From NCBI RefSeq assembly GCF_900129775.1, contig NZ_FQWV01000007.1, forward strand, positions 1-64,000: 64,000 nucleotides of DNA, written 5' to 3'. How positions within the stretch are numbered: position 1 is the stretch's first letter; each line of letters starts with the position of its first letter. The position numbers and the translations under genes are program-made. Shown one piece after another: positions 1 through 64,000 of this stretch. A model generated the notes under the pieces. The model was given only the letters and a program-made list of their open reading frames with translations, searched no databases and had not been told where the DNA came from. This stretch comes from Halobaculum gomorrense (GTDB lineage Archaea; Halobacteriota; Halobacteria; Halobacteriales; Haloferacaceae).

Positions 1-352
<352 letters not shown>

Positions 353-385
353 GTTCCTCCCCGTGAAGGGAGGGGGTGGCGGGAA

Positions 386-404
386 GTCACGCGCGAAGCG
401 TGAC
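386..404 (-). other. Hairpin in the pre-16S leader
   Basis: A perfect inverted repeat, GTCACGC-5 nt-GCGTGAC, sits about 35 bp upstream of the mature 16S 5' end. It lies within the transcribed leader and could be part of the folded pre-rRNA. The main 16S processing stem needs the sequence 3' of 16S, which is outside the window, so a role in processing cannot be tested here. Confidence 0.55.
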
Positions 405-615
405 CTCACCATTGCGTGGTCCATGTTCGGCGACACCAATCGGGTGACACCGAACTATCGAGGCTCACATCAGATACCGTCTTGCGGCGGACCGCAGGGG
501 CGGAATCCTCATCTCTTGCGGATATCGACGTACTTCGCCAGGGGACTTAACCCCTTCGAAGCCCGTTGACGAGGCGAACCGCGACGGGGTTGAACCGCCT
601 CGACTCGCATCGTGT

Positions 616-653
616 CTTCGCATTGTATCCAATGCCGGTTCCGTTCATAAGGG
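616..653 (-). promoter_or_regulatory. rRNA operon promoter, proximal copy
   Basis: On the minus strand a TATA-like element CCCTTATGAAC (about 643-653) is followed some 25 bp later by ATGCGAAG (616-623). TGCGAA-type sequences mark transcription starts of known haloarchaeal rRNA promoters. The promoter lies about 265 bp upstream of the 16S 5' end and shares its layout with the distal copy at 720-757. Confidence 0.75.
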
Positions 654-719
654 CATCGGAACGAACTCCGACATACCCCGGAAGGGCATGCCGTGTCTCC
701 CGGGGCGTCCCGGGGCGAC

Positions 720-757
720 CTTCGCATTTCTTCGAATGGCAGGGTAACATAAAAGAC
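720..757 (-). promoter_or_regulatory. rRNA operon promoter, distal copy
   Basis: The minus strand reads CGACGGTCTTTTATGTTACC, then about 20 bp later ATGCGAAG (720-727). The CGACGG...TTTATG...ACCC block followed by TGCGAA resembles the classic haloarchaeal rRNA P1 promoter. Together with the proximal copy this gives the tandem promoter arrangement expected of a strongly expressed rRNA operon. A further copy nearer 830 is possible but I could not support it. Confidence 0.8.
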
Positions 758-898
758 CGTCGTCTCGGGACCGCCACGTCATGCGGTTTCACGCCTCGGT
801 ACGAGGTACGATCGTGAACGATCTCCCGAAGACGGATGTAGAGGGTAGCGTTGCGACTGCCACGGAGGTCGACAAAGAACGGTCGGCGCGTGTGGAGA

Positions 899-1207
899 TC
901 AGCTCTCGAGGTGTTCGATGCCTTTCTTCGCAACGTTCGCTTCGGTGATTTCGTCGGGCATCCAATCGGGCTTGTTGTCCGGTGCGGACTCCCGCCAGGA
1001 CCACCCCTCGTAGATGTGAACCTTGTCGGTACCCTTCTCTCGAAGCCGGAGTTCGATCCGATCGGCTGCGTCCTCCGAGCTTGCCGGCTCAAGGCGCCGG
1101 GCGGCTTTCAGCGCGGCCTGCCGCGGCGTGTTGCCGGAGAAGACGCTCTCCTCGGTTCCGTCACCCTCGCGTAGCGCGAAGTTCCGCTTACCGTCCTCAC
1201 GTACCAT
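899..1207 (-). CDS. Non-histone chromosomal protein MC1
   Basis: A 102-aa member of the MC1 family, a small monomeric archaeal DNA-bending chromatin protein. It shows the family pattern in order: NFALRE near residue 9, FSGNTPRQAALKAARR, IELRLREKGTDKVHIYEGW in the centre, then WMPDEITEANVAKKGIEHLE at the C-terminus. The length matches the family (about 90-105 aa). The start at 1207 has a GGAGG ribosome-binding site about 10 nt upstream, and a TATA-like TTTATCATAC lies near 1250. It is the first gene upstream of the rRNA operon and points the same way, so its 3' end adjoins the rRNA promoter region. An open frame extends upstream of this start but is not conserved-looking. Confidence 0.95.
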   Translation of the reverse strand: MVREDGKRNFALREGDGTEESVFSGNTPRQAALKAARRLEPASSEDAADRIELRLREKGTDKVHIYEGWSWRESAPDNKPDWMPDEITEANVAKKGIEHLES

Positions 1208-1483
1208 GGTTTTTCGCCTCCGTGTGAAGCGAACACACACTGTATGATAAACGTATCGGGGGAATGACCCCTGCAATCGGGGAAAGAATAATGTATGGGG
1301 CTGTGCTCGGCCCGACACTTCGCGGGCGATCAGTCGAGAACGGCCAACCAGACCGACACCGCAACCAATCACAGCAGGAACGATAGACGACTCGACTCCG
1401 ACACGGCCGGCCCTAATCCGGAGCAAGCAGCCGTAAACAACACTTATGTATCTCGTCGGGGGAGTGACGGGGTACCGAAGGCG

Positions 1484-1681
1484 ATGGTCCGGAAGAAGAC
1501 GCTCAGCCCGAGTGGCGCCAAGGACGAGAACGGCGAGTACCACAACGTCCACGTGAATCTGCACGAGGATGAACTCGCCGTCGCCGGCATGGATATCGGC
1601 GACGAGGTGTTCGTTCGCGTCCGTGACGGCAAGATTATCATTCAAAAAGCGGACCCCGACGAGGTAGAACACGACTTCTAA
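1484..1681 (+). CDS. AbrB/SpoVT-type DNA-binding domain protein
   Basis: A 65-aa protein starting MVRKKTLSP. Residues about 22-60 (VHVNLHEDELAVAGMDIGDEVFVRVRDGKIIIQKA) fit the swapped-hairpin AbrB/SpoVT fold found in transcription factors and antitoxins. The upstream in-frame extension to 1295 is dissimilar in composition, so I chose the ATG at 1484. No toxin gene lies beside it, so a regulator is more likely than an antitoxin. It lies 59 bp before pyrD on the same strand and may share its transcript. Its target is unknown. Confidence 0.8.
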   Translation: MVRKKTLSPSGAKDENGEYHNVHVNLHEDELAVAGMDIGDEVFVRVRDGKIIIQKADPDEVEHDF

Positions 1682-1709
1682 CACCGAGTGATCCCCGCAG
1701 TTCAAGGGC

Positions 1710-1732
1710 GTGCCGGGTCTGAAACTCGGCAC
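1710..1732 (+). other. Hairpin between the AbrB-like gene and pyrD
   Basis: GTGCCGGGT-CTGAA-ACTCGGCAC can form a 9-bp stem with one G-U pair and a 5-nt loop, ending 8 bp before the pyrD start codon. It could sequester the pyrD translation start region or stabilise the end of the upstream mRNA. No U-tract follows, so it is not an obvious terminator. Confidence 0.4.
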
Positions 1733-1740
1733 GCACCGCA

Positions 1741-2796
1741 ATGAGGGCCTACGATATCGCGAAGCCGGCGCTGTACGCACTTCCCGCCGAGACTGCACAC
1801 GAGACCACCCAACGGCTTCTACGAGCGGTGCAGGGAACGCCGATCGAGTCGCTCCTCCGCGACCGCTACGCCGTCAGCGACGAGCGACTGCACACGGAGG
1901 CGTTCGGCCTCGACTTCCCGACACCCGTCGGCGTCGCAGCGGGCTTCGACAAGAACGCTCGCGTCCCGCGCGCGCTCGCCGCGCTCGGCTTCGGACACGT
2001 CGAGGTCGGCGGCGTCACCGCCGAACGGCAGCCCGGCAACTCCCGCCCGCGGATGTTCCGACTCGTCGAGGACGAGGCCATCGTCAACCGAATGGGCTTC
2101 AACAACGACGGCGCCGACCGCGTCGGCGACAGGCTCGACCGCGAGCCCGCACCCGAGGTTCCCCTCGGCGTCAACGTCGGGAAGTCGAAATCCACGCCGC
2201 TTTCGGAGGCGGCCGACGACTACCTCTACACCTACGAGCGCGTGGGCGCGCACGCGGACTACGTCGCGGTCAACGTCTCCTCGCCGAACACGCCCGGGCT
2301 CCGCTCACTCCAGAACCGCGAGTCGCTGGAGCGGATCCTCGGCACCCTCTCGGACGCCGGCGCCGACCCGCTGCTCGTGAAGTTCTCCCCCGATCTCCCG
2401 GAGCCCGCCGTCGAGGAGGCGCTGGCCGTCGTCGACGACCTCGACCTGGACGGCGTCGTCGCGACCAACACCACGACCGATCGCCCGGAATCGCTCCGGA
2501 GCCCCCAGCGGGCCGAGCGCGGCGGGCTCTCGGGTAAGCCCATCGAGGAGCGCGCCACGGGCATGGTCCGCTTCATCGCCGAGCGCACCGACGTGCCGGT
2601 CGTCGGTGTCGGCGGCGTCTCGGACGCCGCGGGCGCGTACGCGAAGATCCGTGCCGGCGCGAGCCTCGTACAGCTCTACACGGGGCTCGTCTACGAGGGG
2701 CCGAGCCTCGCGCGCGACATCAACGAGGGGCTGCTCGACCGACTGGAACGCGACGGCTTCGACTCCGTCGCCGACGCGGTCGGCGCCGACCTGTAG
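1741..2796 (+). CDS. pyrD: Dihydroorotate dehydrogenase, class 2 (quinone)
   Basis: 351 aa. It oxidises dihydroorotate to orotate in de novo pyrimidine synthesis using FMN, passing electrons to membrane quinone. The class 2 layout is visible: an N-terminal helical segment (residues 1-45), then the TIM-barrel motifs PVGVAAGFDKNA (62-73), GGVTAERQPGNSRPR (90-104) and VNRMGFNN (115-122). The active-site loop VNVSSPNTPGLR (about 177-188) carries the serine that acts as base in this class. VVGVGGVSDAAGAY and LVQLYTGLVYEGP near the C-terminus are the FMN phosphate-binding region. Length is normal for class 2. The downstream genes are convergent. Confidence 0.97.
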   Translation: MRAYDIAKPALYALPAETAHETTQRLLRAVQGTPIESLLRDRYAVSDERLHTEAFGLDFPTPVGVAAGFDKNARVPRALAALGFGHVEVGGVTAERQPGNSRPRMFRLVEDEAIVNRMGFNNDGADRVGDRLDREPAPEVPLGVNVGKSKSTPLSEAADDYLYTYERVGAHADYVAVNVSSPNTPGLRSLQNRESLERILGTLSDAGADPLLVKFSPDLPEPAVEEALAVVDDLDLDGVVATNTTTDRPESLRSPQRAERGGLSGKPIEERATGMVRFIAERTDVPVVGVGGVSDAAGAYAKIRAGASLVQLYTGLVYEGPSLARDINEGLLDRLERDGFDSVADAVGADL

Positions 2797-2807
2797 CCGT
2801 CACCGGC

Positions 2808-3080
2808 TCAAGCGCCGAGCGTGTACAGCAGAACCGCAACCGAGACGACCCCGAGACCGACGCCGACGGCCGCGAACGCCGGCCGGGCGGCGACCCCGTT
2901 CAGATCGTCCCCGCGAACTAGGGGGCGGCCGAATACCCACAGTACGCCGAGGCCGACGATGACCGACAGCCCGGCCTCGGCGACCGCGCCGTTCGCGAAC
3001 TCGAGTGCGCCGAGCGCGACCTGGCACGCGCCCGAGAGCGCGAAGCCGCACAGCGAGAGGACGCGCACGTCCACGCTCAC
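2808..3080 (-). CDS. Small membrane protein, downstream paralog of a tandem pair
   Basis: A 90-aa protein with a GTG start that overlaps the stop of the upstream gene by 4 nt (GTGA), so the two are probably translationally coupled. It has two or three hydrophobic segments, including GLSVIVGLGVLWVFGRPLV and the C-terminal FAAVGVGLGVVSVAVLLY. It is clearly paralogous to the upstream protein: both contain GFA, a QV.LGA stretch, VFGR.LVRGDDLNG and ARP.F.AVGV. Function unknown. The signature RGDDLNG between the last two helices is charged and perfectly kept in both. Confidence 0.75.
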   Translation of the reverse strand: MSVDVRVLSLCGFALSGACQVALGALEFANGAVAEAGLSVIVGLGVLWVFGRPLVRGDDLNGVAARPAFAAVGVGLGVVSVAVLLYTLGA

Positions 3081-3346
3081 GCGACCAGCACCCCGACGGT
3101 GAGTACGGCCGATATCACGCCCGATGCGACGCCGACGGCGACGAACAGCGGCCGAGTCGCGAGTCCGTTCAGGTCGTCGCCGCGAACGAGCGCGCGGCCG
3201 AACACGCCCGCGACCAGCAGCCCCCCGAGCACGGAGAACAGCGGATTCGCGGGGGCGTCGCCGCTCGCGTACATCGCCGCGCCGAGGACGACCTGCGAGA
3301 CGCCGGCGACGGCGAACCCGCCCAGCGAGAGGGCACATCTGTTCAC
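3077..3346 (-). CDS. Small membrane protein, upstream paralog of a tandem pair
   Basis: An 89-aa protein with a GTG start at 3346 and about three transmembrane segments (GFAVAGVSQVVLGAAMY, LFSVLGGLLVAGVFGRALV, FVAVGVASGVISAVLTVGVL). It shares the RGDDLNG signature and overall architecture with the downstream gene, indicating a tandem duplication. Co-expressed paralogous membrane proteins of this size often form a two-component complex; here that is inference. The pair sits downstream of valS on the same strand, 66 bp from its stop. Confidence 0.75.
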   Translation of the reverse strand: MNRCALSLGGFAVAGVSQVVLGAAMYASGDAPANPLFSVLGGLLVAGVFGRALVRGDDLNGLATRPLFVAVGVASGVISAVLTVGVLVA

Positions 3347-3412
3347 GAGTTGAGGTTCGGTCGCGCCGAGAAGACGGTTGGGATCGACACGTGGGACGCC
3401 CGGCAGGGACGC

Positions 3413-6091
3413 CTACTCGTCGTCGTGGACGATGACGACGGCGTCCTCCGGCTGGAGCAGTTCTCCCTCGCCGGAGTAGCGTCGCTCGCGCTCGACCTCG
3501 AACAGGTCCGCGCCGAGCGTCTCCCCGGCGACGTGGAGTTCGCCGTCGACGATCTCGTACTCCTCCTGTGCGATCGCCGCCTCGATGTCGCCGACCTGCT
3601 CGCCGTACTGCGGGCCGACCTGGGCGTAGTCGAGGTCGATGCCGGTGATCACTGACTCCACTTCCGGCTCCTCGTCGAGGACGGTCATGTCGCCGACGTT
3701 CATGACGCCGCGAACGTCGTCGCCGAAGGCGGCCAGGTCGCCCTCGCCGAACACCTCGACGCGGTCGAGTTCGGCGTTGAGCGGGAGCCCCCGCTCGCTC
3801 TTGTACCGGCGGAGCGCGCCGACGACGGACATCGCGGCGGTGCCGGCGGCGTGATCGGCCTCGACGCCGAGCGGCTCGGGCCACTCGCACAGGTGGACGG
3901 AGTCGAACGCCTCGCCGTCGTCGTCCACGTCGCCCGCGGCGTCCCCGGCGTACATGTCCTGCCACAGTTCCTCGGTGACGTGCGCGAGCATCGGCGCGAA
4001 CAGCTTCAGGAAGCGCTCGTGAGCGACCGACAGCGTGTACCGCGCGGCCGGATCGTCGTCGTTGGCCTCTCGAACGCGGGTCTTTGCGACCTCCAGGTAG
4101 TCGTCACAGAAGGTGTGCCAGAAGAAGCCGCGGAGGCCGTCGCGGGCCTTCGAGAACTCCCGGTTCTCCAGGTGCTCGGTGAGCGTCTCGGTGAGGTCGT
4201 CCAGTTCCGCGAGGAGCCAGCGGTCGAGCTCCCGCAGGTCGTCGTGGTCGAGGGCTGGGCGGGCATTCCGGCCGCCCTCACCGACGAGCGACTCGACGAG
4301 CTTCGAGGCGTTCCACAGCTTCTGGAGCAGCTTCTCGCCGGCGCGCAGCCCCTTCTCGTTGTACGGGAGGTCGTCGCCGATAGCGGAGCCGGCCGCCCAG
4401 AAGCGCGCGGCGTCGACGGGGTACTCGGCGAGCACCTCCCGCGGGAGCACGACGTTCCCCTTCGATTTGGACATCGCCTCGCGGTTCTCGTCGAGCACCA
4501 TCCCGTTGATGAGCGTCTGCTCGAACGGCACCTCCCCGGTGTGCTCGTAGCACTTGACGACGGTGTGGAACAGCCAGAAGCTGATGATGTCGTGGCCCTG
4601 CGGGCGCATGTCGAAGCGGTACAGCTCCGGGTGCTCCATCGTGAACTCCCCGGCCTCCTCGTCCCAGTCCCAGCCGGCGTTGATCAGCGGCGTCAGGCTG
4701 GAGGTAGCCCACGTGTCGAGCACGTCCTCCTCGGGCTCGAACTCGCCGTGCCCGCACGCCGGGCAGGCGTCGACCGGCGGGTCGTCCGACAGCGGATCGA
4801 CCGGGAGGTCGGCCTTCGCGGCGATGACCTCCTCGCCGCAGTCCTCGCAGTACCAGACGGGGAACGGGATGCCCGAGGAGCGCTGGCGAGAGATGAGCCA
4901 GTCCCACTGCAGCCCCTCGACCCAGTGTTTGTACCGGGTGAACATCTTCTCGGGGAACCACTCCATCTCCCGACCCGCCTCCAGGTACTCGTCGGCCTTG
5001 TCGAGCAGTTCGATGTACCACTGCTCGGTGACGAGGAACTCGACGCTCGTCCCGCACCGCTCGTGGACGTTGACGGTGTGGGTGATGGGTCGGCGGTCGA
5101 GCAGCGCGCCCGCGTCGTCGAGATCCTCGACGATGGCCTCGCCGGCCTCCGTCGAGTGCATCCCCTCGTACTCCTCGGCGACCTCGGTCATGTGGCCGGA
5201 CTCGTCGATGGCGACGCGCAGGTCCAGATCGTGGATCTGGTACCACTCGATGTCGTTTTGATCGCCGAACGTACAGCACATGACGATCCCCGAGCCGGTC
5301 TCCATGTCGACGGTCTCGTCGGCGAGGATCGGCACCTCGTGACCGAACAGCGGGATCTCGGCGGACTCGCCGACGAGGTGTTGGTTCTCGTCGTCGTCGG
5401 GGTGGACGAAGACCGCGACACACGCCGGGAGAAGTTCGGGGCGGGTGGTGGAGATGGTGAACGCCTCGTCGCTTCCGGACACGCCGAAGGCGATGTCGTG
5501 GAAGTGGCTGTCCTGCTCGTCGTCCTCGGTCTCTACCTGTGAGATGGCGGTCTCGCACTCGGGACACCAGATCGCGGGCGCCTTCTCTCGGTACTCTCGC
5601 CCCTGCTCGTACAGGTCGATGAACGAGAGCTGCGAGATACGCTGGACGCGCGGCTCGATCGTCTGGTAGGTGTGGTTCCAGTCGACGGAGACGCCCAGAC
5701 CCTGGATGTTCTCGGTGAACTGCTCCTCGTAGTTGGCACACACCTCGCGGCACTTGCGCTGGAACTCCCGGCGCTCGAAGTCCTGATGGCGGATGTCGAG
5801 TTCGTCCTCGGTGAGCCGCTCGGAGGCGATGCCGTTGTCGTCGTAGCCGAACGGGAAGAACGTCGTCTCCCCGTTCATGCGCTCGAAGCGGGCGACGAAG
5901 TCCTGCAGGGTGAACCCGTACAGGTGACCCATGTGGAGGTCCCCGGATACCGTCGGCGGCGGGGAGTCGATGGAGAAGACGGTGTTCGGATCGGTCGCGG
6001 CCTCCTCGTCGTACGCGTACGTCTCCTGGTCGACCCAGCGCCGCTGCCACTCGGGCTCTGTGGTCTCCGGGTCGTAGTCCCCACTGGGCAT
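3413..6091 (-). CDS. valS: Valyl-tRNA synthetase
   Basis: 892 aa, class I aminoacyl-tRNA synthetase charging tRNA-Val in the cytoplasm. It shows the HIGH-type motif PPPTVSGDLHMGHLYGF (HMGH at 53-56), a long editing (CP1) insertion and two CxxC zinc knuckles (WCPECE near 180; WYCEDCGEE and ACPACGHGEFE near 430-460). RPQGHDIISFW precedes the KMSKS-type loop REAMSKSKGN (around residue 535), followed by an anticodon-binding C-terminal domain. Length fits archaeal ValRS. A TATA-like GCTTAAC sits about 28 bp before the ATG, so the transcript is probably leaderless; there is no room for a regulatory leader. Confidence 0.97.
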   Translation of the reverse strand: MPSGDYDPETTEPEWQRRWVDQETYAYDEEAATDPNTVFSIDSPPPTVSGDLHMGHLYGFTLQDFVARFERMNGETTFFPFGYDDNGIASERLTEDELDIRHQDFERREFQRKCREVCANYEEQFTENIQGLGVSVDWNHTYQTIEPRVQRISQLSFIDLYEQGREYREKAPAIWCPECETAISQVETEDDEQDSHFHDIAFGVSGSDEAFTISTTRPELLPACVAVFVHPDDDENQHLVGESAEIPLFGHEVPILADETVDMETGSGIVMCCTFGDQNDIEWYQIHDLDLRVAIDESGHMTEVAEEYEGMHSTEAGEAIVEDLDDAGALLDRRPITHTVNVHERCGTSVEFLVTEQWYIELLDKADEYLEAGREMEWFPEKMFTRYKHWVEGLQWDWLISRQRSSGIPFPVWYCEDCGEEVIAAKADLPVDPLSDDPPVDACPACGHGEFEPEEDVLDTWATSSLTPLINAGWDWDEEAGEFTMEHPELYRFDMRPQGHDIISFWLFHTVVKCYEHTGEVPFEQTLINGMVLDENREAMSKSKGNVVLPREVLAEYPVDAARFWAAGSAIGDDLPYNEKGLRAGEKLLQKLWNASKLVESLVGEGGRNARPALDHDDLRELDRWLLAELDDLTETLTEHLENREFSKARDGLRGFFWHTFCDDYLEVAKTRVREANDDDPAARYTLSVAHERFLKLFAPMLAHVTEELWQDMYAGDAAGDVDDDGEAFDSVHLCEWPEPLGVEADHAAGTAAMSVVGALRRYKSERGLPLNAELDRVEVFGEGDLAAFGDDVRGVMNVGDMTVLDEEPEVESVITGIDLDYAQVGPQYGEQVGDIEAAIAQEEYEIVDGELHVAGETLGADLFEVERERRYSGEGELLQPEDAVVIVHDDE

Positions 6092-6276
6092 TACATCCGT
6101 ACTTCCCCGGAACGCCTGTTAAGCGCCTCGGTTGTCAGGGAGCGCGTGCCACGGCCTCCGGGCGGTCGCGTCGCCGCGCCGGCGACAGTCGCGACCGCGG
6201 CGGCGACCCCGCTTTTCGGTCCCCGCCGGGGCGCGACCGGCCAACGGTTATGCTCCGCCCGCCCGACGCGTCTCTC

Positions 6277-6981
6277 ATGACCACGGCAGTCATCGCGGGC
6301 GTCGGTCCGGGACTTGGGGAATCGGTTGCGCGGCGCTTCGCCGCAGAGGGGTGCGAGATCGGCCTGCTCGCGCGCAGCGGCGACTACCTCGACGAGTTGG
6401 CTGCCGACCTCCCAACCGAAGCGGTCGCCGCCCCCGCGAACCTGGCGGAGCCGGCCGACATCGCGGCCGCCTTCGACCGCATCCGCGACGGGCTCGGCCC
6501 GGTCGACGTGCTCGTGAACCACGCCAGTGCGGCCTCGTGGACCGGGCTGCAGGACACCTCGCTCGACGCGTTCGACCGGGCATACGAGGTCGGGCCGCGC
6601 GCGGATTTCCTGTGCTCGCAGGCGGCCGTCCGCGACATGCTCGACGAGGCCCGACCGGCCGACGAACGGGGCGGGACGATCATCTTCACGGGCGCGACCA
6701 CGTCCGTGCGCGGGCGCGAGGGCGCGGTGGGGTTCTCGATGGCGAAGTTCGGCTCCCGCGGCCTCGCGGAGTCGATGGCGCGGGAACTCGGCCCGGAGGG
6801 CGTCCACGTCGCGCACGCGGTGATCGACGGCGGCATCCTCACCCCGGGAGTGGAGACGGACACCCCCGAAGAGTACCTCGACCCGGACGCCATCGCCGAC
6901 AGCTACTGGCATCTCGTGCAGCAGGACCGCAGCGCGTGGACGCTCGAACTGGACCTGCGGCCGCACGTCGAGGACTTCTAA
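6277..6981 (+). CDS. Atypical SDR-family oxidoreductase lacking the catalytic tyrosine
   Basis: 234 aa, Rossmann-fold short-chain dehydrogenase/reductase. The nucleotide-binding glycine loop AGVGPGLGESVARRF is at the N-terminus, and VLVNHASAAS is a variant of the NNAG motif. The position of the usual YxxxK active site reads FSMAKFG, so the tyrosine is phenylalanine while the lysine remains. The C-terminal part (LAESMARELGPEGVHVAHAVIDGGI) matches a subfamily of SDRs known to lack this tyrosine. Substrate unknown; it may bind cofactor without classical dehydrogenase chemistry. I preferred the ATG at 6277 over 6250, because a TATA-like GGTTATG lies 27 bp before it. Confidence 0.85.
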   Translation: MTTAVIAGVGPGLGESVARRFAAEGCEIGLLARSGDYLDELAADLPTEAVAAPANLAEPADIAAAFDRIRDGLGPVDVLVNHASAASWTGLQDTSLDAFDRAYEVGPRADFLCSQAAVRDMLDEARPADERGGTIIFTGATTSVRGREGAVGFSMAKFGSRGLAESMARELGPEGVHVAHAVIDGGILTPGVETDTPEEYLDPDAIADSYWHLVQQDRSAWTLELDLRPHVEDF

Positions 6982-7604
6982 CCGACCACTTTTCACGGGA
7001 GCCTCGCGCCCCTGCGGGGCGCTCGAGCCCCGCGAAAACCCGTCGATGATCAAAAGGCCGCTCGCTCGGCCTACGGCCTCGCTCACGGTTCGAGACGTAG
7101 TGACCCGCTGTGGCGCGCGACCGGCCGCGCCCTGTGCGCGGCCGCCGCGCGCGAGGGATGAGCCGGGCGGTAGCGAGGCGAATCGGCTGGGGAGGACGTG
7201 GGCGTAACGGTGCTGTAGGGTGGGACTGAAAAGGGTCGCGGCTGTGCGCGAAGGCGCAGAACCGGCAAGCACCGCAGCGAGGCCGAAGGCCGAGCGAGGA
7301 GCGTGGTTCGAACGGCCGGCAAGCCGGCCGTTCATCATCACGAGAGAGCTTCGCTCTCTCGAACGACAGCGCTCGCACCGAGCGCACAGCCGCGAAGGCT
7401 TTCGCGGTCCATCGTTACGATTCGGACACAATGACCGATCGACCGCGGAGGGAAAGGTTCATCCGCCGAAGCGCCCCGACCTACTCGTAGTTGCCGGTGC
7501 GGTCCGCCGACCCGACCCGACGCGACTCGATCCGACCCTGCCGGCCCCGATCAACGCGGACCGCGCCACCCCGAGATCCAACCGCCCATGACGACACCCA
7601 ACGA
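6982..7604. repeat. Hairpin-rich intergenic stretch without a recognisable gene
   Basis: This 620-bp gap contains at least four perfect short inverted repeats: 7006-7022 (GCGCCCC/GGGGCGC), 7310-7333 (11-bp arms, 2-nt loop), 7341-7361 (CGAGAGAGC/GCTCTCTCG) and 7390-7407 (CCGCGAA/TTCGCGG). GGCCTACGGCC-like mini-palindromes lie between them. Open frames here have basic, arginine-rich translations unlike haloarchaeal proteins, so I call no gene. The first hairpin may terminate the SDR transcript. Confidence 0.6.
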
Positions 7605-9947
7605 ATGAAAGTCGCAGACGCCGTCCCGGAGTTCGCCGACGCGTTCGGCTTCGAGGAGTTCAACCGCATGCAGCGGGAGGCCCTCCCCGCGATCCTCGAG
7701 CGCGACGACAACGTCGTCGCCGCGGCCCCGACCGCCTCCGGCAAGACCGCACTGGCCGAACTCGCGATCTGCGAGACGCTTCGCGACAGCGGCACCGCCT
7801 TGTTCATCGCCCCGCTTCGCGCCCTGACGAACGAGAAGGAGGCCGAGTGGGACCGCTTCGAGGACCTGGGCTACTCCGTGTACGTCGTCACCGGTGAGCG
7901 CGACCTCAACCCCCGCCGCGCCGAGCGCGCCGACATCCTCGTGATGACGCCGGAGAAGACCGATTCGGCGACGCGGAAACACGAGTCCGCCCGCTACGAC
8001 TTCATCAACGACGTGGACTGCTGCGTCATCGACGAGGTCCACCTGCTCGACTCCGACAAGCGCGGCGCGGTGCTCGAGGTCACGGTCTCGCGCCTGCGCC
8101 GGATCTGCGACCCGCGCGTCGTCGCCCTCTCGGCGACGATGCCCAACGTCGGCGACGTGGCCGAGTGGCTCGACGCGCCGCCCGAGACCACCTTCCAGTT
8201 CGGCGACGAGTACCGCCCCGTCGACCTGGAGACTGGGGTGAAGACGTACACCCACGGCGACAACTCCTTCGCCGACAAGTACCGCCGGCTCTATCGAGCC
8301 TTAGACCTCGCGGAACCGCACATCCGCGAGGAGGGGCAGGCGCTCGTGTTCGTCTCCTCCCGGCAGGACACCGTGATGGCCGCCAAGAAGGCCCGCGACG
8401 AGGTCGCCGAGCGCGACCTCGAGATGGGCGCGCGCGGCGACTACGACTTCCACAACGCGGCGAAAGAGGTGGACAACGACACCCTCCGTCACTCCGTCGT
8501 CGACGGCGTCGCCTTCCACCACGCCGGCCTCTCGAAGAACGACAAGGACCGCGTCGAACGGTGGTTCAAGGAGGGGAAGATCCAGCTCCTCTTTTCGACC
8601 TCGACGCTCGCGTGGGGCGTCAACCTCCCCGCCCGCTGCGTCGTCATCCGGGACACGAAACACCACGACCCCCTCGAGGGCGAGGTCGACATCAGCCCCC
8701 TCGACGTGCTCCAGATGCTCGGACGCGCCGGGCGCCCCGGCTACGACGACGTGGGCTACGGCTGGGTCGTCTGCGACCGGTCGGACGCCGACAAGTACCG
8801 GAGCCTGCTGCAGGAGGGCAAAGAGATCGAATCCCGACTCGCCGAGGACATCGACTCCCACCTGAACGCCGAGATCGCGCTCGGGACGATCTCGGGACTC
8901 GACGACGTGATGTCGTGGCTGGAGACGACTTTCTACTACGTCCGCGCGGGGACAGAGCCGGAGGCGTACGAATTCGAGGGGATCCGCGACCGCGTGCGCG
9001 ACACGCTCGACTCGCTGGTCGAGCGCGGCTTTGTCGAGACCGACGACCGGCTCGGCATCGAGGCGACCACGATCGGCCGCCTCGCGTCGAAGTACTACCT
9101 CCGCATGGAGACGGCCGAGCGGTTCGCGACTCTCGCCGAGCGGGAGTCGATCGACGAGCACGGCGTCCTCCGGACGGTCGCGGCCGCCGCCGAGTTTGAC
9201 TCCGCCTCCTCGCGCTCGTCGGAGGCCGACGCCGTCGACCGCGTGCTCTCGGACGTGAACACCGACCTGGAGGGCGGAAATCGGAAGGTGCTCGCGATCC
9301 TCCACGCGGCGGTCCGCGGATCAATGCCCTCCGATCTCCGGTCTGACGCGTGGATCATCCAACAGAACGCGCTGCGCCTGCTCGCGGCGCTGCGAGAGTT
9401 CGCCGACGCGGTCGCGGGTCCCCGAGCCGCCAACCTCGTGCGCCGCGTTGAGGCGCGCGTCGAACACGGCGTCAAGCGCGAGGCGGTCGGCCTCACCGCC
9501 ATCGAGGGCGTCGGCGAGGGACGCGCGGAGTCGCTGTCGGCGGGCGGGCTCACCACCCCCGCAGACGTGATCGCCGCCGGGACGGAACGACTCACCCGCG
9601 CGGGGCTCTCGGAGGGGGTCGCCGAGCGGGTGCTCCGGCAGGCGGAGGACCTCCCGAACGCCGTCGTCGAGTGGGGGGAGATCCCCGACTCGATCGGCGT
9701 CGGCGAGAACGAGGTGCTGGAGGTGACCGTCCGCAACGTCGGGGGCGCCGCCCGCGCCGGGATCCGCGTGACCGCCAACGGCGTCGAGATGACCGAGAAG
9801 ACGCTGTACCTCTCCGAGGAGACGACCGTCCCGGTGGCCGTGTTCGGCGCGCCCGACGAGGCGGAGCTGCGCTACGAGGTGGAAGTCGTCTACCCCGAGT
9901 TGCCGCTGCTGCCGGAGACGGACTCGCGGATCGTCCGCGTGGAGTGA
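7605..9947 (+). CDS. Ski2-like SF2 helicase with C-terminal HhH and beta-sandwich extension
   Basis: 780 aa. Helicase motifs in order: motif I APTASGKT (41-48), PLRALTNEK (Ia), TPEKTD, motif II DEVH (143-146), SAT (176-178), then LVFVSSRQDT, FHHAGLSKNDK, STSTLAWGVNLPAR and QMLGRAGRPGYDD (VI). A winged-helix/ratchet region follows, with helix-hairpin-helix-like IEGVGEGRAESL and AGLSEGVAERVL. The last ~90 residues form a CARDB/BRE-like beta domain (LEVTVRNVGGAARAGIRVTANG). It belongs with Hel308/Brr2-type helicases but is distinct from the Hel308 at 23807. It could remodel DNA forks or RNA. Its 3' end overlaps the convergent HAD gene by 58 bp. The start at 7605 fits the conserved N-terminus better than upstream alternatives. 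Confidence 0.88.
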   Translation: MKVADAVPEFADAFGFEEFNRMQREALPAILERDDNVVAAAPTASGKTALAELAICETLRDSGTALFIAPLRALTNEKEAEWDRFEDLGYSVYVVTGERDLNPRRAERADILVMTPEKTDSATRKHESARYDFINDVDCCVIDEVHLLDSDKRGAVLEVTVSRLRRICDPRVVALSATMPNVGDVAEWLDAPPETTFQFGDEYRPVDLETGVKTYTHGDNSFADKYRRLYRALDLAEPHIREEGQALVFVSSRQDTVMAAKKARDEVAERDLEMGARGDYDFHNAAKEVDNDTLRHSVVDGVAFHHAGLSKNDKDRVERWFKEGKIQLLFSTSTLAWGVNLPARCVVIRDTKHHDPLEGEVDISPLDVLQMLGRAGRPGYDDVGYGWVVCDRSDADKYRSLLQEGKEIESRLAEDIDSHLNAEIALGTISGLDDVMSWLETTFYYVRAGTEPEAYEFEGIRDRVRDTLDSLVERGFVETDDRLGIEATTIGRLASKYYLRMETAERFATLAERESIDEHGVLRTVAAAAEFDSASSRSSEADAVDRVLSDVNTDLEGGNRKVLAILHAAVRGSMPSDLRSDAWIIQQNALRLLAALREFADAVAGPRAANLVRRVEARVEHGVKREAVGLTAIEGVGEGRAESLSAGGLTTPADVIAAGTERLTRAGLSEGVAERVLRQAEDLPNAVVEWGEIPDSIGVGENEVLEVTVRNVGGAARAGIRVTANGVEMTEKTLYLSEETTVPVAVFGAPDEAELRYEVEVVYPELPLLPETDSRIVRVE

Positions 9948-10747
9948 CGCACCGCCCGGAACAGCGCCTCGGGGTCCGCCCGGTCGAGCACGACGACCTC
10001 GTCGGCCGCCGAGAGGTCGCTGTCGACGTTGTGGTCGTCGCGGACGGCGATCGTGTACGCGCCCGATCGGGCGGCCGCGCGCACCCCGTTCTCGGAGTCC
10101 TCGACGGCGACGGCGCTGGTGACCGTCCCGCCGAGGTCGCGGATCGCCTCCTCGTACAGGCCCGGTTCGGGCTTGCCCGGCCCGTCGAACTCCTCGGCCG
10201 GCGCGACGAGGTCGAAGGCGAGGTCGAACCGGTCGAGCACCACCTCGATCCAGTCGCGCGGCGACGACGAGACGAGCGCGACCGGCACCCCCGCGTCGCG
10301 CAGTTCGTCGACGAACTCGGCCGCGCCGTCGAGCAGGTTAACCCGCTCGCCGTAGATCGACTCCGCCGTCTCCTCGTACAGCGCCATGAACTCGTCTTTG
10401 TCCACGGCCACCTCATAGTGCTCGGCGAGGTAGTCGTAGATCTCGCCGTAGTACATCCCTGTCACCTCGTCGAGGTCGGGGGTCGGGGAGCCGTCGGTGA
10501 GCACACGCGGCAGGATCTCCTCGCGCTCGGCGGCGTGCCAGTAGTCCTCGGAGTCGACGAGGACGCCGTCCATGTCGAAGCAGACGACGACCGACGCGTC
10601 GGCGCTCGCTTGCGTCTGGACGGTCCCCGGCGCGGAGTCGGGGCGGTCGGCCGTCGAGGAGTCGGTCGTGTCCGCCGAGTCGGTGGCCTGCGGGGAGTCG
10701 GTCCCGTCCGTCGCCTCCGGAGCGTCGCTGTCGGATGACTCGGACAT
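9890..10747 (-). CDS. HAD-superfamily phosphatase (phosphoglucomutase-like subgroup)
   Basis: 285 aa. After an acidic low-complexity N-terminus (residues 1-50, rich in D, S and T) comes motif I CFDMDGVLVDSE, the nucleophile-bearing DxDG. Next come VALVSSSPRDW (motif II serine), the GKPEPGLYEEAI lysine (motif III) and AVEDSENGVRAA (motif IV). This order matches beta-phosphoglucomutase/phosphatase-like HADs with a helical cap (about residues 75-140). The substrate cannot be told from sequence. The first 50 residues could be dispensable, and a start nearer DASVVVCFDMDG is possible. It overlaps the helicase gene tail to tail. Confidence 0.88.
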   Translation of the reverse strand: MSESSDSDAPEATDGTDSPQATDSADTTDSSTADRPDSAPGTVQTQASADASVVVCFDMDGVLVDSEDYWHAAEREEILPRVLTDGSPTPDLDEVTGMYYGEIYDYLAEHYEVAVDKDEFMALYEETAESIYGERVNLLDGAAEFVDELRDAGVPVALVSSSPRDWIEVVLDRFDLAFDLVAPAEEFDGPGKPEPGLYEEAIRDLGGTVTSAVAVEDSENGVRAAARSGAYTIAVRDDHNVDSDLSAADEVVVLDRADPEALFRAVRHSTRTIRESVSGSSGNSG

Positions 10748-10863
10748 GTCCTACGATACTCGGGCGTGGGGATGGGCGTTCCGGCCCCGCGGCGGAGCCG
10801 CCTGCGATCGCCGCCGGCGCATCCGGGCGAGGGTCCAAGTAGGGAGACGGCACCACCGACCCC

Positions 10864-11634
10864 ATGCCGGAGACCGCAACCGTCCTCGCGGGCGACTGTA
10901 CCACCCGATTCGAGACGGCGACGGGCGACGAGCGCACCCAGCGCGGGCGCGTCGTCGTCCTCGCCAAGCCCGACCGCACCGTCCTCATCCACGACCGCTC
11001 GGGGTACCAGCCGGTCACGTGGCTGACCCGCGCGGACTCGCTGACCGTCGAGGCCGACGACGACGGGTTCGCGGTGACGGCCCGCGACGCCGGCCGCACG
11101 CTCTCGGTCCGGTCGCACGACGCCGGCGAGGTGACGGAACTGCCGGTCAGCGACGCGGGCGTCCCGGTCGGCGAGTGTCCCGACTGCGGCGCGGCGATGG
11201 TTCGCGCCGGCGGCGACGTGGTCTGTCTCGGCTGCGGCGACCGCTACGGGCTCCCTTCGGGGGCGACCGTCCGCGACGACGACACCTGCGACGACTGCGG
11301 GCTTCCGACGATGACCGTCGAGCGCGGTGAGTCGCTGGAGCTGTGCATCGACTACGCGTGCGACTCGCTGACCGCGGCTGTCCGCGACGTGCTCGACCGC
11401 CGGTTCGACTGCCCCGACTGCGGGCGCGACCTCCGGGTCCGCGAGCACCGCGGGCGGGCGTTCCTCGGCTGCGACGGCTACTCGGACTGCGAGGCGGCGT
11501 TCTCGGTGCCAGCGGGGGTGTTCGCGGGCGAGTGCGCCTGCGGGCTCCCGCGGTTCGAGACCGCCACCGACGTGCGCTGCCTCGACGGTACCTGCGAGTT
11601 GGACCGGCCGGCCGACCCGGAGCGACAGCCCTGA
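10864..11634 (+). CDS. NucS-like N-terminal domain fused to topoisomerase-type zinc fingers
   Basis: 256 aa. Residues 1-95 (RGRVVVLAKPDRTVLIHDRSGYQPVTWL) resemble the N-terminal DNA-binding domain of the NucS/DUF91 endonuclease. The NucS nuclease domain is absent. Instead there are four cysteine clusters: ECPDCG/VCLGCG, DTCDDCG/LCIDYAC, FDCPDCG/FLGCDGYSDC and ECACG/RCLDGTC. The third is typical of the C4 zinc ribbons at the end of type I topoisomerases. It probably binds nucleic acid, perhaps single-stranded or branched DNA; no catalytic motif is visible. It lies 89 bp upstream of endA on the same strand. Confidence 0.8.
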   Translation: MPETATVLAGDCTTRFETATGDERTQRGRVVVLAKPDRTVLIHDRSGYQPVTWLTRADSLTVEADDDGFAVTARDAGRTLSVRSHDAGEVTELPVSDAGVPVGECPDCGAAMVRAGGDVVCLGCGDRYGLPSGATVRDDDTCDDCGLPTMTVERGESLELCIDYACDSLTAAVRDVLDRRFDCPDCGRDLRVREHRGRAFLGCDGYSDCEAAFSVPAGVFAGECACGLPRFETATDVRCLDGTCELDRPADPERQP

Positions 11635-11723
11635 TCGGGCCCCGGCGACGGCTTCGACACGACGTGCCACGGCGAGGCACACGATCACAGCCCCTATACC
11701 CGAACCACCCGCCGATGCACATA

Positions 11724-12806
11724 ATGAGAGCGACACTCGACGGCGACGTTGTCCGCGCGGCGGGCGATGCCCGCCAGCGCTTCCACGACGCCAGGGGGTA
11801 CGGGCGCGCGTCCGGCCCCGACGTGACCCTCGCGCGGGTGGAGGCGGCCCACCTGCTGTACCGCGGCGACCTCGACGCCGTCTCGGGGATGGACTTCCGG
11901 TCGTTCTTCTGCGACAGCGTCGCGAGCGAGGCCGGCTTCGCCGCCCGATTTCTCGTGTACGCCGACCTGCGCGAGCGGGGATTCTACCTCGCGCCGGCCC
12001 GCGAGGGGTGGCCGGGGAGCGACGAGCGCGGAGCGCGTGCGGACGGGGCCGACGAGGGCAACGGCAGCCGCGACGCCGGCGTCGACGCGGACATCCTCGT
12101 GTTCGAGCGCGGCGAGAAGCCCGGCGGCCCGGTCGCCCACCGCGTCCGAGTCGTCGGCGAGCGCGAGGAACTCGCGACCGGCGACCTCGCGGACTGCACG
12201 CTCGCGGTCGTCGACGAGGAGAGCGAGGTGTCGTACTTCGCGTGCGCGGCGGGCGGCGGGTTCGACGGTCGGACCGAGTACGACCTCCCCGACGGCCTCG
12301 ACGCGGACCTGCTCGACGACCGCGTCGTCTGCTGGTCGCCGCCGCCGGCCCTGTACGAGCGCGCGTTCTACGGGCAGCCGGTCTCCGGCCGCGACGACGC
12401 CGACGTGGACGCCCTCCAGCTGTCGCTCGTCGAGGCGGCTGATCTGGCCGCACGCGGGGCCGTCGACCTCGACGCCGACGCGGTAGTCGAGCGCGGACGG
12501 ACGGTCGAGGGCGAGCGGTTCGACCGCCGACTGTCGGTATACCGCGAGCTTCGCGACCGCGGCGTCGTCCCCAAGACGGGCTACAAGTTCGGCGCCGACT
12601 TCCGGACATACGACGCCGTGGAGTCGGTGGCGGAGCTGCCCCACTCCGAGCGGCTCGTCCGGGTGGTCGAGCCGGACCACCGATTTCACCCGCGCGAGCT
12701 CGCGTTGGACGTGCGACTGGCCGGCGGCGTGCGGAAGCGAATGGTTTTTGCGCTCGCCGGCGACGACACGAACGACTACCTGACGGTCGAGCGACTCACC
12801 CCATGA
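11724..12806 (+). CDS. endA: tRNA-splicing endonuclease
   Basis: 360 aa. It cuts introns at bulge-helix-bulge motifs in archaeal pre-tRNA and pre-rRNA. The protein is a fused two-repeat form. The N-terminal half (RFLVYADLRERGFYLAP) is degenerate and interrupted by an acidic loop near residues 95-115. The C-terminal half carries the catalytic region: VYRELRDRGVVPKTGYKFGADFRTYD (Tyr), the His in LPHSERLVRV and the Lys in GVRKRMVFA. That makes it the alpha-2 homodimer type. A TATA-like CTATACC lies about 28 bp before this ATG; an in-frame ATG at 11715 is an alternative. Its stop overlaps the trpS start by 4 nt. Confidence 0.95.
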   Translation: MRATLDGDVVRAAGDARQRFHDARGYGRASGPDVTLARVEAAHLLYRGDLDAVSGMDFRSFFCDSVASEAGFAARFLVYADLRERGFYLAPAREGWPGSDERGARADGADEGNGSRDAGVDADILVFERGEKPGGPVAHRVRVVGEREELATGDLADCTLAVVDEESEVSYFACAAGGGFDGRTEYDLPDGLDADLLDDRVVCWSPPPALYERAFYGQPVSGRDDADVDALQLSLVEAADLAARGAVDLDADAVVERGRTVEGERFDRRLSVYRELRDRGVVPKTGYKFGADFRTYDAVESVAELPHSERLVRVVEPDHRFHPRELALDVRLAGGVRKRMVFALAGDDTNDYLTVERLTP

Positions 12807-14410
12807 GCGACGACGACACCAGCCCCGCACGGGGCACCGACGGAGCCGACGGCGAGAAGCAGCGAGCGCGAACCGACGGCGGCGGGGGCGTCGCGCTCGA
12901 CCCCTGGGGCTCGGCGACCGTCGCCGACTACCGCGAGCTGTTCGAAGAGTTCGGCATCGAGGAGTTCGAGGCGATCATCGACGAGGTGCCCGAGCCGCAC
13001 TACCTCATGCGTCGCGGCGTCATCTTCGGCCACCGCGACTACGACCGCGTCGCCCGCGCGCTCGCGAACGACGAACCCGCCGCCGCCCTCTCGGGGTTCA
13101 TGCCCACCGGCGACCCGCACATCGGGCACAAGCTCGTCTTCGATGAGCTGATCTACCACCAGCAGCAGGGCGCCGACACCTACGGCCTCATTGCGGATCT
13201 GGAGGCCCACTCGGCGCGCGGGCTGACGTGGGCGGAGATCGACGAGCACGCCCGCGACTACCTTCTCTCGCTGTTGGCGCTCGGGTTCGACCCCGAGGAG
13301 GGAGAGTTGTACCGCCAGTCGACGAACCGACGGCTGCAGGATCTCGCGTTCGAGCTGGGGTCGAATGCGCGCTTCGCGGAGTTCGAGTCCATCTACGGCT
13401 TCGACGGCGGCACCTCCGTCTCGCACATGCAGTCGGTCGTCACCCAGATGGCCGACATCCTCTACCCGCAGTTGGACGAGCCGAAGCCAACAGTCATTCC
13501 GGTCGGCCCCGATCAGGACCCGCACGTCCGCTTCTCCCGAGACATCGCGCGCAAGACGCGCTACTTCAAGGTGACCGAGGCGTTCGCCAGCCCCGAGTTC
13601 GACGCCGCAGAGCGCGTGCTCGTCCGGCGGGCCCACGACAAGCGCGAGGCGTGGGCCGAGGACCCCGAGACGCCGCGGTGTGAGGACGCCGCCGCGTGGC
13701 TCGCCGACGCGGAGGTCGACTCCGAGTTCGAGGCGGCCCGCGCCGGCGCCGTCGAGAAGTTGGAGAACGCCGGGATGGAGCCGCTTCGTCCCCGGACGCG
13801 CTTCCTCGACCGCAACGCCGACGAGGAGGCATTCGAGTCGCTCATCGAGGCGGTCCCCGGCGAGAAGCGCGTCTTCGACGCGCACATCGACTCCTTCGAG
13901 TTGGACCGCGAGGAGGCGGAAGAGCTGGCCCGCGAGGTCGAAGTCGACAACGGCGGCTTCGGCTTCCACACGCCGTCGTCCATCTACCACCGCTTCATGA
14001 CCGGCCTCACGGGCGGGAAGATGTCCTCGTCGATCGAGGCGAGCCACATCTCGCTGCTCGACGAGCCCGAGGAGGGGTACGACAAGGTGAAGTCGGCGAC
14101 GACCGGCGGCCGGGAGACCGCCGAGAAGCAGCGGGAACTCGGCGGGGAGGCCGACGAGTGTCCGGTGTACGAGCTGTACGCGTACCTGCTCGCGGGCGAC
14201 GACGACGACTTCGCCGAGGAGGTGTACGAGGAGTGCGTCGGCGGCGAGCGCCTCTGCGGCGGCTGCAAAGAGCAGGCGGCGACGCTGCTGAAGGAGTTCC
14301 TCGCGGACCACCAGGAGAAGCGCGCGGAGGCGGAGGAACTGCTCGCAGATCTGGACATCGACCTAGACATCGACGCCTCCCGGCGGGGGATCCCCGGCGA
14401 CGAGGAGTAG
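12803..14410 (+). CDS. trpS: Tryptophanyl-tRNA synthetase
   Basis: 535 aa, class Ic aminoacyl-tRNA synthetase charging tRNA-Trp. It shows HIGH in PTGDPHIGHKLVFDEL (about 110), the eukaryote/archaeal-type VIPVGPDQDPHVRFSRDIA block, and the KMSKS-type loop GGKMSSSIEAS near residue 410. A C-terminal region with a CCGG-type cysteine pair follows (ECVGGERLCGGCKEQA). An extra ~150 residues between the Rossmann halves are acidic and common in haloarchaeal TrpRS. The ATGA overlap with endA implies one transcript and coupled translation. This is noteworthy because haloarchaeal pre-tRNA-Trp carries an intron that EndA must remove before TrpRS can use it. Confidence 0.97.
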   Translation: MSDDDTSPARGTDGADGEKQRARTDGGGGVALDPWGSATVADYRELFEEFGIEEFEAIIDEVPEPHYLMRRGVIFGHRDYDRVARALANDEPAAALSGFMPTGDPHIGHKLVFDELIYHQQQGADTYGLIADLEAHSARGLTWAEIDEHARDYLLSLLALGFDPEEGELYRQSTNRRLQDLAFELGSNARFAEFESIYGFDGGTSVSHMQSVVTQMADILYPQLDEPKPTVIPVGPDQDPHVRFSRDIARKTRYFKVTEAFASPEFDAAERVLVRRAHDKREAWAEDPETPRCEDAAAWLADAEVDSEFEAARAGAVEKLENAGMEPLRPRTRFLDRNADEEAFESLIEAVPGEKRVFDAHIDSFELDREEAEELAREVEVDNGGFGFHTPSSIYHRFMTGLTGGKMSSSIEASHISLLDEPEEGYDKVKSATTGGRETAEKQRELGGEADECPVYELYAYLLAGDDDDFAEEVYEECVGGERLCGGCKEQAATLLKEFLADHQEKRAEAEELLADLDIDLDIDASRRGIPGDEE

Positions 14411-14542
14411 CGAGGCGCGAGGGACCGACGCGACCGAGCGCCTCGGAGCGACGCGAGGGCTGCCGCTGACTTCGACCGGCGAAATCAGATCTGGTTCGTC
14501 GACCGAAAGACATATTGACACGTCGTGAGATCTGTGTATAAG

Positions 14543-14695
14543 ATGGAGTATACGTTCGAGTGCGAGTGCGGCGAAGAGGTGTCGGACTTCACGCGCGGGG
14601 GCGACGTGGAGATCAGCACCGTCGCGGTCTGCGAGGAGTGCGGCACGACCTACGGGCTCACCATCACGACGATCCAGAGCGGCGACGGCGAGTAG
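14543..14695 (+). CDS. Small zinc-ribbon protein, 50 aa
   Basis: A 50-codon ORF starting MEYTFECECGEEV and ending IQSGDGE. It has a CxC pair at residues 7 and 9 and a CxxC (CEEC, 30-33), enough for one zinc ribbon. The acidic composition and GC-rich third positions match real genes here. A TATA-like GTGTATAAG ends just before the ATG, so either the true promoter is further up (near GACATATTG, 14510-14518, about 28 bp before the start) or the mRNA is leaderless from that box. Tiny zinc-ribbon proteins are frequent in haloarchaea and many are regulators of unknown target. Function unassigned. Confidence 0.8.
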   Translation: MEYTFECECGEEVSDFTRGGDVEISTVAVCEECGTTYGLTITTIQSGDGE

Positions 14696-14737
14696 CCGAC
14701 AGGCTCTCGATCGGTCTCTCTCGGCCGTCCACCCCGC

Positions 14738-15721
14738 TCAGAACGCGATATCCGCCCTGTCTTCCCCGCTCGCTTCTCCCCAGAGGTAGTTCGCCGTCGC
14801 CGTGTCCAGCACCGCCGAGCCGACGCTCTCGACGACGATCACTTCCTCGGCCGACGCCCGCCCCGCCTCGCCTTCGAACACCGCAGACAGCGGCGTCAGC
14901 CGCGCCGGGTCGACATCGTTGTCCACCACGTCGCCGATCGCCGCGACCTCCTCGGGGACGTCCGCGAACACTCGGTCGGCCCGCGCGAACGTCGCGTGGT
15001 CGAGTTCCCGCATCGACGCCTCGTAGGCGCCCACGGCGATCACGAGCGCGCCGTCGGCGAGGGCCTCGCCCGGGAACACCGGCACCTCGCTCGTCGTCGT
15101 CGTGACGACCGCGTCGGCGCCGCGGACGGCCGTCTCCGCCGAATCGACGGCCTCGGCGGCGATCCCCTCCCCGCGGAGGTCGGCCGCGCACTCCGCTCGG
15201 GATTCGGGCGTCGGCGAGTAGATCCGAGCGCGGTCGACGCCGCGGGCCGCGTCGATCGCGCGGGTCTGCCAGCGCGCCTGCTGGCCGGCGCCGATCACCG
15301 CGAGGTCGACGGGTCCCGCCCCCGCGGTCAACTCGCGCGCCGCGAGCCCACCGATGCAGCCCGTCCGGGCGTTCGTGATTCGCTCGCCGGCGAACAGCGC
15401 GAGCGGTGCGCCGTTCGCGGCGTCGGTGAGCAGCACCTGCGCCTGCACCGTCGGACGGTCGACGCCGGGGTCGACGTTTCCGGGGAACACGGACGCGAGT
15501 TTCGTCGCGTACGCCGGGTCGCCGTGGACGTACGCCGGCATCGCGAGCCCGGTGCCCGCCGGCTCCGCGCGCCCGTCGAGCCCCTCGCCGACCGAGAAGT
15601 GCGGCCGATCCGGACGTTCGACCTCGCCGCGGCCCTGCTTCAGGAACGCCCGTTCGACGACTCCGAGGAGCTCGTCGAACGCGAGGAGGGCTGCGACCGC
15701 GTCGTCATCGAAGACGTGCAT
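14738..15721 (-). CDS. Ornithine cyclodeaminase / mu-crystallin family dehydrogenase
   Basis: 327 aa. The family binds NAD(P)H and acts on amino acids or imines (ornithine cyclodeaminase, archaeal alanine dehydrogenase, ketimine reductases). Visible motifs: substrate-side GTGLAMPAYV and YATKLASVFPGN, the ITNARTGCIGGLAAREL segment, and the Rossmann loop AVIGAGQQARWQTRAI around residue 130. FVDE/D-type ends (RVFADVPEEVAAIGD) follow. Which reaction it performs cannot be fixed. It is divergent from the FAD oxidase gene at 15845 (about 120 bp apart), suggesting linked amino-acid or imino-acid metabolism. The start is MHVFDDDAV; a GTG slightly upstream is an alternative. Confidence 0.9.
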   Translation of the reverse strand: MHVFDDDAVAALLAFDELLGVVERAFLKQGRGEVERPDRPHFSVGEGLDGRAEPAGTGLAMPAYVHGDPAYATKLASVFPGNVDPGVDRPTVQAQVLLTDAANGAPLALFAGERITNARTGCIGGLAARELTAGAGPVDLAVIGAGQQARWQTRAIDAARGVDRARIYSPTPESRAECAADLRGEGIAAEAVDSAETAVRGADAVVTTTTSEVPVFPGEALADGALVIAVGAYEASMRELDHATFARADRVFADVPEEVAAIGDVVDNDVDPARLTPLSAVFEGEAGRASAEEVIVVESVGSAVLDTATANYLWGEASGEDRADIAF

Positions 15722-15844
15722 GACCGAGTGGTCGACGGCGACGGACTTCGGTGTTTCCTCGGTCCGGGTTCCCGACGGCACCGTCGGACGGCCCGCCGGT
15801 ACGGTGGCAGCAACGCTTTGTGATACCGTGTCATGCGTTTGGGC

Positions 15845-17008
15845 ATGCACGTCGCGGTCGTCGGAGGCGGGATCGTCGGGACGGCGAGCGCGTACGAGCT
15901 CGCCGCCCGCGGCGCCGACGTGACGCTGTTCGAGCGCGGGAGCCTCGGCGCCGGTAGCACCGACCGCGCGCTCGGCGGCATCCGCGCGCAGTTCTCGACC
16001 CGCGTCAACGTCGCGCTCTCGATCGCCTCTATCGCGGTGTGGGACGACTTCGAGGAGCGCTTCGGGGTCGACATCGACCGCCGTCGGACCGGCTACCTGT
16101 TTCTCACGCGCGACGACGACACCGCCGACGCGTTCGCCGACCAGGTCGCGATGCAACACGAGCACGGCGTCCCGAGCCGGCTCGTCGACCTCGAGGAGGC
16201 TGCCGAGGTGTGTTCCGGCCTCCGCCCCGAGGAGTTCGTCGCCGGCACGTACTGCCCGGCCGACAGCTTCGCCGACCCGCACCTCGCGCTCCAGGGGTAC
16301 GCTCGCGCGGCGCGCGACGAGGGGGTCGATATCCGGACGAACACGCCCGTCGCTGGGCTCGATCCGCGCGAGTCCGGCGTTCGCGTCCGACTGGCCGGCC
16401 GTGGCGACGCCGCCACGCCCCTCACGGTCGACGCCGCGGTCAACGCCGCCGGCGCGTGGGCGCCGCGGCTCGCGGAGGCCGCGGGCTACGACCTCCCCAT
16501 CGTCCCCCATCGACGACAGACGGCCGTCGTCGAGCCCGAGCGGCCGGTCCCGGAGTCGGACCCGCTGGTCATCGACGCCGACACGACCGCGCACTTCCGG
16601 CCCGAGCGCGACGGCCGCGCGCTCGTCGGCGGCCACTTCGCGGAGACCGACCCGGTCGTGAGCGACCCGGACCGCTTCTCCGAGACGCCCGACACCGACT
16701 GGGCGGTCGAGGCGGTCGAGCGCGTCGGCGACCTCGCGGACTACTTCGGTCCCGAGAGCCGCCTCGCGGGCGGGTGGGCCGGGCTGTACGCCGTGACGCC
16801 CGACCACCACGCGATCGTCGAGGAATCGGTTCCGGGCGTCGTCACCGCCGCGGGGTTCTCGGGGCACGGGTTCCAGCACGCGCCGGCGACTGCGAAGGTG
16901 GTGTCCGAACTGGTGCTCGATGGCGAGGCGTCGACCGTGGACGTGTCCGGGCTCGACAGCGGCCGCTTCGACCGCGGGGACGAGCGGGTCGAGCGGAACG
17001 TGGCGTGA
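15845..17008 (+). CDS. FAD-dependent amine/amino-acid oxidase (DAO family)
   Basis: 387 aa, with the FAD-binding dinucleotide fold at the extreme N-terminus (VAVVGGGIVGTASAYELAARG), an ERG acidic end of strand 2, and STDRALGGIRAQFST. The DAO/sarcosine-oxidase/glycine-oxidase signature near the C-terminus (AGGWAGLYAVTPDHHAIVEE...GFSGHGFQHAPATAKVVSELVLDG) includes the second FAD-contact GFSGHGFQ. It probably oxidises a secondary or primary amino acid such as sarcosine, glycine or proline derivatives; the partner is not determined. An upstream ATG at 15833 adds only MRLG. A TATA-like TTGTGATAC lies near 15820, favouring 15845. Confidence 0.9.
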   Translation: MHVAVVGGGIVGTASAYELAARGADVTLFERGSLGAGSTDRALGGIRAQFSTRVNVALSIASIAVWDDFEERFGVDIDRRRTGYLFLTRDDDTADAFADQVAMQHEHGVPSRLVDLEEAAEVCSGLRPEEFVAGTYCPADSFADPHLALQGYARAARDEGVDIRTNTPVAGLDPRESGVRVRLAGRGDAATPLTVDAAVNAAGAWAPRLAEAAGYDLPIVPHRRQTAVVEPERPVPESDPLVIDADTTAHFRPERDGRALVGGHFAETDPVVSDPDRFSETPDTDWAVEAVERVGDLADYFGPESRLAGGWAGLYAVTPDHHAIVEESVPGVVTAAGFSGHGFQHAPATAKVVSELVLDGEASTVDVSGLDSGRFDRGDERVERNVA

Positions 17009-17047
17009 GCAAGCGCCGGAAGCGGTCGAAGGGTGGGAGGCGGTCGA

Positions 17048-17518
17048 TCAGACGCTCGCTGACTCGTCGAATCCGTCGACCGGCTCTTCGAACTCCGTCA
17101 CCCCGGAGTCGGGCGTCGACCCGGCGGTCGCGTCGCGGTCGCCACGCAGCCGCACGGGGTCGGTCTCGGTCGGGCCGGCGAACTCCTCGTTGAGCAGCGC
17201 GCCGACGAAGCCGGCGGCGGCGCCGAGGGCGACGCCGTACAGCGCCGTGAACAGCAGCGCGACGAGCAGCGACGAGCGCTGGCCGGGGCCGACAATGACG
17301 AAGATCGACGCGAACAGGGTCACGAGCACCGCGCCTGGGATCGCCGCGAGCAGGCCAGAGAGCCCGCCGACCTTCGCGCCCGCCGCCCGGTCGGGACCGT
17401 GGAGGTAGCCGGCGACGCCGCCGCCGATCATCGGCGAGAACGGCAAGAAAAACGTCGCGAGCGAGACCGCAGCGCCGATCGTCGCGTGTTTCAGGGTGGT
17501 CGAAGCGGAGGATGACAT
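17048..17518 (-). CDS. Four-helix membrane protein of the DUF5518 type
   Basis: 156 aa. Hydrophobic segments occur at about 12-30 (IGAAVSLATFFLPFSPMIG), 45-70 (VGGLSGLLAAIPGAVLVTLFA), 72-90 and 93-115 (LLVALLFTALYGVALGAAAGFVGALL), then a hydrophilic acidic tail. The FLPFSPMIGGGVAGYLHG block matches the haloarchaeal DUF5518 family as I recall it. No enzymatic motif is present. It is convergent with the FAD oxidase (40-bp gap). Function unknown. Confidence 0.8.
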   Translation of the reverse strand: MSSSASTTLKHATIGAAVSLATFFLPFSPMIGGGVAGYLHGPDRAAGAKVGGLSGLLAAIPGAVLVTLFASIFVIVGPGQRSSLLVALLFTALYGVALGAAAGFVGALLNEEFAGPTETDPVRLRGDRDATAGSTPDSGVTEFEEPVDGFDESASV

Positions 17519-17649
17519 AGCCGCTAGTTCGACCGCCGAGATCATAAACAGCGATGCGCGCAGGGATACCACTGCGCAGGGAAGCGCCGAATCTGGGGCC
17601 GACGCGCGGCGGCCGAACGTTTTAGTCGGCGTGGAGCCCTCCCCGAGGT

Positions 17650-17736
17650 ATGGCGTCCGGGCCCGCCACGGCGACGCAGGCACCGCACCCGACCACCGAC
17701 GGGGACGGGTCGGGCCTTTTTTTCCCGCGCCACTGA
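17650..17736 (+). CDS. Putative leader micro-ORF upstream of pheST (28 aa)
   Basis: A 28-codon ORF, MASGPATATQ...GLFFPRH. Its ATG lies 28 bp downstream of a TATA-like GTTTTAG (17619-17625), exactly where a haloarchaeal leaderless transcript would start. Near its end it reads CTT TTT TTC, giving Leu-Phe-Phe, with codons that are rare in this GC-rich genome. Those codons are the U-tract that follows a 7-bp hairpin (17688-17714). The next gene downstream in the same direction is pheS, 151 bp away. This resembles a Phe-sensing leader peptide, but no archaeal precedent is known to me, and a chance ORF over a terminator is possible. Confidence 0.35.
   Translation: MASGPATATQAPHPTTDGDGSGLFFPRH
17688..17723 (+). 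terminator. Terminator-like hairpin plus U7 tract in the pheST leader
   Basis: CCCGACC (17688-17694) pairs with GGTCGGG (17708-17714) across a 13-nt loop and is followed by CC and seven T residues. T-rich tracts are sufficient for archaeal termination. The element lies inside the micro-ORF at 17650-17736, about 165 bp upstream of pheS, and could end a short RNA before the synthetase genes. Confidence 0.5.
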
Positions 17737-17746
17737 CCCCGGCGGA

Positions 17747-17778
17747 GCGCGGCGGCGACCGCTCGGTCGCCGCCGCGC
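17747..17778 (+). other. Perfect 14-bp hairpin in the pheST leader
   Basis: GCGCGGCGGCGACC, a GCTC loop, then the exact complement GGTCGCCGCCGCGC. It begins 10 nt after the stop of the 28-aa micro-ORF. This is one of the strongest inverted repeats in the window. No U-tract follows, so it is not a simple terminator; it could block or pause depending on ribosome position, or be a DNA site. Confidence 0.6.
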
Positions 17779-17887
17779 GAAACCGACGCGGGCTGTCGCA
17801 CGCGGGCATTGACCGGTTCCCGACCGAACGGCGCGGTTCCGGAACGACACGACTAACCACCGACCACACCGACACGAACACAACCGA

Positions 17888-19390
17888 ATGCGACTTCCAC
17901 AAGCGCAGGTCGCGCTGCTGGAGGCAGCCAGCGCGACCGACGCGAAGACCATCGAACAGCTCGCAGACGAGACCGACCTGAAGCCCGAGACGGTCACCCG
18001 CGCCGCCTTCGACCTCCGCGACGAGGGGCTCGTCGCCGTCGGCGAGCGCGTCGATGAGTCGGCGACGCTCACCGACGAGGGCGAGACGTACCGCGAGGCC
18101 GGACTGCCCGAAGTCCGTCTCCACCGCGCCGCCCGCGAGGCGGGCGAGGGCGACCCCGTCCCAATGGGCGAGGCCGTCGGCGCCGCCGGGCTGGAGGGCC
18201 CCGAGGTCGACATCGCGCTCGCCAACTACGCCCGAAAGGGGTACGGCGTCGTCGATGCCGGCGAGGTCAGCGCGAACGGAGACGCCGACCCTGACACCGA
18301 CCCGGAAGCCGCCGCGCTCGACGCGCTCGCCGAGGGCGAGTCCGTCGACGACGCCGACCTGCTCGACCGACTGGAGAGCCGCGGCCTCGTCGACCTCGAC
18401 GAGCGCACCGTCCGCTCGGTGACGCTCACCGACGACGGCGTTACCGCGCTGATGGAGGGCGTCGAGGCCGCCGAGACGGTCGACCGCCTCACGCCCGACC
18501 TCCTGACCAGCGGCGACTGGGCGGACGTGGAGTTCGCCGAGTACAACGTCGAGGCGGACGCGCCGGCCGTCGAGGGCGGCCACGAGCACGTCCTCCGCGG
18601 CATGTCCGAGCGCGTGAAGGACGTGCTCGTCGGCATGGGCTTCCAGGAGATGGACGGTCCCCACGCCGACGCGGACTTCTGGATCAACGACTGCCTGTTC
18701 ATGCCGCAGGACCACCCGGCGCGCACCCACTGGGACCGCTTCGCGCTGGACGTGCCGCCGGTGGCGGACCTCCCCGACGGTCTGGTCGGCCGCGTCGAGG
18801 CCGCCCACCGCGACGGCGTCGGCGAGGACGGCGACGGCTACCACTCGCCGTGGTCGGAGGACTTCGCGCGGGCGATCGCCCTGCGCGGACACACCACGTC
18901 GCTGTCGATGCGCTACCTCTCGGGGTACGCCGACGCCGACTTGGAACCGCCACAGCGCTACTTCTCCGTGCAGAAGGCGTACCGCAACGACACGCTCGAC
19001 GCGACCCACCTGCTGGAGTTCTACCAGATCGAGGGGTGGGTGATGGCCGAGGACCTCTCGGTGCGCGACCTGATGGGCACCTTCGAGGAGTTCTACCGGC
19101 AGTTCGGCATCGAAGAGATCCGGTTCAAGCCGCACTACAACCCCTACACGGAGCCGAGCTTCGAACTGTTCGGCGAGCACCCCGAGACGGGCGAGGAGAT
19201 CGAGATCGGGAACTCGGGCATGTTCCGCGACGAGGTGCTCGAGCCGCTGGGCATCGAGTGTGACGTGATGGCGTGGGGGCTGGCCCTGGAGCGACTCGCC
19301 ATGCTCACGACGGGCGCGGAGGACATCCGCGACCTGCACGGCACGCTCGCTGATCTTGAGTTCCTGCGGAACGCGGAGGTGACCTACTGA
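17888..19390 (+). CDS. pheS: Phenylalanyl-tRNA synthetase alpha subunit
   Basis: 500 aa. The catalytic subunit of the alpha2-beta2 PheRS (class II). The N-terminus (1-180) has winged-helix modules typical of archaeal/eukaryotic PheS (LPQAQVALLEAASATDAKTIEQLADETDL). The core has motif 1 around MGFQEMDGPHADADFWINDCLFMPQDHPAR, motif 2 FYQIEGWVMAEDLS and motif 3 GMFRDEVLEPLGIECDVMAWGLALERLAM. The stop TGA shares its A with the pheT ATG, so the two are co-translated. No convincing TATA box lies at the usual distance before this ATG, which supports transcription from the promoter near 17620 through a structured leader. Confidence 0.97.
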   Translation: MRLPQAQVALLEAASATDAKTIEQLADETDLKPETVTRAAFDLRDEGLVAVGERVDESATLTDEGETYREAGLPEVRLHRAAREAGEGDPVPMGEAVGAAGLEGPEVDIALANYARKGYGVVDAGEVSANGDADPDTDPEAAALDALAEGESVDDADLLDRLESRGLVDLDERTVRSVTLTDDGVTALMEGVEAAETVDRLTPDLLTSGDWADVEFAEYNVEADAPAVEGGHEHVLRGMSERVKDVLVGMGFQEMDGPHADADFWINDCLFMPQDHPARTHWDRFALDVPPVADLPDGLVGRVEAAHRDGVGEDGDGYHSPWSEDFARAIALRGHTTSLSMRYLSGYADADLEPPQRYFSVQKAYRNDTLDATHLLEFYQIEGWVMAEDLSVRDLMGTFEEFYRQFGIEEIRFKPHYNPYTEPSFELFGEHPETGEEIEIGNSGMFRDEVLEPLGIECDVMAWGLALERLAMLTTGAEDIRDLHGTLADLEFLRNAEVTY

Positions 19391-21198
19391 TGCCAGTCGT
19401 CGACATCGACACGGACGAACTGCGCGGGCTGACCGGCGAACCGGACAAGAGCGACGAGGAGTTCAAGCAGGACCTGTTCGCGCTCGGCCTGGAGTACGAG
19501 GGCGACACAGACGACGGCCTCCTCCAGTTCGAGTTCGGACCGGACCGCCTCGACCGCCTCTCCGTGGAGGGGGTGGCGCGCTCGCTACGCTACCAGTACG
19601 GCGCCGACCGCGGCGTCTACGTGCCGAACACGAACGACGCCCGCTGGACCATCGAGGTCGACTCATCCGTTCCGGAGGAGCGGCCGTACGTCACGGGCGC
19701 AGTCGTGCGCGGCGTCGAGTTGGGCGAATCCGGGCTCGACTCGCTGATCCAGCTGCAGGAGAAGCTGCACGCGACGATGGGCCGCGGCCGAGCGAAGGGC
19801 GCCATCGGCGTTCACGACCTCACGATGCTGAAGGGCCAAGCCCTGACGGAGGAGTCCGAGCCGTCCGGCACCATCGACGCAGCCACCGCAGACCTCGGCG
19901 CGACCGAGAAGACGATCACCTACCGCGGCGTCGACGCCGAGGGCGACCGATTCGTCCCGCTCGATTCGAACGCCGAGGTGACGCCCGCGGACGTGCTGAC
20001 GGAGCACGCGACCGGCGAGCAGTACGCTGACCTCGTCGAGGACCTGGACCGCTACCCTGCGATCTACGACGAACTCGGCCTGTTCTCGTTCCCGCCGGTG
20101 ATCAACGGCGCGCGCACCGAGGTCGACGCCGCCTCCCGGGATCTGTTCATCGAACTCACCGGGACCGACCAGTGGACCATCGACAAGATGTGCGTTATCC
20201 TCTGTTACGCCCTCTCGGCGCGCGGCGGCACTGTCGAGGAGGTGCAGGTCGACTACCGAGACGGCGCGACATACCCCGACGAGTACGGGCCCGAGCTGCT
20301 TCGCCCGGACTTCGACACCGACGAGAAGTCCGTCACGCACGACCGCATCGAGACGATGCTCGGCGTCGAACTGGAGCGCGAGGCGGTCGTCGACCTGTTC
20401 GAGCGCTCGGGGCTGGACGCCGCCTACAGCCTGGGCGAGGATGAGACCGTCTACGACGTGACGATCCCGCCGTATCGCGTCGACGTGCTTCACCCGCTGG
20501 ACCTGGTCGACGACGTGGGGCGTGCGTACGGCTTCAACGAGCTGGAGCCGACCTACCCCGACATCGGAACCATCGGCGGGCGCCACGAGCGCTCGCGCCT
20601 GGAGCGGGCGGTGCGCACGAGCCTCATCGGTCTCGGCTTCGAGGACATGCTCAACTTCCATATGACCTCGGCCGCGGAGAACTACGACCGGCTGCGCCTC
20701 GACGAGCGCGACCCCGGCGCCGATCTGTCCGACGCCCCGCTGGGGGCGGAGCCCCGCGCGGAGATCACCAGCCCGTACAGCGAGGACTACACGCAGCTTC
20801 GGACGTGGGCGCTCCCCTCGCTTGTGCAGGTACTGGAGAACAACACTCACCGGAGCTACCCGCAGGACCTCGCGGAGGTCGGCTTCGTCGCCCACCGCGA
20901 CGACGACGTGAACACCCGCGTCGCCGAGGACCACCGCGTTGCCGGCGTCTTCGCGCGCACCGACGCGACCTACGAGGACGCGAAGGCGCGCCTCCAAGCC
21001 GTCTGCGACGACTTCGACGCGGAGCTGGAGACCCCCGCGACGGAGCACCCGAGCTTCCTCGACGGGCGGGTCGCCGAGGTCGCGATCGACGGCGACGCGG
21101 TCGGCGTCGTCGGCGAACTCCACCCCGAGGTGCTGGTCGACCGGGACATGGAGGTGCCCGTCGCCGCCTTCGAGTTCTCGCTGTCGGCGCTGGAGTAG
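19390..21198 (+). CDS. pheT: Phenylalanyl-tRNA synthetase beta subunit
   Basis: 602 aa, the partner of PheS, carrying tRNA-binding and editing domains. N-terminal B1-like segment; B3/B4 editing domain around residues 110-260 (LSARGGTVEEVQVDY; PVINGARTEVDAASRDLFIELTGTD); and B5 DNA-binding-like fold (TIPPYRVDVLHPLDLVDDVGRAYGFNEL near 360-385). A catalytic-like domain ends in the typical LHPEVLVDRDMEVPVAAFEFSLSALE. Length and order match the shorter archaeal PheT. It overlaps pheS by one base. Confidence 0.97.
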   Translation: MPVVDIDTDELRGLTGEPDKSDEEFKQDLFALGLEYEGDTDDGLLQFEFGPDRLDRLSVEGVARSLRYQYGADRGVYVPNTNDARWTIEVDSSVPEERPYVTGAVVRGVELGESGLDSLIQLQEKLHATMGRGRAKGAIGVHDLTMLKGQALTEESEPSGTIDAATADLGATEKTITYRGVDAEGDRFVPLDSNAEVTPADVLTEHATGEQYADLVEDLDRYPAIYDELGLFSFPPVINGARTEVDAASRDLFIELTGTDQWTIDKMCVILCYALSARGGTVEEVQVDYRDGATYPDEYGPELLRPDFDTDEKSVTHDRIETMLGVELEREAVVDLFERSGLDAAYSLGEDETVYDVTIPPYRVDVLHPLDLVDDVGRAYGFNELEPTYPDIGTIGGRHERSRLERAVRTSLIGLGFEDMLNFHMTSAAENYDRLRLDERDPGADLSDAPLGAEPRAEITSPYSEDYTQLRTWALPSLVQVLENNTHRSYPQDLAEVGFVAHRDDDVNTRVAEDHRVAGVFARTDATYEDAKARLQAVCDDFDAELETPATEHPSFLDGRVAEVAIDGDAVGVVGELHPEVLVDRDMEVPVAAFEFSLSALE

Positions 21199-21330
21199 TC
21201 ACCCGGCGCCGACCCGTCCGGCGATGCGGCGGTCGCGACGCCGGGTGGGGCCGCCCGAACCAGCGGACGGCGGTCGAGCGCGACGCGCGCGAGGGGAACA
21301 CCTTTCACGTCATCCGCCGCAGGCTCCCGT

Positions 21331-21777
21331 ATGAGCCTGACCGTCGAACGCGTACTGGTCCCCGTGGACGGGAGCGACGAGTCACTGACGGCGGTCGAGT
21401 ACGCCGTCGCCGTCGCCGAGCGGTACGACGCGCAGGTCCACGCCGTGTACGTGCTCGGCGAGGAGGTCGTCCGCGCCATCGAAGAGGCGGTCGTCGATCG
21501 GTCGGAGATCGCCGAGGACACCGAGGCGTTCACCGACACGGTTCGGGATCTCGCCCACGCGGAGGGCGTCGAGGTGTCGAGTTCGACCGCGTACGGCTTC
21601 TCGACGAAACGCAAGACCACCCACCCCGGGTCGGTCATCCTCGACACCGCCAAGGACATCGACGCCGACTTCATCGTCATCCCGCGCGAGCCGCTGACCG
21701 GCGAGCCCGGCGAGGTGCTGGAGAAGGCCGCCGAGTACGTGCTGCTGTACGCGAGCCAACCCGTGCTGTCGGTGTGA
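21331..21777 (+). CDS. Universal stress protein (UspA family)
   Basis: 148 aa, single USP domain: VERVLVPVDGSDESLTAVEYAVAVAERY at the N-terminus, HAVYVLGEEVVRA as strand 2, VILDTAKDIDADFIVIPREP in the third strand-helix unit and a hydrophobic terminal strand. The usual G-x2-G-x9-G(S/T) ATP-binding loop is not clear (TGEPGEVLEKAAEYVLLYA), so it may be of the non-ATP-binding subgroup. The separate monocistronic position between pheT and a convergent gene gives no clue to its partner. Confidence 0.9.
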   Translation: MSLTVERVLVPVDGSDESLTAVEYAVAVAERYDAQVHAVYVLGEEVVRAIEEAVVDRSEIAEDTEAFTDTVRDLAHAEGVEVSSSTAYGFSTKRKTTHPGSVILDTAKDIDADFIVIPREPLTGEPGEVLEKAAEYVLLYASQPVLSV

Positions 21778-21829
21778 CCTGATCGACGTTCGAGAAAGGG
21801 CGCTACACCCGGACGCGACGCGCGGACCG

Positions 21830-22390
21830 CTACGCCGGATCCGCCAACTGCGCCGTCATCTCCAGCTCGAACGACTCGGCGTCGCTCGTCTCGAAGCCGA
21901 CCTTCTTGTAGAGGCCGACCGCCGCGCGGTTCCACCGCTCGACGGTGAGCCACACCCTGTCGACCCCGTTGACGGCGCCGTGGCCCAGCAGCGCCTCCAT
22001 GAGGTGCGTGCCGATGCCGGCGCCCTGGTACGCCTGAAGCACGAAGATGGCCAGTTCGTAGGCGTCGCCGTCGGGGACGAGCGTGGCGTGGCCGGCGACC
22101 GTCTCGCCGTCCCACGCGACGACGTTGTAGCCGCCGTCGCCGAGGATCGTCTCCAGCCACGAGCGCACGTCCGACTCGCGGCTCGGCGGAATGCCCTGCG
22201 CGCGGTCTTCGGGATCGAACGCCGTGTACATTTCGATGAGCGCCTCGAACTCGTCCTCGCCGGACTCCCCGTCGGCGTCCGCGGGGTACGGCCGGATCTC
22301 GATGCCGCGGCCCTCGCGGTCCTCGAACGACAGCGGCGGCGCCTCGAACGGCCCCGCGGGCTCGTCAGGGTAGACGCGGTCGCCGCTCAT
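21830..22390 (-). CDS. GNAT-family N-acetyltransferase
   Basis: 186 aa. Acetyl-CoA-dependent acetyltransferase fold: strand 4 with the bulge GDAYELAIFVLQAYQGAGIGTHLMEALLGHG, including the pyrophosphate loop Q-x-x-G-x-G/A (QGAGIG). It is followed by VDRVWLTVERWNRAAVGLYKKVGFE, the standard GNAT end. The first ~60 residues (FEAPPLSFEDREGRGIEIRPY) are a short extension. Its ATG overlaps the upstream Usp stop by 4 nt (ATGA), so the two are one transcription unit. Substrate unknown. Confidence 0.9.
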   Translation of the reverse strand: MSGDRVYPDEPAGPFEAPPLSFEDREGRGIEIRPYPADADGESGEDEFEALIEMYTAFDPEDRAQGIPPSRESDVRSWLETILGDGGYNVVAWDGETVAGHATLVPDGDAYELAIFVLQAYQGAGIGTHLMEALLGHGAVNGVDRVWLTVERWNRAAVGLYKKVGFETSDAESFELEMTAQLADPA

Positions 22391-22755
22391 CGGACCAGTT
22401 TCACCGAGACGTGGGAGTTCAGCAGGACGAACTGCGCGATGCTGCCGAGGTTGATCTTCCCCATCGGGCTGGTCTCGCCGCCCCCGAGCGCGATCATGTC
22501 GAACCCTTCGTCCTCCGCGATGGCGACGAGCCGGCTGCCGGCGTCGCCCTCGACGCGCCGCACGTCGGCGTCGAGGCCCGCGTCCGCGAGCACCGCCCGG
22601 ACGCGGTCTTCCACCTCCTCGGGCGTGCGGTCCGAGCGGGGGTTCTCGACGACCGCGACCGTAAGGTCATCGCCGGCGGCCCTCGCCCGCTCGACGGTGT
22701 CTTCGAGCGCCCGGAGGGAGTCGTCGCTCCCGCCGATGCCCAACAGGACGTTCAT
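22387..22755 (-). CDS. Universal stress protein-like, coupled to GNAT
   Basis: 122 aa. MNVLLGIGGSDDSLRALEDTVERARAAGDDLTVAVVE is the first USP unit. VRRVEGDAGSRLVAIAEDEGFDMIALGGGETSPMGKINLGSIAQFVLLNSHVSVKLV gives a complete G-x2-G-x9-GS-type loop (GGGETSPMGKINLGS). ATP/nucleotide binding is therefore plausible, unlike the Usp at 21331. It is first in a two-gene unit with the acetyltransferase; a USP controlling or being modified by a GNAT enzyme is inference. Confidence 0.88.
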   Translation of the reverse strand: MNVLLGIGGSDDSLRALEDTVERARAAGDDLTVAVVENPRSDRTPEEVEDRVRAVLADAGLDADVRRVEGDAGSRLVAIAEDEGFDMIALGGGETSPMGKINLGSIAQFVLLNSHVSVKLVR

Positions 22756-22893
22756 GCGCCGACGGTCGGCAGGCCCGGACAAAAGCGTGCCGCCGGTCGC
22801 GCCGCGGGCGGCCGGCGGGCACCCGCCGAGCGTCCGACGGCCGGCGGACGCGCGGGGGACGGCTTTTTGAGGGTCGCTCGGCTACGGAGCGCC

Positions 22894-23733
22894 ATGACCG
22901 ACGACGCGGGGAACGAGGCCGGCGGCGACGACGCGGCCGCCGCCGAGGGAGTCGACGAACGAGCCACCGACGGCGGCGAGGGCGCCGCCGAGGAGGTCGG
23001 CGGCGCGTCCCCGGCGGGCGAGGGAACGGCGGACGAACGCGGTGCTGGGGACGCCGAATCCGCCGGCGCCGGATCGGCGGCGAGCAATGACGAGCCCACG
23101 GCCACCGACGACGAACGCGCGGCCACCGACGGCGACGCGTCGGAGTCGGTCCCCGGCCCGGCCGTCGGCGCCGACGCCGCCGAGGAAGCCGACGACGATG
23201 CCGCCGAGGACGTGCCCGACGATGTCGCGAAGTACGACCGCTTCCAGAAGATGGAGCGCGCGGAGTACGACCGCGTCAACGAGTTCCTGCGCGACCGCAC
23301 CTACGTGACCGCCCGCGAGTGGGCGATCGCCCGGCTGTGCGCCGACTTCCGGACGGAGACGGGCGTCGAGATGACGAAGATCGGCGAGAACCTCCCGCGG
23401 CTCGTCCCGTTCATGACGGACACCTACACGCCGCAGGCGGTGAACCAGGCGCGCGCCTCATTCGAGGAGAAGGTGCGCAAGGCCGGTGCGACGTTCCTCT
23501 ACGGCGCGATGTCGGGGTTCTTCACCGCCGAGGACCTCGACGACGTGATGTACGAATCGACGGAGATCGCGAAGTTCCTGCTGGAGGTCGAGGGGGCGGA
23601 CCTGACCGTCGAGGAGGAGCTGGCCGCCGAAGACAAGATCTCCTCGGTGATGCGCGACGTGCGCGAGGCGAGCGCGGAGGTGCGCGGCGAGGAGGTCAAG
23701 TGCCCCGAGTGCGGGCACGTCCACGAACCGTAG
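22894..23733 (+). CDS. Conserved haloarchaeal protein with acidic N-terminus and C-terminal zinc pair
   Basis: 279 aa. Residues 1-110 are a very acidic, Ala/Asp/Glu-rich disordered segment. The folded part starts at [81 protein letters not shown], all helical. A single CxxC motif ([12 protein letters not shown]) ends the protein. I believe it corresponds to the DUF5806 family, but no function is known to me. The ATG is about 27-30 bp after a TATA-like CTTTTTGA, so the message is probably leaderless. The next gene downstream is hel308 (73 bp), so co-expression is possible. Confidence 0.75.
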
Positions 23734-23806
23734 GGCCGCCAGACCGACCTCGCGCCCCGACCGCTTCTCCGACAGTTTAAATCCGAGAACCCCGCTACCA
23801 CGGGCA

Positions 23807-26290
23807 ATGAGACCCTCCGATCTCTCGACCCTGCCCGACGGCGTCCCCGAGGCGCTGGAGGCGGAGGGGATCGAGGAGTTCTATCCGCCGCAGACGGCCG
23901 CCGTGGAGGCGGGCGTCGCCGACGGCGAGAGCGTCGTCGCCTCGGTGCCGACCGCCTCCGGCAAGACGCTCATCGCGGAGTTGGCGATGCTCTCGTCGGT
24001 CGCGCGCGGCGGGAAGGCGCTGTACATCGTCCCGCTGCGCGCGCTCGCCAGCGAGAAGAAGACGGAGTTCGAACGCTGGGAGAGGTTCGGGATCGACGTG
24101 GGCGTCTCCACCGGCAACTACCAGTCCGACGGGGAGTGGCTCGCCAGCCGCGACATCATCGTCGCCACGAGCGAGAAGGTCGACTCGCTCATCCGCAACG
24201 GCGCGCCGTGGGTGAACGACCTCACCTGCGTCGTCGCCGACGAGGTCCACCTCGTCGACGACGGCGGCCGCGGCCCGACCCTGGAGGTGACGCTCGCGAA
24301 GCTCCGCAAGATCAACCGCGACCTGCAGGTCGTCGCGCTCTCGGCGACGGTCGGCAACGCCGACGAGGTGGCCGACTGGCTCGACGCCGCGCTCGTCGAG
24401 TCCGACTGGCGACCCATCGAGTTGAAGATGGGTGTCCACTACGGCAACGCCGTCAACTTCGACGACGGGAGCCAGCGCGAGGTGCCCGTCGGCAACGGGC
24501 AGAAACAGACGGCCGCGCTCGTCGCCGACGCCCTGGACGAGGAGGTCGACGGCCAGCGCGGCTCCTCGCTGGTGTTCGTCAGCTCCCGTCGGAACGCCGA
24601 AAGCGCGGCCAGGCGCCTCGCCGGCGTCACCGAGAGCCGGCTCGATCCCGACGAGCAGGCGGCGTTGGAGGAACTGGCAGCAGACATCCGCGACGACTCC
24701 GACACCGACACCTCCGAGGACCTCGCCGACTGCGTTCGCGACGGGGCGGCCTTCCACCATGCCGGCCTCTCGGCGACGCAGCGCTCGCTCGTCGAGGACG
24801 CCTTCCGCGACCGTCTCGTGAAGTGCATCTGCGCGACGCCGACGCTCGCGGCGGGGGTGAACACGCCCGCTCGCCGCGTCGTCGTCCGCGACTGGAAGCG
24901 CTACGACGGCGAGTTCGGCGGGATGCAGCCGCTGGACACGCTCGAAGTCCACCAGATGATGGGCCGCGCGGGCCGCCCCGGCCTCGACCCCTACGGCGAG
25001 GCCCTCCTGCTGGCGACGGACCGCGACACAATGGATGAGCTGTTCGAGCGCTACGTCTGGGCCGAGCCGGAGGACGTCCGCTCGAAGCTCGCCGCCGAGC
25101 CCGCGCTCCGCACGCACGTCCTCGCGACCGTCGCCTCCGGGTTCGCCACGACGCGCGACGGCCTCCTGGAGTTCCTCGACCGCACCCTGTACGCGAGCCA
25201 GACGGGCGACGACTCGCGCCTCGCGGCGGTCACCGACCGCGTGCTCGAGTACCTGGAGGCCAACGAGTTCCTCGAACGGGACGACGGCAGCCTTACCGCG
25301 ACCGGCATCGGCCACACCGTCTCGCGCCTGTACCTCGACCCGATGTCGGCCGCGGAGATCATCGACGGGCTCCGCGAGGGCGTCGAGTCCGACGACGACG
25401 ACGCGGCCGCCGCCGCGACGGCGAACCGCCGGAGCCGGGCCGCGGGTGACGCCGAGGTTCCCGAGGACATCGCCGACGCCGACTTCGTCACCGGGAACGA
25501 CCTCCTCGACGACGGCGGAGGCGAGCGCACCGACGACGCTGGCGGCGACGCCGAGGAGGCGGTCGAGTCCGCGGCGGCCGCGGACGGCGACGACGGCCCC
25601 ACGCTGTCTCCGCTCGGGCTGTACCACCTCGTCGCGCGGACGCCCGACATGTACCAACTGTACCTGAAGTCGGGCGACCGCGCGACGTACGAGGAGCAGT
25701 TCTACGAGCGCGAGGCGGAGTTCCTCGGGCACGCCCCCTCGGAGTTCGAGGACGTGGCGTTCGAGGACTGGCTGGCGGCGCTGAAGACCGCGCGCCTGCT
25801 GGAGGACTGGGCCAGCGAGTTGGACGAGGACACCATCGCCGAGCGCTACGGCGTCGGCCCCGGCGACATCCGCGGCAAGGTCGACACCGCCGAGTGGCTG
25901 CTCGGGGCGACCGAGCAGCTCGCGAACGAACTCGACCTCGACGTGGTGCTCGACGTGCGCGAGGCGAGAAAGCGCGTCGAGGACGGCGTCCACGAGGAGC
26001 TGCTCGACCTCGTGGGCGTGCGCGGCGTCGGTCGAAAGCGCGCCCGACGGCTGTTCGAGGCCGGCATCGAGACCCGCGCGGAGTTGCGCGAGGCCGACAA
26101 GTCCGTGGTGCTTGGCGCGCTGCGCGGGCGTGAACAGACCGCCGAGAACGTCCTGAAGGCGGTCGGCCGGCAGGACCCCTCGATGGAGGGCGTCGAGACG
26201 GATGCGAGCGCGTCGGCGGCCGCGACCGCCGGGAGTGAATCGGGAGACGACGACGGAAGCGGGCAGGCAACGTTCGGTGATTTCTCGTGA
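23807..26290 (+). CDS. hel308: ATP-dependent DNA helicase Hel308
   Basis: 827 aa, 3'-5' SF2 helicase acting at stalled replication forks. Q motif [11 protein letters not shown] (26-36); motif I VPTASGKT (47-54); II DEVH (145-148); then [38 protein letters not shown] and [12 protein letters not shown] (VI). These are followed by winged-helix and ratchet domains, and a C-terminal HhH domain ([23 protein letters not shown]). The protein is longer than most Hel308 because of an acidic insertion near residues 525-600. The last residues GQATFGDFS resemble a PCNA-interacting motif. A 4-nt GTGA overlap couples it to cgi121. Confidence 0.95.
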
Positions 26291-26808
26291 GGCTCGTCGA
26301 GGGGGTCGCGACCGTCGACGACCTCGACGCGTTCCTCGCGGCGTTGACCCGGATCGGGGAGGAGACCGGCTGCACGGTCCAGGCGTTCGACGCCCGCTAC
26401 GTCGTCGACCGCGCGCACCTCGAACGGGCGCTCGAACTGGCCGACCGGGCCATCGACCGCGGCGAGAACGTCGCGCGCGACCGCGGCGTCGAGGTCATGC
26501 TGTACGCCGCCGGCCGCCGGCAGATCGACCGCGCGCTGACGATGGGAGTGACCGAGGGCGAGGGGCCCGTCGTGGTACTCGTCGCCGCCGACGGGGGAGC
26601 CGACCGCGGCGGCTCAGGCGACGGCGACGAGGCCACGGCCGCCGCGGCCGTCGACGACCTACTGACGCCCGCGGACGCGCTCGGCGACTACGACGAGGAC
26701 CTCGTGCGGGAGTACTTCATCATCGACGATCCCGAGTTGGCGGCGACCGCGGGGACGCTCGCGGACGTGGTCCGCGAGCGCGTCGCGCTGCTGGACGTGC
26801 GGAAGTAG
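26287..26808 (+). CDS. cgi121: KEOPS complex subunit Cgi121
   Basis: 173 aa with a GTG start inside the hel308 stop (GTGA). Matches Cgi121 of the KEOPS complex, which makes the universal tRNA modification t6A with Kae1, Bud32 and Pcc1. Cgi121 recruits the tRNA CCA end and binds Bud32. Visible family features: [26 protein letters not shown], the [21 protein letters not shown] core, and FIIDDPELA near the C-terminus. An acidic Gly/Asp loop around residues 100-120 is a halophilic insertion. Coupling to hel308 recurs in related archaea as far as I recall, but has no proven functional basis. Confidence 0.92.
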
Positions 26809-26842
26809 GTGCGAAAGCAGGGCCGAAGACGCCCGCGGCGAC

Positions 26843-28144
26843 TCAGCGGGCTGGATCGTCGGCGCTCGCGGCGTCGGACGGGTGCCCCGGCTCGACGAAC
26901 ATCCGACGGATACGCTCGCCGTCGATCTGCTCGGCAGTCACCGCTATCCCGTCGAGTTCGATCCGTTCGCCCGAGCGGGGGACACGCCCGAGCCGGTGGT
27001 ACACGTAGCCGGCGAGAGTCCCCGCGTCGACGGGCGCGGCGGCCGAGAGCGTCGTCCCGAAGACGGCATCGAGGCCGTCGAGGAACACATCGCCGCGGAT
27101 CATCACGCCGTCGGCGACCGCGCGAATACTCGCCTCGGTACCCACGTCGAACAGGTCGCCGACGACCTCTTCCAACACGTCTTGTACCGTCACGAGCCCC
27201 ACGACCGCGCCGGCGTCGTCGGCGACCAACGCCATCCGGACACGTTCGTCCTGCATCCGGGTCAACAGGGTGTCGATCGGCTCGGAGGCCGGTACCGACA
27301 GCGTCGGCGTCGCGAGCCGCTCGATCGGCACCGACTCGTCCAGCGCGAGCGTCCGCTCCAGATCGCGGAGGTCGACGATCCCGCGAGGGTCGTCGAGGGA
27401 GCCGACGAACACCGGGAGCCGGGTCACCCGTTCGTCGGCAGCCAGCGTCGCCGCGTCGCGGATCGACGTGCTCGCGTCGACGGCGACGACGTTCTCGCGT
27501 GGGACCATCACGTCGCCGGCGGTGATCTCGTGGAGCCCCAGCACGGACTCCACCATCTCGCGCTCGTCGGCATCGATCTCGCCGCCTCGCTCGGCCGAAC
27601 GGACCAGCGTCGCCAGTTCGTCACGGGTGACGTACGGCGCCTCGATCGCCGGTTCGCCGCCGAAGACGACGCTCAGCCGACGGGTCACGAGGTCGAAGCC
27701 CGTCACGACCGGGGCGGCGAGGCGCTGGAAGCGCCGGATGGTCGGCGCCGTCCGCAGCGCCCACCGCTCCGCGTTCGCCACGCCGTAGGACTTGGGGACG
27801 ATCTCCCCGAACACGAGCACGACGACCGTGAGGAGAACCGTCGACAGCGTCACGGCGACACCGGCGGGGAGCGCCGCCACGAGGATCGCCGTCGCCACCG
27901 ACGACATGGCGATGTTGACGACGTTGTTCCCGACGAGGATCGTCACGAGCAGCCGATGAGGGTCCGAGCGCAGCGCCTCCAGCACGGCGCCGTTCCCGCC
28001 TCCCTCGGCGAGCACGCCGACGCGGTAGCGCTCCACGCTGAACATCGCAATCTCGCTGCTGGAAAAGAACGCCGAACACGCGAGTAACACGAGAATGACA
28101 CCCGCCCCGACGACCGGGAGCGAGAGGGGATCGAGGGCGACCAT
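26843..28144 (-). CDS. CNNM/HlyC-CorC family membrane protein with CBS pair
   Basis: 433 aa. The N-terminal DUF21/CNNM transmembrane domain (residues 1-180) has the SAFFSSSEIAMFSVERYRV motif and three or four helices. The CBS pair follows (about 195-315: ITAGDVMVPRENVVAVDAS and ERLATPTLSVPASEPIDTLLTRMQDERVRMALVADD). The CorC_HlyC FAD-like domain (about 335-415) ends it. Family members act in Mg2+/Co2+ or Na+/Mg2+ export; the old name hemolysin is misleading. A tRNA gene lies 208 bp upstream on the same strand. Cofactor and ion specificity are inference. Confidence 0.92.
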   Translation of the reverse strand: MVALDPLSLPVVGAGVILVLLACSAFFSSSEIAMFSVERYRVGVLAEGGGNGAVLEALRSDPHRLLVTILVGNNVVNIAMSSVATAILVAALPAGVAVTLSTVLLTVVVLVFGEIVPKSYGVANAERWALRTAPTIRRFQRLAAPVVTGFDLVTRRLSVVFGGEPAIEAPYVTRDELATLVRSAERGGEIDADEREMVESVLGLHEITAGDVMVPRENVVAVDASTSIRDAATLAADERVTRLPVFVGSLDDPRGIVDLRDLERTLALDESVPIERLATPTLSVPASEPIDTLLTRMQDERVRMALVADDAGAVVGLVTVQDVLEEVVGDLFDVGTEASIRAVADGVMIRGDVFLDGLDAVFGTTLSAAAPVDAGTLAGYVYHRLGRVPRSGERIELDGIAVTAEQIDGERIRRMFVEPGHPSDAASADDPAR

Positions 28145-28352
28145 GCGCGGAGGTGACGCCGGGGACGTAAATCGGTCTGGGGACGCCGCGGCGACGGGAG
28201 CGAAGGCGAGCCGACGGTAACCCGTGTGGCGAGGACGCTCGCACGCACGGAGCGCACGCGCCGAATCGAGAACGGGTCAGACCCCCATGTTTCGTGTGGA
28301 AACGGCAAGACTGCGTCCGGAACCGGTTCTACATGAAGCGCGCGAAGAGAAG

Positions 28353-28426
28353 TAGTCCATCCTGGATTCGAACCAGGGTCGTTGCCCCCAGAAGGCAACA
28401 GGATTGGCCAGCTACCCCAATGGACT
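28353..28426 (-). tRNA. tRNA-Gln (anticodon CTG)
   Basis: A 74-nt cloverleaf on the minus strand. The acceptor stem AGTCCAT pairs with ATGGACT, with discriminator A73. The anticodon stem TTGCC/GGCAA flanks loop TTCTGGG, giving CTG (reads CAG, Gln). The T arm is CCTGG-TTCGAAT-CCAGG. CCA is not encoded. No intron is needed. A TATA-like TCATAACTC lies about 60 bp upstream (28482-28490) and probably drives it. Confidence 0.95.
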
Positions 28427-28703
28427 GACATGTTCGCCGACCGCCTGCGCGCCGTCGACACTACGGCGTAGGCAACTGGGAGTTATGAGTGTTGCGAAGC
28501 CGAATCGGCTCTGCACCCTCTGACCCCTCTGCTCGAACGGTGCGGTGTTCTCGTCGGACACGGTTTACACACCGGGTCATGCACTCGTCGACCTCCGCGA
28601 ACACGTCCGTGGTCGGAGCGCTTCGGCCGATCGTTGCGCCACCGACCTCACGTACGTGGCGGCCGGGTACGTTGCCGGCGGCGGCGAGACCGGCCAGCGG
28701 CCG
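28427..28703. other. Intergenic stretch upstream of tRNA-Gln, no gene seen
   Basis: 277 bp between the tRNA and the convergent-side DoxX gene end. It contains the probable tRNA promoter near 28482-28490 and a GGTTTACACACC sequence at 28560-28572. No ORF with haloarchaeal composition and no strong hairpin was found. Confidence 0.5.
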
Positions 28704-29111
28704 TTACGACCGGTACGCCTCACGCAGGAACGCCAGCGCCGCGCCGAGCATCGCGAGGTTGCCGAAGAACGCGAGACGTTCCCCGCTGGCGTCTCCCTCT
28801 TCATTCCAGAAGTCGTGCATGGTCGGCGTCACCACCGCGAGGAACGTGACGACCGCGCCGGTCGCGATCCGGGGGAGCCGCCAGAGCGCGACGCCGAGGC
28901 CGCCGACGAGCATCATCCCCGAGGCGAACGGCGCGGCGAGGTCAGGCATCGGCACGCCCGCCGACTCGGCGTACTCGATCGAGTCGTCCATGTCCCTGAA
29001 GTCCTCGGAGGCCTGCAGCGCGAGCCCGAGCCCGAACAGGAGGCGGCCGAGGCGGGAGAGGCGACGCGTAGTCGTGGCCGATGGCGAATCCGCAGTCGAG
29101 TCGTCTACCAT
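28704..29111 (-). CDS. DoxX-family membrane protein
   Basis: 135 aa with four predicted helices: LGRLLFGLGLALQASEDF (about 20-38), PFASGMMLVGGLGVALW, IATGAVVTFLAVVTPTMHDFW and FFGNLAMLGAALAFL. The order and the THDFW-like end of helix 3 fit DoxX/DUF4870-style small quinone-associated proteins. The role is uncertain; DoxX proteins are linked to thiol/quinone chemistry and detoxification. It lies 44 bp downstream of the TetR gene on the same strand and may be the last gene of that operon, or have its own promoter. Confidence 0.8.
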   Translation of the reverse strand: MVDDSTADSPSATTTRRLSRLGRLLFGLGLALQASEDFRDMDDSIEYAESAGVPMPDLAAPFASGMMLVGGLGVALWRLPRIATGAVVTFLAVVTPTMHDFWNEEGDASGERLAFFGNLAMLGAALAFLREAYRS

Positions 29112-29155
29112 GTTTGGTGACACTTCCGCCGTCGTGAAAAAGCTGTGCTCGGCGG

Positions 29156-29878
29156 TCACTCGCGAGAAGCGTCGTCCAGACCGCCGGGGTCACGGGGGTC
29201 GACCGTGTCGCCATCAGTATCGGTGGCGGCCGACGCACGGGCGAACTCGTCGACGTACCCGTGAAGCATTCTCCGGACGGGCGTGACGACATCGTAGTCG
29301 GCGGTGTGGCGCTGGAGCATCGCACCGGTGAGCGTCGACAGCAGCCACGTCGCCGCCTCCTCCGGATCGATCGTCTCGTCTATCGCCCCGGACGCAACGC
29401 CGTCTGCTATCGCGGTCTCGAGCCGTTCGCGGAGGTGGTCGTCGATGCGCGTGAACTCCTCGCGGAAGCGGGGTTCCGAGACAGCCTGCGCGCGGAGGTC
29501 GATCATCGCGCGCTGGGCTTCTGCCATCCGGTCGTCCACCTCCGCGCCGAGGTAGATGTCGACGAACGCGTGGATCCGCCCGACAGCGGAATCCGCCTCG
29601 CGCTCGGCCTCGTCAAGCATCGCGAGGAAGTGATCGCCGGCGAACCGGAGGAACCCCGCGATGAGGTCGTCCTTGGAGTCGTAGTGGTAGTACAGCAGCG
29701 ACTTGCTCTTCTCGAACTCGGCGGCGATGTGGGAGACGCTCAACTCGGCGTAGCCGTGCTCGCAGAGTGCGCAGTACGTCGCCTCCATGATGAGCGTGTT
29801 CACGTCGGCGCCCCCGTCCACGTTCGACTCGTCGCCCTCGTCGCTCGCGTCGGGTCCGCCGTTCGTGCCGTCGCTCAT
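29156..29878 (-). CDS. TetR/AcrR-family transcriptional regulator
   Basis: 240 aa. After an acidic N-terminus, residues about 27-75 form the helix-turn-helix (TLIMEATYCALCEHGYAELSVSHIAAEFEKSKSLLYYHYDSKDDLIAGFL). A variable ligand-binding domain follows (FVDIYLGAEVDDRMAEAQRAMIDLRAQAVSEPRF), typical of TetR repressors. An SD-like GGAGGTGAG sits directly before the ATG. It lies 90 bp behind the ABC permease on the same strand. A 7-2-7 palindrome beside the TATA box of that operon (33169-33184) is the likely operator, so it may repress the exporter and its own gene. Ligand unknown. Confidence 0.93.
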   Translation of the reverse strand: MSDGTNGGPDASDEGDESNVDGGADVNTLIMEATYCALCEHGYAELSVSHIAAEFEKSKSLLYYHYDSKDDLIAGFLRFAGDHFLAMLDEAEREADSAVGRIHAFVDIYLGAEVDDRMAEAQRAMIDLRAQAVSEPRFREEFTRIDDHLRERLETAIADGVASGAIDETIDPEEAATWLLSTLTGAMLQRHTADYDVVTPVRRMLHGYVDEFARASAATDTDGDTVDPRDPGGLDDASRE

Positions 29879-29968
29879 CTCTCACCTCCGCTCGCGGACG
29901 CGCGGTAATGAACCCCCCGAAGCCGGCGGAGCCGACGCGCCGGGAACGACACCCGGACCGCGCCGCGG

Positions 29969-31150
29969 TCAGCCACGCAGCGCCTCCACGGGCCGCTCGC
30001 GGGCGGCCGCCCAGGCGGGGTAGATCCCCGCGATCAGGCTCGCGATCACGCCGAAGCCCATGCCGGCGGCGACGTACCGCAGCGATCCGGTCGGGAACGC
30101 AAACGGGTCGCCCAGCAGCGCGTCGTTGATCGCCGCGACGACCGCGAGCGTGACCGCGCCGCCCAGCAGCGAACCCAGAGCGCCGAGCAGGGTCGCCTCC
30201 GCGAGCATGATCCGGACGATGTCGAGCTTCTGGTAGCCGACCGCGCGCAGTACGCCGATCTCCTCGCGGCGCTCGATCGCCGACATGAGCATCACATTGG
30301 CGATCGAGACGCCCGCGACGACCAGCGAGATGGCGCCGATCCCGACGAGGAAGAGGTTGATGAGCCGGAACGCCTCGTCGATCTGCTCGGCGATGTCGCC
30401 GCGCTCGAACACCGAGACGATCTGGCGGCGGCCGTTGAACGTCCGCTTGATTTCCATCGCCGTCTCGTTGGCCGCCGTCGCGTCCTCGGCGCGGACGATC
30501 ACCTGGGCGTACGCGCCGTCGTCGAACTCGCTCGGCGGGAGGACGAACGCCTGATTGGGGTTGGCGATGTCGGCCTGGCCGGCCTGCGCGAGCACCGCCT
30601 TGACGCGGTACTCCTCGGTCCGCCGGACGGTGCGACCGTCCTCGACGGTCGTGCGGCCGAGCGTCACCTTCGACCCGGGCCGGAGGTCGTAGCGGTCGGC
30701 GAGCGTCGACCCGACGAGCACGCCGCTGCGCCAGTTCGCCGGGATCGACCCCTCGCGCACCTCGTACAGCGACGCCGGGTCGTCGACGCCGTACAGCGTC
30801 GCGGTCCCGACGGTCGACCCGCCCTCGATCGCGTCGGCGTTCTCCCGGTTCAGCGGGACGATCTCCGCTTGCCCGCTAACGCGGTCGATCCGCCCCACGT
30901 CGGCGGCCGAGAGGTAGCCGTGCTCGTTGTCCTCGCCGGGGAACACCTGGAGGTCGGCGCCGATGGAGCCGAGCGTCTCGAACTGCGACTCCTGAAAGGC
31001 GACGCCGCCGGCGCCGATGGCGCCGATGGCGACGACGCCGATGAGGATGACCGCGACCGCCAGCGCCGAGCGCGTCTTCGCCCGGGCGACGTTTCGACGT
31101 GCCATGAGGACCGCCGGGAACGACCCCCAGAGGCGATCGAGAAGCCTCAT
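29969..31150 (-). CDS. MacB/LolE-type ABC transporter permease
   Basis: 393 aa. One N-terminal helix (SALAVAVILIGVVAIGAIGAGGVAF, about 30-54), a large extracytoplasmic MacB-like domain (about 60-260), then three C-terminal helices (FLVGIGAISLVVAGVSIANVML; LGALGSLLGGAVTLAVVAAI; VAAGMGFGVIASLIAGIYPAWAAA), the FtsX topology. Such permeases couple ATP hydrolysis to mechanical export or lipoprotein handling rather than channel transport. It overlaps the ATPase gene by 4 nt. The function of the whole machine is set by its secreted partner at 31938. Confidence 0.93.
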   Translation of the reverse strand: MRLLDRLWGSFPAVLMARRNVARAKTRSALAVAVILIGVVAIGAIGAGGVAFQESQFETLGSIGADLQVFPGEDNEHGYLSAADVGRIDRVSGQAEIVPLNRENADAIEGGSTVGTATLYGVDDPASLYEVREGSIPANWRSGVLVGSTLADRYDLRPGSKVTLGRTTVEDGRTVRRTEEYRVKAVLAQAGQADIANPNQAFVLPPSEFDDGAYAQVIVRAEDATAANETAMEIKRTFNGRRQIVSVFERGDIAEQIDEAFRLINLFLVGIGAISLVVAGVSIANVMLMSAIERREEIGVLRAVGYQKLDIVRIMLAEATLLGALGSLLGGAVTLAVVAAINDALLGDPFAFPTGSLRYVAAGMGFGVIASLIAGIYPAWAAARERPVEALRG

Positions 31151-31941
31151 CCGGTGACCGCCTCCTCGTCGTCGCGCACGGTGCCGTCGATGAGGTTGAC
31201 GACGCGGTCGGCGAACTGCGCGACGTAGTCGTCGTGGGTGACGGTGACGACGGCGACGCCCTCGTCGGTGATCGCGTCGAACTCCGCGAGGATCTGGTCG
31301 CCCGTCTCGCGGTCGAGGTTCCCGGTCGGCTCGTCCGCCAGCAGGAGCCCCGGGTCGTTCACGAGCGCGCGGGCGATGGCGACGCGCTGTTTTTGCCCGC
31401 CGGACAGCTCGTCGGGGTAGTGACCGAGCCGGTCGCCCAGCCCCACGCGTTCGAGGAGGTCGGTGGCGGCCTCCCGGGTCCTGGCAGGGGTCCGGTCGAG
31501 CAGCCGCGGCACCTCGACGTTCTCGACGGCCGTCAGCGTCGGGATGAGGTGGAAGCTCTGGAAGACGAAGCCGATCGTCTCCTTGCGCCTGCGGGTGCGC
31601 TCGGCGTCGCTGAACGTCTCCACGTCGACGCCCTCCAACTCGACGACGCCGCCGGTTGGCACGTCGAGGAGGCCCAGCATGTTCAACAGGGTCGACTTGC
31701 CCGACCCCGAGGGGCCGACGATGGCGACGAACTCGCCGGGGTCGACGCGGAAATCGATGCCGCGCAGCGCGCGCACGGTCTCGCCGCCGGTGACGTACGC
31801 TTTGACGACGCTGCGGCCGGAGATGATCGGCTGCGCGTCGGCTGCCGGTTCGCCCGCGGAGCCGGGCGTCGATCCCGTGTCCGGGTCGGCTGCGTCGTCG
31901 GCGCCGTCGACGGTCGCCGAGTCGTCGGGTCCCGTCATCAC
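31147..31941 (-). CDS. ABC transporter ATPase, MacB/LolD type
   Basis: 264 aa. An acidic, disordered N-terminus (1-38) precedes a canonical nucleotide-binding domain: Walker [13 protein letters not shown] (76-87), Q-loop [13 protein letters not shown], signature [15 protein letters not shown], Walker [13 protein letters not shown] and H-loop VVTVTHDD. The PTGNLD sequence is characteristic of the MacB/LolD/FtsE group and fits the adjacent MacB-like permease. Its start overlaps the stop of the upstream secreted-protein gene by 4 nt. Confidence 0.95.
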
Positions 31942-33128
31942 CGGCGGAGCACGAGCACCCCGGCGAGCACGATCACGAGCACCGCGAGCGCCGTCGGAAG
32001 CAGCGGGAGCCCGCCGAGCGGGCCGGTCTGCGGTGCGGGCGTGGGCGTCGCGAGCGCCGACTGGCTCACGCGCACGTCGGTCGTGTACGAGCGGCGGACG
32101 CCGTCGACGACGTACTCGACGCGGACCGGGACCGTCGTCCGGTCGCCGGAGAGTTCGGCGTTAAGGTCGAACGAGGCGAAGTCGCTGCCCTCCACGCCGC
32201 CGACGAAGTAGTCCGGTTGCGGGTCGGCGGGTCTGACGCCGGCGCCGTCGACGACGCTGACGAGGACGCTCTGCACGTCGGTGCCGCCGACGTTGGCCGC
32301 AGTGCCGGCAATCTGGAGCACGCCGCCGGGGCCGCGCGTCACGCTGACGCCGGTGAGGCGGATCTCGCCGGGGTTCTGCGGCTCGGAGAAGTCGGCGCCG
32401 AACGTCTGAGTCACGGTCCGACGGTCGCCGTTGAGCGAGTAGGTGAGCGCGACCTCGACGGGGAACTGTCCCGCCTCCGTCGTGCGGACGGGGAACGAGA
32501 AGACGGCCGTGTCGCCGCCGGCGAGCGTCGCGCGCACGCGACCGCTCGTTCGGAACGCGAGCGCGTCCGCCGGCGTGGAGACGCGCACGCCGATCTGGCT
32601 GACCGCGGCGTCGAGGCCGTTCGCGACGGTGACGTTCACCGTCCGCTCGGCGCCGACGACCGCCTCGCTCACGTCGAGTTCGAGCTGCGGGTTCGGCCGG
32701 TCGACGTCGACGGTCACCGGCTGGACGATGTGTGTTCGCTCGCCGCGGGAGCTGAGCAGCGTCGCGTGGACGTACACGGTCTGCTCGCCCGCGTCTTCCA
32801 GGGCGACCGAGAAGTCGTACGTCTGCTCGGTGCCCGGTCCGAGCGGGTCGGACACGTCGAGGGCGGCGAGTTCCTCGTCGTCCTCGTCGTAGTTGCGGTC
32901 CGGCACCGCCGCGACCGAGAGGTCGGTGATACGGTACGTGTCGTCGCTGTCGCCGTCGTTCGCCAGCGTGGTCGTGACGGTGAACGCCTCGTCGGGGACC
33001 GGATCCTCGGTGGAGACGTCGGTGGTCATCGTGACGAACGCGTCGGCGGCGGCGGGCACGGCGACGCCCGCGACCCCGACGACGACGAGGAGGACGCAGA
33101 TGGCGACAGATGCTGAGGGAGTGCGCAC
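31938..33128 (-). CDS. Secreted CARDB/COG1361-type protein anchored by a C-terminal helix
   Basis: 396 aa, first gene of the ABC operon. Signal peptide: SVAICVLLVVVGVAGVAVPAAADA at residues 7-30. The body contains two or three immunoglobulin-like CARDB repeats (FTVTTTLANDGDSDDTYRITDLSV; RTVNVTVANGLDAAVSQIGVRV; LQIAGTAANVGGTDVQSVLVSVVDG). A proline linker (ATPTPAPQTGPLGGLPLLP) and a terminal transmembrane segment ending VLVLRR follow. It is probably the extracellular partner of the MacB-like ABC system. The GTG at 33128 has a GGAGG 11 nt upstream and a TATA-like AATACTTAT near 33164; an in-frame GTG at 33146 is possible. Confidence 0.85.
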   Translation of the reverse strand: MRTPSASVAICVLLVVVGVAGVAVPAAADAFVTMTTDVSTEDPVPDEAFTVTTTLANDGDSDDTYRITDLSVAAVPDRNYDEDDEELAALDVSDPLGPGTEQTYDFSVALEDAGEQTVYVHATLLSSRGERTHIVQPVTVDVDRPNPQLELDVSEAVVGAERTVNVTVANGLDAAVSQIGVRVSTPADALAFRTSGRVRATLAGGDTAVFSFPVRTTEAGQFPVEVALTYSLNGDRRTVTQTFGADFSEPQNPGEIRLTGVSVTRGPGGVLQIAGTAANVGGTDVQSVLVSVVDGAGVRPADPQPDYFVGGVEGSDFASFDLNAELSGDRTTVPVRVEYVVDGVRRSYTTDVRVSQSALATPTPAPQTGPLGGLPLLPTALAVLVIVLAGVLVLRR

Positions 33129-33159
33129 GGGTCTCGATCCCTCCACGTCGCCCCGTCGG

Positions 33160-33184
33160 ATAAGTATTCTGAACGTTCGTTCAG
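33160..33184 (-). promoter_or_regulatory. Promoter and TetR-type operator of the ABC operon
   Basis: On the minus strand the perfect palindrome CTGAACG-AA-CGTTCAG (33169-33184) touches the TATA-like AATACTTAT (33160-33168). The repeat occupies the BRE position, where a bound TetR dimer would block TFB. The gene 33128 starts about 32 bp downstream. The nearest TetR gene is the fourth gene of the same operon. Confidence 0.7.
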
Positions 33185-33267
33185 CGGCTGCGCGGCCGGT
33201 CCGCGATGACTCCCTCGGTCGTGCATAGACCACCACCTACTTGTCGCCTCGTGATGCACGGTCGTGT

Positions 33268-33852
33268 ATGTACATCGGACGATTCGTCGTGGTCGGCCCG
33301 GACGTCGGCGCGTACCGCGTCTCCTCGCGCTCGTTCCCGAACCGGAAAGTGGTCCGTCGCGGCGACGACATGCTCACCGTGGCTCCGACGGCCGACGCCG
33401 AGGAGACGGACAACCCGTACGTGTCGTACAACTGCGCGCGGGCGGCCGGCGACGGCGCCGTAATCGGCAACGGCTCGCACGTCGATCCGATCGCCGAGAA
33501 GTACGACCGCGGCTACCCCGCCCGCGACGCGCTTGTCGAGGCGCTGCACGCGATGGACTACGAGAAAGACGACTACGACACCCCCCGCGTCGCCGGCATC
33601 GTCGAGGACGACGCCGGCTACGTCGGCATCGTGCGCCGGGACGCGCTGCTGGTTCGCGAGGTCGACGAGCCGCACCTCGTGGCGACGTACGAGGAGGACG
33701 AGCCGCGGCCGTTCGAGTTCGAGCCGCGGACCGCGGTGGCGGCCGCGCGGACGGCGTACGGACTCGACTACGAGCACGCCGTCTGCGCCGCGGGCGTCCA
33801 CGTCGGCGACGGGGGGAGCTCCTTGGCCGTGCAGAACGGGAGCGAGGAGTGA
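33268..33852 (+). CDS. purO: IMP cyclohydrolase, archaeal PurO type
   Basis: 194 aa. Catalyses the last step of purine synthesis, FAICAR to IMP, using the archaeal PurO fold rather than bacterial PurH. Matches include [26 protein letters not shown] at the start, the [41 protein letters not shown] core, and [29 protein letters not shown]. Length matches PurO (about 190-200). A TATA-like CTACTTGTC lies about 27 bp upstream. It stands alone; pyrD at 1741 is the only other nucleotide gene nearby. Confidence 0.95.
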
Positions 33853-34068
33853 GCCGAACGAGGTGGGCAGTTCGTCGCGGACGAGGGCGGAGATCCGGGG
33901 ACCGAGCGAACGATCCGGGCGCTGGAGGCGCTCGATGACCCCGAGTTCGGCGGGCGGGTCGGTCGGGACGACGTTCGCCGCGCCGAGGCAGTTCGGGATC
34001 TGGCCCGACGCCTCGGGCGATTGACCCGCGGCACCGGACCTACCTATCCCGACGCCGTAGTGGACCGT
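33853..34068 (+). pseudogene. Coding-like stretch without a start codon, between purO and the phosphoesterase
   Basis: The purO frame stays open after its TGA and joins the frame of the next gene. Its translation, GGQFVADEGGDPGTERTI then RALEALDDPEFGGRVGRDD and VRRAEAVRDLARRLGRL, is acidic and has GC-biased third positions like real haloarchaeal proteins. It contains no ATG or GTG before residue ~50. It may be the remains of a gene that lost its start, or a C-terminal remnant now fused to no promoter. A TTG start or a sequencing error at the purO stop are alternatives. Confidence 0.3.
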
Positions 34069-34761
34069 ATGCGACTGGGTCTCCTCTCCGACATTCACGG
34101 CAACCGGATCGCGCTGGAGGCGGTGCTCGACGACATGCCGCCCGTCGACGGACTCGTCTGCGCGGGCGACGTGGTCGGGTACAACCCCTGGCCCGCCGAG
34201 TGCGTCGCGACCGTCCGCGAGCGGGCGATTCCGACGGTGCGGGGCAACCACGACCGGGCGGTCGCCGCGGGGTCGGCGGCCGGCTTCAACGCGATGGCGC
34301 GGGCGGGCGTCGACCACGCCCGAAGCGCGCTCGACGACGACGCGATCGCGTGGCTCGACGGGCTTCCCGAGCGCCGGGCGGTCGCCGACGGCCGCGTCGC
34401 CGTCGTCCACGGACACCCCGACGACCCAGATCACTACACCCGCCGACGGGAGTTCGCCGGCGGGCTGATCGACAGCGCCGCCGACCGCCTCGGCGTCGCC
34501 GAGGCGGACCTCGACGCACTCGTGCTCGGCCACACCCACGTCCAGCACCACGGCGTGTTCCCCGAGGGCGTGGTCGTGAATCCCGGTAGCGTGGGGCAGC
34601 CGCGCGACGGCGATCCCCGCGCTGCCTACGCGGTCGTGGATCTCGACGATCGGACGGTCGAAGAACGCCGCGTCGAGTACGACACCGACGCGGTCGCGGC
34701 GGCGGTCGCGGACGCCGGACTCCCGGAGCGGATCGGAAGCCGGCTCGCCGAGGGGCGGTGA
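34069..34761 (+). CDS. Calcineurin-like metallophosphoesterase (YfcE/MJ0936 type)
   Basis: 230 aa. Metal-binding motifs in order: LLSDIHGNRIALEAVL (DxH), VCAGDVVGYNPWP (GDxxG), VRGNHDRAV (GNHD), VVHGHPDD (GHx) and LVLGHTHVQHHG (GHTH), then VVNPGSVGQPRDG. This matches the small bacterial/archaeal phosphodiesterases acting on nucleotides or phosphodiesters in vitro. The biological substrate is unknown. A TATA-like CTACCTATCC lies 25 bp before the ATG, supporting this start over longer frames. Confidence 0.93.
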   Translation: MRLGLLSDIHGNRIALEAVLDDMPPVDGLVCAGDVVGYNPWPAECVATVRERAIPTVRGNHDRAVAAGSAAGFNAMARAGVDHARSALDDDAIAWLDGLPERRAVADGRVAVVHGHPDDPDHYTRRREFAGGLIDSAADRLGVAEADLDALVLGHTHVQHHGVFPEGVVVNPGSVGQPRDGDPRAAYAVVDLDDRTVEERRVEYDTDAVAAAVADAGLPERIGSRLAEGR

Positions 34762-34894
34762 GCGGTCGCCCGCGACGGCGACCGGCTCGACCGCCGCGAC
34801 GGCCCGCGCCGATCCGTCGCCACCGGCCCGCGCCGATCCGTCGCCCGGTTCGTGTCGGGGAATTAAGACGGTCCGACCGGATCAGCAATTACGA

Positions 34895-36484
34895 ATGGAT
34901 TGGATGGACGAGAATCTCCCCGACGACCTCGCGATCGCCGTCGTCAACGAGACGGGGTCGCGGACGACGGCGAACGTCGGCTGTCGAACCGACGGCGAGG
35001 TCCTGTTCGTCGATCGGGTGGTCCTCGATCCGGGGGAGCGCCGCGAGTGGACCGAGTCGGTCGCCGGTGCCGTCGAGGTCGGCGTGCAGGTGAGAGGCGG
35101 TGCGGAGGCGACCGAGCGGTTCGATCCCGGTGACGGGTCCGGTCGCGTGTCCGCGACGATCGCCGCGGGGTCGATCTCGTTCTCGACCGCAGGGAGGCGG
35201 GGCGGCACCGACGGCGCCGACGGTGGCGCAAGCGGCGATTCGTTCGCGGCCGCGGAGACGAGCGACTCCAGCGACTTCGGCGGCGACGATGGCTGGGGGT
35301 TCGACGGGAATTCGGCTGCCAGCGGCGACGCGTGGGGGTTCGACGACGGAGCGGCCGGAACAGGGGCCGACGGACCGATCGACGCCGGCGGCGGCGACTC
35401 GTCGGATTCGGCCTCTACGGGGGGGTCATCCGCCGACAGTGGCTGGGGGTTCGGCGGCGACGACCCCGACGGCAGTGGCGGTGGCGACGGCAGCGACGAC
35501 AGTGTCGGCAGCGACAGCAGTGGCGGTGGCGACGGCAGCGCAGGTCGTCCGTCTTCGGACCGGAGCCGAACCGAGAACGCCTCCCGAACCGAGAACGCCT
35601 CCCGAACCGAGAACGCCGACTCGGCGGATCGACCGAGCGCGTCGACGGGCGCCGATCGGTCGTCGTCGCGGAGGCGGGGCGGCTCCGGCGACGGCCGAGG
35701 TGCCGGCGCGGACGCGAGCGGAACCGATTCGGCGGGGTCCGACGAACGCGACGGGGATGCCGGGGTCGCGGACGACCGCGGCGGATCCGCGACCGAGCGC
35801 GACGACGATCCGGCCGCTGGTGGCGCCGACGCCGACCACTCCGCGAGTGGTGCAGACGAGGCCGACGAGTCCGAGGACGAGGCGTCCGGCGAGGAAGAAA
35901 CGCGACAGGCCGGCGCCGGCGAGAAGTACTGCCGTAGCTGCGGCGCGGTGATCAAACAGGAGGCTGCGATCTGTCCCGAGTGCGGCGTCTCCAACGAGGG
36001 GAGCGTGAGCGGCGGCGGGGGTGCCGGAAGCGCCGGACCCGCTTCGGAGCCGTCCGACTGGAGCACGGGCGTGCTGGTCGGCGGCGGGCTGTGGGGGATC
36101 AACCTCGTCATCCTCCTTCTGCTGGTTGTGACGTTCCGCAGCAGCACCACCGGCGGGAACTTCGACGCCGGCGGGCTGTTGCAGTCGCTCGGCCTGGCGG
36201 CCGTGTTGCCCGTCACGCAGTTCCTCGCGTGGGTGGTGTTCGGGATCGCGATCTACTACGACATGAAGTACGTCCGCTATCACGTGCCCGACTGGCCGCT
36301 CAGCGGGACGCTGTACATCGCCGCGGCGATCATCCTCCCGATCTTCACCCAGGTGTTCGGGGCGGCCGCGCTGTTCGTCGGCGGGTCGGTCGGCCTCGCG
36401 GTCGGTGGGATCGTCCCGGCGATCCTACTGGGGCTTGCGGTGCGCCACATCCGGACGCGAAACCAGCTCCTCTCGTCTGCGTGA
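34895..36484 (+). CDS. Zinc-ribbon membrane protein with long Ser/Gly/Asp-rich linker
   Basis: 529 aa in four parts. Residues 1-90 form a small folded domain (DLAIAVVNETGSRTTANVGCRTDGEVLFVDRVVLDPGERREW), resembling an immunoglobulin-like strand set. Residues 95-345 are disordered, very rich in S, G, D, and include three WGF motifs (DGWGFDG, DAWGFDD, SGWGFGG) and three SRTENA repeats. A zinc ribbon follows (YCRSCGAVIKQEAAICPECG, about 348-367). The last 130 residues contain four hydrophobic helices (LVGGGLWGINLVILLLLVVTF and others). Function unknown; the DZR-plus-TM end is common in haloarchaeal proteins that organise at the membrane. Confidence 0.75.
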   Translation: MDWMDENLPDDLAIAVVNETGSRTTANVGCRTDGEVLFVDRVVLDPGERREWTESVAGAVEVGVQVRGGAEATERFDPGDGSGRVSATIAAGSISFSTAGRRGGTDGADGGASGDSFAAAETSDSSDFGGDDGWGFDGNSAASGDAWGFDDGAAGTGADGPIDAGGGDSSDSASTGGSSADSGWGFGGDDPDGSGGGDGSDDSVGSDSSGGGDGSAGRPSSDRSRTENASRTENASRTENADSADRPSASTGADRSSSRRRGGSGDGRGAGADASGTDSAGSDERDGDAGVADDRGGSATERDDDPAAGGADADHSASGADEADESEDEASGEEETRQAGAGEKYCRSCGAVIKQEAAICPECGVSNEGSVSGGGGAGSAGPASEPSDWSTGVLVGGGLWGINLVILLLLVVTFRSSTTGGNFDAGGLLQSLGLAAVLPVTQFLAWVVFGIAIYYDMKYVRYHVPDWPLSGTLYIAAAIILPIFTQVFGAAALFVGGSVGLAVGGIVPAILLGLAVRHIRTRNQLLSSA

Positions 36485-36535
36485 GGAGGCTCGGCCCACG
36501 GAGTCCAGTCGGGGCCGTGTCACATTCACCGATGA

Positions 36536-37798
36536 CTACGACGGCGCGGGGTCACCCGCGGCGCTCCTGACTGGTCGCACAGCGATCCAGAGGATCCCCG
36601 CCGCCAGCGAGACGGCAACGCCGGTCGCTGAGAGGAACCGGAGCGGACCGACCGCTTCGGCGACCCGCCCGCCGAGGACGTTCGCGGTGCCTGAGGCGAG
36701 CGTAAGCGCCATCGACACGCCCGACAGCACCGTCGCCCGTCCCACGTCCTCGACCCGGTCGTTCACGTACTCCGTCCGGACCGGTCGGGTGATCCGCTGG
36801 AGTCCTCGCCTGAGGAACAGCGCGGGGACCAGCAGCGCCGGAACGACGGCGAATGCGCCGTAGGCGACGCCGACGGCGGGAACGAGGAGGAACAGCACTC
36901 CGCGGGTGCCGAGGCGGTCGTGGACCGCTCCGGTCAGGCTCGACACGATCGCCGAGACCAGTTTGAACCCGGCATAGAGGAGGCCTAGCCCCGCGACGGG
37001 GACGCCGACCGACCGCATCGCCGGCTGCTCGAACACCCGCGTCACCGAGAAGGCGAGGTTGAACAGCGCCGCGTACGCGACGACCCAGCGGATCGACGGT
37101 CGCGAGAGCTCCCGACGGAGGACGCGAGCGACCTCGCGAACGCCGATCGGCGACGGGTCCGCGTCGTCGACGGCAGCGTCCTCGACGGCGGCGTCCTTGA
37201 CGGCAGCGTCGTCCCCGGAACCGGCGCCGTTCGTCCGCGGGAGCGTGAACAACACCGGCAGCCCGATCCCAGCCAACGCGGCGTTGGCGAGAAACGGAAG
37301 CGACGAGTCAACCGTGTACAGCAGACCGACCGACAGCGCCGCCCCGCCCGAAAGCAGCCGCAGCACCGAGTCGGCGCGGCCGCTGATCCGGGAGAACTCC
37401 TCCTCCTCGCCTCGGGTCGCGAGCAGTTCGTACAGCCACGCGTCGGCGGCTCCGGTCTTGAAAGTCCAGGCGACCGCCCACAGTCCGTAGACGGTGGCGA
37501 ACCCGAGCGTCGACTCCGCGAGCGCGAACCCCGCCATCACGGCGACGGTGACGGCGCTCCCGAGCGCGAGCGCCGCCCGGCGGCCCAGCCGATCCCCGAG
37601 ATACCCCGTCGGCAGCTCCCAGACGACCATCGAGAACAGGAACGTCCCCTGGACGAGCCCGATCTCCGGGAGCCCGAGACCCCTCGATTCCATGTAGATG
37701 ACGGAGACGGGGATGTAGAACCCCGACGAGAGCGACGCCCGGTAAAAGTAGTAGCGACGGACCAGCGAGACCATATCGGATCTACTCGAAGTACCCAA
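36536..37798 (-). CDS. Major facilitator superfamily transporter
   Basis: 420 aa with about 11-12 hydrophobic helices. The N-terminal half has the MFS loop 2-3 signature in GYLGDRLGRRAALALGSAVT, where G-x-x-D-R-x-G-R-R is clear. A central acidic loop (about 200-225, rich in D, A and V) separates the halves. The second half has VHDRLGTRGVLFLL. Substrate unknown; this subgroup includes drug exporters. The 3' end has no close co-directional neighbour, and DUF2391 at 37888 is upstream on the same strand. Confidence 0.88.
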   Translation of the reverse strand: MGTSSRSDMVSLVRRYYFYRASLSSGFYIPVSVIYMESRGLGLPEIGLVQGTFLFSMVVWELPTGYLGDRLGRRAALALGSAVTVAVMAGFALAESTLGFATVYGLWAVAWTFKTGAADAWLYELLATRGEEEEFSRISGRADSVLRLLSGGAALSVGLLYTVDSSLPFLANAALAGIGLPVLFTLPRTNGAGSGDDAAVKDAAVEDAAVDDADPSPIGVREVARVLRRELSRPSIRWVVAYAALFNLAFSVTRVFEQPAMRSVGVPVAGLGLLYAGFKLVSAIVSSLTGAVHDRLGTRGVLFLLVPAVGVAYGAFAVVPALLVPALFLRRGLQRITRPVRTEYVNDRVEDVGRATVLSGVSMALTLASGTANVLGGRVAEAVGPLRFLSATGVAVSLAAGILWIAVRPVRSAAGDPAPS

Positions 37799-37887
37799 AA
37801 AGGCGTTCTCGGAAGCCGAATTCAGTAGTTCGCGTTACTGAAGCGCGGTTCAGTTGACCGGTCGGGGGACGGCCGACCGCCGGAGAC

Positions 37888-38328
37888 TCAGAACACGGAG
37901 TCGGCGGTCGCCGCGCCGATGACCGAAAAGACGGACCCGACGCTCATCGCCTTCAGCGTGATGTACACCTGATCGCGCATCGACACGGGTGGGTCGATGT
38001 GGTTGGGGATGAGCGTCGCGGGCGCGTCGAACGCCAGTGCGAGGATCGCGACCGAGAGGTACGAGACGAGGATCAGCGAGACGAACCGCAGCGGCACCCC
38101 GCCGACCTCCGCCTCGCGGTCGGGGTCGCGGTCGTCGTCGGCCTTGTACAGCGCGCCGTAGCCGACCGCGAGAACGATCCCGATGGTCACGACCGTCTGA
38201 TACCACGCCATCCCGACGGCGAGCCCCCACACCTCGTCGGTGACGACGAACGGCCCCGCGAGCAGGAAGCCGCCGACGATCTGCTGGGCGGAGTCCGCGA
38301 GCGCAAATCGCCGGCTGCGTCCGACCAT
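37888..38328 (-). CDS. DUF2391-type integral membrane protein
   Basis: 146 aa with four hydrophobic segments: QQIVGGFLLAGPFVVTDEVW, YQTVVTIGIVLAVGYGALY, VSLILVSYLSVAILALAFDA and LKAMSVGSVFSVIGAATADS. FVVTDEVWGLA and the AADS-like end match what I recall of DUF2391. No catalytic motif is visible. It ends 89 bp upstream of the MFS start, so the two may be co-transcribed. Confidence 0.78.
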   Translation of the reverse strand: MVGRSRRFALADSAQQIVGGFLLAGPFVVTDEVWGLAVGMAWYQTVVTIGIVLAVGYGALYKADDDRDPDREAEVGGVPLRFVSLILVSYLSVAILALAFDAPATLIPNHIDPPVSMRDQVYITLKAMSVGSVFSVIGAATADSVF

Positions 38329-38464
38329 GTCGCTCCCTCGCGGTGCGGGCTGAAAAATGCCCCGCGAGCGCGACGGCCGGTGACCGGACACAGCGGGCCC
38401 ACCGCGACCGGCGACCCTTGCGACAGAGGACAGCGTTAAACGCGAACCGGTGTTATCCGGCGGC

Positions 38465-38521
38465 ATGAATCGCGGAGAATCTGACGTACGTTCACCGATC
38501 ACGCGCGGGGTGCGGCCGTAA
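38465..38521 (+). CDS. Putative leaderless micro-ORF overlapping lysC (18 aa)
   Basis: ATG to TAA, 19 codons, MNRGESDVRSPITRGVRP. The stop TAA shares its last A with the lysC ATG (TAATG). The ATG lies 28 bp after a TATA-like GTTAAAC (38435-38441), the haloarchaeal leaderless spacing, so a transcript from this promoter would begin at this codon. A second TATA-like GTTATCC is nearer lysC. It may serve translational coupling or attenuation of aspartate-family synthesis; only one Thr and one Ile codon are present. Chance cannot be excluded. Confidence 0.35.
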   Translation: MNRGESDVRSPITRGVRP

Positions 38522-39702
38522 TGCGGGTCGTCGCCAAGTTCGGCGGCACATCTCTCGGCTCGGGCGACCGCGTCGAGCGGGCCGCAGACTCGATCGCCGC
38601 GGCCGTGGAGGCCGGCCACGAGATCGCCGTCGTCGCGAGCGCGATGGGGTCGACAACCGACGACCTCCTCGACGAGATCACTTTCGAGGTCGGCGACAAG
38701 GACCGCGCGGAGATCGTCTCGATGGGCGAGCGCACCTCCGTCCGCATGCTGAAGGCGGCGCTGGCCGCCCGCGGCGTGAACGCGATGTTCCTCGAACCGG
38801 GGCGCGACGAGTGGCCCGTCATCACCAACGAGGTCGGCGAGGTCGACGTTGAGGCGACGAGCGAGCGCGCGGCCGCGCTGGCCGCACAGATGGACATGGT
38901 CGTCCCGGTCATCACGGGCTTTCTCGCGCAGACGCTCGACGGCGGCGTCACCACGCTCGGTCGCGGCGGCTCGGACACGACCGCCGTGATGCTCGGGAAG
39001 TACATGGACGCCGACGAGGTCGTCATCGTTACCGACGTGGAGGGCGTCATGACTGGCGACCCGCACGTCGTCGAGGGCGCGCGAAACGTCGCGAGCATCA
39101 CCGTCGACGAGCTCCGAAATCTCTCGTTCCGCGGCGCCGAGGTGATCGCCCCGTCTGCACTCGTCTACAAAGACGAAGATCTCGACGTGCGCGTCGTCCA
39201 CTATCAGCACGGCGACCTCCTCGGGGGCGGCACGCGCATCGAGGGGAGCTTCGAGAACCTCATCGACATGCGCGAGGAGCCGCTCGCGTGCATCACCGTC
39301 GCCGGACGCGCCATCCGCAACCGACCGGGCATCCTCGCGGACCTGTCGGAGGCGCTGCGAGCGGAGGAGATCAACATCGACGCCGTCGCCTCGGGGATGG
39401 ACTCGGTGACGTTCTACATCGACACCGACGCGTCCGACCGCGCGGAGGCGGCCCTCCACGACGAGGTCGTCGTCGGCGACGGCTCGCTGTCGTCGGTCAG
39501 CACCGAGGGCGACTACGCCGTCATCCGCGTCATGGGCGGGGAGCTGCCGAACCGGCCCGGCGTCGTCTCCAGCATCGTCGGCCCCATCGCCGACGCCGGG
39601 ATCAACGTCCACGACATCATCACCTCCGCGACCTCTGTCGCGATCTTCGTCTCGTGGGAGGACCGCGAGGAGGTGCTCGAGATCGTGCAGGCGGAGTTCT
39701 GA
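38521..39702 (+). CDS. lysC: Aspartate kinase
   Basis: 393 aa. Phosphorylates aspartate, the first step towards lysine, threonine and methionine. The kinase domain opens VVAKFGGTSLGSGDRV, with GITGFLAQTLDGGVTTLGRGGSDTTAVML as the aspartate/ATP loop. Two ACT domains follow: about 265-330 (CITVAGRAIRNRPGILADLSEALRAEEINIDAV) and 345-393 (YAVIRVMGGELPNRPGVVSSIVGPIADAGINVHDI). ACT domains normally bind lysine or threonine, so end-product inhibition is expected. Length is shorter than E. coli LysC, as in other archaea. Confidence 0.95.
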   Translation: MRVVAKFGGTSLGSGDRVERAADSIAAAVEAGHEIAVVASAMGSTTDDLLDEITFEVGDKDRAEIVSMGERTSVRMLKAALAARGVNAMFLEPGRDEWPVITNEVGEVDVEATSERAAALAAQMDMVVPVITGFLAQTLDGGVTTLGRGGSDTTAVMLGKYMDADEVVIVTDVEGVMTGDPHVVEGARNVASITVDELRNLSFRGAEVIAPSALVYKDEDLDVRVVHYQHGDLLGGGTRIEGSFENLIDMREEPLACITVAGRAIRNRPGILADLSEALRAEEINIDAVASGMDSVTFYIDTDASDRAEAALHDEVVVGDGSLSSVSTEGDYAVIRVMGGELPNRPGVVSSIVGPIADAGINVHDIITSATSVAIFVSWEDREEVLEIVQAEF

Positions 39703-39705
39703 CCC

Positions 39706-39775
39706 CGCTCGGGCGACGGCGCTCAAGCGACAGCGCTCGGGCGACGGCGCTCAAGCGACAGCGCTCGGGCGACAG
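39706..39775 (+). repeat. 14-bp direct repeats downstream of lysC
   Basis: Five tandem 14-mers alternating between CGCTCGGGCGACGG and CGCTCAAGCGACAG; the last is CGCTCGGGCGACAG. The array starts 3 bp after the lysC stop. No T-tract follows. Its role is unknown; the array may reflect slippage or form alternative hairpins. Confidence 0.8.
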
Positions 39776-39843
39776 GCGACCCGGCCGCGTGGCGCCGTGC
39801 GGCGCCCAACGAGATTTAAGTTCGCGCGGCCGGAGACTCGGGC

Positions 39844-40443
39844 ATGGACTACACGCTCGCCGTCGGCGACGTAGACACGACGATACCCGGCGGGTTCGGA
39901 GTGCTTCTGCTACACCCGAGCATCGGCGAGACCGACCGCATCGACACCGACTTTCTGAAGACCGACACGGATAATTTCCTCGTCGTCTCCACCCGAACCA
40001 CCGCCCGCGAGGTCGAACAGAAACTGGAGCACTACGACGTCGACGAGTCGCGCGCGGAGATCCTCGACACCATCTCCGTGGAGCGGGGGTACTCGCGCCG
40101 CAGCGCGGACCACTACCACTACGTCTCGGCGCCCGACGACCTCGACGGCGTCGTCGAGCAGGTCGAGCGGTTTCTCGACTCCCACGCCGGAAAGCGCCGG
40201 GTCAGCGTCGATTCGCTCACCGAGTTGGCCTACTACGCCGACATCGACAGCGTCCACGACGCCGCGAGCCGGATGCTCGACCTGCTTGTCGAATACGACG
40301 CCGTCGGCTTGTTCCACCTCTCGCGAGAGGTCCACGACGCCGACGAGATCGCACGCTTCCGCGACCTCTTCGACGTGGTGATCGACCTCACCGACGACGG
40401 GTCGGTGACGGTTGATCTTCCCGGGGGCCAGTCCGAGGACTAG
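39844..40443 (+). CDS. RecA/KaiC-like fold protein lacking the Walker A motif
   Basis: 199 aa. The order of predicted strands resembles archaeal RAD55/KaiC-type proteins: GGFGVLLLHPSIGETDRIDTDF at the P-loop position, NFLVVSTRTTAREVEQKLEHYDVD, SRAEILDTIS, RRVSVDSLTELAYYADIDSVHDAASRMLDLL and GLFHLSREVHDADEIARFRDLFDVVIDLTDDG. The P-loop GxxxxGK(S/T) is missing (HPSIGETD), so it should not hydrolyse ATP. Haloarchaea have several such paralogs. Function unknown. It starts about 140 bp after lysC. Confidence 0.7.
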   Translation: MDYTLAVGDVDTTIPGGFGVLLLHPSIGETDRIDTDFLKTDTDNFLVVSTRTTAREVEQKLEHYDVDESRAEILDTISVERGYSRRSADHYHYVSAPDDLDGVVEQVERFLDSHAGKRRVSVDSLTELAYYADIDSVHDAASRMLDLLVEYDAVGLFHLSREVHDADEIARFRDLFDVVIDLTDDGSVTVDLPGGQSED

Positions 40444-40527
40444 CTGATCGGACCGCCACGAACGGACCGCTGGGAACCGATCGCCACGAACGGACCGCAC
40501 CGGTGGACCGGACGGGCGGTCGCGCGG

Positions 40528-41388
40528 CTACTCGTCGAGCGTCTCGAACGTCTTGCTCGCCCAGCGGACCGCGTAGTCGGCGCCGTGGTCGCGGTATGCG
40601 GCGGTGTCGAGCGCCGAGAACGGCGCCGGAAGGTCCAGGTCGTGTTTCACCGCCGCACAGGCGTACTCCGTCGCCCCGGTGAACGAGAGGCCGCCACGGG
40701 CGACCTCCGACGGGAGGTTCTCCAGTCGTCTGACAAGGCGGTCCCCGGCGTCGAGCCACGCGGCGTGGATCTCGGGGTGGATGGTTGCGTCGCTGTCGGA
40801 GTGATCGATGTCGCTGCCGGTGTCGCCTTCAGCGTTCGCGCTGCCGTCGCCGTCCGCCGCCCACGATCGGAACACCTCGCGGGTCCGGAGGCCGACCCAG
40901 GCGTCGAACAGCGCCGCCGCGAGTTGGTACGTCTCGTTCGACCCCAGCGGCGTCGCCGCCGCGAGGTCGCGGTACGACTCGCCGAAGAAGGGGAGGAAGT
41001 GCTCGGGAACGTCGAGCGACAGTTCGACGAACGCTTCCGCCAGCAGGAACGCGAGGAACTCCTCGGGCGTTCCCTCCGCCCGCTTCTTTGCGATAACCGT
41101 CGGCGGCGTCGTCTGGCGCGTCCACACGACGGTGCCGTCTCCGGGCATCCCGATTGTGAAATCCGATCCGGCGTACCGACGCAGTTGCGGCGGCGCATCC
41201 TCGGGGAGCCACTCCGCCGGGTACGCCGCGGGGTCGAGCGCGTCGACCAGCAGTCCGAGTTCCTCGGCGGCCTCCGGCGGGAGCGTCTCGAAGTCCGCTC
41301 CGGCGTCGAGGACGACGCTGTCGGGGGCGTACGCCTCGCGGACGGCCGCGACCGGCTGTGGGAGCGTTCGGCGCTCGAAGCCGGCCAT
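40528..41388 (-). CDS. Conserved haloarchaeal protein of unknown function
   Basis: 286 aa, soluble, mostly helical. FERRTLPQPVAAVREAYAPDSVVLDAGADFETLPPEAAEELGLLVDAL opens it. A ~20-residue acidic loop occurs near 180. Near the end SEVARGGLSFTGATEYACAAVKHDLDLPAPFSALDTAAYRDHGADYAVRWASKTFE is presumably the conserved core. I believe this is the DUF7089 family, without certainty. It starts exactly where a 29-aa membrane peptide gene ends (the stop at 41389-41391 is adjacent to this ATG), so they form one unit. Confidence 0.7.
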   Translation of the reverse strand: MAGFERRTLPQPVAAVREAYAPDSVVLDAGADFETLPPEAAEELGLLVDALDPAAYPAEWLPEDAPPQLRRYAGSDFTIGMPGDGTVVWTRQTTPPTVIAKKRAEGTPEEFLAFLLAEAFVELSLDVPEHFLPFFGESYRDLAAATPLGSNETYQLAAALFDAWVGLRTREVFRSWAADGDGSANAEGDTGSDIDHSDSDATIHPEIHAAWLDAGDRLVRRLENLPSEVARGGLSFTGATEYACAAVKHDLDLPAPFSALDTAAYRDHGADYAVRWASKTFETLDE

Positions 41389-41478
41389 CTACCCGAACGC
41401 GAGAACGAGGATGATGCCGACCGCGAGGACGGCCGACACGCCGACGGTACCGAGCACGATCTTCGTCGCCTTGCTCAT
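41389..41478 (-). CDS. 29-aa single-pass membrane protein
   Basis: A 30-codon ORF: a basic start (MSKATK) and then one hydrophobic stretch IVLGTVGVSAVLAVGIILVL ending AFG. A TATA-like CTTTATACAC lies about 25 bp upstream (41498-41507), so it is the first gene of a leaderless message. Its stop directly abuts the ATG of the 286-aa protein (no gap), indicating coupling. Its size excludes an enzyme; it may tether or regulate the partner or a membrane complex. Seen only here; no family known to me. Confidence 0.75.
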   Translation of the reverse strand: MSKATKIVLGTVGVSAVLAVGIILVLAFG

Positions 41479-41583
41479 GCCTCGACGTGGCGAGGCGTGG
41501 TGTATAAAGGCTTCATTCCGTCGCCGTCAGCCGGTGGGGAACGCGCGGGTCGAGGCGAAGCGCTGCCTCGGTACTCGGGCCGC

Positions 41584-43095
41584 TCAGTCCGCGTCCGCCG
41601 ACGCGCCGACGCCGGACTCGCGGGCCACGGCCTTCCAGGCGTCGCTGTGGTAACGGACGAGGTTGACGGCCGCACGGGCGTACATGTCGCCGAGGATGGC
41701 CGCGAACACCGCGGCGAGCCCGAGCCCCATTCCCGGGAGCGGGACGGCGAGCGGCGCGAGCCCGACGGTCGCCGCGAGCGGGCCGGAGAACAGCGTCACG
41801 GCGTAGCCGGCGGGGAGCGCGAGCGCGGCGATCGGCAGGCGGACGAGGTAGGTGCTGATCAGACCGCCGTAGAACGGCCAGCGCGTGTCGCCGGCGCCGC
41901 GCAGCCCGCCCCGCATCGTCCGCGAGACGGCGAATCCGGCGACACCGAGACCGAACACCCGGACGAACGTGACGGTGAGCGCGAGGTTCTCCGAGCCGAA
42001 CGCGGCGGCGATCGGGCGGGCGGCCAGCGCGATGACCGCCCCGATGAGCAGTTGGGTGGCGAGCGCGAGGCGGAGGGTCTGCCAGCCGTACCCGTCGGCC
42101 TCCTCGTCGTCGCCGGCGCCGATCGCCTGTCCGACGAGCGTCGAGGCGGCCGTTGAGTAGCCCCACGCGGGCATCAGCGCCAACAGCATCACCCGGCGGC
42201 CGATCGCGTAGGCGGCGACGACATCCGTTCCGAGGACGCCCAGCAGGAACAGGAAGGGGAACCGCCCGAACGTGCGCGAGAGCCGGGTGCCCGCGAGCGG
42301 AAGGCTCACGCGGACGAGTTCGCGCGCGACGCCGGTGTCCCACTGCTTGCCGCCGACTGGGAGGCGAACCGAGTAGCGACCCGACAGCAGCGCACACCCG
42401 AACACGACGCCCGCGAGCGTCGTCGCGGCGACGGTGCCCCACGCGGCCCCGACGACGCCCAACTCTGGGAACGGACCGATCCCGAAGATGAGCGCGGCGT
42501 TGAGACCGACGTTCGTCGGGAGCGTGAGCAGGCGGACGTACATCGGCGTGCGGGTGTCGCCCGACCCCGCGAGCGCGCGGGCGGCGATCATCGACCAGAA
42601 GCGGAACCCGACCGAGTACATCACCACGCGCAGGTACGCCCCGCCGAGGGCGATGGTCTCGGCGTCGTTGGTGAGGACGCCGATCAGTTCCTCGCTGTAG
42701 AAGTGAGTGAAGACCGTGATCGGTACCGCGAGCGCGAGCGCGAGCCACAGCGACTGCTTGATCGCGAGGTTCGCCTCCGCCGGGTCGTCCGCGCCCTGAA
42801 GGCGAGAGACGACGCTGATCGTTCCCGAGGTGAGCGCGAGCGCCAGCCCGAACGGGACGAAGTAGTACTGAAACCCGAACTCCAGCGCCGCGATCGCCGC
42901 GCCGCCCGCGTACATCCCGACCATCAGGAAATCCGCGACCCGCAGGAGCGTCCGCAGACCGCCGGTCACCATCACCGGGACCGCGAGGTCGAACGCCTCC
43001 TCGCCTTTCTTCGGATCGATCAGCCCGAACGCGGCCAACACGGAGGGGAAAGCGAACAGCGCCGATCGGAGGCGCTCGCGGAGCGCGGAGAGCAT
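41584..43095 (-). CDS. MATE-family efflux transporter
   Basis: 503 aa, 12 predicted helices. MATE features: LAVPVMVTGGLRTLLRVADFLMVGMYAGGAAIAALEFGFQYY in the first helices, and the paired repeat in the second half starting VRVSLPLAGTRLSRTFGRFPFLFLLGVLG. Such proteins export cationic compounds using Na+ or H+. The promoter region has a 12-bp palindrome just upstream of the start and degenerate repeats behind it. The substrate is not known. The next gene upstream, oapC at 43371, is read in the same direction, 275 bp away. Confidence 0.92.
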   Translation of the reverse strand: MLSALRERLRSALFAFPSVLAAFGLIDPKKGEEAFDLAVPVMVTGGLRTLLRVADFLMVGMYAGGAAIAALEFGFQYYFVPFGLALALTSGTISVVSRLQGADDPAEANLAIKQSLWLALALAVPITVFTHFYSEELIGVLTNDAETIALGGAYLRVVMYSVGFRFWSMIAARALAGSGDTRTPMYVRLLTLPTNVGLNAALIFGIGPFPELGVVGAAWGTVAATTLAGVVFGCALLSGRYSVRLPVGGKQWDTGVARELVRVSLPLAGTRLSRTFGRFPFLFLLGVLGTDVVAAYAIGRRVMLLALMPAWGYSTAASTLVGQAIGAGDDEEADGYGWQTLRLALATQLLIGAVIALAARPIAAAFGSENLALTVTFVRVFGLGVAGFAVSRTMRGGLRGAGDTRWPFYGGLISTYLVRLPIAALALPAGYAVTLFSGPLAATVGLAPLAVPLPGMGLGLAAVFAAILGDMYARAAVNLVRYHSDAWKAVARESGVGASADAD

Positions 43096-43099
43096 CCAC

Positions 43100-43111
43100 T
43101 TCCGATCGGAA
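43100..43111. promoter_or_regulatory. 12-bp palindrome before the MATE gene
   Basis: TTCCGATCGGAA, a perfect palindrome, lies 5-16 bp before the MATE start codon. A TATA-like TTCGATAC near 43132 would put the transcription start inside it. A bound repressor would then block initiation. No regulator gene adjoins it. Confidence 0.5.
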
Positions 43112-43185
43112 AGCCCGACAGCAAGGGAGTATCGAAACCAGAAACCGACTCAGGTGGGACCGTATAGGTCGGGGGGAACGATGTC

Positions 43186-43294
43186 GTTCGAGTGGGAGGT
43201 ATGGTTCGGAAGGAAGGGATAGTTCGAGTGGCGGGGTGCGCTTCCGAATAGAGGGCTGTTTCGAGTGGAAAATGGATTCGACTAAATCGATGTG
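43186..43294. repeat. Degenerate 36-37 bp direct repeats with TTCGAGTGG cores
   Basis: Three cores (TTCGAGTGGG at 43187, TTCGAGTGGC at 43223, TTCGAGTGGA at 43260) are spaced 36 and 37 bp apart. Each is followed some 19-21 bp later by a TTCGGAA-, TTCCGAA- or TTCGACT-like box. A fourth weaker core, TTCGGGTGGA, is at 43340. The cores match half of the ORB element near oriC but lack its G-string. Confidence 0.55.
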
Positions 43295-43370
43295 AGGCGG
43301 GCCGAATCAACCGAGTTGTCCGGTCGTGAACGGGACCGATTCGGGTGGAACAGGGCGTTCGTGTCCACGT

Positions 43371-43997
43371 TCAGCGGTCGTCCCAGCCCTCTGGCATCTC
43401 GATGACGTACCGTCCGTCCTCGCGCAGCGAGATGATGTACTCCTCGCGGTCGTACAGCTCCATGAGGTTCAGCTCGTACTTCCCCGGGCTGACGATGCGA
43501 ATGGACTCGAACTGGTCGTTGAGCTTCTGGCGGAGCGCGTCGAGATTGGGATCGGCCGACTCCTCATCAGACTGTGCCGTCCCGTCGTCCGGTGGGTCCT
43601 CGCTCGGCTCCGAGGCGGGTCCGGTCGGCTCGGCGGCGGCGGCGAGTTCGTCCGGGGAGACGACATCGGTGCGCGCGCTCGCCTGCGCGCCGTCTTCGGT
43701 GTCCGACGACGGCTGGGACGAGCCGGTCGATCCGACCGACCCTCCCGATCGAGCGTGGTCGCTGGAGTCGGTATCGGGCTGCGGTGGTTCCGTCCGCCTC
43801 GCGGCGGACTCCCCGGGATCGGGGCGAGTCGACTCGGCGTCCCCGTCGGTATCGCCCCCCGCTTCGGGTGGAGGTGAGTCCGATGCCCCCGCGGGGCGGA
43901 ACTGGAACTTGTTGCCGCCGCAGTCGGGACACCCCGAGAGCATCTCCTTGGAGCCGTCCGCGAATGTCTGCCCGCAGTTGGTACACTGGTGGGGCAT
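43371..43997 (-). CDS. oapC: Origin-associated zinc-ribbon protein OapC
   Basis: 208 aa. An N-terminal zinc ribbon MPHQCTNCGQTFADGSKEMLSGCPDCGGNKFQF (cysteines at 5, 8, 23 and 26) is followed by a 110-residue acidic disordered linker. A folded C-terminus ends it (NLDALRQKLNDQFESIRIVSPGKYELNLMELYDREEYIISLREDGRYVIEMPEGW). Third gene of the oapA-oapB-oapC set next to haloarchaeal oriC, 3 bp after oapB. Its link to replication rests on conserved location; no biochemical role is established that I know of. It contains an ORB-like sequence in its coding region (43855-43874). Confidence 0.88.
   Translation of the reverse strand: MPHQCTNCGQTFADGSKEMLSGCPDCGGNKFQFRPAGASDSPPPEAGGDTDGDAESTRPDPGESAARRTEPPQPDTDSSDHARSGGSVGSTGSSQPSSDTEDGAQASARTDVVSPDELAAAAEPTGPASEPSEDPPDDGTAQSDEESADPNLDALRQKLNDQFESIRIVSPGKYELNLMELYDREEYIISLREDGRYVIEMPEGWDDR
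43855..43874 (-). other. ORB-like motif inside oapC
   Basis: Minus-strand CCTCCACCCGAAGCGGGGGG: a TCCACCCGAA core followed by a G-run, as in the oriC ORBs, but with fewer bases between core and G-run. It falls in the disordered linker coding region. It may be chance. Confidence 0.35.
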
Positions 43998-44000
43998 TGG

Positions 44001-44405
44001 TTACTTCCGGGAGACGAGCGCGCTGATGAGGTCTTCGTCCTTGTGCAGCGTCTCGATCTGGTTGGCCGGCCCGATCACGGTCAGCTTGTTGGCGGCTTCC
44101 TCCTTGCCGAGGAGCCGACCGACGAGGCCCTGATTGGGCTGCTGGCTCGACGGGTACGTCTCGATCTCGATCCCGGAGAAGTCGTCGGGGCTGATCTCGG
44201 TCATTGTCACCTCGATGAGCTTCGACTCCTCCTCGGGGGAGAGCCCGGCCTCGAGAACGACGATGTCGCCGTCGCGGACGGAATCGAGGATGAGCCGGAT
44301 CTTTTCCATCGAGGTGAGGCCCTCCATGCGCGCGCCGCTGATCAGGTCGATACGGACGCCGTCGCCGTCACCGTCGCCGCCGTTGGGGGTGGTCGCTTCG
44401 GGCAT
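44001..44405 (-). CDS. oapB: Origin-associated protein OapB (DUF2073)
   Basis: 134 aa. An acidic start, then VRIDLISGARMEGLTSMEKIRLILDSVRDGDIVVLEAGLSPEEESKLIEVTM, TEISPDDFSGIEIETYPSSQ, GLVGRLLGKEEAANKLTVIGPANQIETLHKDEDLISALV. These are the features of DUF2073, named OapB because it lies beside haloarchaeal origins. The ATG overlaps the oapA stop (TAATG), and 3 bp separate its stop from oapC. Likely a soluble partner of the OapA GTPase. Function not established. Confidence 0.9.
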   Translation of the reverse strand: MPEATTPNGGDGDGDGVRIDLISGARMEGLTSMEKIRLILDSVRDGDIVVLEAGLSPEEESKLIEVTMTEISPDDFSGIEIETYPSSQQPNQGLVGRLLGKEEAANKLTVIGPANQIETLHKDEDLISALVSRK

Positions 44406-45046
44406 TATCCGAAGTACTCCGCGATCTTCTCGTACACTTCGTCCATGTTGTCTCCCTCCAGCGCCGACAGCGGTACTGTCTCGTGCTGGGGGAACGCGTC
44501 GGAGATGCGCTTCACGTCGGCGTCGTCAAGGTCAACCTTGTTGGCGAAGATGAGCACCGGTAGGTCCTGGCTCTCGATGATCCCGATGAGCATCGTGTTG
44601 ACCTGCGTGAACGGGTCCGTTGAGGAGTCTAGCACGTAGATGACGCCGTCGACGTCCTCGCGGAGCCAGTGCATCGCCTCGGCGACGCCCTCGGTCGCCT
44701 CCCGCGACCGCTTGACGGCATCGTCCTTCTCCATGTCGTGGTCGAGGAACTCCTTGTAGTCGACCTTCGTGGTTACGCCCGGCGTGTCCACGATGTCAAT
44801 AGTGACGGTCTTCCCGTTCCGTTCGATCTGGACGTTCTCCTTTCTACGCGCGCGACGCGTCTCGTGCGGGATGTGACTCTCCGGTCCCACCGCGTCGCCG
44901 GTCCAGTCGCGGGCGATCCGGTTCGCCAGCGTGGTCTTCCCGGCGTTCGGCGGGCCGTAGATCCCGATCCGTTTGGGCTCGTCGTCGGCGAACAGCCGAT
45001 CGGTGACCCGTGTGATACTGTCCCTGAGATTGGTGAGCAGACCCAT
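44405..45046 (-). CDS. oapA: Origin-associated Era-like GTPase OapA
   Basis: 213 aa. G1 GPPNAGKTT (31-39), G3 DTPG with VTTKVDYKEF, G4 NKVD and a G5-like PLSALEGD place it among Era/Obg-related GTPases. Basic N-terminal MGLLTNLRDSITRVTDRLF precedes the G domain. It lacks the KH domain of Era, so ribosome assembly by that route is unlikely. As the first gene of oapA-B-C, read away from oriC, it probably uses a promoter at the edge of the origin (TATA-like CTTAAGTGG, 45109-45117). The start at 45046 has a GGAGG just upstream; an extra in-frame upstream region is unlikely to be coding. Confidence 0.93.
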   Translation of the reverse strand: MGLLTNLRDSITRVTDRLFADDEPKRIGIYGPPNAGKTTLANRIARDWTGDAVGPESHIPHETRRARRKENVQIERNGKTVTIDIVDTPGVTTKVDYKEFLDHDMEKDDAVKRSREATEGVAEAMHWLREDVDGVIYVLDSSTDPFTQVNTMLIGIIESQDLPVLIFANKVDLDDADVKRISDAFPQHETVPLSALEGDNMDEVYEKIAEYFG

Positions 45047-45431
45047 CCTGGCCTCCGTTTCCCCTCCGTCCCGTGTGGAGGGCGTTATCGCCCCAAACCC
45101 TCCGTGCCACTTAAGCACTACGTCAGACGGGGTACGTGAGGCTTTCCAGGGGACAGGGCGGAATTTCTCTTCGACCCGTGAAATTCGCGATCCGAGCAGA
45201 ACCGACTGATCTCAACCGTCCCCGCCCGTATCGGACGCCCTACTGAGACGAGAGTGGTGAGAGATACGGGCGACGGGCGCCCCCGACGGAGACTAGGCTC
45301 AGATACTAGCGTCGGCCACTGAGTCGCGAGTAGCGCCCGACTGTATGAGTCGGCTTCCGGATAGACGGGATCGCGGAGATCGAGGCGTCGCTTCCTGGAG
45401 TCACAGGCTAGTGAGAACGAGATATTCCACA

Positions 45432-45458
45432 CCCCCACCCCTCCGTTTCGAGTGGAAC
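45432..45458 (-). other. Origin recognition box, left
   Basis: Minus strand TTCCACTCGAAACGGAGGGG then TGGGGG. It has the dyad-like core and long G-run of an archaeal ORB bound by Orc1/Cdc6. It points away from the right ORB across the AT-rich element. Confidence 0.9.
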
Positions 45459-45490
45459 TGCCGAAAGACCGGGGCGGTGTTCACGCGCCA

Positions 45491-45580
45491 CGTATTTTTC
45501 AGTGCTCAACGCACACCTAATAAAATAATTTGCTAGTCGTTCGGTTATTGTTAGCTAGCATGTGTAATAAATATACCGCA
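45491..45580. other. AT-rich putative DNA unwinding element
   Basis: Contains CGTATTTTTC, CCTAATAAAATAATTTG, GTTATTGTTAGC and TGTGTAATAAATATACC. It is the most AT-rich stretch of the window and lies between two inverted ORBs. It is the expected melting site in an Orc1-bound origin. Confidence 0.85.
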
Positions 45581-45616
45581 GTCTAGACGGACTCCACCCC
45601 CCACCCGGTCGTGGCC

Positions 45617-45646
45617 GGTTCCACTGGAAACGAAGGGGTGGGGGGG
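45617..45646 (+). other. Origin recognition box, right
   Basis: Plus strand TTCCACTGGAAACGAAGGGG followed by TGGGGGGG. The core TTCCACTGGAA is the more symmetric form, and with the left ORB it makes an inverted pair 160-215 bp apart (outer limits). This is the best match to an archaeal ORB in the window. Confidence 0.93.
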
Positions 45647-46035
45647 TCACAGCTCGACTACAGTACGGGGTCATCAATCCGATCATACCCCGAGACATCC
45701 CCCCAGCTTCTAGTCGAAATCGGTTACTCGATCCATGCGAAGGTCAGTTCCTTCCGACCGCAAATCTCGATCGGAGCCCCACGAACCGACACTGAACAAA
45801 CCGTCCGCGAACGTCCGCCGGTAGGACGCCGCGATCGCCCCGCCATGCCCTCGATTTCTCATCGAACTGTGCACCAGCGGCGATCTAGTCGGACTGCACC
45901 GCGGAACAGTAACGTTTTTTTACAGGCTGTCCATCCATTTCGGTTGCATCACCTGGACGCCGACCGTCACCGAAGCGGACACAAACCCTACCGCACACGG
46001 GGCGAACCGCCGCGATCTGGCGGGTGCCGGGTACG

Positions 46036-46059
46036 GATTCCAGTCGAAACGAAGGGGTG
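46036..46059 (+). promoter_or_regulatory. ORB overlapping the orc1 translation start region
   Basis: Plus strand TTCCAGTCGAAACGAAGGGG plus TG ends 10 bp before the orc1 ATG and includes the only ribosome-binding-like purine run. A bound Orc1 here could limit its own expression. It may also be an origin element. Confidence 0.8.
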
Positions 46060-46069
46060 AACCACACGG

Positions 46070-47779
46070 ATGACACAGGACGACGAACCGAATCGAAGCT
46101 CGAACTCCGGCGGCACCGACGCGAACCGAACCCCGGCAGACGATCGCAACGCCGACAACGACTCCACTCGAAACGTGGGGCTGTCGTCGCCCGACGATCG
46201 CGACACCGGCGGCGATAGCCTCTCCGCGGACGGTGACGGCGAGGACGGCGAGGACTCCGAGGAGAGCGCCGCAGGAGACGCGGACCGGACCGACCACGAC
46301 GCGACCGGCGCCTCGTTCGAGTTCGGGTCAGGGTCGCGGTCGCGCGCGGATGTCGACCTCGACGTCGACGAGGTGCTCGCTGATGACGACGAGGCTAGCA
46401 CGGGTCTGTTCGACGATCTCCTCTCGGGAGAGCCGATCTTCGAGAACAAGGAGGTCCTCCGTCCCTCGTACACGCCGCACGAACTTCCCCACCGGAAGGA
46501 CCAGATCAACAAGATGGCGACCATTCTCGTGTCCGCGCTGCGCGGAGAGACGCCGTCGAACATCCTCATTTACGGGAAGACGGGGACGGGAAAGACCGCC
46601 TCCGCGAAGTTCGTCTCTCAGGAGCTCGAGTCCACGTCCCAGAAGTACGACGTGCCCTGCGAGGTCGAGTACATCAACTGCGAGGTGACCGACACGCAGT
46701 ACCGCGTGCTCGCGCAGCTCGCAAACAAGTTCATCGAGAAGAACGAGGCCGTCATCGACGACCGGCTCGACGACCTTCGCGATCTCCGATCGGCATCGAC
46801 AGACAGCTCCGACGCGCTCGATGACACCGAGTTCGACGCCGTCGCCGACGTGGACGACCGGATCGCCGACCTAGAGGCCGACCGCGAGGAGATGGAGGAG
46901 GTGCCGATGACGGGGTGGCCGACCGATCGGGTGTATTCCACGTTCTTCGACGCCGTCGATTATCACGAGCGCGTGGTCGTTATCATGCTCGACGAGATCG
47001 ACAAGCTCGTCGAGAAATCGGGTGACGATACGCTGTACAACCTCTCGCGGATGAACTCCGAACTGGAGAATTCCCGGATCTCCATCATGGGGATCTCGAA
47101 CGACCTGAAGTTCACCGACTTCCTCGACCCCCGGGTCAAGTCGAGCCTCGGCGAGGAGGAGATCGTCTTCCCGCCGTACGATGCGAACCAGCTTCGGGAC
47201 ATCCTCCAGCACCGCTCGGACATCGCGTTTAAAAACGACGCGCTCACCGAGGACGTGATTCCGCTGTGTGCTGCCTTCGCCGCCCAGGAGCACGGTGACG
47301 CCCGCCGCGCACTCGATCTGCTGCGCACCGCCGGCGAACTCGCCGAGCGTTCGCAGGCGGATCTCGTCGAGGAGGCGCACGTCCGCCAGGCCCAGGACAA
47401 GATCGAACTGGACCGCGTCGTCGAGGTCGTGCGGACCCTCCCGACCCAAAGCAAGATCGTCCTCTTTTCGATCATCCTCCTCGAACAGAACGGGGTTCAC
47501 AACGTCAACACCGGCGAGGTGTTCAACATCTACAAGCGCCTCTGTGAGGAGATCGATGCGGACGTGCTCACCCAGCGACGGGTGACCGACCTCATCTCCG
47601 AGCTCGACATGCTCGGGATCGTGAACGCCGTCGTGGTCTCGAAGGGTCGCTACGGTCGCACGAAGGAGATCAGCCTCTCGGTCCCCGTCGAGGAGACCGA
47701 AGCCGTCCTCCTGTCGGACTCCCGCCTGGGTGACATCGAAGACGTCCAACCGTTCGTGCAGGCTCGCTTCGACAACTGA
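46070..47779 (+). CDS. orc1: Orc1/Cdc6-family replication initiator
   Basis: 569 aa. The AAA+ initiator binds ORBs, melts the origin and loads MCM. Residues 1-125 form an acidic disordered tail. The AAA+ domain then shows Walker A GKTGTGKTASAK (about 168-179), Walker B VVIMLDEIDKL (about 302-312), sensor 1 SIMGISNDLKF and the sensor-2 region DARRALDLLRTAGELA. The last ~130 residues are a winged helix (VVRTLPTQSKIVLFSIILLEQNGVHNVNTGEVFNIYKRL). A ~45-residue insertion around 235-280 (DDRLDDLRDLRSASTDSSDAL) is an extra acidic helix pair. An ORB lies on the start region, and a further ORB-like motif lies in the coding sequence at 46162-46180. An alternative start was not favoured. Confidence 0.97.
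   Translation: MTQDDEPNRSSNSGGTDANRTPADDRNADNDSTRNVGLSSPDDRDTGGDSLSADGDGEDGEDSEESAAGDADRTDHDATGASFEFGSGSRSRADVDLDVDEVLADDDEASTGLFDDLLSGEPIFENKEVLRPSYTPHELPHRKDQINKMATILVSALRGETPSNILIYGKTGTGKTASAKFVSQELESTSQKYDVPCEVEYINCEVTDTQYRVLAQLANKFIEKNEAVIDDRLDDLRDLRSASTDSSDALDDTEFDAVADVDDRIADLEADREEMEEVPMTGWPTDRVYSTFFDAVDYHERVVVIMLDEIDKLVEKSGDDTLYNLSRMNSELENSRISIMGISNDLKFTDFLDPRVKSSLGEEEIVFPPYDANQLRDILQHRSDIAFKNDALTEDVIPLCAAFAAQEHGDARRALDLLRTAGELAERSQADLVEEAHVRQAQDKIELDRVVEVVRTLPTQSKIVLFSIILLEQNGVHNVNTGEVFNIYKRLCEEIDADVLTQRRVTDLISELDMLGIVNAVVVSKGRYGRTKEISLSVPVEETEAVLLSDSRLGDIEDVQPFVQARFDN
46162..46180 (+). other. ORB-like motif inside orc1
   Basis: CTCCACTCGAAACGTGGGG, about 95 bp into the orc1 coding region, encoding the disordered acidic N-terminus. 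It keeps the core and a short G-run. It could be bound by Orc1 to extend the origin, or be chance in a low-complexity region. Confidence 0.45.
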
Positions 47780-48100
47780 TCGATCCCAGATCTCCGATCG
47801 GTCACCAGTCACCCGTCGCTGCTCGTCTGATCCAGATTGGCTCCGGCCCCCTCACGTCAGCCCGAATCGTTGTGCTCGTGAATCAGTATACCCCCTTGCT
47901 TCGACTCCACGACCGCTTCGCAGTACCTGATTTTCGAGGAATAATTCGCTCTACTTGAAATGGCGGATGCGTGTCCAACACATGGCTGTGTGTCCAACGC
48001 ATGGCTGTGTGTCCGAGACACCGTCCTCGTCGGCACGCGGTACGTGGCGCGGGCTGTCGATTCGCGGCGACGGAGCGCCGCGTACGGTGCGGTGACGCCC
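47780..48100. repeat. Convergent intergenic stretch with 19-bp direct repeats
   Basis: 320 bp between the convergent orc1 and sec11 genes. At 47971-48021 there are two near-identical 19-mers (GTGTCCAACACATGGCTGT and GTGTCCAACGCATGGCTGT) plus a partial third copy that ends in the inverted repeat GTGTCCGAGACAC. No ORF of haloarchaeal character and no clear terminator was found. Confidence 0.65.
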
Positions 48101-48928
48101 TCACGCGGCAGCGGCGGTCGGCGCGCCGCCGGCCGCCGTGACGGACGGTGCTTCCGGCGCCATCGACAGTGATCCCGGTGCCGACAGCGATCCCGGCGCC
48201 GACAGCGACTCCGTCCCGTTGGCGGCGTCCACGCGTTCGACTCCGTCGGTCGATCCCGCCACCACGCCGTTTGAGAGCCCCTCCGCCTGGACGAGCACGG
48301 CCTCCGAGAAGACGAGGCGGACGTACCCGAGATAGGGGATGCGGACGCGCGCGATCCCGCGGACCCACTCGGATCGCACGACGGGCGCGATCCCGCTCAC
48401 CTGGTCGTACTGCGCGTTCGCGTCGCCCTTCGTGATGAAGCCATCGTACGGCGCGGGACAGGCCGAGATCTGCTTGCAGGAGTTCGACGGGAGGTAGTCG
48501 GGGTTCGCCCGGTCGACCCAGTTTTCGCCCTCCTCGACGTGGAGGCGAGCGCGGTGGATGATCGGCGGCCCGCCCGAGTCCGGAGGTCGGTAGACGACCA
48601 CCGACCCGGGCGCGCCGAACGTCGAGTATCCCCGTTCGAGACCGGTTTCGTGGGTGACGATTCCGGTGTCGCCGTACGCGAACTCCGGCGAGAATCGGTC
48701 AGGCTCGGTGATGAACACGAGGTCGCCGCGCTCCATGTGCGGCTCCATACTGCCGGATTCGACGGCGACCATCGGCGGCCACACGCCCGACACGGCGAAC
48801 AGCAAGAGACCGATCGTCGCGACCGCCAGCACCGACGTGAGTATCTCTCGGATGAATAGCAGCGCCCCGGTTTCGGCATGAAGGAACCGCGACAGCGGGT
48901 CGTCGGGGCGGCTCCCGTCGTCGCTCAT
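48101..48928 (-). CDS. sec11: Signal peptidase I (archaeal Sec11 type)
   Basis: 275 aa. Removes signal peptides at the outer face of the membrane. One N-terminal helix (about 29-50, ILTSVLAVATIGLLLFAVSGVW), then the serine box VESGSMEPHM with catalytic Ser60. Box D-like VYRPPDSGGPPIIHRARL carries His125 in place of bacterial Lys, and GFITKGDANAQYD has the Asp near 169. A C-terminal hydrophobic segment follows, then an imperfect SLSAPGSLSAPG repeat and an Ala/Thr tail. It is convergent with orc1. Its location next to the origin recurs in haloarchaea. Confidence 0.94.
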   Translation of the reverse strand: MSDDGSRPDDPLSRFLHAETGALLFIREILTSVLAVATIGLLLFAVSGVWPPMVAVESGSMEPHMERGDLVFITEPDRFSPEFAYGDTGIVTHETGLERGYSTFGAPGSVVVYRPPDSGGPPIIHRARLHVEEGENWVDRANPDYLPSNSCKQISACPAPYDGFITKGDANAQYDQVSGIAPVVRSEWVRGIARVRIPYLGYVRLVFSEAVLVQAEGLSNGVVAGSTDGVERVDAANGTESLSAPGSLSAPGSLSMAPEAPSVTAAGGAPTAAAA

Positions 48929-49033
48929 TACTCACTCGAACCCGGCGACCGGTGTTGAAGCTTCTGCTAGGTATCTCACGGATGACGGGCGATCGTGGAG
49001 AATACCGCTACACCGACCCCGCGCGCCCGGCAG

Positions 49034-49080
49034 ATTCCGACATCGGGTATTGTTCCGATGGGGGTGTTGTTCCGACATCC
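49034..49080. promoter_or_regulatory. Three TTCCGA repeats before the polymerase D small-subunit promoter
   Basis: ATTCCGACATC (49034), TTGTTCCGATG (49050) and TTGTTCCGACATC (49067) are spaced 17-18 bp apart. They end just before the TATA-like GCTATCCTTTTG (49081-49092) of the polymerase gene. The spacing is nearly two helical turns, which would suit a regulator binding one face. Confidence 0.4.
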
Positions 49081-49116
49081 GCTATCCTTTTGACCGCCCC
49101 CGGCCGACCATCAGTC

Positions 49117-50706
49117 GTGCCGCTGGAGACGTCCTCCCGAGTCGTACAGGCGCTCACCCGCCGCGGGTACAACGCCCAGCGGGAGGCCGTCACCCTGATC
49201 GCCGAGTCGGAGACGCCGGATCTCGCGCTGGAGGCGGCCATCGAGGCCGCGCCCGAGGACGCCCTTGTGGTGACTGCCGACCACGTCCGCGAGGCGCTCG
49301 CGAGCGACCCGGTGCCGGACCCGGAACAGGTCAGGGGAGAAAGCGACTCCTCTCACGCGCCGGCGCCGACCGCAACCGACTCCCCCTCTTCCCCCGCCGA
49401 AGACCCCCCCGTTTCGACTGGAACGACAGACGCGAAACCGCCTGATGGATCTTCGTCGGTTCCACCCGAAACGAAGGGGGTCGCGGGCGGGGATCGATCC
49501 CCGCCCGCGCCGACCGTCGCGAACGACATGACCGGCGAATCCACCGGAACCGGCGCGTACAAGGAGTTCGTCGGGGTGTTCCGCGACCGCTACGAGCGGC
49601 TCTCCGGGCAGCTTCGGGGGCGCGTCAACCATCGCCCCGCCGACTCGATTGAGGCGATGGGCGGCGGCGCCGACGTGGAGACGATCGGCCTCGTCAACGA
49701 CATCCGCTCGACGGCGTCGGGGCACTGGCTCATCGAACTGGAGGACACCACGGGGACGTTTCCGTGCCTCGTGATGAAGGACCGCGACATCGCGGACCTG
49801 GTCGACGAGCTGCTCTTAGACGAGTGCATCGCGGTGTCGGGGACGCTCGCGGACGACGCGGGCATCATCTTCGTCGACGCGATCCACTTCCCCGACGTGC
49901 CGCGGACGTACCGTCCGAACACCGCCGACCGCCACGTCCAGGCGGCGCTCGTCTCCGACGTGCACGTCGGCTCCCAGGAGTTCCTCGCCGACGCGTGGGG
50001 TCGTTTCGCCGACTGGCTCCACACTGAGGAGGCGGAGACCGTCGAGTACCTCCTTATCGCCGGCGACATGGTCGAGGGGGTGGGAGTCTACCCGAACCAG
50101 GACGACGAACTGGACATCATCGACATCTACGAGCAGTACGAGACATTCTCCGAGCATCTCAAGCAAGTCCCCAGCGACATGGAGATCGTCATGATCCCTG
50201 GGAACCACGACGCCGTCCGGCTGGCCGAGCCCCAACCCGGTTTCGACGAGGAGCTTCGGGGGATCATGAGCGCCCACGACCCCCAGATCGTGAGCAATCC
50301 CGCGATGGTCGACGTGGAGGGCGTGACCATCCTCATGTACCACGGGGTCTCGCTCGACGAGGTGATCGCTGAGCTTCCCGAGGAGAAGGCAAGCTACGAT
50401 GAGCCGCACAAGGCGATGTATCAGCTCCTCAAGAAGCGCCACGTCGCTCCGCAGTTCGGCGGGAAGACCCGCGTCGCCCCCGAGGAGCGCGACTATCTCG
50501 CCATCGACGAAGTGCCAGATGTGTTCCACACCGGCCACGTGCACAAGCTCGGCTGGGGGAAGTACCACAACGTCCTCGCGGTCAACTCCGGCTGCTGGCA
50601 GGCGCAGACCGACTTCCAGAAGTCCGTCAACATCGACCCCGACGCCGGCTTCGCGCCGATCCTCGATCTGGACACGCTGGAGATGACGGTGCGGAAGTTC
50701 GCCTGA
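49117..50706 (+). CDS. DNA polymerase D (PolII) small subunit DP1
   Basis: 529 aa. Replicative polymerase D exonuclease subunit. An N-terminal helical domain (1-75) is followed by a disordered linker (about 76-160, rich in P, S, T), an OB-fold (about 180-260) and the calcineurin-like nuclease domain: LVSDVHVGSQEFL, LLIAGDMVEGVG, IPGNHDAVR, MYHGVSLDE and VFHTGHVHKLGWGKY. All metal ligands are present, so 3'-5' exonuclease activity is likely. The GTG at 49117 lies about 28 bp after a TATA-like box, supporting a leaderless start rather than the longer frame. Two ORB motifs are embedded in the linker coding DNA (49403-49424, 49458-49480). Confidence 0.95.
   Translation: MPLETSSRVVQALTRRGYNAQREAVTLIAESETPDLALEAAIEAAPEDALVVTADHVREALASDPVPDPEQVRGESDSSHAPAPTATDSPSSPAEDPPVSTGTTDAKPPDGSSSVPPETKGVAGGDRSPPAPTVANDMTGESTGTGAYKEFVGVFRDRYERLSGQLRGRVNHRPADSIEAMGGGADVETIGLVNDIRSTASGHWLIELEDTTGTFPCLVMKDRDIADLVDELLLDECIAVSGTLADDAGIIFVDAIHFPDVPRTYRPNTADRHVQAALVSDVHVGSQEFLADAWGRFADWLHTEEAETVEYLLIAGDMVEGVGVYPNQDDELDIIDIYEQYETFSEHLKQVPSDMEIVMIPGNHDAVRLAEPQPGFDEELRGIMSAHDPQIVSNPAMVDVEGVTILMYHGVSLDEVIAELPEEKASYDEPHKAMYQLLKKRHVAPQFGGKTRVAPEERDYLAIDEVPDVFHTGHVHKLGWGKYHNVLAVNSGCWQAQTDFQKSVNIDPDAGFAPILDLDTLEMTVRKFA
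49403..49424 (-). other. ORB inside the DP1 gene (left)
   Basis: Minus strand GTTCCAGTCGAAACGGGGGG: core plus G-run of full ORB type, within the DP1 linker coding DNA. Confidence 0.65.
49458..49480 (+). other. ORB inside the DP1 gene (right)
   Basis: Plus strand TTCCACCCGAAACGAAGGGG then G, inverted relative to the ORB 35 bp to the left. The match is as good as the oriC ORBs apart from CCC for CTG in the core. The pair lies 3.8 kb from the centre of oriC. Confidence 0.7.
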
Positions 50707-51017
50707 GTGTCGGAGCGGGCGGTCGTCTGCGGAGTCGAGCACGCGACCCCCTGAACGGAGCCAGGTGTCGACCGGACGGGTCGGTTCCACCCGAAGCAAC
50801 ACCCTCCCAGCGAACTCGCTGAACGGCGCTCTCGGCGTCCGTATCTCCCGTATGGACCGGTAGTACCCCGTCGACACCATCGGTTCGAGTCCACCGATCG
50901 ACGCCGTCGCAACCGCGGCCGGACGCATGACTACGGCGAGTGGTAGCACACGTGTTGTGTGCTGGAACGCGCACTCCCGCCGGCCCCTTATCCCCGAAAC
51001 CGCAGTACGTGACTCCG
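50707..51017. other. Intergenic region with possible operator before the reductase
   Basis: Holds a degenerate ORB core (GGTTCCACCCGAAGC, 50783) without a G-run, and a perfect inverted repeat AGCACAC-5 nt-GTGTGCT at 50945-50963. A TATA-like CCTTATCC follows at 50986-50993, some 25-30 bp before the reductase ATG. The inverted repeat is 22 bp upstream of that box. No gene of haloarchaeal character was seen. Confidence 0.6.
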
Positions 51018-52130
51018 ATGACTGACGATCCGCTGTTCGACGAGTTCAAATTGAACGACCTGACGCTCGACAATCGCGTCGGCCTCGCGCCGATGACCCG
51101 CACGAGTGCGACCGACGAGGGCCACGCGACCGAGCGGATGGCTCGGTACTACGCCTCGTTCGCCCGCGGCGGCTTCTCGTTCCTCGTCACCGAGGGCACG
51201 CACCCCGACGCGACCCACAGCCAGGGGTACGACAATCAGCCGGGCCTCGCGACCGACGAACAGGCGGCGGCGTGGGAGCGGGTCGTCGACGCCGTCCACG
51301 GGGAGGGCAGCGCCATATTCGCACAGCTCATGCACGCCGGCGCGCAAGCCCAGGGGAACCGCTACGGCTACGGTCCCGTCGCGCCGTCGGACCACCGCCC
51401 GCCGGGGGAGCAGTCGGAACTGTACGGCGGCTCCGGACCGTTCCCGGAAGCCCAAGCCCTCGACGCCGCCGACCTCGACGAGGTCCGCGACGGCTTCGTC
51501 GCGGCCGCCAAGCGGGCGGTCGACGCCGGCTTCGACGGCATCGAGGTGCACGCGGCGAACGGCTACCTGCTTCACGAGTTCGTCGACCCGACGGTGAACG
51601 ACCGCGACGACGAGTACGGCGGCTCGCCCGAGAACCGCGCGCGGTTCCCGGCGGAGGTCACCGACGCGATCGACGAGGCGACGCCCGAAGACTTCGTCGT
51701 GGGCGTGCGGGCCTCTCAGGGGGCCGTCGTCGACGAGGAGCGCGTCTGGCCCGACGGGGATGCGACCGCGGAGGCGCTGTTCACCGCGCTGGCCGCGGCG
51801 GGCGCCGACTACGTCCACGTGACCGGCGGCGACGCGACCGCGCCGGAGGTGCCCGACACGGACCGAACGCTCGCACAGCTCGCCGTCGAACACGCCGGTG
51901 CCGACGCCGCGGTGATCGCCAACGGCAGCCTCGGCGACCCCGCGACCGCGCGGGCGGCGCTGGCCGACGGCGCGGACCTGATCACGCTCGGTACCGGCGC
52001 GCTCGCCAACCACGACTGGCCGAACCGCGTTCGCGCGGGCGAGTCGCTCGACGACCTCGACCCGACCGTCGTCTTCCAGCCCGACGCGTCGCTCAGCGAT
52101 CCCGAAGTGCCGTCCCCGAGCGACGACTGA
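51018..52130 (+). CDS. Old Yellow Enzyme-family FMN oxidoreductase
   Basis: 370 aa. NADH:flavin oxidoreductase/ene-reductase family. FMN-binding TIM barrel: NRVGLAPMTRTSATDEG (start), FLVTEGTHPDATHSQGYDNQPGL, AQLMHAGAQAQG, then the substrate motif GFDGIEVHAANGYLLHEFVDPTVNDRDDEYGGSPENRARFPAEV, with the conserved HxxN pair as H-A-A-N. GADYVHVTGGD and IANGSLGDPATARAALADGADLITLGTGALANHDWP complete the barrel. Natural substrate unknown; the family reduces activated alkenes. An inverted repeat near its promoter suggests repressor control. Confidence 0.9.
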   Translation: MTDDPLFDEFKLNDLTLDNRVGLAPMTRTSATDEGHATERMARYYASFARGGFSFLVTEGTHPDATHSQGYDNQPGLATDEQAAAWERVVDAVHGEGSAIFAQLMHAGAQAQGNRYGYGPVAPSDHRPPGEQSELYGGSGPFPEAQALDAADLDEVRDGFVAAAKRAVDAGFDGIEVHAANGYLLHEFVDPTVNDRDDEYGGSPENRARFPAEVTDAIDEATPEDFVVGVRASQGAVVDEERVWPDGDATAEALFTALAAAGADYVHVTGGDATAPEVPDTDRTLAQLAVEHAGADAAVIANGSLGDPATARAALADGADLITLGTGALANHDWPNRVRAGESLDDLDPTVVFQPDASLSDPEVPSPSDD

Positions 52131-52146
52131 AGCAGCCGAGTCGCTC

Positions 52147-52263
52147 GGCTACGCTTGCGGCGGCGGGGCGGCCCGCTACGTTTGCGGCGGCGAGAGGGCC
52201 CGCTACGTTTGCGGCGGCGAGAGGGCCCGCTACGTTTGCGGCGGAGCCCGGCAGGGCGGCCCG
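52147..52263. repeat. 27-bp tandem repeats between convergent genes
   Basis: Four copies of CGCTACGTTTGCGGCGGCGA(n)GGGCC: a first variant at 52147, two identical copies at 52174 and 52201, and a diverged longer one at 52228. CGCTAC opens each unit and also covers the stop of the acetyltransferase. The array has no spacers and is not a CRISPR. Confidence 0.85.
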
Positions 52264-52692
52264 CTACGCTTCCTCCACCCGATAGCGGGTCGTCGCCTTC
52301 CCCTCGAACTGCGGCCCCGGTCCGGCCGCCTCGAACCCGGCGCGCTCGGCGGCCGCGCGGAGGCCGTCCTCGCCGTCGATCACGAGCAGCTCGACGGCCA
52401 TCTCCTCGGTCGCGGCGAACCGCAGCGGCTCGGCGAGCAGCTGCTCTGCCGCCTCGCGAGTCCCGCCGAACTGCGTGACGTGAACCGTGTCGCCGCGGAC
52501 GTCGAAGCTGACGAACCCGAGGAGGTCGTCGGGGTCGGCGTCGACGTCCTCGTTCGGGTCGGTCGCCGCCGCCTCCTCGACGGCGACGCGAACCGTCCGG
52601 TCGTGGACCAGCCCGCGCATCGCGTCCGACGGCGCGTCGGCGATCGCCGCCAGCGCCTCGGCGTCCGCCTCCACCGCGTCCCGGACGTGCAT
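52264..52692 (-). CDS. GNAT-family acetyltransferase-like protein
   Basis: 142 aa. MHVRDAVEADAEALAAIADAPSDAMRGLVHDRTVRVAVEE fits the first GNAT strand-helix unit, LLGFVSFDVRGDTVHVTQFGGTREAAEQLLAEPLRFAA the central part, and LLVIDGEDGLRAAAERAGFEAAGPGPQFEGKATTRYRVE the terminal part. The usual acetyl-CoA loop (Q/RxxGxG/A) is not evident, so cofactor use is uncertain. It is convergent with the reductase across the 27-bp repeats. Confidence 0.72.
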   Translation of the reverse strand: MHVRDAVEADAEALAAIADAPSDAMRGLVHDRTVRVAVEEAAATDPNEDVDADPDDLLGFVSFDVRGDTVHVTQFGGTREAAEQLLAEPLRFAATEEMAVELLVIDGEDGLRAAAERAGFEAAGPGPQFEGKATTRYRVEEA

Positions 52693-52832
52693 ACCCTTGC
52701 TTGGCCCCCGTTCACCCTAAAGCCTCACCCCGCTCTGCGGTCTCGCGGGGCACTCCGCGACCCGCGATCGCGCCGGCGCCCACACCCGTCGACACCGGCG
52801 GGATATTAGGTGTCGCAGCTGAATCCGCCGGC

Positions 52833-53525
52833 ATGAGCGTTCGCGACGAGTTCGACGCCTGGGCCGCGGACGGCCGGGACAAGGGGATGGAAGAGCGCCA
52901 CTGGAACACCGCAAAGCACGTGCTCGCGCGGCTGCCCGTCGAGGAGGGCGACCGCGTGCTCGATCTCGGCACCGGCAGCGGCTACGCGCTGCGCGCGCTG
53001 GCCGACTCGACCGGGATGGACCGCGGCTATGGCCTCGACGGCGCCCCAGAGATGGCGCGCAACGCCCGCGAGTACGCCCGAGCCGCGGACCCGGACGCGG
53101 ACCTGGGATTCGTCGTCGGCGACTTCGGCTCCCTCCCGTTCGCAGACGACTCCCTCGATCACGCGTTCACCATGGAGGCGTTCTACTACAGCGGCGACCC
53201 CCACGAGACGCTTCGAGAGGTCGCGCGCGTGCTGAAGTCGGGCGGGACGTTCTACTGCGCAGTCAACTACTACGAGGAGAACGTCCACAGCCACGACTGG
53301 CAGGAGCACATCTCCGTCGACATGACTCGCTGGGGCGCCGACGAGTACCGCGCGGCCTTCCGCGAGGCCGGCCTGCACGTCGCCGAGCAGGACAACGTCG
53401 CCGACACGGAGGTCGACATTCCGCCGGCGGCGGAGTTCCCGACGGACTCGTGGGACACCCGCGAGGCGATGGTCGAGCGGTACCGCGAACTGGGCACGCT
53501 GCTCACCGTCGGCGTCGCGCCGTAG
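52833..53525 (+). CDS. Class I SAM-dependent methyltransferase
   Basis: 230 aa. The SAM-binding Rossmann motif VLDLGTGSGYALRALADSTG (motif I, around residues 44-63), GYGLDGAPEMARNAREYA (motif II), GDFGSLPFADDSLDHAFTMEAFYYSGDPHETLREVARVLKSGGTFYCAVNYYEEN (motifs post-II to III). This is the UbiE/Coq5-like small-molecule group. Substrate unknown. The ATG at 52833 follows a TATA-like GATATTAGG by about 28 bp; a longer upstream frame is not conserved-looking. Confidence 0.9.
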   Translation: MSVRDEFDAWAADGRDKGMEERHWNTAKHVLARLPVEEGDRVLDLGTGSGYALRALADSTGMDRGYGLDGAPEMARNAREYARAADPDADLGFVVGDFGSLPFADDSLDHAFTMEAFYYSGDPHETLREVARVLKSGGTFYCAVNYYEENVHSHDWQEHISVDMTRWGADEYRAAFREAGLHVAEQDNVADTEVDIPPAAEFPTDSWDTREAMVERYRELGTLLTVGVAP

Positions 53526-53543
53526 GCGGCCGGCACCCCCGGC

Positions 53544-53831
53544 TCACCGGTCGGCCGCTCCGTCGCCGTCGTTGCTGCCTTGGCCGCCGCCGCTCCCGGT
53601 ATCCCGACCGGCGTCGTCGGCTGACGGGGCCGACTCGTCGACAGTGAGGGGCCCGCGGCCCGGCAGGATCGCCACCCCACCGAGGAGGCTCCCGCCGACG
53701 ATCAGCACCATCACCGGTTCGAGCACGCCGGCGAGCAGCAGGAAGCCCGCTGAGACGACCGTGACCAGCCAGACGAGCACCAGGTCCCGGCTCGATCTGT
53801 CCCAACCGTCGCTCGCGTCGGTCTCGCTCAC
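53544..53831 (-). CDS. Small two-helix membrane protein
   Basis: 95 aa. Acidic start MSETDASDGWDR, two adjacent hydrophobic segments (LVLVWLVTVVSAGFLLLAGVL and PVMVLIVGGSLLGGVAI, about 17-56), then a glycine/aspartate-rich soluble tail. Not recognised. It converges with the methyltransferase gene (18-bp gap) and follows the thiamine-type ABC operon on the minus side (84-bp spacing), but has no visible link to either. Confidence 0.65.
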   Translation of the reverse strand: MSETDASDGWDRSSRDLVLVWLVTVVSAGFLLLAGVLEPVMVLIVGGSLLGGVAILPGRGPLTVDESAPSADDAGRDTGSGGGQGSNDGDGAADR

Positions 53832-53915
53832 GGGGGCCGTGACTTCGCGGGATCAGAAAAACGACCGGAGTCGAGGCCATCGCGAGGGTCGGACGAGTCG
53901 GTCGACGCCCGTCGG

Positions 53916-55088
53916 TCACTCCCGCTCGACCACGCGCACGTCCTCGGGGTCGACGCCCAGCGTCACGGCCTCGTCGACCGCGAACGACCGCCGGCCGTCG
54001 GTCCGGGCAGTCAGGTCGACCCCGCCCCAGTCGCAGTGCAACCGCGTCGCATCGCCGAGGAACTCGGTGCTCTCGACGGTCGCCGACAGCGCCGCGTTCC
54101 CGTCGTCGCCCCCGCGCCCGGCCCGCGGGGCGCCGCGTCGAACCCGAACCCGTCCGGGCCGTACACAGACGACGAGCCGTTCGCCCGCCGAATGCGACGC
54201 GCCGCCGTCGGTGTCGGCCCCCGCGTTCGCCGTGTCTCCCACCGGCGTCGCCGCCGCGGTTCCGAACGGAAGCGGGATCGTGTCGGTGCCGTCGTCGGTC
54301 CCCTCCACCCGAAGCGACGGGGGGTCGCTCCGTTCGATCTCGCCGATGAGGACGTTGTTGTTGCCGAGGAACTCCGCGACGAACCGCGTTCGCGGTGAGT
54401 CGTACAGCTCACGCGGCGGGCCGACCTGCTCGATCCGTCCGTCGTCGATCACGGCGACGCGGTCGGAGACCGCGAGCGCCTCCTCCTGGTCGTGAGTGAC
54501 GTACACCGTCGTGATGTCGAGCTCTCGTTGGATCGCCCGCACCTGCACGCGGAGCCGCTCGCGCAGGCGCGCGTCCAGCGCCGACATCGGCTCGTCGAGC
54601 AGGAGCAGGCGCGGCTCTGGCGCCAGCGCGCGCGCGAGCGCCACCCGCTGCTGTTGGCCGCCCGAGAGCGTGTCCGGGTCGCGGTCGGCGAAGCCGGGCA
54701 GGTCCACGAGGTCGAGCAGCTCCGCGACCCGCTCGGACTCGGTGGTTCCCGCGGGCGGCTCGGTAAAGCGGAGGCCGTAGGCGACGTTCTCGCCGACGCT
54801 CATGTGCGGGAACAGCGCGTAGCTCTGAAACACGACGCCGACCCCCCTCGCTTCGGGTGGAACTCCGGCCATCGACTCGCCACCGACGCGGATCGACCCC
54901 GTCGTCGGCTCCTCGAATCCCGCGAGACACCGGAGGGTCGTGGTCTTGCCGCACCCGGAGGGACCGACGAGCGTGAAGAACTCGCCCTCGTCGACCGCCA
55001 GGTCGACGCCGTCGAGCGCGGCCGTCGACCCGTATTCGACGCGGAGATCCTCCACTCGAACTCTCGCGTCGTCACCCACGGAACTCAC
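53916..55088 (-). CDS. ABC transporter ATPase, thiamine/Fe/polyamine type
   Basis: 390 aa. Walker A VGPSGCGKTTTLRCL (about 38-52), Q-loop GVVFQSYALFPHMSV, signature LSGGQQQRVALARAL, Walker B LLLLDEPMSALD and H-loop TTVYVTHDQEEAL. Residues from about 250 on form a TOBE/OB regulatory extension (NNNVLIGEIERSDPPSLRVEG), with an acidic loop near 290. Third gene of a set with the permease (17-bp overlap) and the thiamine-type binding protein. Two ORB-like motifs (54303-54324, 54842-54863) lie in its coding DNA. Confidence 0.92.
   Translation of the reverse strand: MSSVGDDARVRVEDLRVEYGSTAALDGVDLAVDEGEFFTLVGPSGCGKTTTLRCLAGFEEPTTGSIRVGGESMAGVPPEARGVGVVFQSYALFPHMSVGENVAYGLRFTEPPAGTTESERVAELLDLVDLPGFADRDPDTLSGGQQQRVALARALAPEPRLLLLDEPMSALDARLRERLRVQVRAIQRELDITTVYVTHDQEEALAVSDRVAVIDDGRIEQVGPPRELYDSPRTRFVAEFLGNNNVLIGEIERSDPPSLRVEGTDDGTDTIPLPFGTAAATPVGDTANAGADTDGGASHSAGERLVVCVRPGRVRVRRGAPRAGRGGDDGNAALSATVESTEFLGDATRLHCDWGGVDLTARTDGRRSFAVDEAVTLGVDPEDVRVVERE
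54303..54863. other. Pair of ORB-like motifs inside the ABC ATPase gene
   Basis: CTCCACCCGAAGCGACGGGG then GG on the plus strand at 54303-54324, and the minus-strand GTTCCACCCGAAGCGAGGGG then GG at 54842-54863. Both keep TCCACCCGAAGCGA and a G-run. They are more than 4 kb from the DP1 pair and over 8 kb from oriC, so origin function is doubtful. Confidence 0.35.
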
Positions 55089-56817
55089 CCCCGACCTGCT
55101 CGATGACGACGAACGAGGCGGCCGTCACCGCGAGCAACACGGTCCCCATTGCCGTCGCGGGACCGAGCCGGCGGCCGATGAACCGCTCGACGGCGACGGG
55201 CATGGTGTAGGTGCCGCCGCCCTCGGCGAGGATGACCGTAGCGTCGAACTCACCGATGGAGATGGCGAACGCGAACGCGGCGCCGGCGACGACGCCCGGC
55301 CACACGAGCGGCAGTTCGATGTCGAGGACGGCCCGGGCCCGGGAGGCGCCCAGCGCCCGCGCCGATTCCACGAGCGCGCGGTCCAGCGAGTCCAGCGGCG
55401 GCGCCACGGTCCGGACCACGAACGGGTACGCGGCGACCGCGTGGGCGGCGACGATCGCGACGGCGCCGGTGACGGTGAAGCGATAGCCGAACGCCTCGAA
55501 CCCGAACACCAGCCCGCGGAGCAGCCCGAGTCCGACGACGATCCCCGAGACGGCGAGCGGCGCCATCGACAGCGCGTCGACGAGCCAGCGTCCGTGGAAT
55601 CGCCGGGTCGTGAGCACCCCCATCGCGACGCCCATGGGGAGCGCGACGGCGAGCGTCGCCGCTCCGAACAGCAGCGAGTTGACGATCGCGGGGAACGGTT
55701 TCACCTGGAACGCCGCCCCGGTCGTCTGTCGCTCGATGAGGAATCGGTAGGCGTCGAGCGTGAGTCGACCGTCGGCGCTGACGCTGGCGTAGAGCATGCT
55801 CGCGAGCGGTGCGAGGAACACGAGCGCGACGACGACGGCGTAGCCGGCGATCGCGGCGCGAGGGGCGATCCGCTCACGAGTCCACGACGCCGGCCACAGC
55901 GCGCGTCGCGCGAGCGTCCGGACGCCCCGGCGCTCGGTCGCCTGCGCGCGCTCGTACCGGAGGTACAGCGCCATCAGCGACAGCGAGACGCCCGTTTCGA
56001 GCGCCGCCAGCGACGCGGCGCGCCCGTACTCCAGCTGCCGGCGGGCGGCGTAGATGAACACCTCGATGGTGGCGTACCGCGAGCCACCGAGCGCCAGCGG
56101 GATGGCGAACGTCGCGAACGTGAACACGAACGTCAGCGTCGCGCCCGTCAGGATCGCCGGGAGCAGCTGCGGGAGCACTACGTCGCGGAACGCCCGTCGC
56201 CGCGAGGCGCCGAGCGAGCGGGCCGTCTCGACGGCGCCGGCGTCGACGGACTCCCACGCGGCGGCGACGACGCGCGTCACCAGCGGGGCGTTGTAGAAGG
56301 CGTGCGCGACGAGGATCGCCCCCAGCGACGGGAGCAGGTCGACCGGCGGGAGCCCCACCGCCGACAGCGCGGCGTTGAGCGTTCCGCTCGCGCCGAACGT
56401 GGCGTAAAACGCCGCCGCGACCAGCACCGAGGGAACGACGAACGGGACCATCGTCACCGAGCGGAGGGTGTCGCGGCCGCGGAACTCGAAGCGGGCGAGC
56501 ACCCACGCGCCCGGCAGCCCGAGGAGCACGCTCAGCAGCGTCGACAGCAGCGCCTGGTAGGCCGTGAAGCCGAGCACGCGGCCGAGGTAGAACTCGTCGG
56601 TGAGCACCTCGACGAGCGGGCCGAACGTGAGGCGGCCGCCCTCGACGACGGCGTCGACGAACACGGTCGCGACCGGGTAGTAGAACAGCACCGCAAGCAG
56701 GAGGGCCGTGACGGCCGCCAGCAGGGGCAGCGCGTACCGCTCGACGACGGCGGTCGGACTCCTCGTCCGGAGCCCGTTCACCCGCTGGCGAAGCGCCGCG
56801 CCCACTGGTCGGTCCAT
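55072..56817 (-). CDS. ABC transporter permease, ThiP/FbpB type
   Basis: 581 aa, about 12 helices in two homologous halves. Each half holds an EAA-type coupling loop: ETARSLGASRRRAFRDVVLPQLLPAILTGATLTF in the first and ESARALGASRARAVLDIELPLVWPGVVAGAAFAFAISIGEFDATVILAEGG in the second. This fused two-domain permease is typical of thiamine (ThiP) and Fe3+ (FbpB/SfuB) transporters. It overlaps the ATPase by 17 bp and the binding-protein gene by 40 bp, so the three genes are one operon. Confidence 0.93.
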   Translation of the reverse strand: MDRPVGAALRQRVNGLRTRSPTAVVERYALPLLAAVTALLLAVLFYYPVATVFVDAVVEGGRLTFGPLVEVLTDEFYLGRVLGFTAYQALLSTLLSVLLGLPGAWVLARFEFRGRDTLRSVTMVPFVVPSVLVAAAFYATFGASGTLNAALSAVGLPPVDLLPSLGAILVAHAFYNAPLVTRVVAAAWESVDAGAVETARSLGASRRRAFRDVVLPQLLPAILTGATLTFVFTFATFAIPLALGGSRYATIEVFIYAARRQLEYGRAASLAALETGVSLSLMALYLRYERAQATERRGVRTLARRALWPASWTRERIAPRAAIAGYAVVVALVFLAPLASMLYASVSADGRLTLDAYRFLIERQTTGAAFQVKPFPAIVNSLLFGAATLAVALPMGVAMGVLTTRRFHGRWLVDALSMAPLAVSGIVVGLGLLRGLVFGFEAFGYRFTVTGAVAIVAAHAVAAYPFVVRTVAPPLDSLDRALVESARALGASRARAVLDIELPLVWPGVVAGAAFAFAISIGEFDATVILAEGGGTYTMPVAVERFIGRRLGPATAMGTVLLAVTAASFVVIEQVGGEFRG

Positions 56818-57956
56818 GTGTTGAGGTTAGCTTCGAGTTCGTCGTACGTGAAGGTGACCGACTCCGGCGGCTCCTTGGCGTACTGCGCGTAGTCCTCGGG
56901 CAACGGCGCGCCGGTGATCGCCGGGAAGGAGACGTTGCGCTGGGCGATGCCGGCTTGGATCTCCGGCCGGAGCATGAACTCCATGAACGTCTCCGCCAGC
57001 CGCGGGGCGTCGCTGTCTGCGAACCGCGCCATCCCCTCGGGGTTGGCGTACCCCTCGTCGTTGAGGAAGCGGATCTGGTGTTTCTGAAGGTCTTGCCCCT
57101 CCGCGGAGGCGTACACCTGGTCGGTGGAGTACGAGACGATCATCGGCGCCTCTTCGCTGAGGTACGCCGAGTAGGAGTCCGACCAGCTCCCGAGGACGGT
57201 GACACCGTTGTTCTGGAGTCGCTCCCAGTAATCGAGGTACCCGTCCTCGCCGAAGGCGTGGACGGTGTGGAGCATGAACGCCTCGCCGGTCGTCGAGGTC
57301 GTCGGGTTCTGCGCGATGAGGTCGCCCTCGAACGCCGGGTCGGTCATCGCCTCGAACGTCTCGGGCGCGACGAACTCGCCGCCCTCCATCGTCGCGTTCC
57401 ACACCAGCGAGACGTAGCCCGTGTCGAACGGGACCGCCCGGTTTCGCGGGTCGAACCGGAGCCCCTGTTTGATCCGGTCAGCGCCGGCGAGGTCGCCCGC
57501 CTCGGCGAACATGGGGTCGGTGAACTGCCCGCTCCCGCGCTTGCTGTCCACGTCGATGAGCTGGCCGGTGTCGAGCCCGACGTACACGTCCGCCTCGAAG
57601 TCGACGCCCTGTATCGCGCGCTCGATGTAGTAGTTCAGCTCCGAGTCGGGCGTCTGATACACCAGCGTCGCGTCGAACTCGGACTCGAACTCCCGCTTCA
57701 GCCACGCGCCGGGGCTCGTCGACGGCGCGTTCACGAACGGCGGGTACGTCGCGACGACGAGCGTGTCCGCCATCGACTCGGTCGGCTCGCCGGTCGCTGT
57801 CCCCGTCCCCGGGTCGCCCCCCTCGCTCGTGTCCGTCGGGCCGCTCGTCGTCTCCTCGCCCGTCGGTTCCGCCGAGCAGCCGGCAAGTCCGGCCACGCCT
57901 GCGGCGCCGACCGTCCGGAGGAACCGCCGTCTGCTGCGTCCGTTTCCGTCTGTCAT
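56778..57956 (-). CDS. Thiamine-type substrate-binding lipoprotein
   Basis: 392 aa. The N-terminal twin-arginine signal RSRRRFLRTVGAAGVAGLAGC includes a lipobox cysteine at residue 28. A ~35-residue Thr/Gly/Glu linker follows, then a type II periplasmic-binding fold (MADTLVVATYPPF; ADVYVGLDTGQLIDVD; VPFDTGYVSLVWNA; MIVSYSTDQVYASAEG). This matches TbpA-like thiamine/Fe binding proteins. It is exported folded by Tat and anchored to the membrane. A TATA-like TTAAATATC lies about 28 bp before the ATG; no room exists for a TPP riboswitch. The ligand is inferred from family only. Confidence 0.92.
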   Translation of the reverse strand: MTDGNGRSRRRFLRTVGAAGVAGLAGCSAEPTGEETTSGPTDTSEGGDPGTGTATGEPTESMADTLVVATYPPFVNAPSTSPGAWLKREFESEFDATLVYQTPDSELNYYIERAIQGVDFEADVYVGLDTGQLIDVDSKRGSGQFTDPMFAEAGDLAGADRIKQGLRFDPRNRAVPFDTGYVSLVWNATMEGGEFVAPETFEAMTDPAFEGDLIAQNPTTSTTGEAFMLHTVHAFGEDGYLDYWERLQNNGVTVLGSWSDSYSAYLSEEAPMIVSYSTDQVYASAEGQDLQKHQIRFLNDEGYANPEGMARFADSDAPRLAETFMEFMLRPEIQAGIAQRNVSFPAITGAPLPEDYAQYAKEPPESVTFTYDELEANLNTWTDQWARRFASG

Positions 57957-58049
57957 TACTCGGTGGTCACACTCAGAGATATTTAACCCCGGCGGTCACC
58001 GACCGCCAGACGGGCAACGGTTTTGTACCGGGGCACGCGGTATCGACGC

Positions 58050-59138
58050 ATGGAGCCCAGCCGCCGAACCGCGCTCGCGGCGTTGCTCGCCGGGCTCCTC
58101 GTGGTGGCTGCGGTCGTGTTGGAGAGCGTCCTCTCGACGGTCGTGTTCGCCGTGACGGTCGCGTACGTCCTGTATCCGCTGCGGGAGTGGGTCACCGACC
58201 GCGGCTACCCCGACCGCGTCGCCGCTGGGACCGCGACGGTCGCGGGGTTCCTCGGCGTCGTCGCGCTGGCGGCGCCGCTGGCGTACGTGCTGTACCGGCG
58301 GCGCCGGGACCTTCTCGCGTTCATCGCAGCGATCCCCGACGAGGTCGTCGTCGACCTGGGGCCGTTCACCTACGTCGTCGAGACGGCGATCGTGTTCGTG
58401 ACCGCGCAGGCGACGCTGCGGGGGCTCGCGATCTCGCTGGCGTCGGCCGCGCCCGTGATCGCGTTGAAGCTCGTCGTGTTCGTCACCCTCGTGTACGGAC
58501 TGCTGTTCAAGCCGCGGGCGCCGCGCGTGGCGCTGTTGCGGCTGTGTCCCGGCGAGTATCACGACGTGTTGCTCGCGCTCCACCGGCGAACCGCATCGAC
58601 GCTGCGGGCGATCTACGTGTTGCAGGGGGCAACCGCGGTTGCGACGTTCGTCGTGGCGCTCGTGACGTTCGCGGCGCTGGGGTACCAGTCGCCGTTCGCG
58701 CTGGCGGTCGTCGCGGGCGTGCTCCAGTTCGTCCCCGTGCTCGGGCCGAGCGTCGTCGTCGTCGCGCTGGCGGTCGTCGACCTGGTCGCGGGCAACACCT
58801 TCCGCGCGACGATCGTCCTCGTCGTCGGTCTGGTGCTGGTCGGCTTCGTCCCCGACGCGGTGATCCGCCCGCGCCTCGCCGGCGGCGCCACCGATCTCCC
58901 CGTCTCGGTGTACTTCGTCGGCTTCGTCGGCGGCCTGCTCACCCTCGGCGCCATCGGCTTCGTCGTGGGCCCGCTCGTCGTCGCGCTGCTCGCCGAGACG
59001 GTGCGGCTGCTCTCGGACGGCGGCGCGACCACCCAACAGCGGCTACCCGGCAGCGCGACGGCTGTCGCCGACGGTGACGCCGATGGCCGACCGGTCGGCA
59101 ACCCGGACGGCGAGGTGAAACGGCGATCGGGACGGTGA
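58050..59138 (+). CDS. AI-2E (PerM) family membrane protein
   Basis: 362 aa with about 7-8 helices: LAALLAGLLVVAAVVLESVL, VFAVTVAYVLYPLREWV, GTATVAGFLGVVALAAPLAYVLY and others, and the family motif region GYQSPFALAVVAGVLQFVPVLGPSVVVVALAVVDL, with P-x-G-P in the middle. Family members are transporters or exporters of unclear substrate; AI-2 export is only shown for some. C-terminal ~40 residues are a hydrophilic tail. The ATG is about 27 bp after TTTTGTACC. Divergent from the thiamine transporter operon. Confidence 0.9.
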   Translation: MEPSRRTALAALLAGLLVVAAVVLESVLSTVVFAVTVAYVLYPLREWVTDRGYPDRVAAGTATVAGFLGVVALAAPLAYVLYRRRRDLLAFIAAIPDEVVVDLGPFTYVVETAIVFVTAQATLRGLAISLASAAPVIALKLVVFVTLVYGLLFKPRAPRVALLRLCPGEYHDVLLALHRRTASTLRAIYVLQGATAVATFVVALVTFAALGYQSPFALAVVAGVLQFVPVLGPSVVVVALAVVDLVAGNTFRATIVLVVGLVLVGFVPDAVIRPRLAGGATDLPVSVYFVGFVGGLLTLGAIGFVVGPLVVALLAETVRLLSDGGATTQQRLPGSATAVADGDADGRPVGNPDGEVKRRSGR

Positions 59139-59170
59139 CTCGGCCGACGATGCGGACGGCGATCCGGACG

Positions 59171-59953
59171 CTACGCGGTGACGGTGTCGCCGCCGCGCTC
59201 CTCCCACTCGGTGAGGCTTCCCTCGTAGAACAGCACGTCGTCGTAGCCGAGATGGCGGAGCACGAGGTACGTGTGGCTGATCCGACGGGCGGTGTTGCAG
59301 TACAGCAGCACCTCCCGGTCGGGCGTGATCCCCGCGTCGGCGAGGATCGACTCCAGCTCCTCGCGGGGCTTCAGTCCGCGCGAGTCGGGGTCGACGAGCT
59401 CGAGCCAGTCGAGCTGGACCGCGCCGGGGAGGTGGCCCGCGGCGTACTCGTCGGGCTCGCGGGTGTCGACGATCACCGTGTCGCCGCCGAGTCGCTCCTC
59501 GACCCCCTCGAACCCGACGAGCGGGGAGCGAACGGGCTCGGTCGGTTCGTAGTCGGTCGGCTCCGGGTCGGGCGCCTCGTGCTCTGTCGGGCGTTCCCGG
59601 CTCCACGCGCTGTAGTCGCCGTCGAGGAGGTGCAGCCTCGCGGGGTCGTGGCCGTACAGCTCCGCGGTGACGAGAAAGCGCGCTGCGAACACGCCGTGCT
59701 CGTCGTCGTAGGCGACGATCTCGTCGGCACCGCCGACCCCGGCGGTCGAACACGACTCCGCCCACCGGGCTGCCCCGGGGAGCATTCCCTCGTCGCCGGC
59801 GTCGGATCTGAACTCGTCGAACGGGATCGACACAGCGCCCGGGAGATGGCCGATGCCGTCGTACTCCCAGGCGTCGCGCACGTCGACGAGTCGCACCCCG
59901 GGGTCGTCGAGGCGGTCGGCCAGCCACGCCGCGGAGACAAACGTGTCGCTCAT
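59171..59953 (-). CDS. Two-domain thiosulfate sulfurtransferase (rhodanese)
   Basis: 260 aa, tandem rhodanese domains. The first (about 1-130) has WEYDGIGHLPGAVSIPFDEFR but lacks the cysteine: the loop position reads EIVAYDDEHGVFAARF. The second (about 140-260) has DTREPDEYAAGHLPGAVQLDWLELVD and the active loop LLYCNTARRISHTYLV with the catalytic Cys. That is the standard arrangement for thiosulfate/3-mercaptopyruvate sulfurtransferases. It is divergent from a second rhodanese at 60206. Physiological donor unknown; sulfide/thiosulfate or tRNA-thiolation pathways are possible. Confidence 0.93.
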   Translation of the reverse strand: MSDTFVSAAWLADRLDDPGVRLVDVRDAWEYDGIGHLPGAVSIPFDEFRSDAGDEGMLPGAARWAESCSTAGVGGADEIVAYDDEHGVFAARFLVTAELYGHDPARLHLLDGDYSAWSRERPTEHEAPDPEPTDYEPTEPVRSPLVGFEGVEERLGGDTVIVDTREPDEYAAGHLPGAVQLDWLELVDPDSRGLKPREELESILADAGITPDREVLLYCNTARRISHTYLVLRHLGYDDVLFYEGSLTEWEERGGDTVTA

Positions 59954-60205
59954 ACTCGCCGTTCGCGAGCCGGGGGCAAAAGCCCGGCCGAGCCGGCGAT
60001 GTCGGCGACCCGTCAGAGCTACCGGCAATACTAGCAGGTTCGCGGGTCACCGCGCCTCGGGGATCACGACGTGGCGGTCCGCCAGTTCGAGCCGGTCGAG
60101 ATCTCCTCCACAAACAGAGGCAACATACTCCGGATAATCGAACGAATGGCCGCCTCTGCCGACGATGCGGGTATTATACGGTGGGGGACCGTAGACAGAG
60201 TCGCA

Positions 60206-61075
60206 ATGTCAGATTACGCGAAGGACGTACTCGTCGACGCCGACTGGGTGGAAGAGCGGCTCGACGAGTTCCAGTCCGACGACCCTGCACACCGACTCGT
60301 CGAGGTCGACGTCGACACCGAGGCGTACGACTCGGGCCACGCGCCCGGCGCCATCGGCTTCAACTGGGAGACCGACCTCCAGGATCAGACGAACCGCGAC
60401 GTGCTCACGAAAGAGGACTTCGAGGCGCTGAACGCGGCGCACGGCATCTCCGAGGACTCCACGGTCGTCCTCTACGGCGACAACTCGAACTGGTTCGCCG
60501 CCTACACCTACTGGCAGTACAAGTACTACGGCCACGACGACGTGAAGCTGCTCGACGGCGGCCGCGAGTACTGGGTCGAGAACGACTATCCACTCACCGA
60601 AGAGGTCCCCGAGTTCTCCGAGACGAGCTACACCGCCGACGAGCCCGACGAGTCCATCCGCGCGTACCGCGGCGACGTGGACGAGGCCATCGACGCGGGC
60701 GTTCCGCTCGTCGACGTTCGCTCGCCCGAGGAGTACAGCGGCGAGATCCTCGCCCCGCCGGGACTCCAGGAGACTGCCCAGCGCGGCGGCCACATCCCCG
60801 GCGCCCGCAACATCTCGTGGGCGGCCGTTACCAACGACGACGGGACCTTCAAGACGAGAGACGAGCTCGAGGAGCTGTACGAGGACGTGCTCTCTGAGGG
60901 CGACGACGAGATCGTCGCGTACTGCCGAATCGGCGAGCGTTCATCCGTCGCCTGGTTCGCGCTTCACGAACTCGTCGGCGCCGACCAGACGGTCAACTAC
61001 GACGGCTCCTGGACGGAGTGGGGGAACCTCGTGCGCGCCCCGATCGTGACGGGGAGCGAACCGGGCGGCGAGTAA
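60206..61075 (+). CDS. Two-domain rhodanese, divergent paralog
   Basis: 289 aa. Domain 1 (1-125): EVDVDTEAYDSGHAPGAIGFNWETDL and VVLYGDNSNWFAAYTYW, no cysteine. Domain 2 (about 145-280): LVDVRSPEEYSGEILAPPG, RGGHIPGARNISWAAVTN and the catalytic loop AYCRIGERSSVAWFAL, with Cys in a CRIGERS loop. Both domains are acidic. The start at 60206 is about 30 bp after a TATA-like GTATTATACGG; a longer frame begins upstream. It lies 252 bp from its paralog, in the opposite direction, sharing the promoter region. Confidence 0.93.
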   Translation: MSDYAKDVLVDADWVEERLDEFQSDDPAHRLVEVDVDTEAYDSGHAPGAIGFNWETDLQDQTNRDVLTKEDFEALNAAHGISEDSTVVLYGDNSNWFAAYTYWQYKYYGHDDVKLLDGGREYWVENDYPLTEEVPEFSETSYTADEPDESIRAYRGDVDEAIDAGVPLVDVRSPEEYSGEILAPPGLQETAQRGGHIPGARNISWAAVTNDDGTFKTRDELEELYEDVLSEGDDEIVAYCRIGERSSVAWFALHELVGADQTVNYDGSWTEWGNLVRAPIVTGSEPGGE

Positions 61076-61098
61076 CCGACTGACGACCGCCCCCACCC

Positions 61099-62568
61099 TC
61101 AGCCGGGACCGCGGTCGAGTCCGCGCGTCGTCGCTCCCGGCTCAGAGACCCGCACCGGCGGTTCGTCCGTGCGGGCCGGGAGACTGATCCAGATCCGATT
61201 GCCGTTCTTCTCGGTGGTTTCGACGACGATCTCGCCGTTCGAAAGCTCGACGCACCAGTAGACGAGCCAGATGCCGAGTCCCCCGCTGTGCCGGATCGGG
61301 TCCCTGCCGAACTCGTGGGCCCCGGTCAGGACGTTCACCTCGATGTCCGGGAGCGCCGCGGCGTTGTCCGTGATCTGTATCTCCACGGTCTCGTCTCCCC
61401 CCCGGACCGCAATGTCGACGGGCGGCCGCTCGTCGTCGCAGTGAACAATGCCGTTTTCGACCAGCTCGACCACCGCCGTCCTGGCCAGCGAGGGGACGAC
61501 CGCCGACTCGCCGCCGTCGAACTCCATCGAGTAGTCGACGACGCTACACGGGTGTCGTTTCTGCGCGCGCTCGGCGGCGGTCTCGACGGCGTCGACGAGG
61601 TCGATCCACTCCTGGAACTGTGGATTAACGAGCAGTTCGATGATCTGCCGCTCCTTGTTGGCTGTCTGGAGGAGTCGGCTGCCGGTCGTTCGGATCTGCT
61701 CGGTCAGCGCCGCGGCTTCGGGGTGCTCCGCGGCGATCTGCTCGGCCGAGCCAAGGATGACGTTGAGGTCGTTTCGGAGGTTGTGTCGCAGGAGGTTGTC
61801 CATCACGACCAAGTGCTGCTCTCGGCGGTGGCGCTCGGTGACATCCCGGCTGAACCCCGCGATCCGGGTGACGGTCCCGTCCTCGGCGATCGGCATCGCC
61901 TGCACCCACACCCACCGGCTGAAGTCCTCGTCGGCGTTGACCCGGTACTCGATGTCGACGGACTCGCCGCCGGACAGTCGCTCCATCGCATCGACCACCG
62001 GCGACACGTCGTCCGGATGGATCGCCTCCAGGAACGCTACCGGGTCGTCGTACAGTCGCTCCGGGTTGATCCCGTAGATGTCCTGTACCGCGTCGTTCAC
62101 GAACAGCGTCTCGGACCAGTCGCCCGTGAACAGCCAGAGGCCGTCGCTCGACACCGACGCGATCGTGTTCAGCCGAGCGGCGGCCTCCTCCCGGATCTCC
62201 TCGGCGGTCACCTGGTCGGTGATATCCCGGGAGCTCACGACGTAGCCGTCGATCGCCTCGTCCGTCAGGTTCGACATCCGGCTCTCGAGCCACACCCAGT
62301 CCCCGTCCCTGGTTCGGTGCCTGTACGTGACGATCGTCTCGTCGTACGGATCCGACCGCACCGTTCGCTCGAACTCCCGTCGCACCATCGGCGCGTCGTC
62401 GGGGTGGACGTACTCGAAGGCGTTCTCGCCGACCAGGTCGTCCGCGTCGTATCCCACGATCGACTCGGCGGCGTCATTGACGTAGGTGAACGTGCCGTTC
62501 TCGGTGAGTACGGCGATCTTGTCTTGAGCGTGGTCGAGGAGGATCTCGCCGAGGGACAGATCGCCCAT
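61099..62568 (-). CDS. PAS-domain sensor histidine kinase
   Basis: 489 aa. Two PAS/PAC domains (about 5-125 and 135-245: GTFTYVNDAAESIVGYDADDLVGENAFEYVHPDDA; ETLFVNDAVQDIYGINPERL). A HisKA-like helix pair follows, with the phospho-acceptor in LLRHNLRNDLNVI (His262). The HATPase domain has N-box VVELVENGIVHCD, a degenerate G1 box ITDNAAALPDI (usual DxGxG is DNAAA) and G2 GGLGIWLVYW. No transmembrane segment, so it is cytosolic. Haloarchaeal kinases of this kind usually lack a neighbouring response regulator; none is here. The altered G1 box makes catalytic strength uncertain. Confidence 0.9.
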   Translation of the reverse strand: MGDLSLGEILLDHAQDKIAVLTENGTFTYVNDAAESIVGYDADDLVGENAFEYVHPDDAPMVRREFERTVRSDPYDETIVTYRHRTRDGDWVWLESRMSNLTDEAIDGYVVSSRDITDQVTAEEIREEAAARLNTIASVSSDGLWLFTGDWSETLFVNDAVQDIYGINPERLYDDPVAFLEAIHPDDVSPVVDAMERLSGGESVDIEYRVNADEDFSRWVWVQAMPIAEDGTVTRIAGFSRDVTERHRREQHLVVMDNLLRHNLRNDLNVILGSAEQIAAEHPEAAALTEQIRTTGSRLLQTANKERQIIELLVNPQFQEWIDLVDAVETAAERAQKRHPCSVVDYSMEFDGGESAVVPSLARTAVVELVENGIVHCDDERPPVDIAVRGGDETVEIQITDNAAALPDIEVNVLTGAHEFGRDPIRHSGGLGIWLVYWCVELSNGEIVVETTEKNGNRIWISLPARTDEPPVRVSEPGATTRGLDRGPG

Positions 62569-62651
62569 GGGCGCGCTCTGGCAGGAGGTCTCAAAAAACT
62601 GTGTGTTGCTCTCTCAGCGCTGATAGGGCCCGCCGGGTCGGCGGCGACAGC

Positions 62652-64000
62652 CTACGCAAGCACCGCCGCCGCGATCCGAGGGGTGAGGAACGCCTCGATC
62701 GCCGCCGCGACCACCAGCAGGACCCCGACTCCCACGAGCACGTACGCCGCCCGCTGCAGTTCGCCCGCGACGGTCTCCGCGCTCGCGCGATCCCTGACCG
62801 CGCGCCAGCCGACGCCGCCGAGGTGCAGGCCGAGCCCCCCGGCGACCGCGATCACGGGGAGTTCGAGCACGCCGTGAGGGGCCACCAGCGCCAGGAACGC
62901 CGTCCGGTCGAACACCCCCGCGAGCGCGCCGACGAGGACGCCGTTGAACAACAGGCCCGACACTGCCGGGACGCCGAACGCGATGCCGCCGTAGGCGAGC
63001 CCCGCGCTGACGAGCCAGTTGTTCGCCGCGATGGTGACGAACGGTCCGATCGGCACCGTCCCGAACACGCCCGCCACGTCGGCCGGGCCGGACGCGGTCA
63101 CGCCGTAGGGTGCGGTCGTCGCGTACCCGGCCGCGACGCCGCCGGCGAGCGTCGCCAGGGCGGCAAGCACCGCGACCGCGTGGCCGCGGACGAACCCCGC
63201 GAACTCGCTCCACCCCAGTCCGAGCGTCCGTCGGACGCGTGTGCGGACCCCCGGGTGCTCGACGGGCGTCGGTCCGGGGCCGCCCGCGTACAGTGCTGTC
63301 GCCCCGGCGTTCAGTAACGGGCTGACGAGCAGCGGGAGGACGATCCCCCCGAGGCTGCCCGCGCCCGCGGCGTTGGCGACGCCGACGGCGACCGCGGCGG
63401 CGACGTAGCCGCCGACGGCGACAAGCGCGAACCCGACCGCGTGCGCCGGGTGATCGCGGACGAACCCGAGGCTGGCGCGGACCGACGGGAGCGCCCCTGT
63501 CCCGTCGACGATTGCCGCCGGCTCAGCGAACGCGAGCAGAAAGACCGCCCCGATCGCCACGACGGCCCCGAGCGCGGCCAGCCCCAGCGTGGCGAGGATC
63601 GCGACCGCGCCGGTCGCCGGGTCGCCGGCGATCACCGACGGCGTGACGGCGAGCGCCGAGGCGGCCGCCAGCGGCGCCGCGACCGCGACGCCGACCGCGG
63701 CGAGACGGACCACCGCGATCCCGAGGAACGTCCGCCAGCGACCGGCGGCTCGCACCCCCGCGACGAGCGGGGCACGCCCGTCGATCCCGCCCCAGACGGC
63801 GCCGTACGTCACCGCCGATCCGAGCGCCCCGGCGAGCAGGCCGACGAGGAACGCGAGCACGAGGCCGAGCCCGAGCGCGGCCACGACCGTCGGCGTCACC
63901 GCGTTCGCCGCGGCGTCTGCCAGCGCCTCGGCGACGCCAGCGGGGACGCTTCCGGGCTCGGTCGCGCTCGGTCCGCCCGCCCCGCGCACGGCCTCCTGGA
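62652..64000 (-). CDS. Fusion of a membrane domain and a SpoIIM-like domain (5' partial)
   Basis: At least 446 residues visible; the frame stays open to the right edge, so the N-terminus is probably cut. About ten helices. The N-terminal half (LALGLGLVLAFLVGLLAGALGSAVTYGAVWGG; FLGIAVVRLAAVGVAVAAPLAAAS) looks like the haloarchaeal DUF7847-type membrane domain. The C-terminal half (GLGWSEFAGFVRGHAVAVLAALATLAGGVAAGYATT; IAANNWLVSAGLAYGGIAFG; LALVAPHGVLELPVIAVAGGLGLHLGG) matches SpoIIM/DUF95, whose PHG-E motif is present. Function in archaea unknown. A GTG start at 63989 with GGAGG before it is possible but gives an unusually short N-terminus. Confidence 0.75.
   Translation of the reverse strand, partial: QEAVRGAGGPSATEPGSVPAGVAEALADAAANAVTPTVVAALGLGLVLAFLVGLLAGALGSAVTYGAVWGGIDGRAPLVAGVRAAGRWRTFLGIAVVRLAAVGVAVAAPLAAASALAVTPSVIAGDPATGAVAILATLGLAALGAVVAIGAVFLLAFAEPAAIVDGTGALPSVRASLGFVRDHPAHAVGFALVAVGGYVAAAVAVGVANAAGAGSLGGIVLPLLVSPLLNAGATALYAGGPGPTPVEHPGVRTRVRRTLGLGWSEFAGFVRGHAVAVLAALATLAGGVAAGYATTAPYGVTASGPADVAGVFGTVPIGPFVTIAANNWLVSAGLAYGGIAFGVPAVSGLLFNGVLVGALAGVFDRTAFLALVAPHGVLELPVIAVAGGLGLHLGGVGWRAVRDRASAETVAGELQRAAYVLVGVGVLLVVAAAIEAFLTPRIAAAVLA

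Follow-up and report, generated by a model that had tools for sequence, protein, structure and literature searches.

A Class-Wide Inverted Pair of ORBs Within the Haloarchaeal DP1 Gene, Conserved as DNA and Possibly Linked to dp1 Expression

The gene for DP1, the small (exonuclease) subunit of PolD, in Halobaculum gomorrense contains two inverted ORBs that, judged from sequence, almost certainly constitute a site of the Orc1 type conserved at the level of DNA. The explanation that we prefer, tentatively and at somewhat less than an even chance, is that the pair serves as a dedicated double site for Orc1 (Cdc6A), apart from any origin, and would tie dp1 transcription to the amount or ATP state of the initiator.

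The window, that is, the whole 64,000-nucleotide stretch of DNA analyzed, contains oriC1, an oriC1-type orc1/cdc6 gene, and the DP1 gene (Table 1). The GTG start of DP1 is kept among relatives, the closest named one by DP1 being Halobaculum saliterrae (87% identical); 10 genomes of the window's genus were included in the comparison set. A gene between orc1 and DP1 on the opposite strand (48101-48928) is presumably signal-peptidase-like. The product of orc1 is the presumed binder of the DP1 pair, and the oriC1 ORBs served as the reference for the ORB profile.

Table 1. Features of the window bearing on the DP1 ORB pair
Feature	Position	Strand	Details
oriC1	45438-45638		inverted ORBs flanking an AT-rich stretch at ~45495-45585
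oriC1 left ORB	45438-45457	-	
oriC1 right ORB	45619-45638	+	
Third oriC1-side ORB	46038-46057	+	32 bp upstream of the orc1 start codon
orc1/cdc6	46070-47779	+	oriC1-type initiator gene, Cdc6A orthologue
DP1 gene	49117-50706	+	PolD small (exonuclease) subunit; reading frame; Pfam DNA_pol_E_B above cut-off
DP1 reverse ORB	49404-49423	-	core TTCCAGTCGAAACG 49410-49423; G-string 49404-49409
Spacer between DP1 ORB cores	49424-49459		36 bp
DP1 forward ORB	49460-49479	+	core TTCCACCCGAAACG 49460-49473; G-string to about 49479

An earlier note on this DNA had claimed two ORBs of opposite orientation at 49403-49480, inside the coding DNA for the DP1 linker and about 3.8 kb from oriC. Both cores were found there, one on each strand and both in the DP1 frame, ~290 to 360 nt into the gene and within a low-complexity linker. 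The distance holds for the right oriC1 ORB (45619), while the left one (45444) is ~4.0 kb away. The claimed separation of 35 bp needed a small correction, as 36 bp lie between the 14-bp cores, whose starts are exactly 50 bp apart. Both sites match the oriC1-type core TTCCANNNGAAACG exactly, and each core is followed by a G-string of the halophile type, GGGG(GG); the two are inverted with G-strings outward, the polarity seen at oriC1. In the DP1 frame, the reverse ORB reads CCC CCC GTT TCG ACT GGA (P P V S T G) and the forward ORB reads (G)TT CCA CCC GAA ACG AAG GGG (V P P E T K G). Only nine exact 14-bp cores occur in the 3.2-Mb genome (three at oriC1, two in the DP1 pair, and four elsewhere), and a pair of exactly this geometry is found a single time genome-wide, against no match in the reversed control; the pair is thus not due to chance.

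Several other repeats were observed in the same region. An additional ORB with one mismatch and a G-string (46162-46181) lies early in the orc1 coding sequence; together with the ORB upstream at 46038, it makes autoregulation of orc1 possible. Two near-ORB cores without a G-string occur 80 bp apart on the minus strand (43257 and 43337), ~2 kb past oriC1 on the side opposite orc1. Short tandem repeats were seen at 47970-48020 (gtgtccaacrcatggctgt), between orc1 and the minus-strand gene, and at 52145-52265 (cgctacgtttgcggcggcgag), downstream of an oxidoreductase gene.

The pair is widespread in the class. A blind genome-wide search for it, with 20 specified positions and no more than 2 mismatches, recovered the same spacing in 209 of 391 class genomes, representing 57 of 86 genera and nearly always in single copy per genome; these genomes are not independent samples, and the controls have the same ancestry. 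The reversed pattern gave no matches in the 391 genomes, which rules out a chance origin. Every one of 30 sampled matches was located in DP1. A comparison of 80 named DP1 loci from haloarchaea showed the motif again in the linker, with constant codon phase and in most cases as a minus/plus pair spaced 50 bp; the DP1 genes of three Haloarcula species other than Haloarcula hispanica carry the pair. Where a family seemed to lack it, DP1 often has a pair at 47 or 62 bp. A set of 150 DP1 genes, deliberately enriched for lineages without the strict pair, comprised 98 genes with a pair, 43 with a single ORB (the state of Halorubrum and some other genera), and 9 with none, so that at least one linker ORB was present in 141. 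Spacing was 50 bp in 86 of the 98 pairs, 47 bp in 8, 62 bp in 3, and 65 bp in 1. All 241 ORBs of these 150 genes lie in the linker (57.7 kb in total), and the remaining 191.7 kb of DP1 has none. Outside the class, the pair was absent from all 242 genomes of other classes of the phylum, and 24 DP1 loci of other families contained not a single ORB, which makes the pair a feature of the class Halobacteria and leaves an ancient archaeal origin unsupported.

Some variants were recorded in the course of these searches. Four genomes had two pairs. In two of these, the second pair belongs to a near-identical duplicate of the DP1 region, probably reflecting assembly redundancy. A second inverted 50-bp pair lies directly downstream of orc1 in one genome (G313, locus L177) and within orc1 in another (G187, locus L178). 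In Haloferax DP1 (L007-L018; also L209 and L210), the 50-bp geometry is kept and the ORBs are altered (TTGCANNNGAAACR, CTCCANNNGAAGCG), perhaps giving a weaker or re-tuned site.

Because the reading frame across the DP1 sites is constant, giving P-x-V-S-T-G and P-x-E-T-x-G, constraint on the peptide had to be excluded. Under such constraint, a short linear motif of the linker (VSTG ... PVETxG) would yield ORB-like DNA as a by-product, and the encoded peptides are indeed alike across the class. Codon usage was compared in genes chosen by peptide alone. At the reverse ORB, V was GTT, T was ACT, and G was GGA in 53 of 53 genes each, compared with 7%, 7.5%, and 9.5%, respectively, elsewhere in the same DP1 genes. 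At the forward ORB, P was CCA in 77 of 78 and E was GAA in 81 of 82 (8% and 29% elsewhere in the same genes). Among 482 DP1 columns in 116 dereplicated genes, the five most codon-frozen were all ORB positions, at 3.0 to 3.6 bits against 1.9 for the next column and a median of 0.13; since all 482 columns share one tree, shared descent does not account for this difference. At the three free ORB positions, bases vary widely, and in the forward site this triplet encodes 11 different residues. When synonymous codons were shuffled within each gene with the peptide kept, only ~3 of the 241 ORBs and none of the 98 pairs were left. The frozen codons and the loss upon shuffling indicate that the constraint acts on DNA, and a peptide motif as the cause is rejected at this level, its probability being negligible, although the peptide may have a role in addition. 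The earlier note had proposed that synonymous-site conservation be compared and that relatives keeping the linker without the motif would speak against it; conservation sits at the synonymous ORB positions, and the motif is kept while the rest of the linker varies in length and sequence. Its suggestion that the motifs are kept as predicted initiator-binding sites, the linker leaving room for them, is supported by this pattern.

The base profiles of the two DP1 sites follow those of the oriC-side ORBs, with information-content correlations of 0.95 and 0.87, although the DP1 sites use different codon phases. Tolerated changes are also common to both sets (C/T at the first position, C/G at the third, and GAAAC or GAAGC). 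Since the DP1 sites are identical to oriC1 ORBs, Orc1 probably occupies them. The sequence between the sites is not conserved, only its length being constant, and the distance of the site from the DP1 start ranges from 209 to 503 nt among relatives. This contrast argues that geometry matters and not the number of sites alone, and the fixed spacing suggests that a single complex sits on both sites, in place of two separate ones.

Inverted ORBs with outward G-strings, placed 3 to 6 kb from oriC1 in most genomes, could form an accessory or dormant origin that recruits MCM and either initiates or helps oriC1. Several findings speak against this. The 36-bp spacer has a mean GC content of 0.65 in 103 pairs (0.66 for whole DP1), no AT-rich unwinding element was found between the DP1 ORBs of those pairs, and the extra GGG that follows oriC ORBs is missing from the DP1-side ORBs. 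An origin would be expected beside an orc/cdc6 gene; in 12 named loci with no oriC1-type orc1 in the 8 kb upstream of DP1, ORBs persist all the same (8 with the pair, 4 with a single ORB). In Halorarius litoreus and Halorarius halobius, orc1 lies 131 and 86 kb, respectively, from DP1 and the pair is intact. A pair so far from orc1 and without an AT-rich core is not simply part of oriC1, a candidate disfavored by these unlinked genomes. A dormant origin is improbable because the unwinding element is absent, and we regard an accessory or dormant origin as quite unlikely overall; the "extra origin element" of the earlier note is disfavored on the same grounds.

We instead favor, with some reserve, an action of the pair on the expression of dp1 over titration of Orc1. 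Two Orc1 molecules would bind the inverted ORBs at their fixed spacing, G-strings outward and with no unwinding element between them. At ~0.3 kb past the start of dp1, the bound Orc1 would then assemble into a nucleoprotein block or switch, acting, for example, as a roadblock or switch during early elongation, and dp1 transcription would thereby be coupled to the state of the initiator. The fixed geometry, the loyalty to one gene, and the independence from oriC1 speak for an action on dp1 itself. Deletion of cdc6A in Haloarcula hispanica is very difficult even though oriC1 is dispensable, which the authors of that work read as a vital Cdc6A function outside oriC1 (PMC3936714). The archaeal Orc1 paralogue Orc1-2 is a transcription regulator (PMC9738581). 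Both fit with control of dp1. Other observations count against such control or its generality. The site begins ~290 nt inside dp1 and not in its promoter, and the pair is not universally needed, since Halorubrum and some other genera have a single ORB and no ORB is present in 9 of the 150 genes. In Halobacterium NRC-1, the orthologue orc7 is dispensable and polD1 is essential (PMC1906834); the dispensability of orc7 argues against a universally essential role.

The main rival is an initiator sink, in which the pair would lower free Orc1 and so prevent over-firing of oriC1; its location in dp1 would be historical, dp1 expression would be unaffected, and the placement could merely reflect a sink once put there. 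A precedent exists in oriC2D, which is ORB rich and represses oriC2, probably by titrating Cdc6E (PMC3936714). A strict search (ORB plus G-string) of seven complete genomes of 2.7 to 4.4 Mb found 3 to 6 sites per genome and none in the control; nearly all were at oriC1 and DP1, with DP1 the chief strict-ORB site after oriC1. This distribution is in line with a sink, as are the further single ORBs at conserved distances around oriC1 in the window's genus, and retention of the pair 86 to 131 kb from oriC1 is compatible with titration. The DP1 boxes lie outside the minimal origin, as in a titration locus, but there are only two (a single one in several genera, Halorubrum among them) rather than the dense cluster of oriC2D, and a sink leaves the strict spacing and orientation and the class-wide fidelity to one gene unexplained. 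We consider a sink possible and somewhat less probable than control of dp1.

Single ORBs are also dispersed beyond oriC1 and DP1, at 28282 and 54843 in the window, at 75439 and 84055 of the same contig, and at position 132256 of contig C11. Throughout the genus they recur at comparable distances from DP1, with ~8 to 13 matches per genome (control, 0 to 1). One adjoins serA, and two fall in codons for conserved motifs, one in an ABC ATPase gene and the other in an archaetidylserine-decarboxylase-like gene. A further rival takes the pair, oriC1, and these sites as Orc1 anchors that organize or segregate the origin region in a parS-like manner, and the genus-wide single ORBs at approximately -21, +5, +26, and +35 kb and near serA ~190 kb away, far in excess of the control, would accord with it. 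However, some dispersed sites code for conserved motifs (VPPEARGVG of the ABC ATPase; TPYVSRG of phosphatidylserine decarboxylase), so that peptide constraint may explain these two ORBs, and few dispersed sites were found in other families tested. Such a domain-marking role appears improbable, to about the same degree as an accessory origin.

The DP1 pair resembles known systems in part. It shares with haloarchaeal oriC1 ORBs the 14-bp core, the G-string, the inversion, and the base-by-base tolerance, and differs in lying within a coding gene, in some genomes not beside orc1, and in its 36-bp, GC-rich, fixed spacer, as opposed to ~160 to 250 bp of AT-rich DNA at oriC1. As with oriC2D of Haloarcula hispanica, ORBs lie outside the minimal origin and modulation of the initiator is proposed; oriC2D is an intergenic cluster downstream of cdc6E with restricted distribution (PMC3936714), whereas the DP1 pair comprises two coding sites of the oriC1 type, class-wide and in a polymerase gene. 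Like the bacterial datA and DARS loci, which are DnaA-box clusters away from oriC, the pair could control initiator availability from a separate locus, although the initiator and the motif are different. The datA locus is not known to be embedded in a replicative polymerase gene. The proposed action on expression recalls Saccharolobus Orc1-2, an Orc1-family protein that is a non-initiator paralogue acting on damage-response genes (PMC9738581); in the DP1 case, the protein would be the initiator, acting through one double site within a gene. A full-text search of open-access literature found no description of the DP1 pair. The main haloarchaeal ORB survey scanned only intergenic regions beside orc/cdc6 genes (PMC3528665) and would therefore have missed it.

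Control of the archaeal initiator is poorly understood, and the DP1 pair is a class-wide element that lies apart from the origin, in the gene for an essential polymerase, where purifying selection on its synonymous sites is strong. It points to an unrecognized link between the initiator and a polymerase gene and offers a specific candidate for the vital role that Cdc6A was inferred to have outside oriC1 in Haloarcula hispanica. It may be, though we advance this with caution as the less probable side of an open balance, that Orc1 directly controls DP1 production through a double ORB overlapping coding sequence; this would constitute an initiator-to-replisome supply circuit conserved in the class Halobacteria and could be that vital function.
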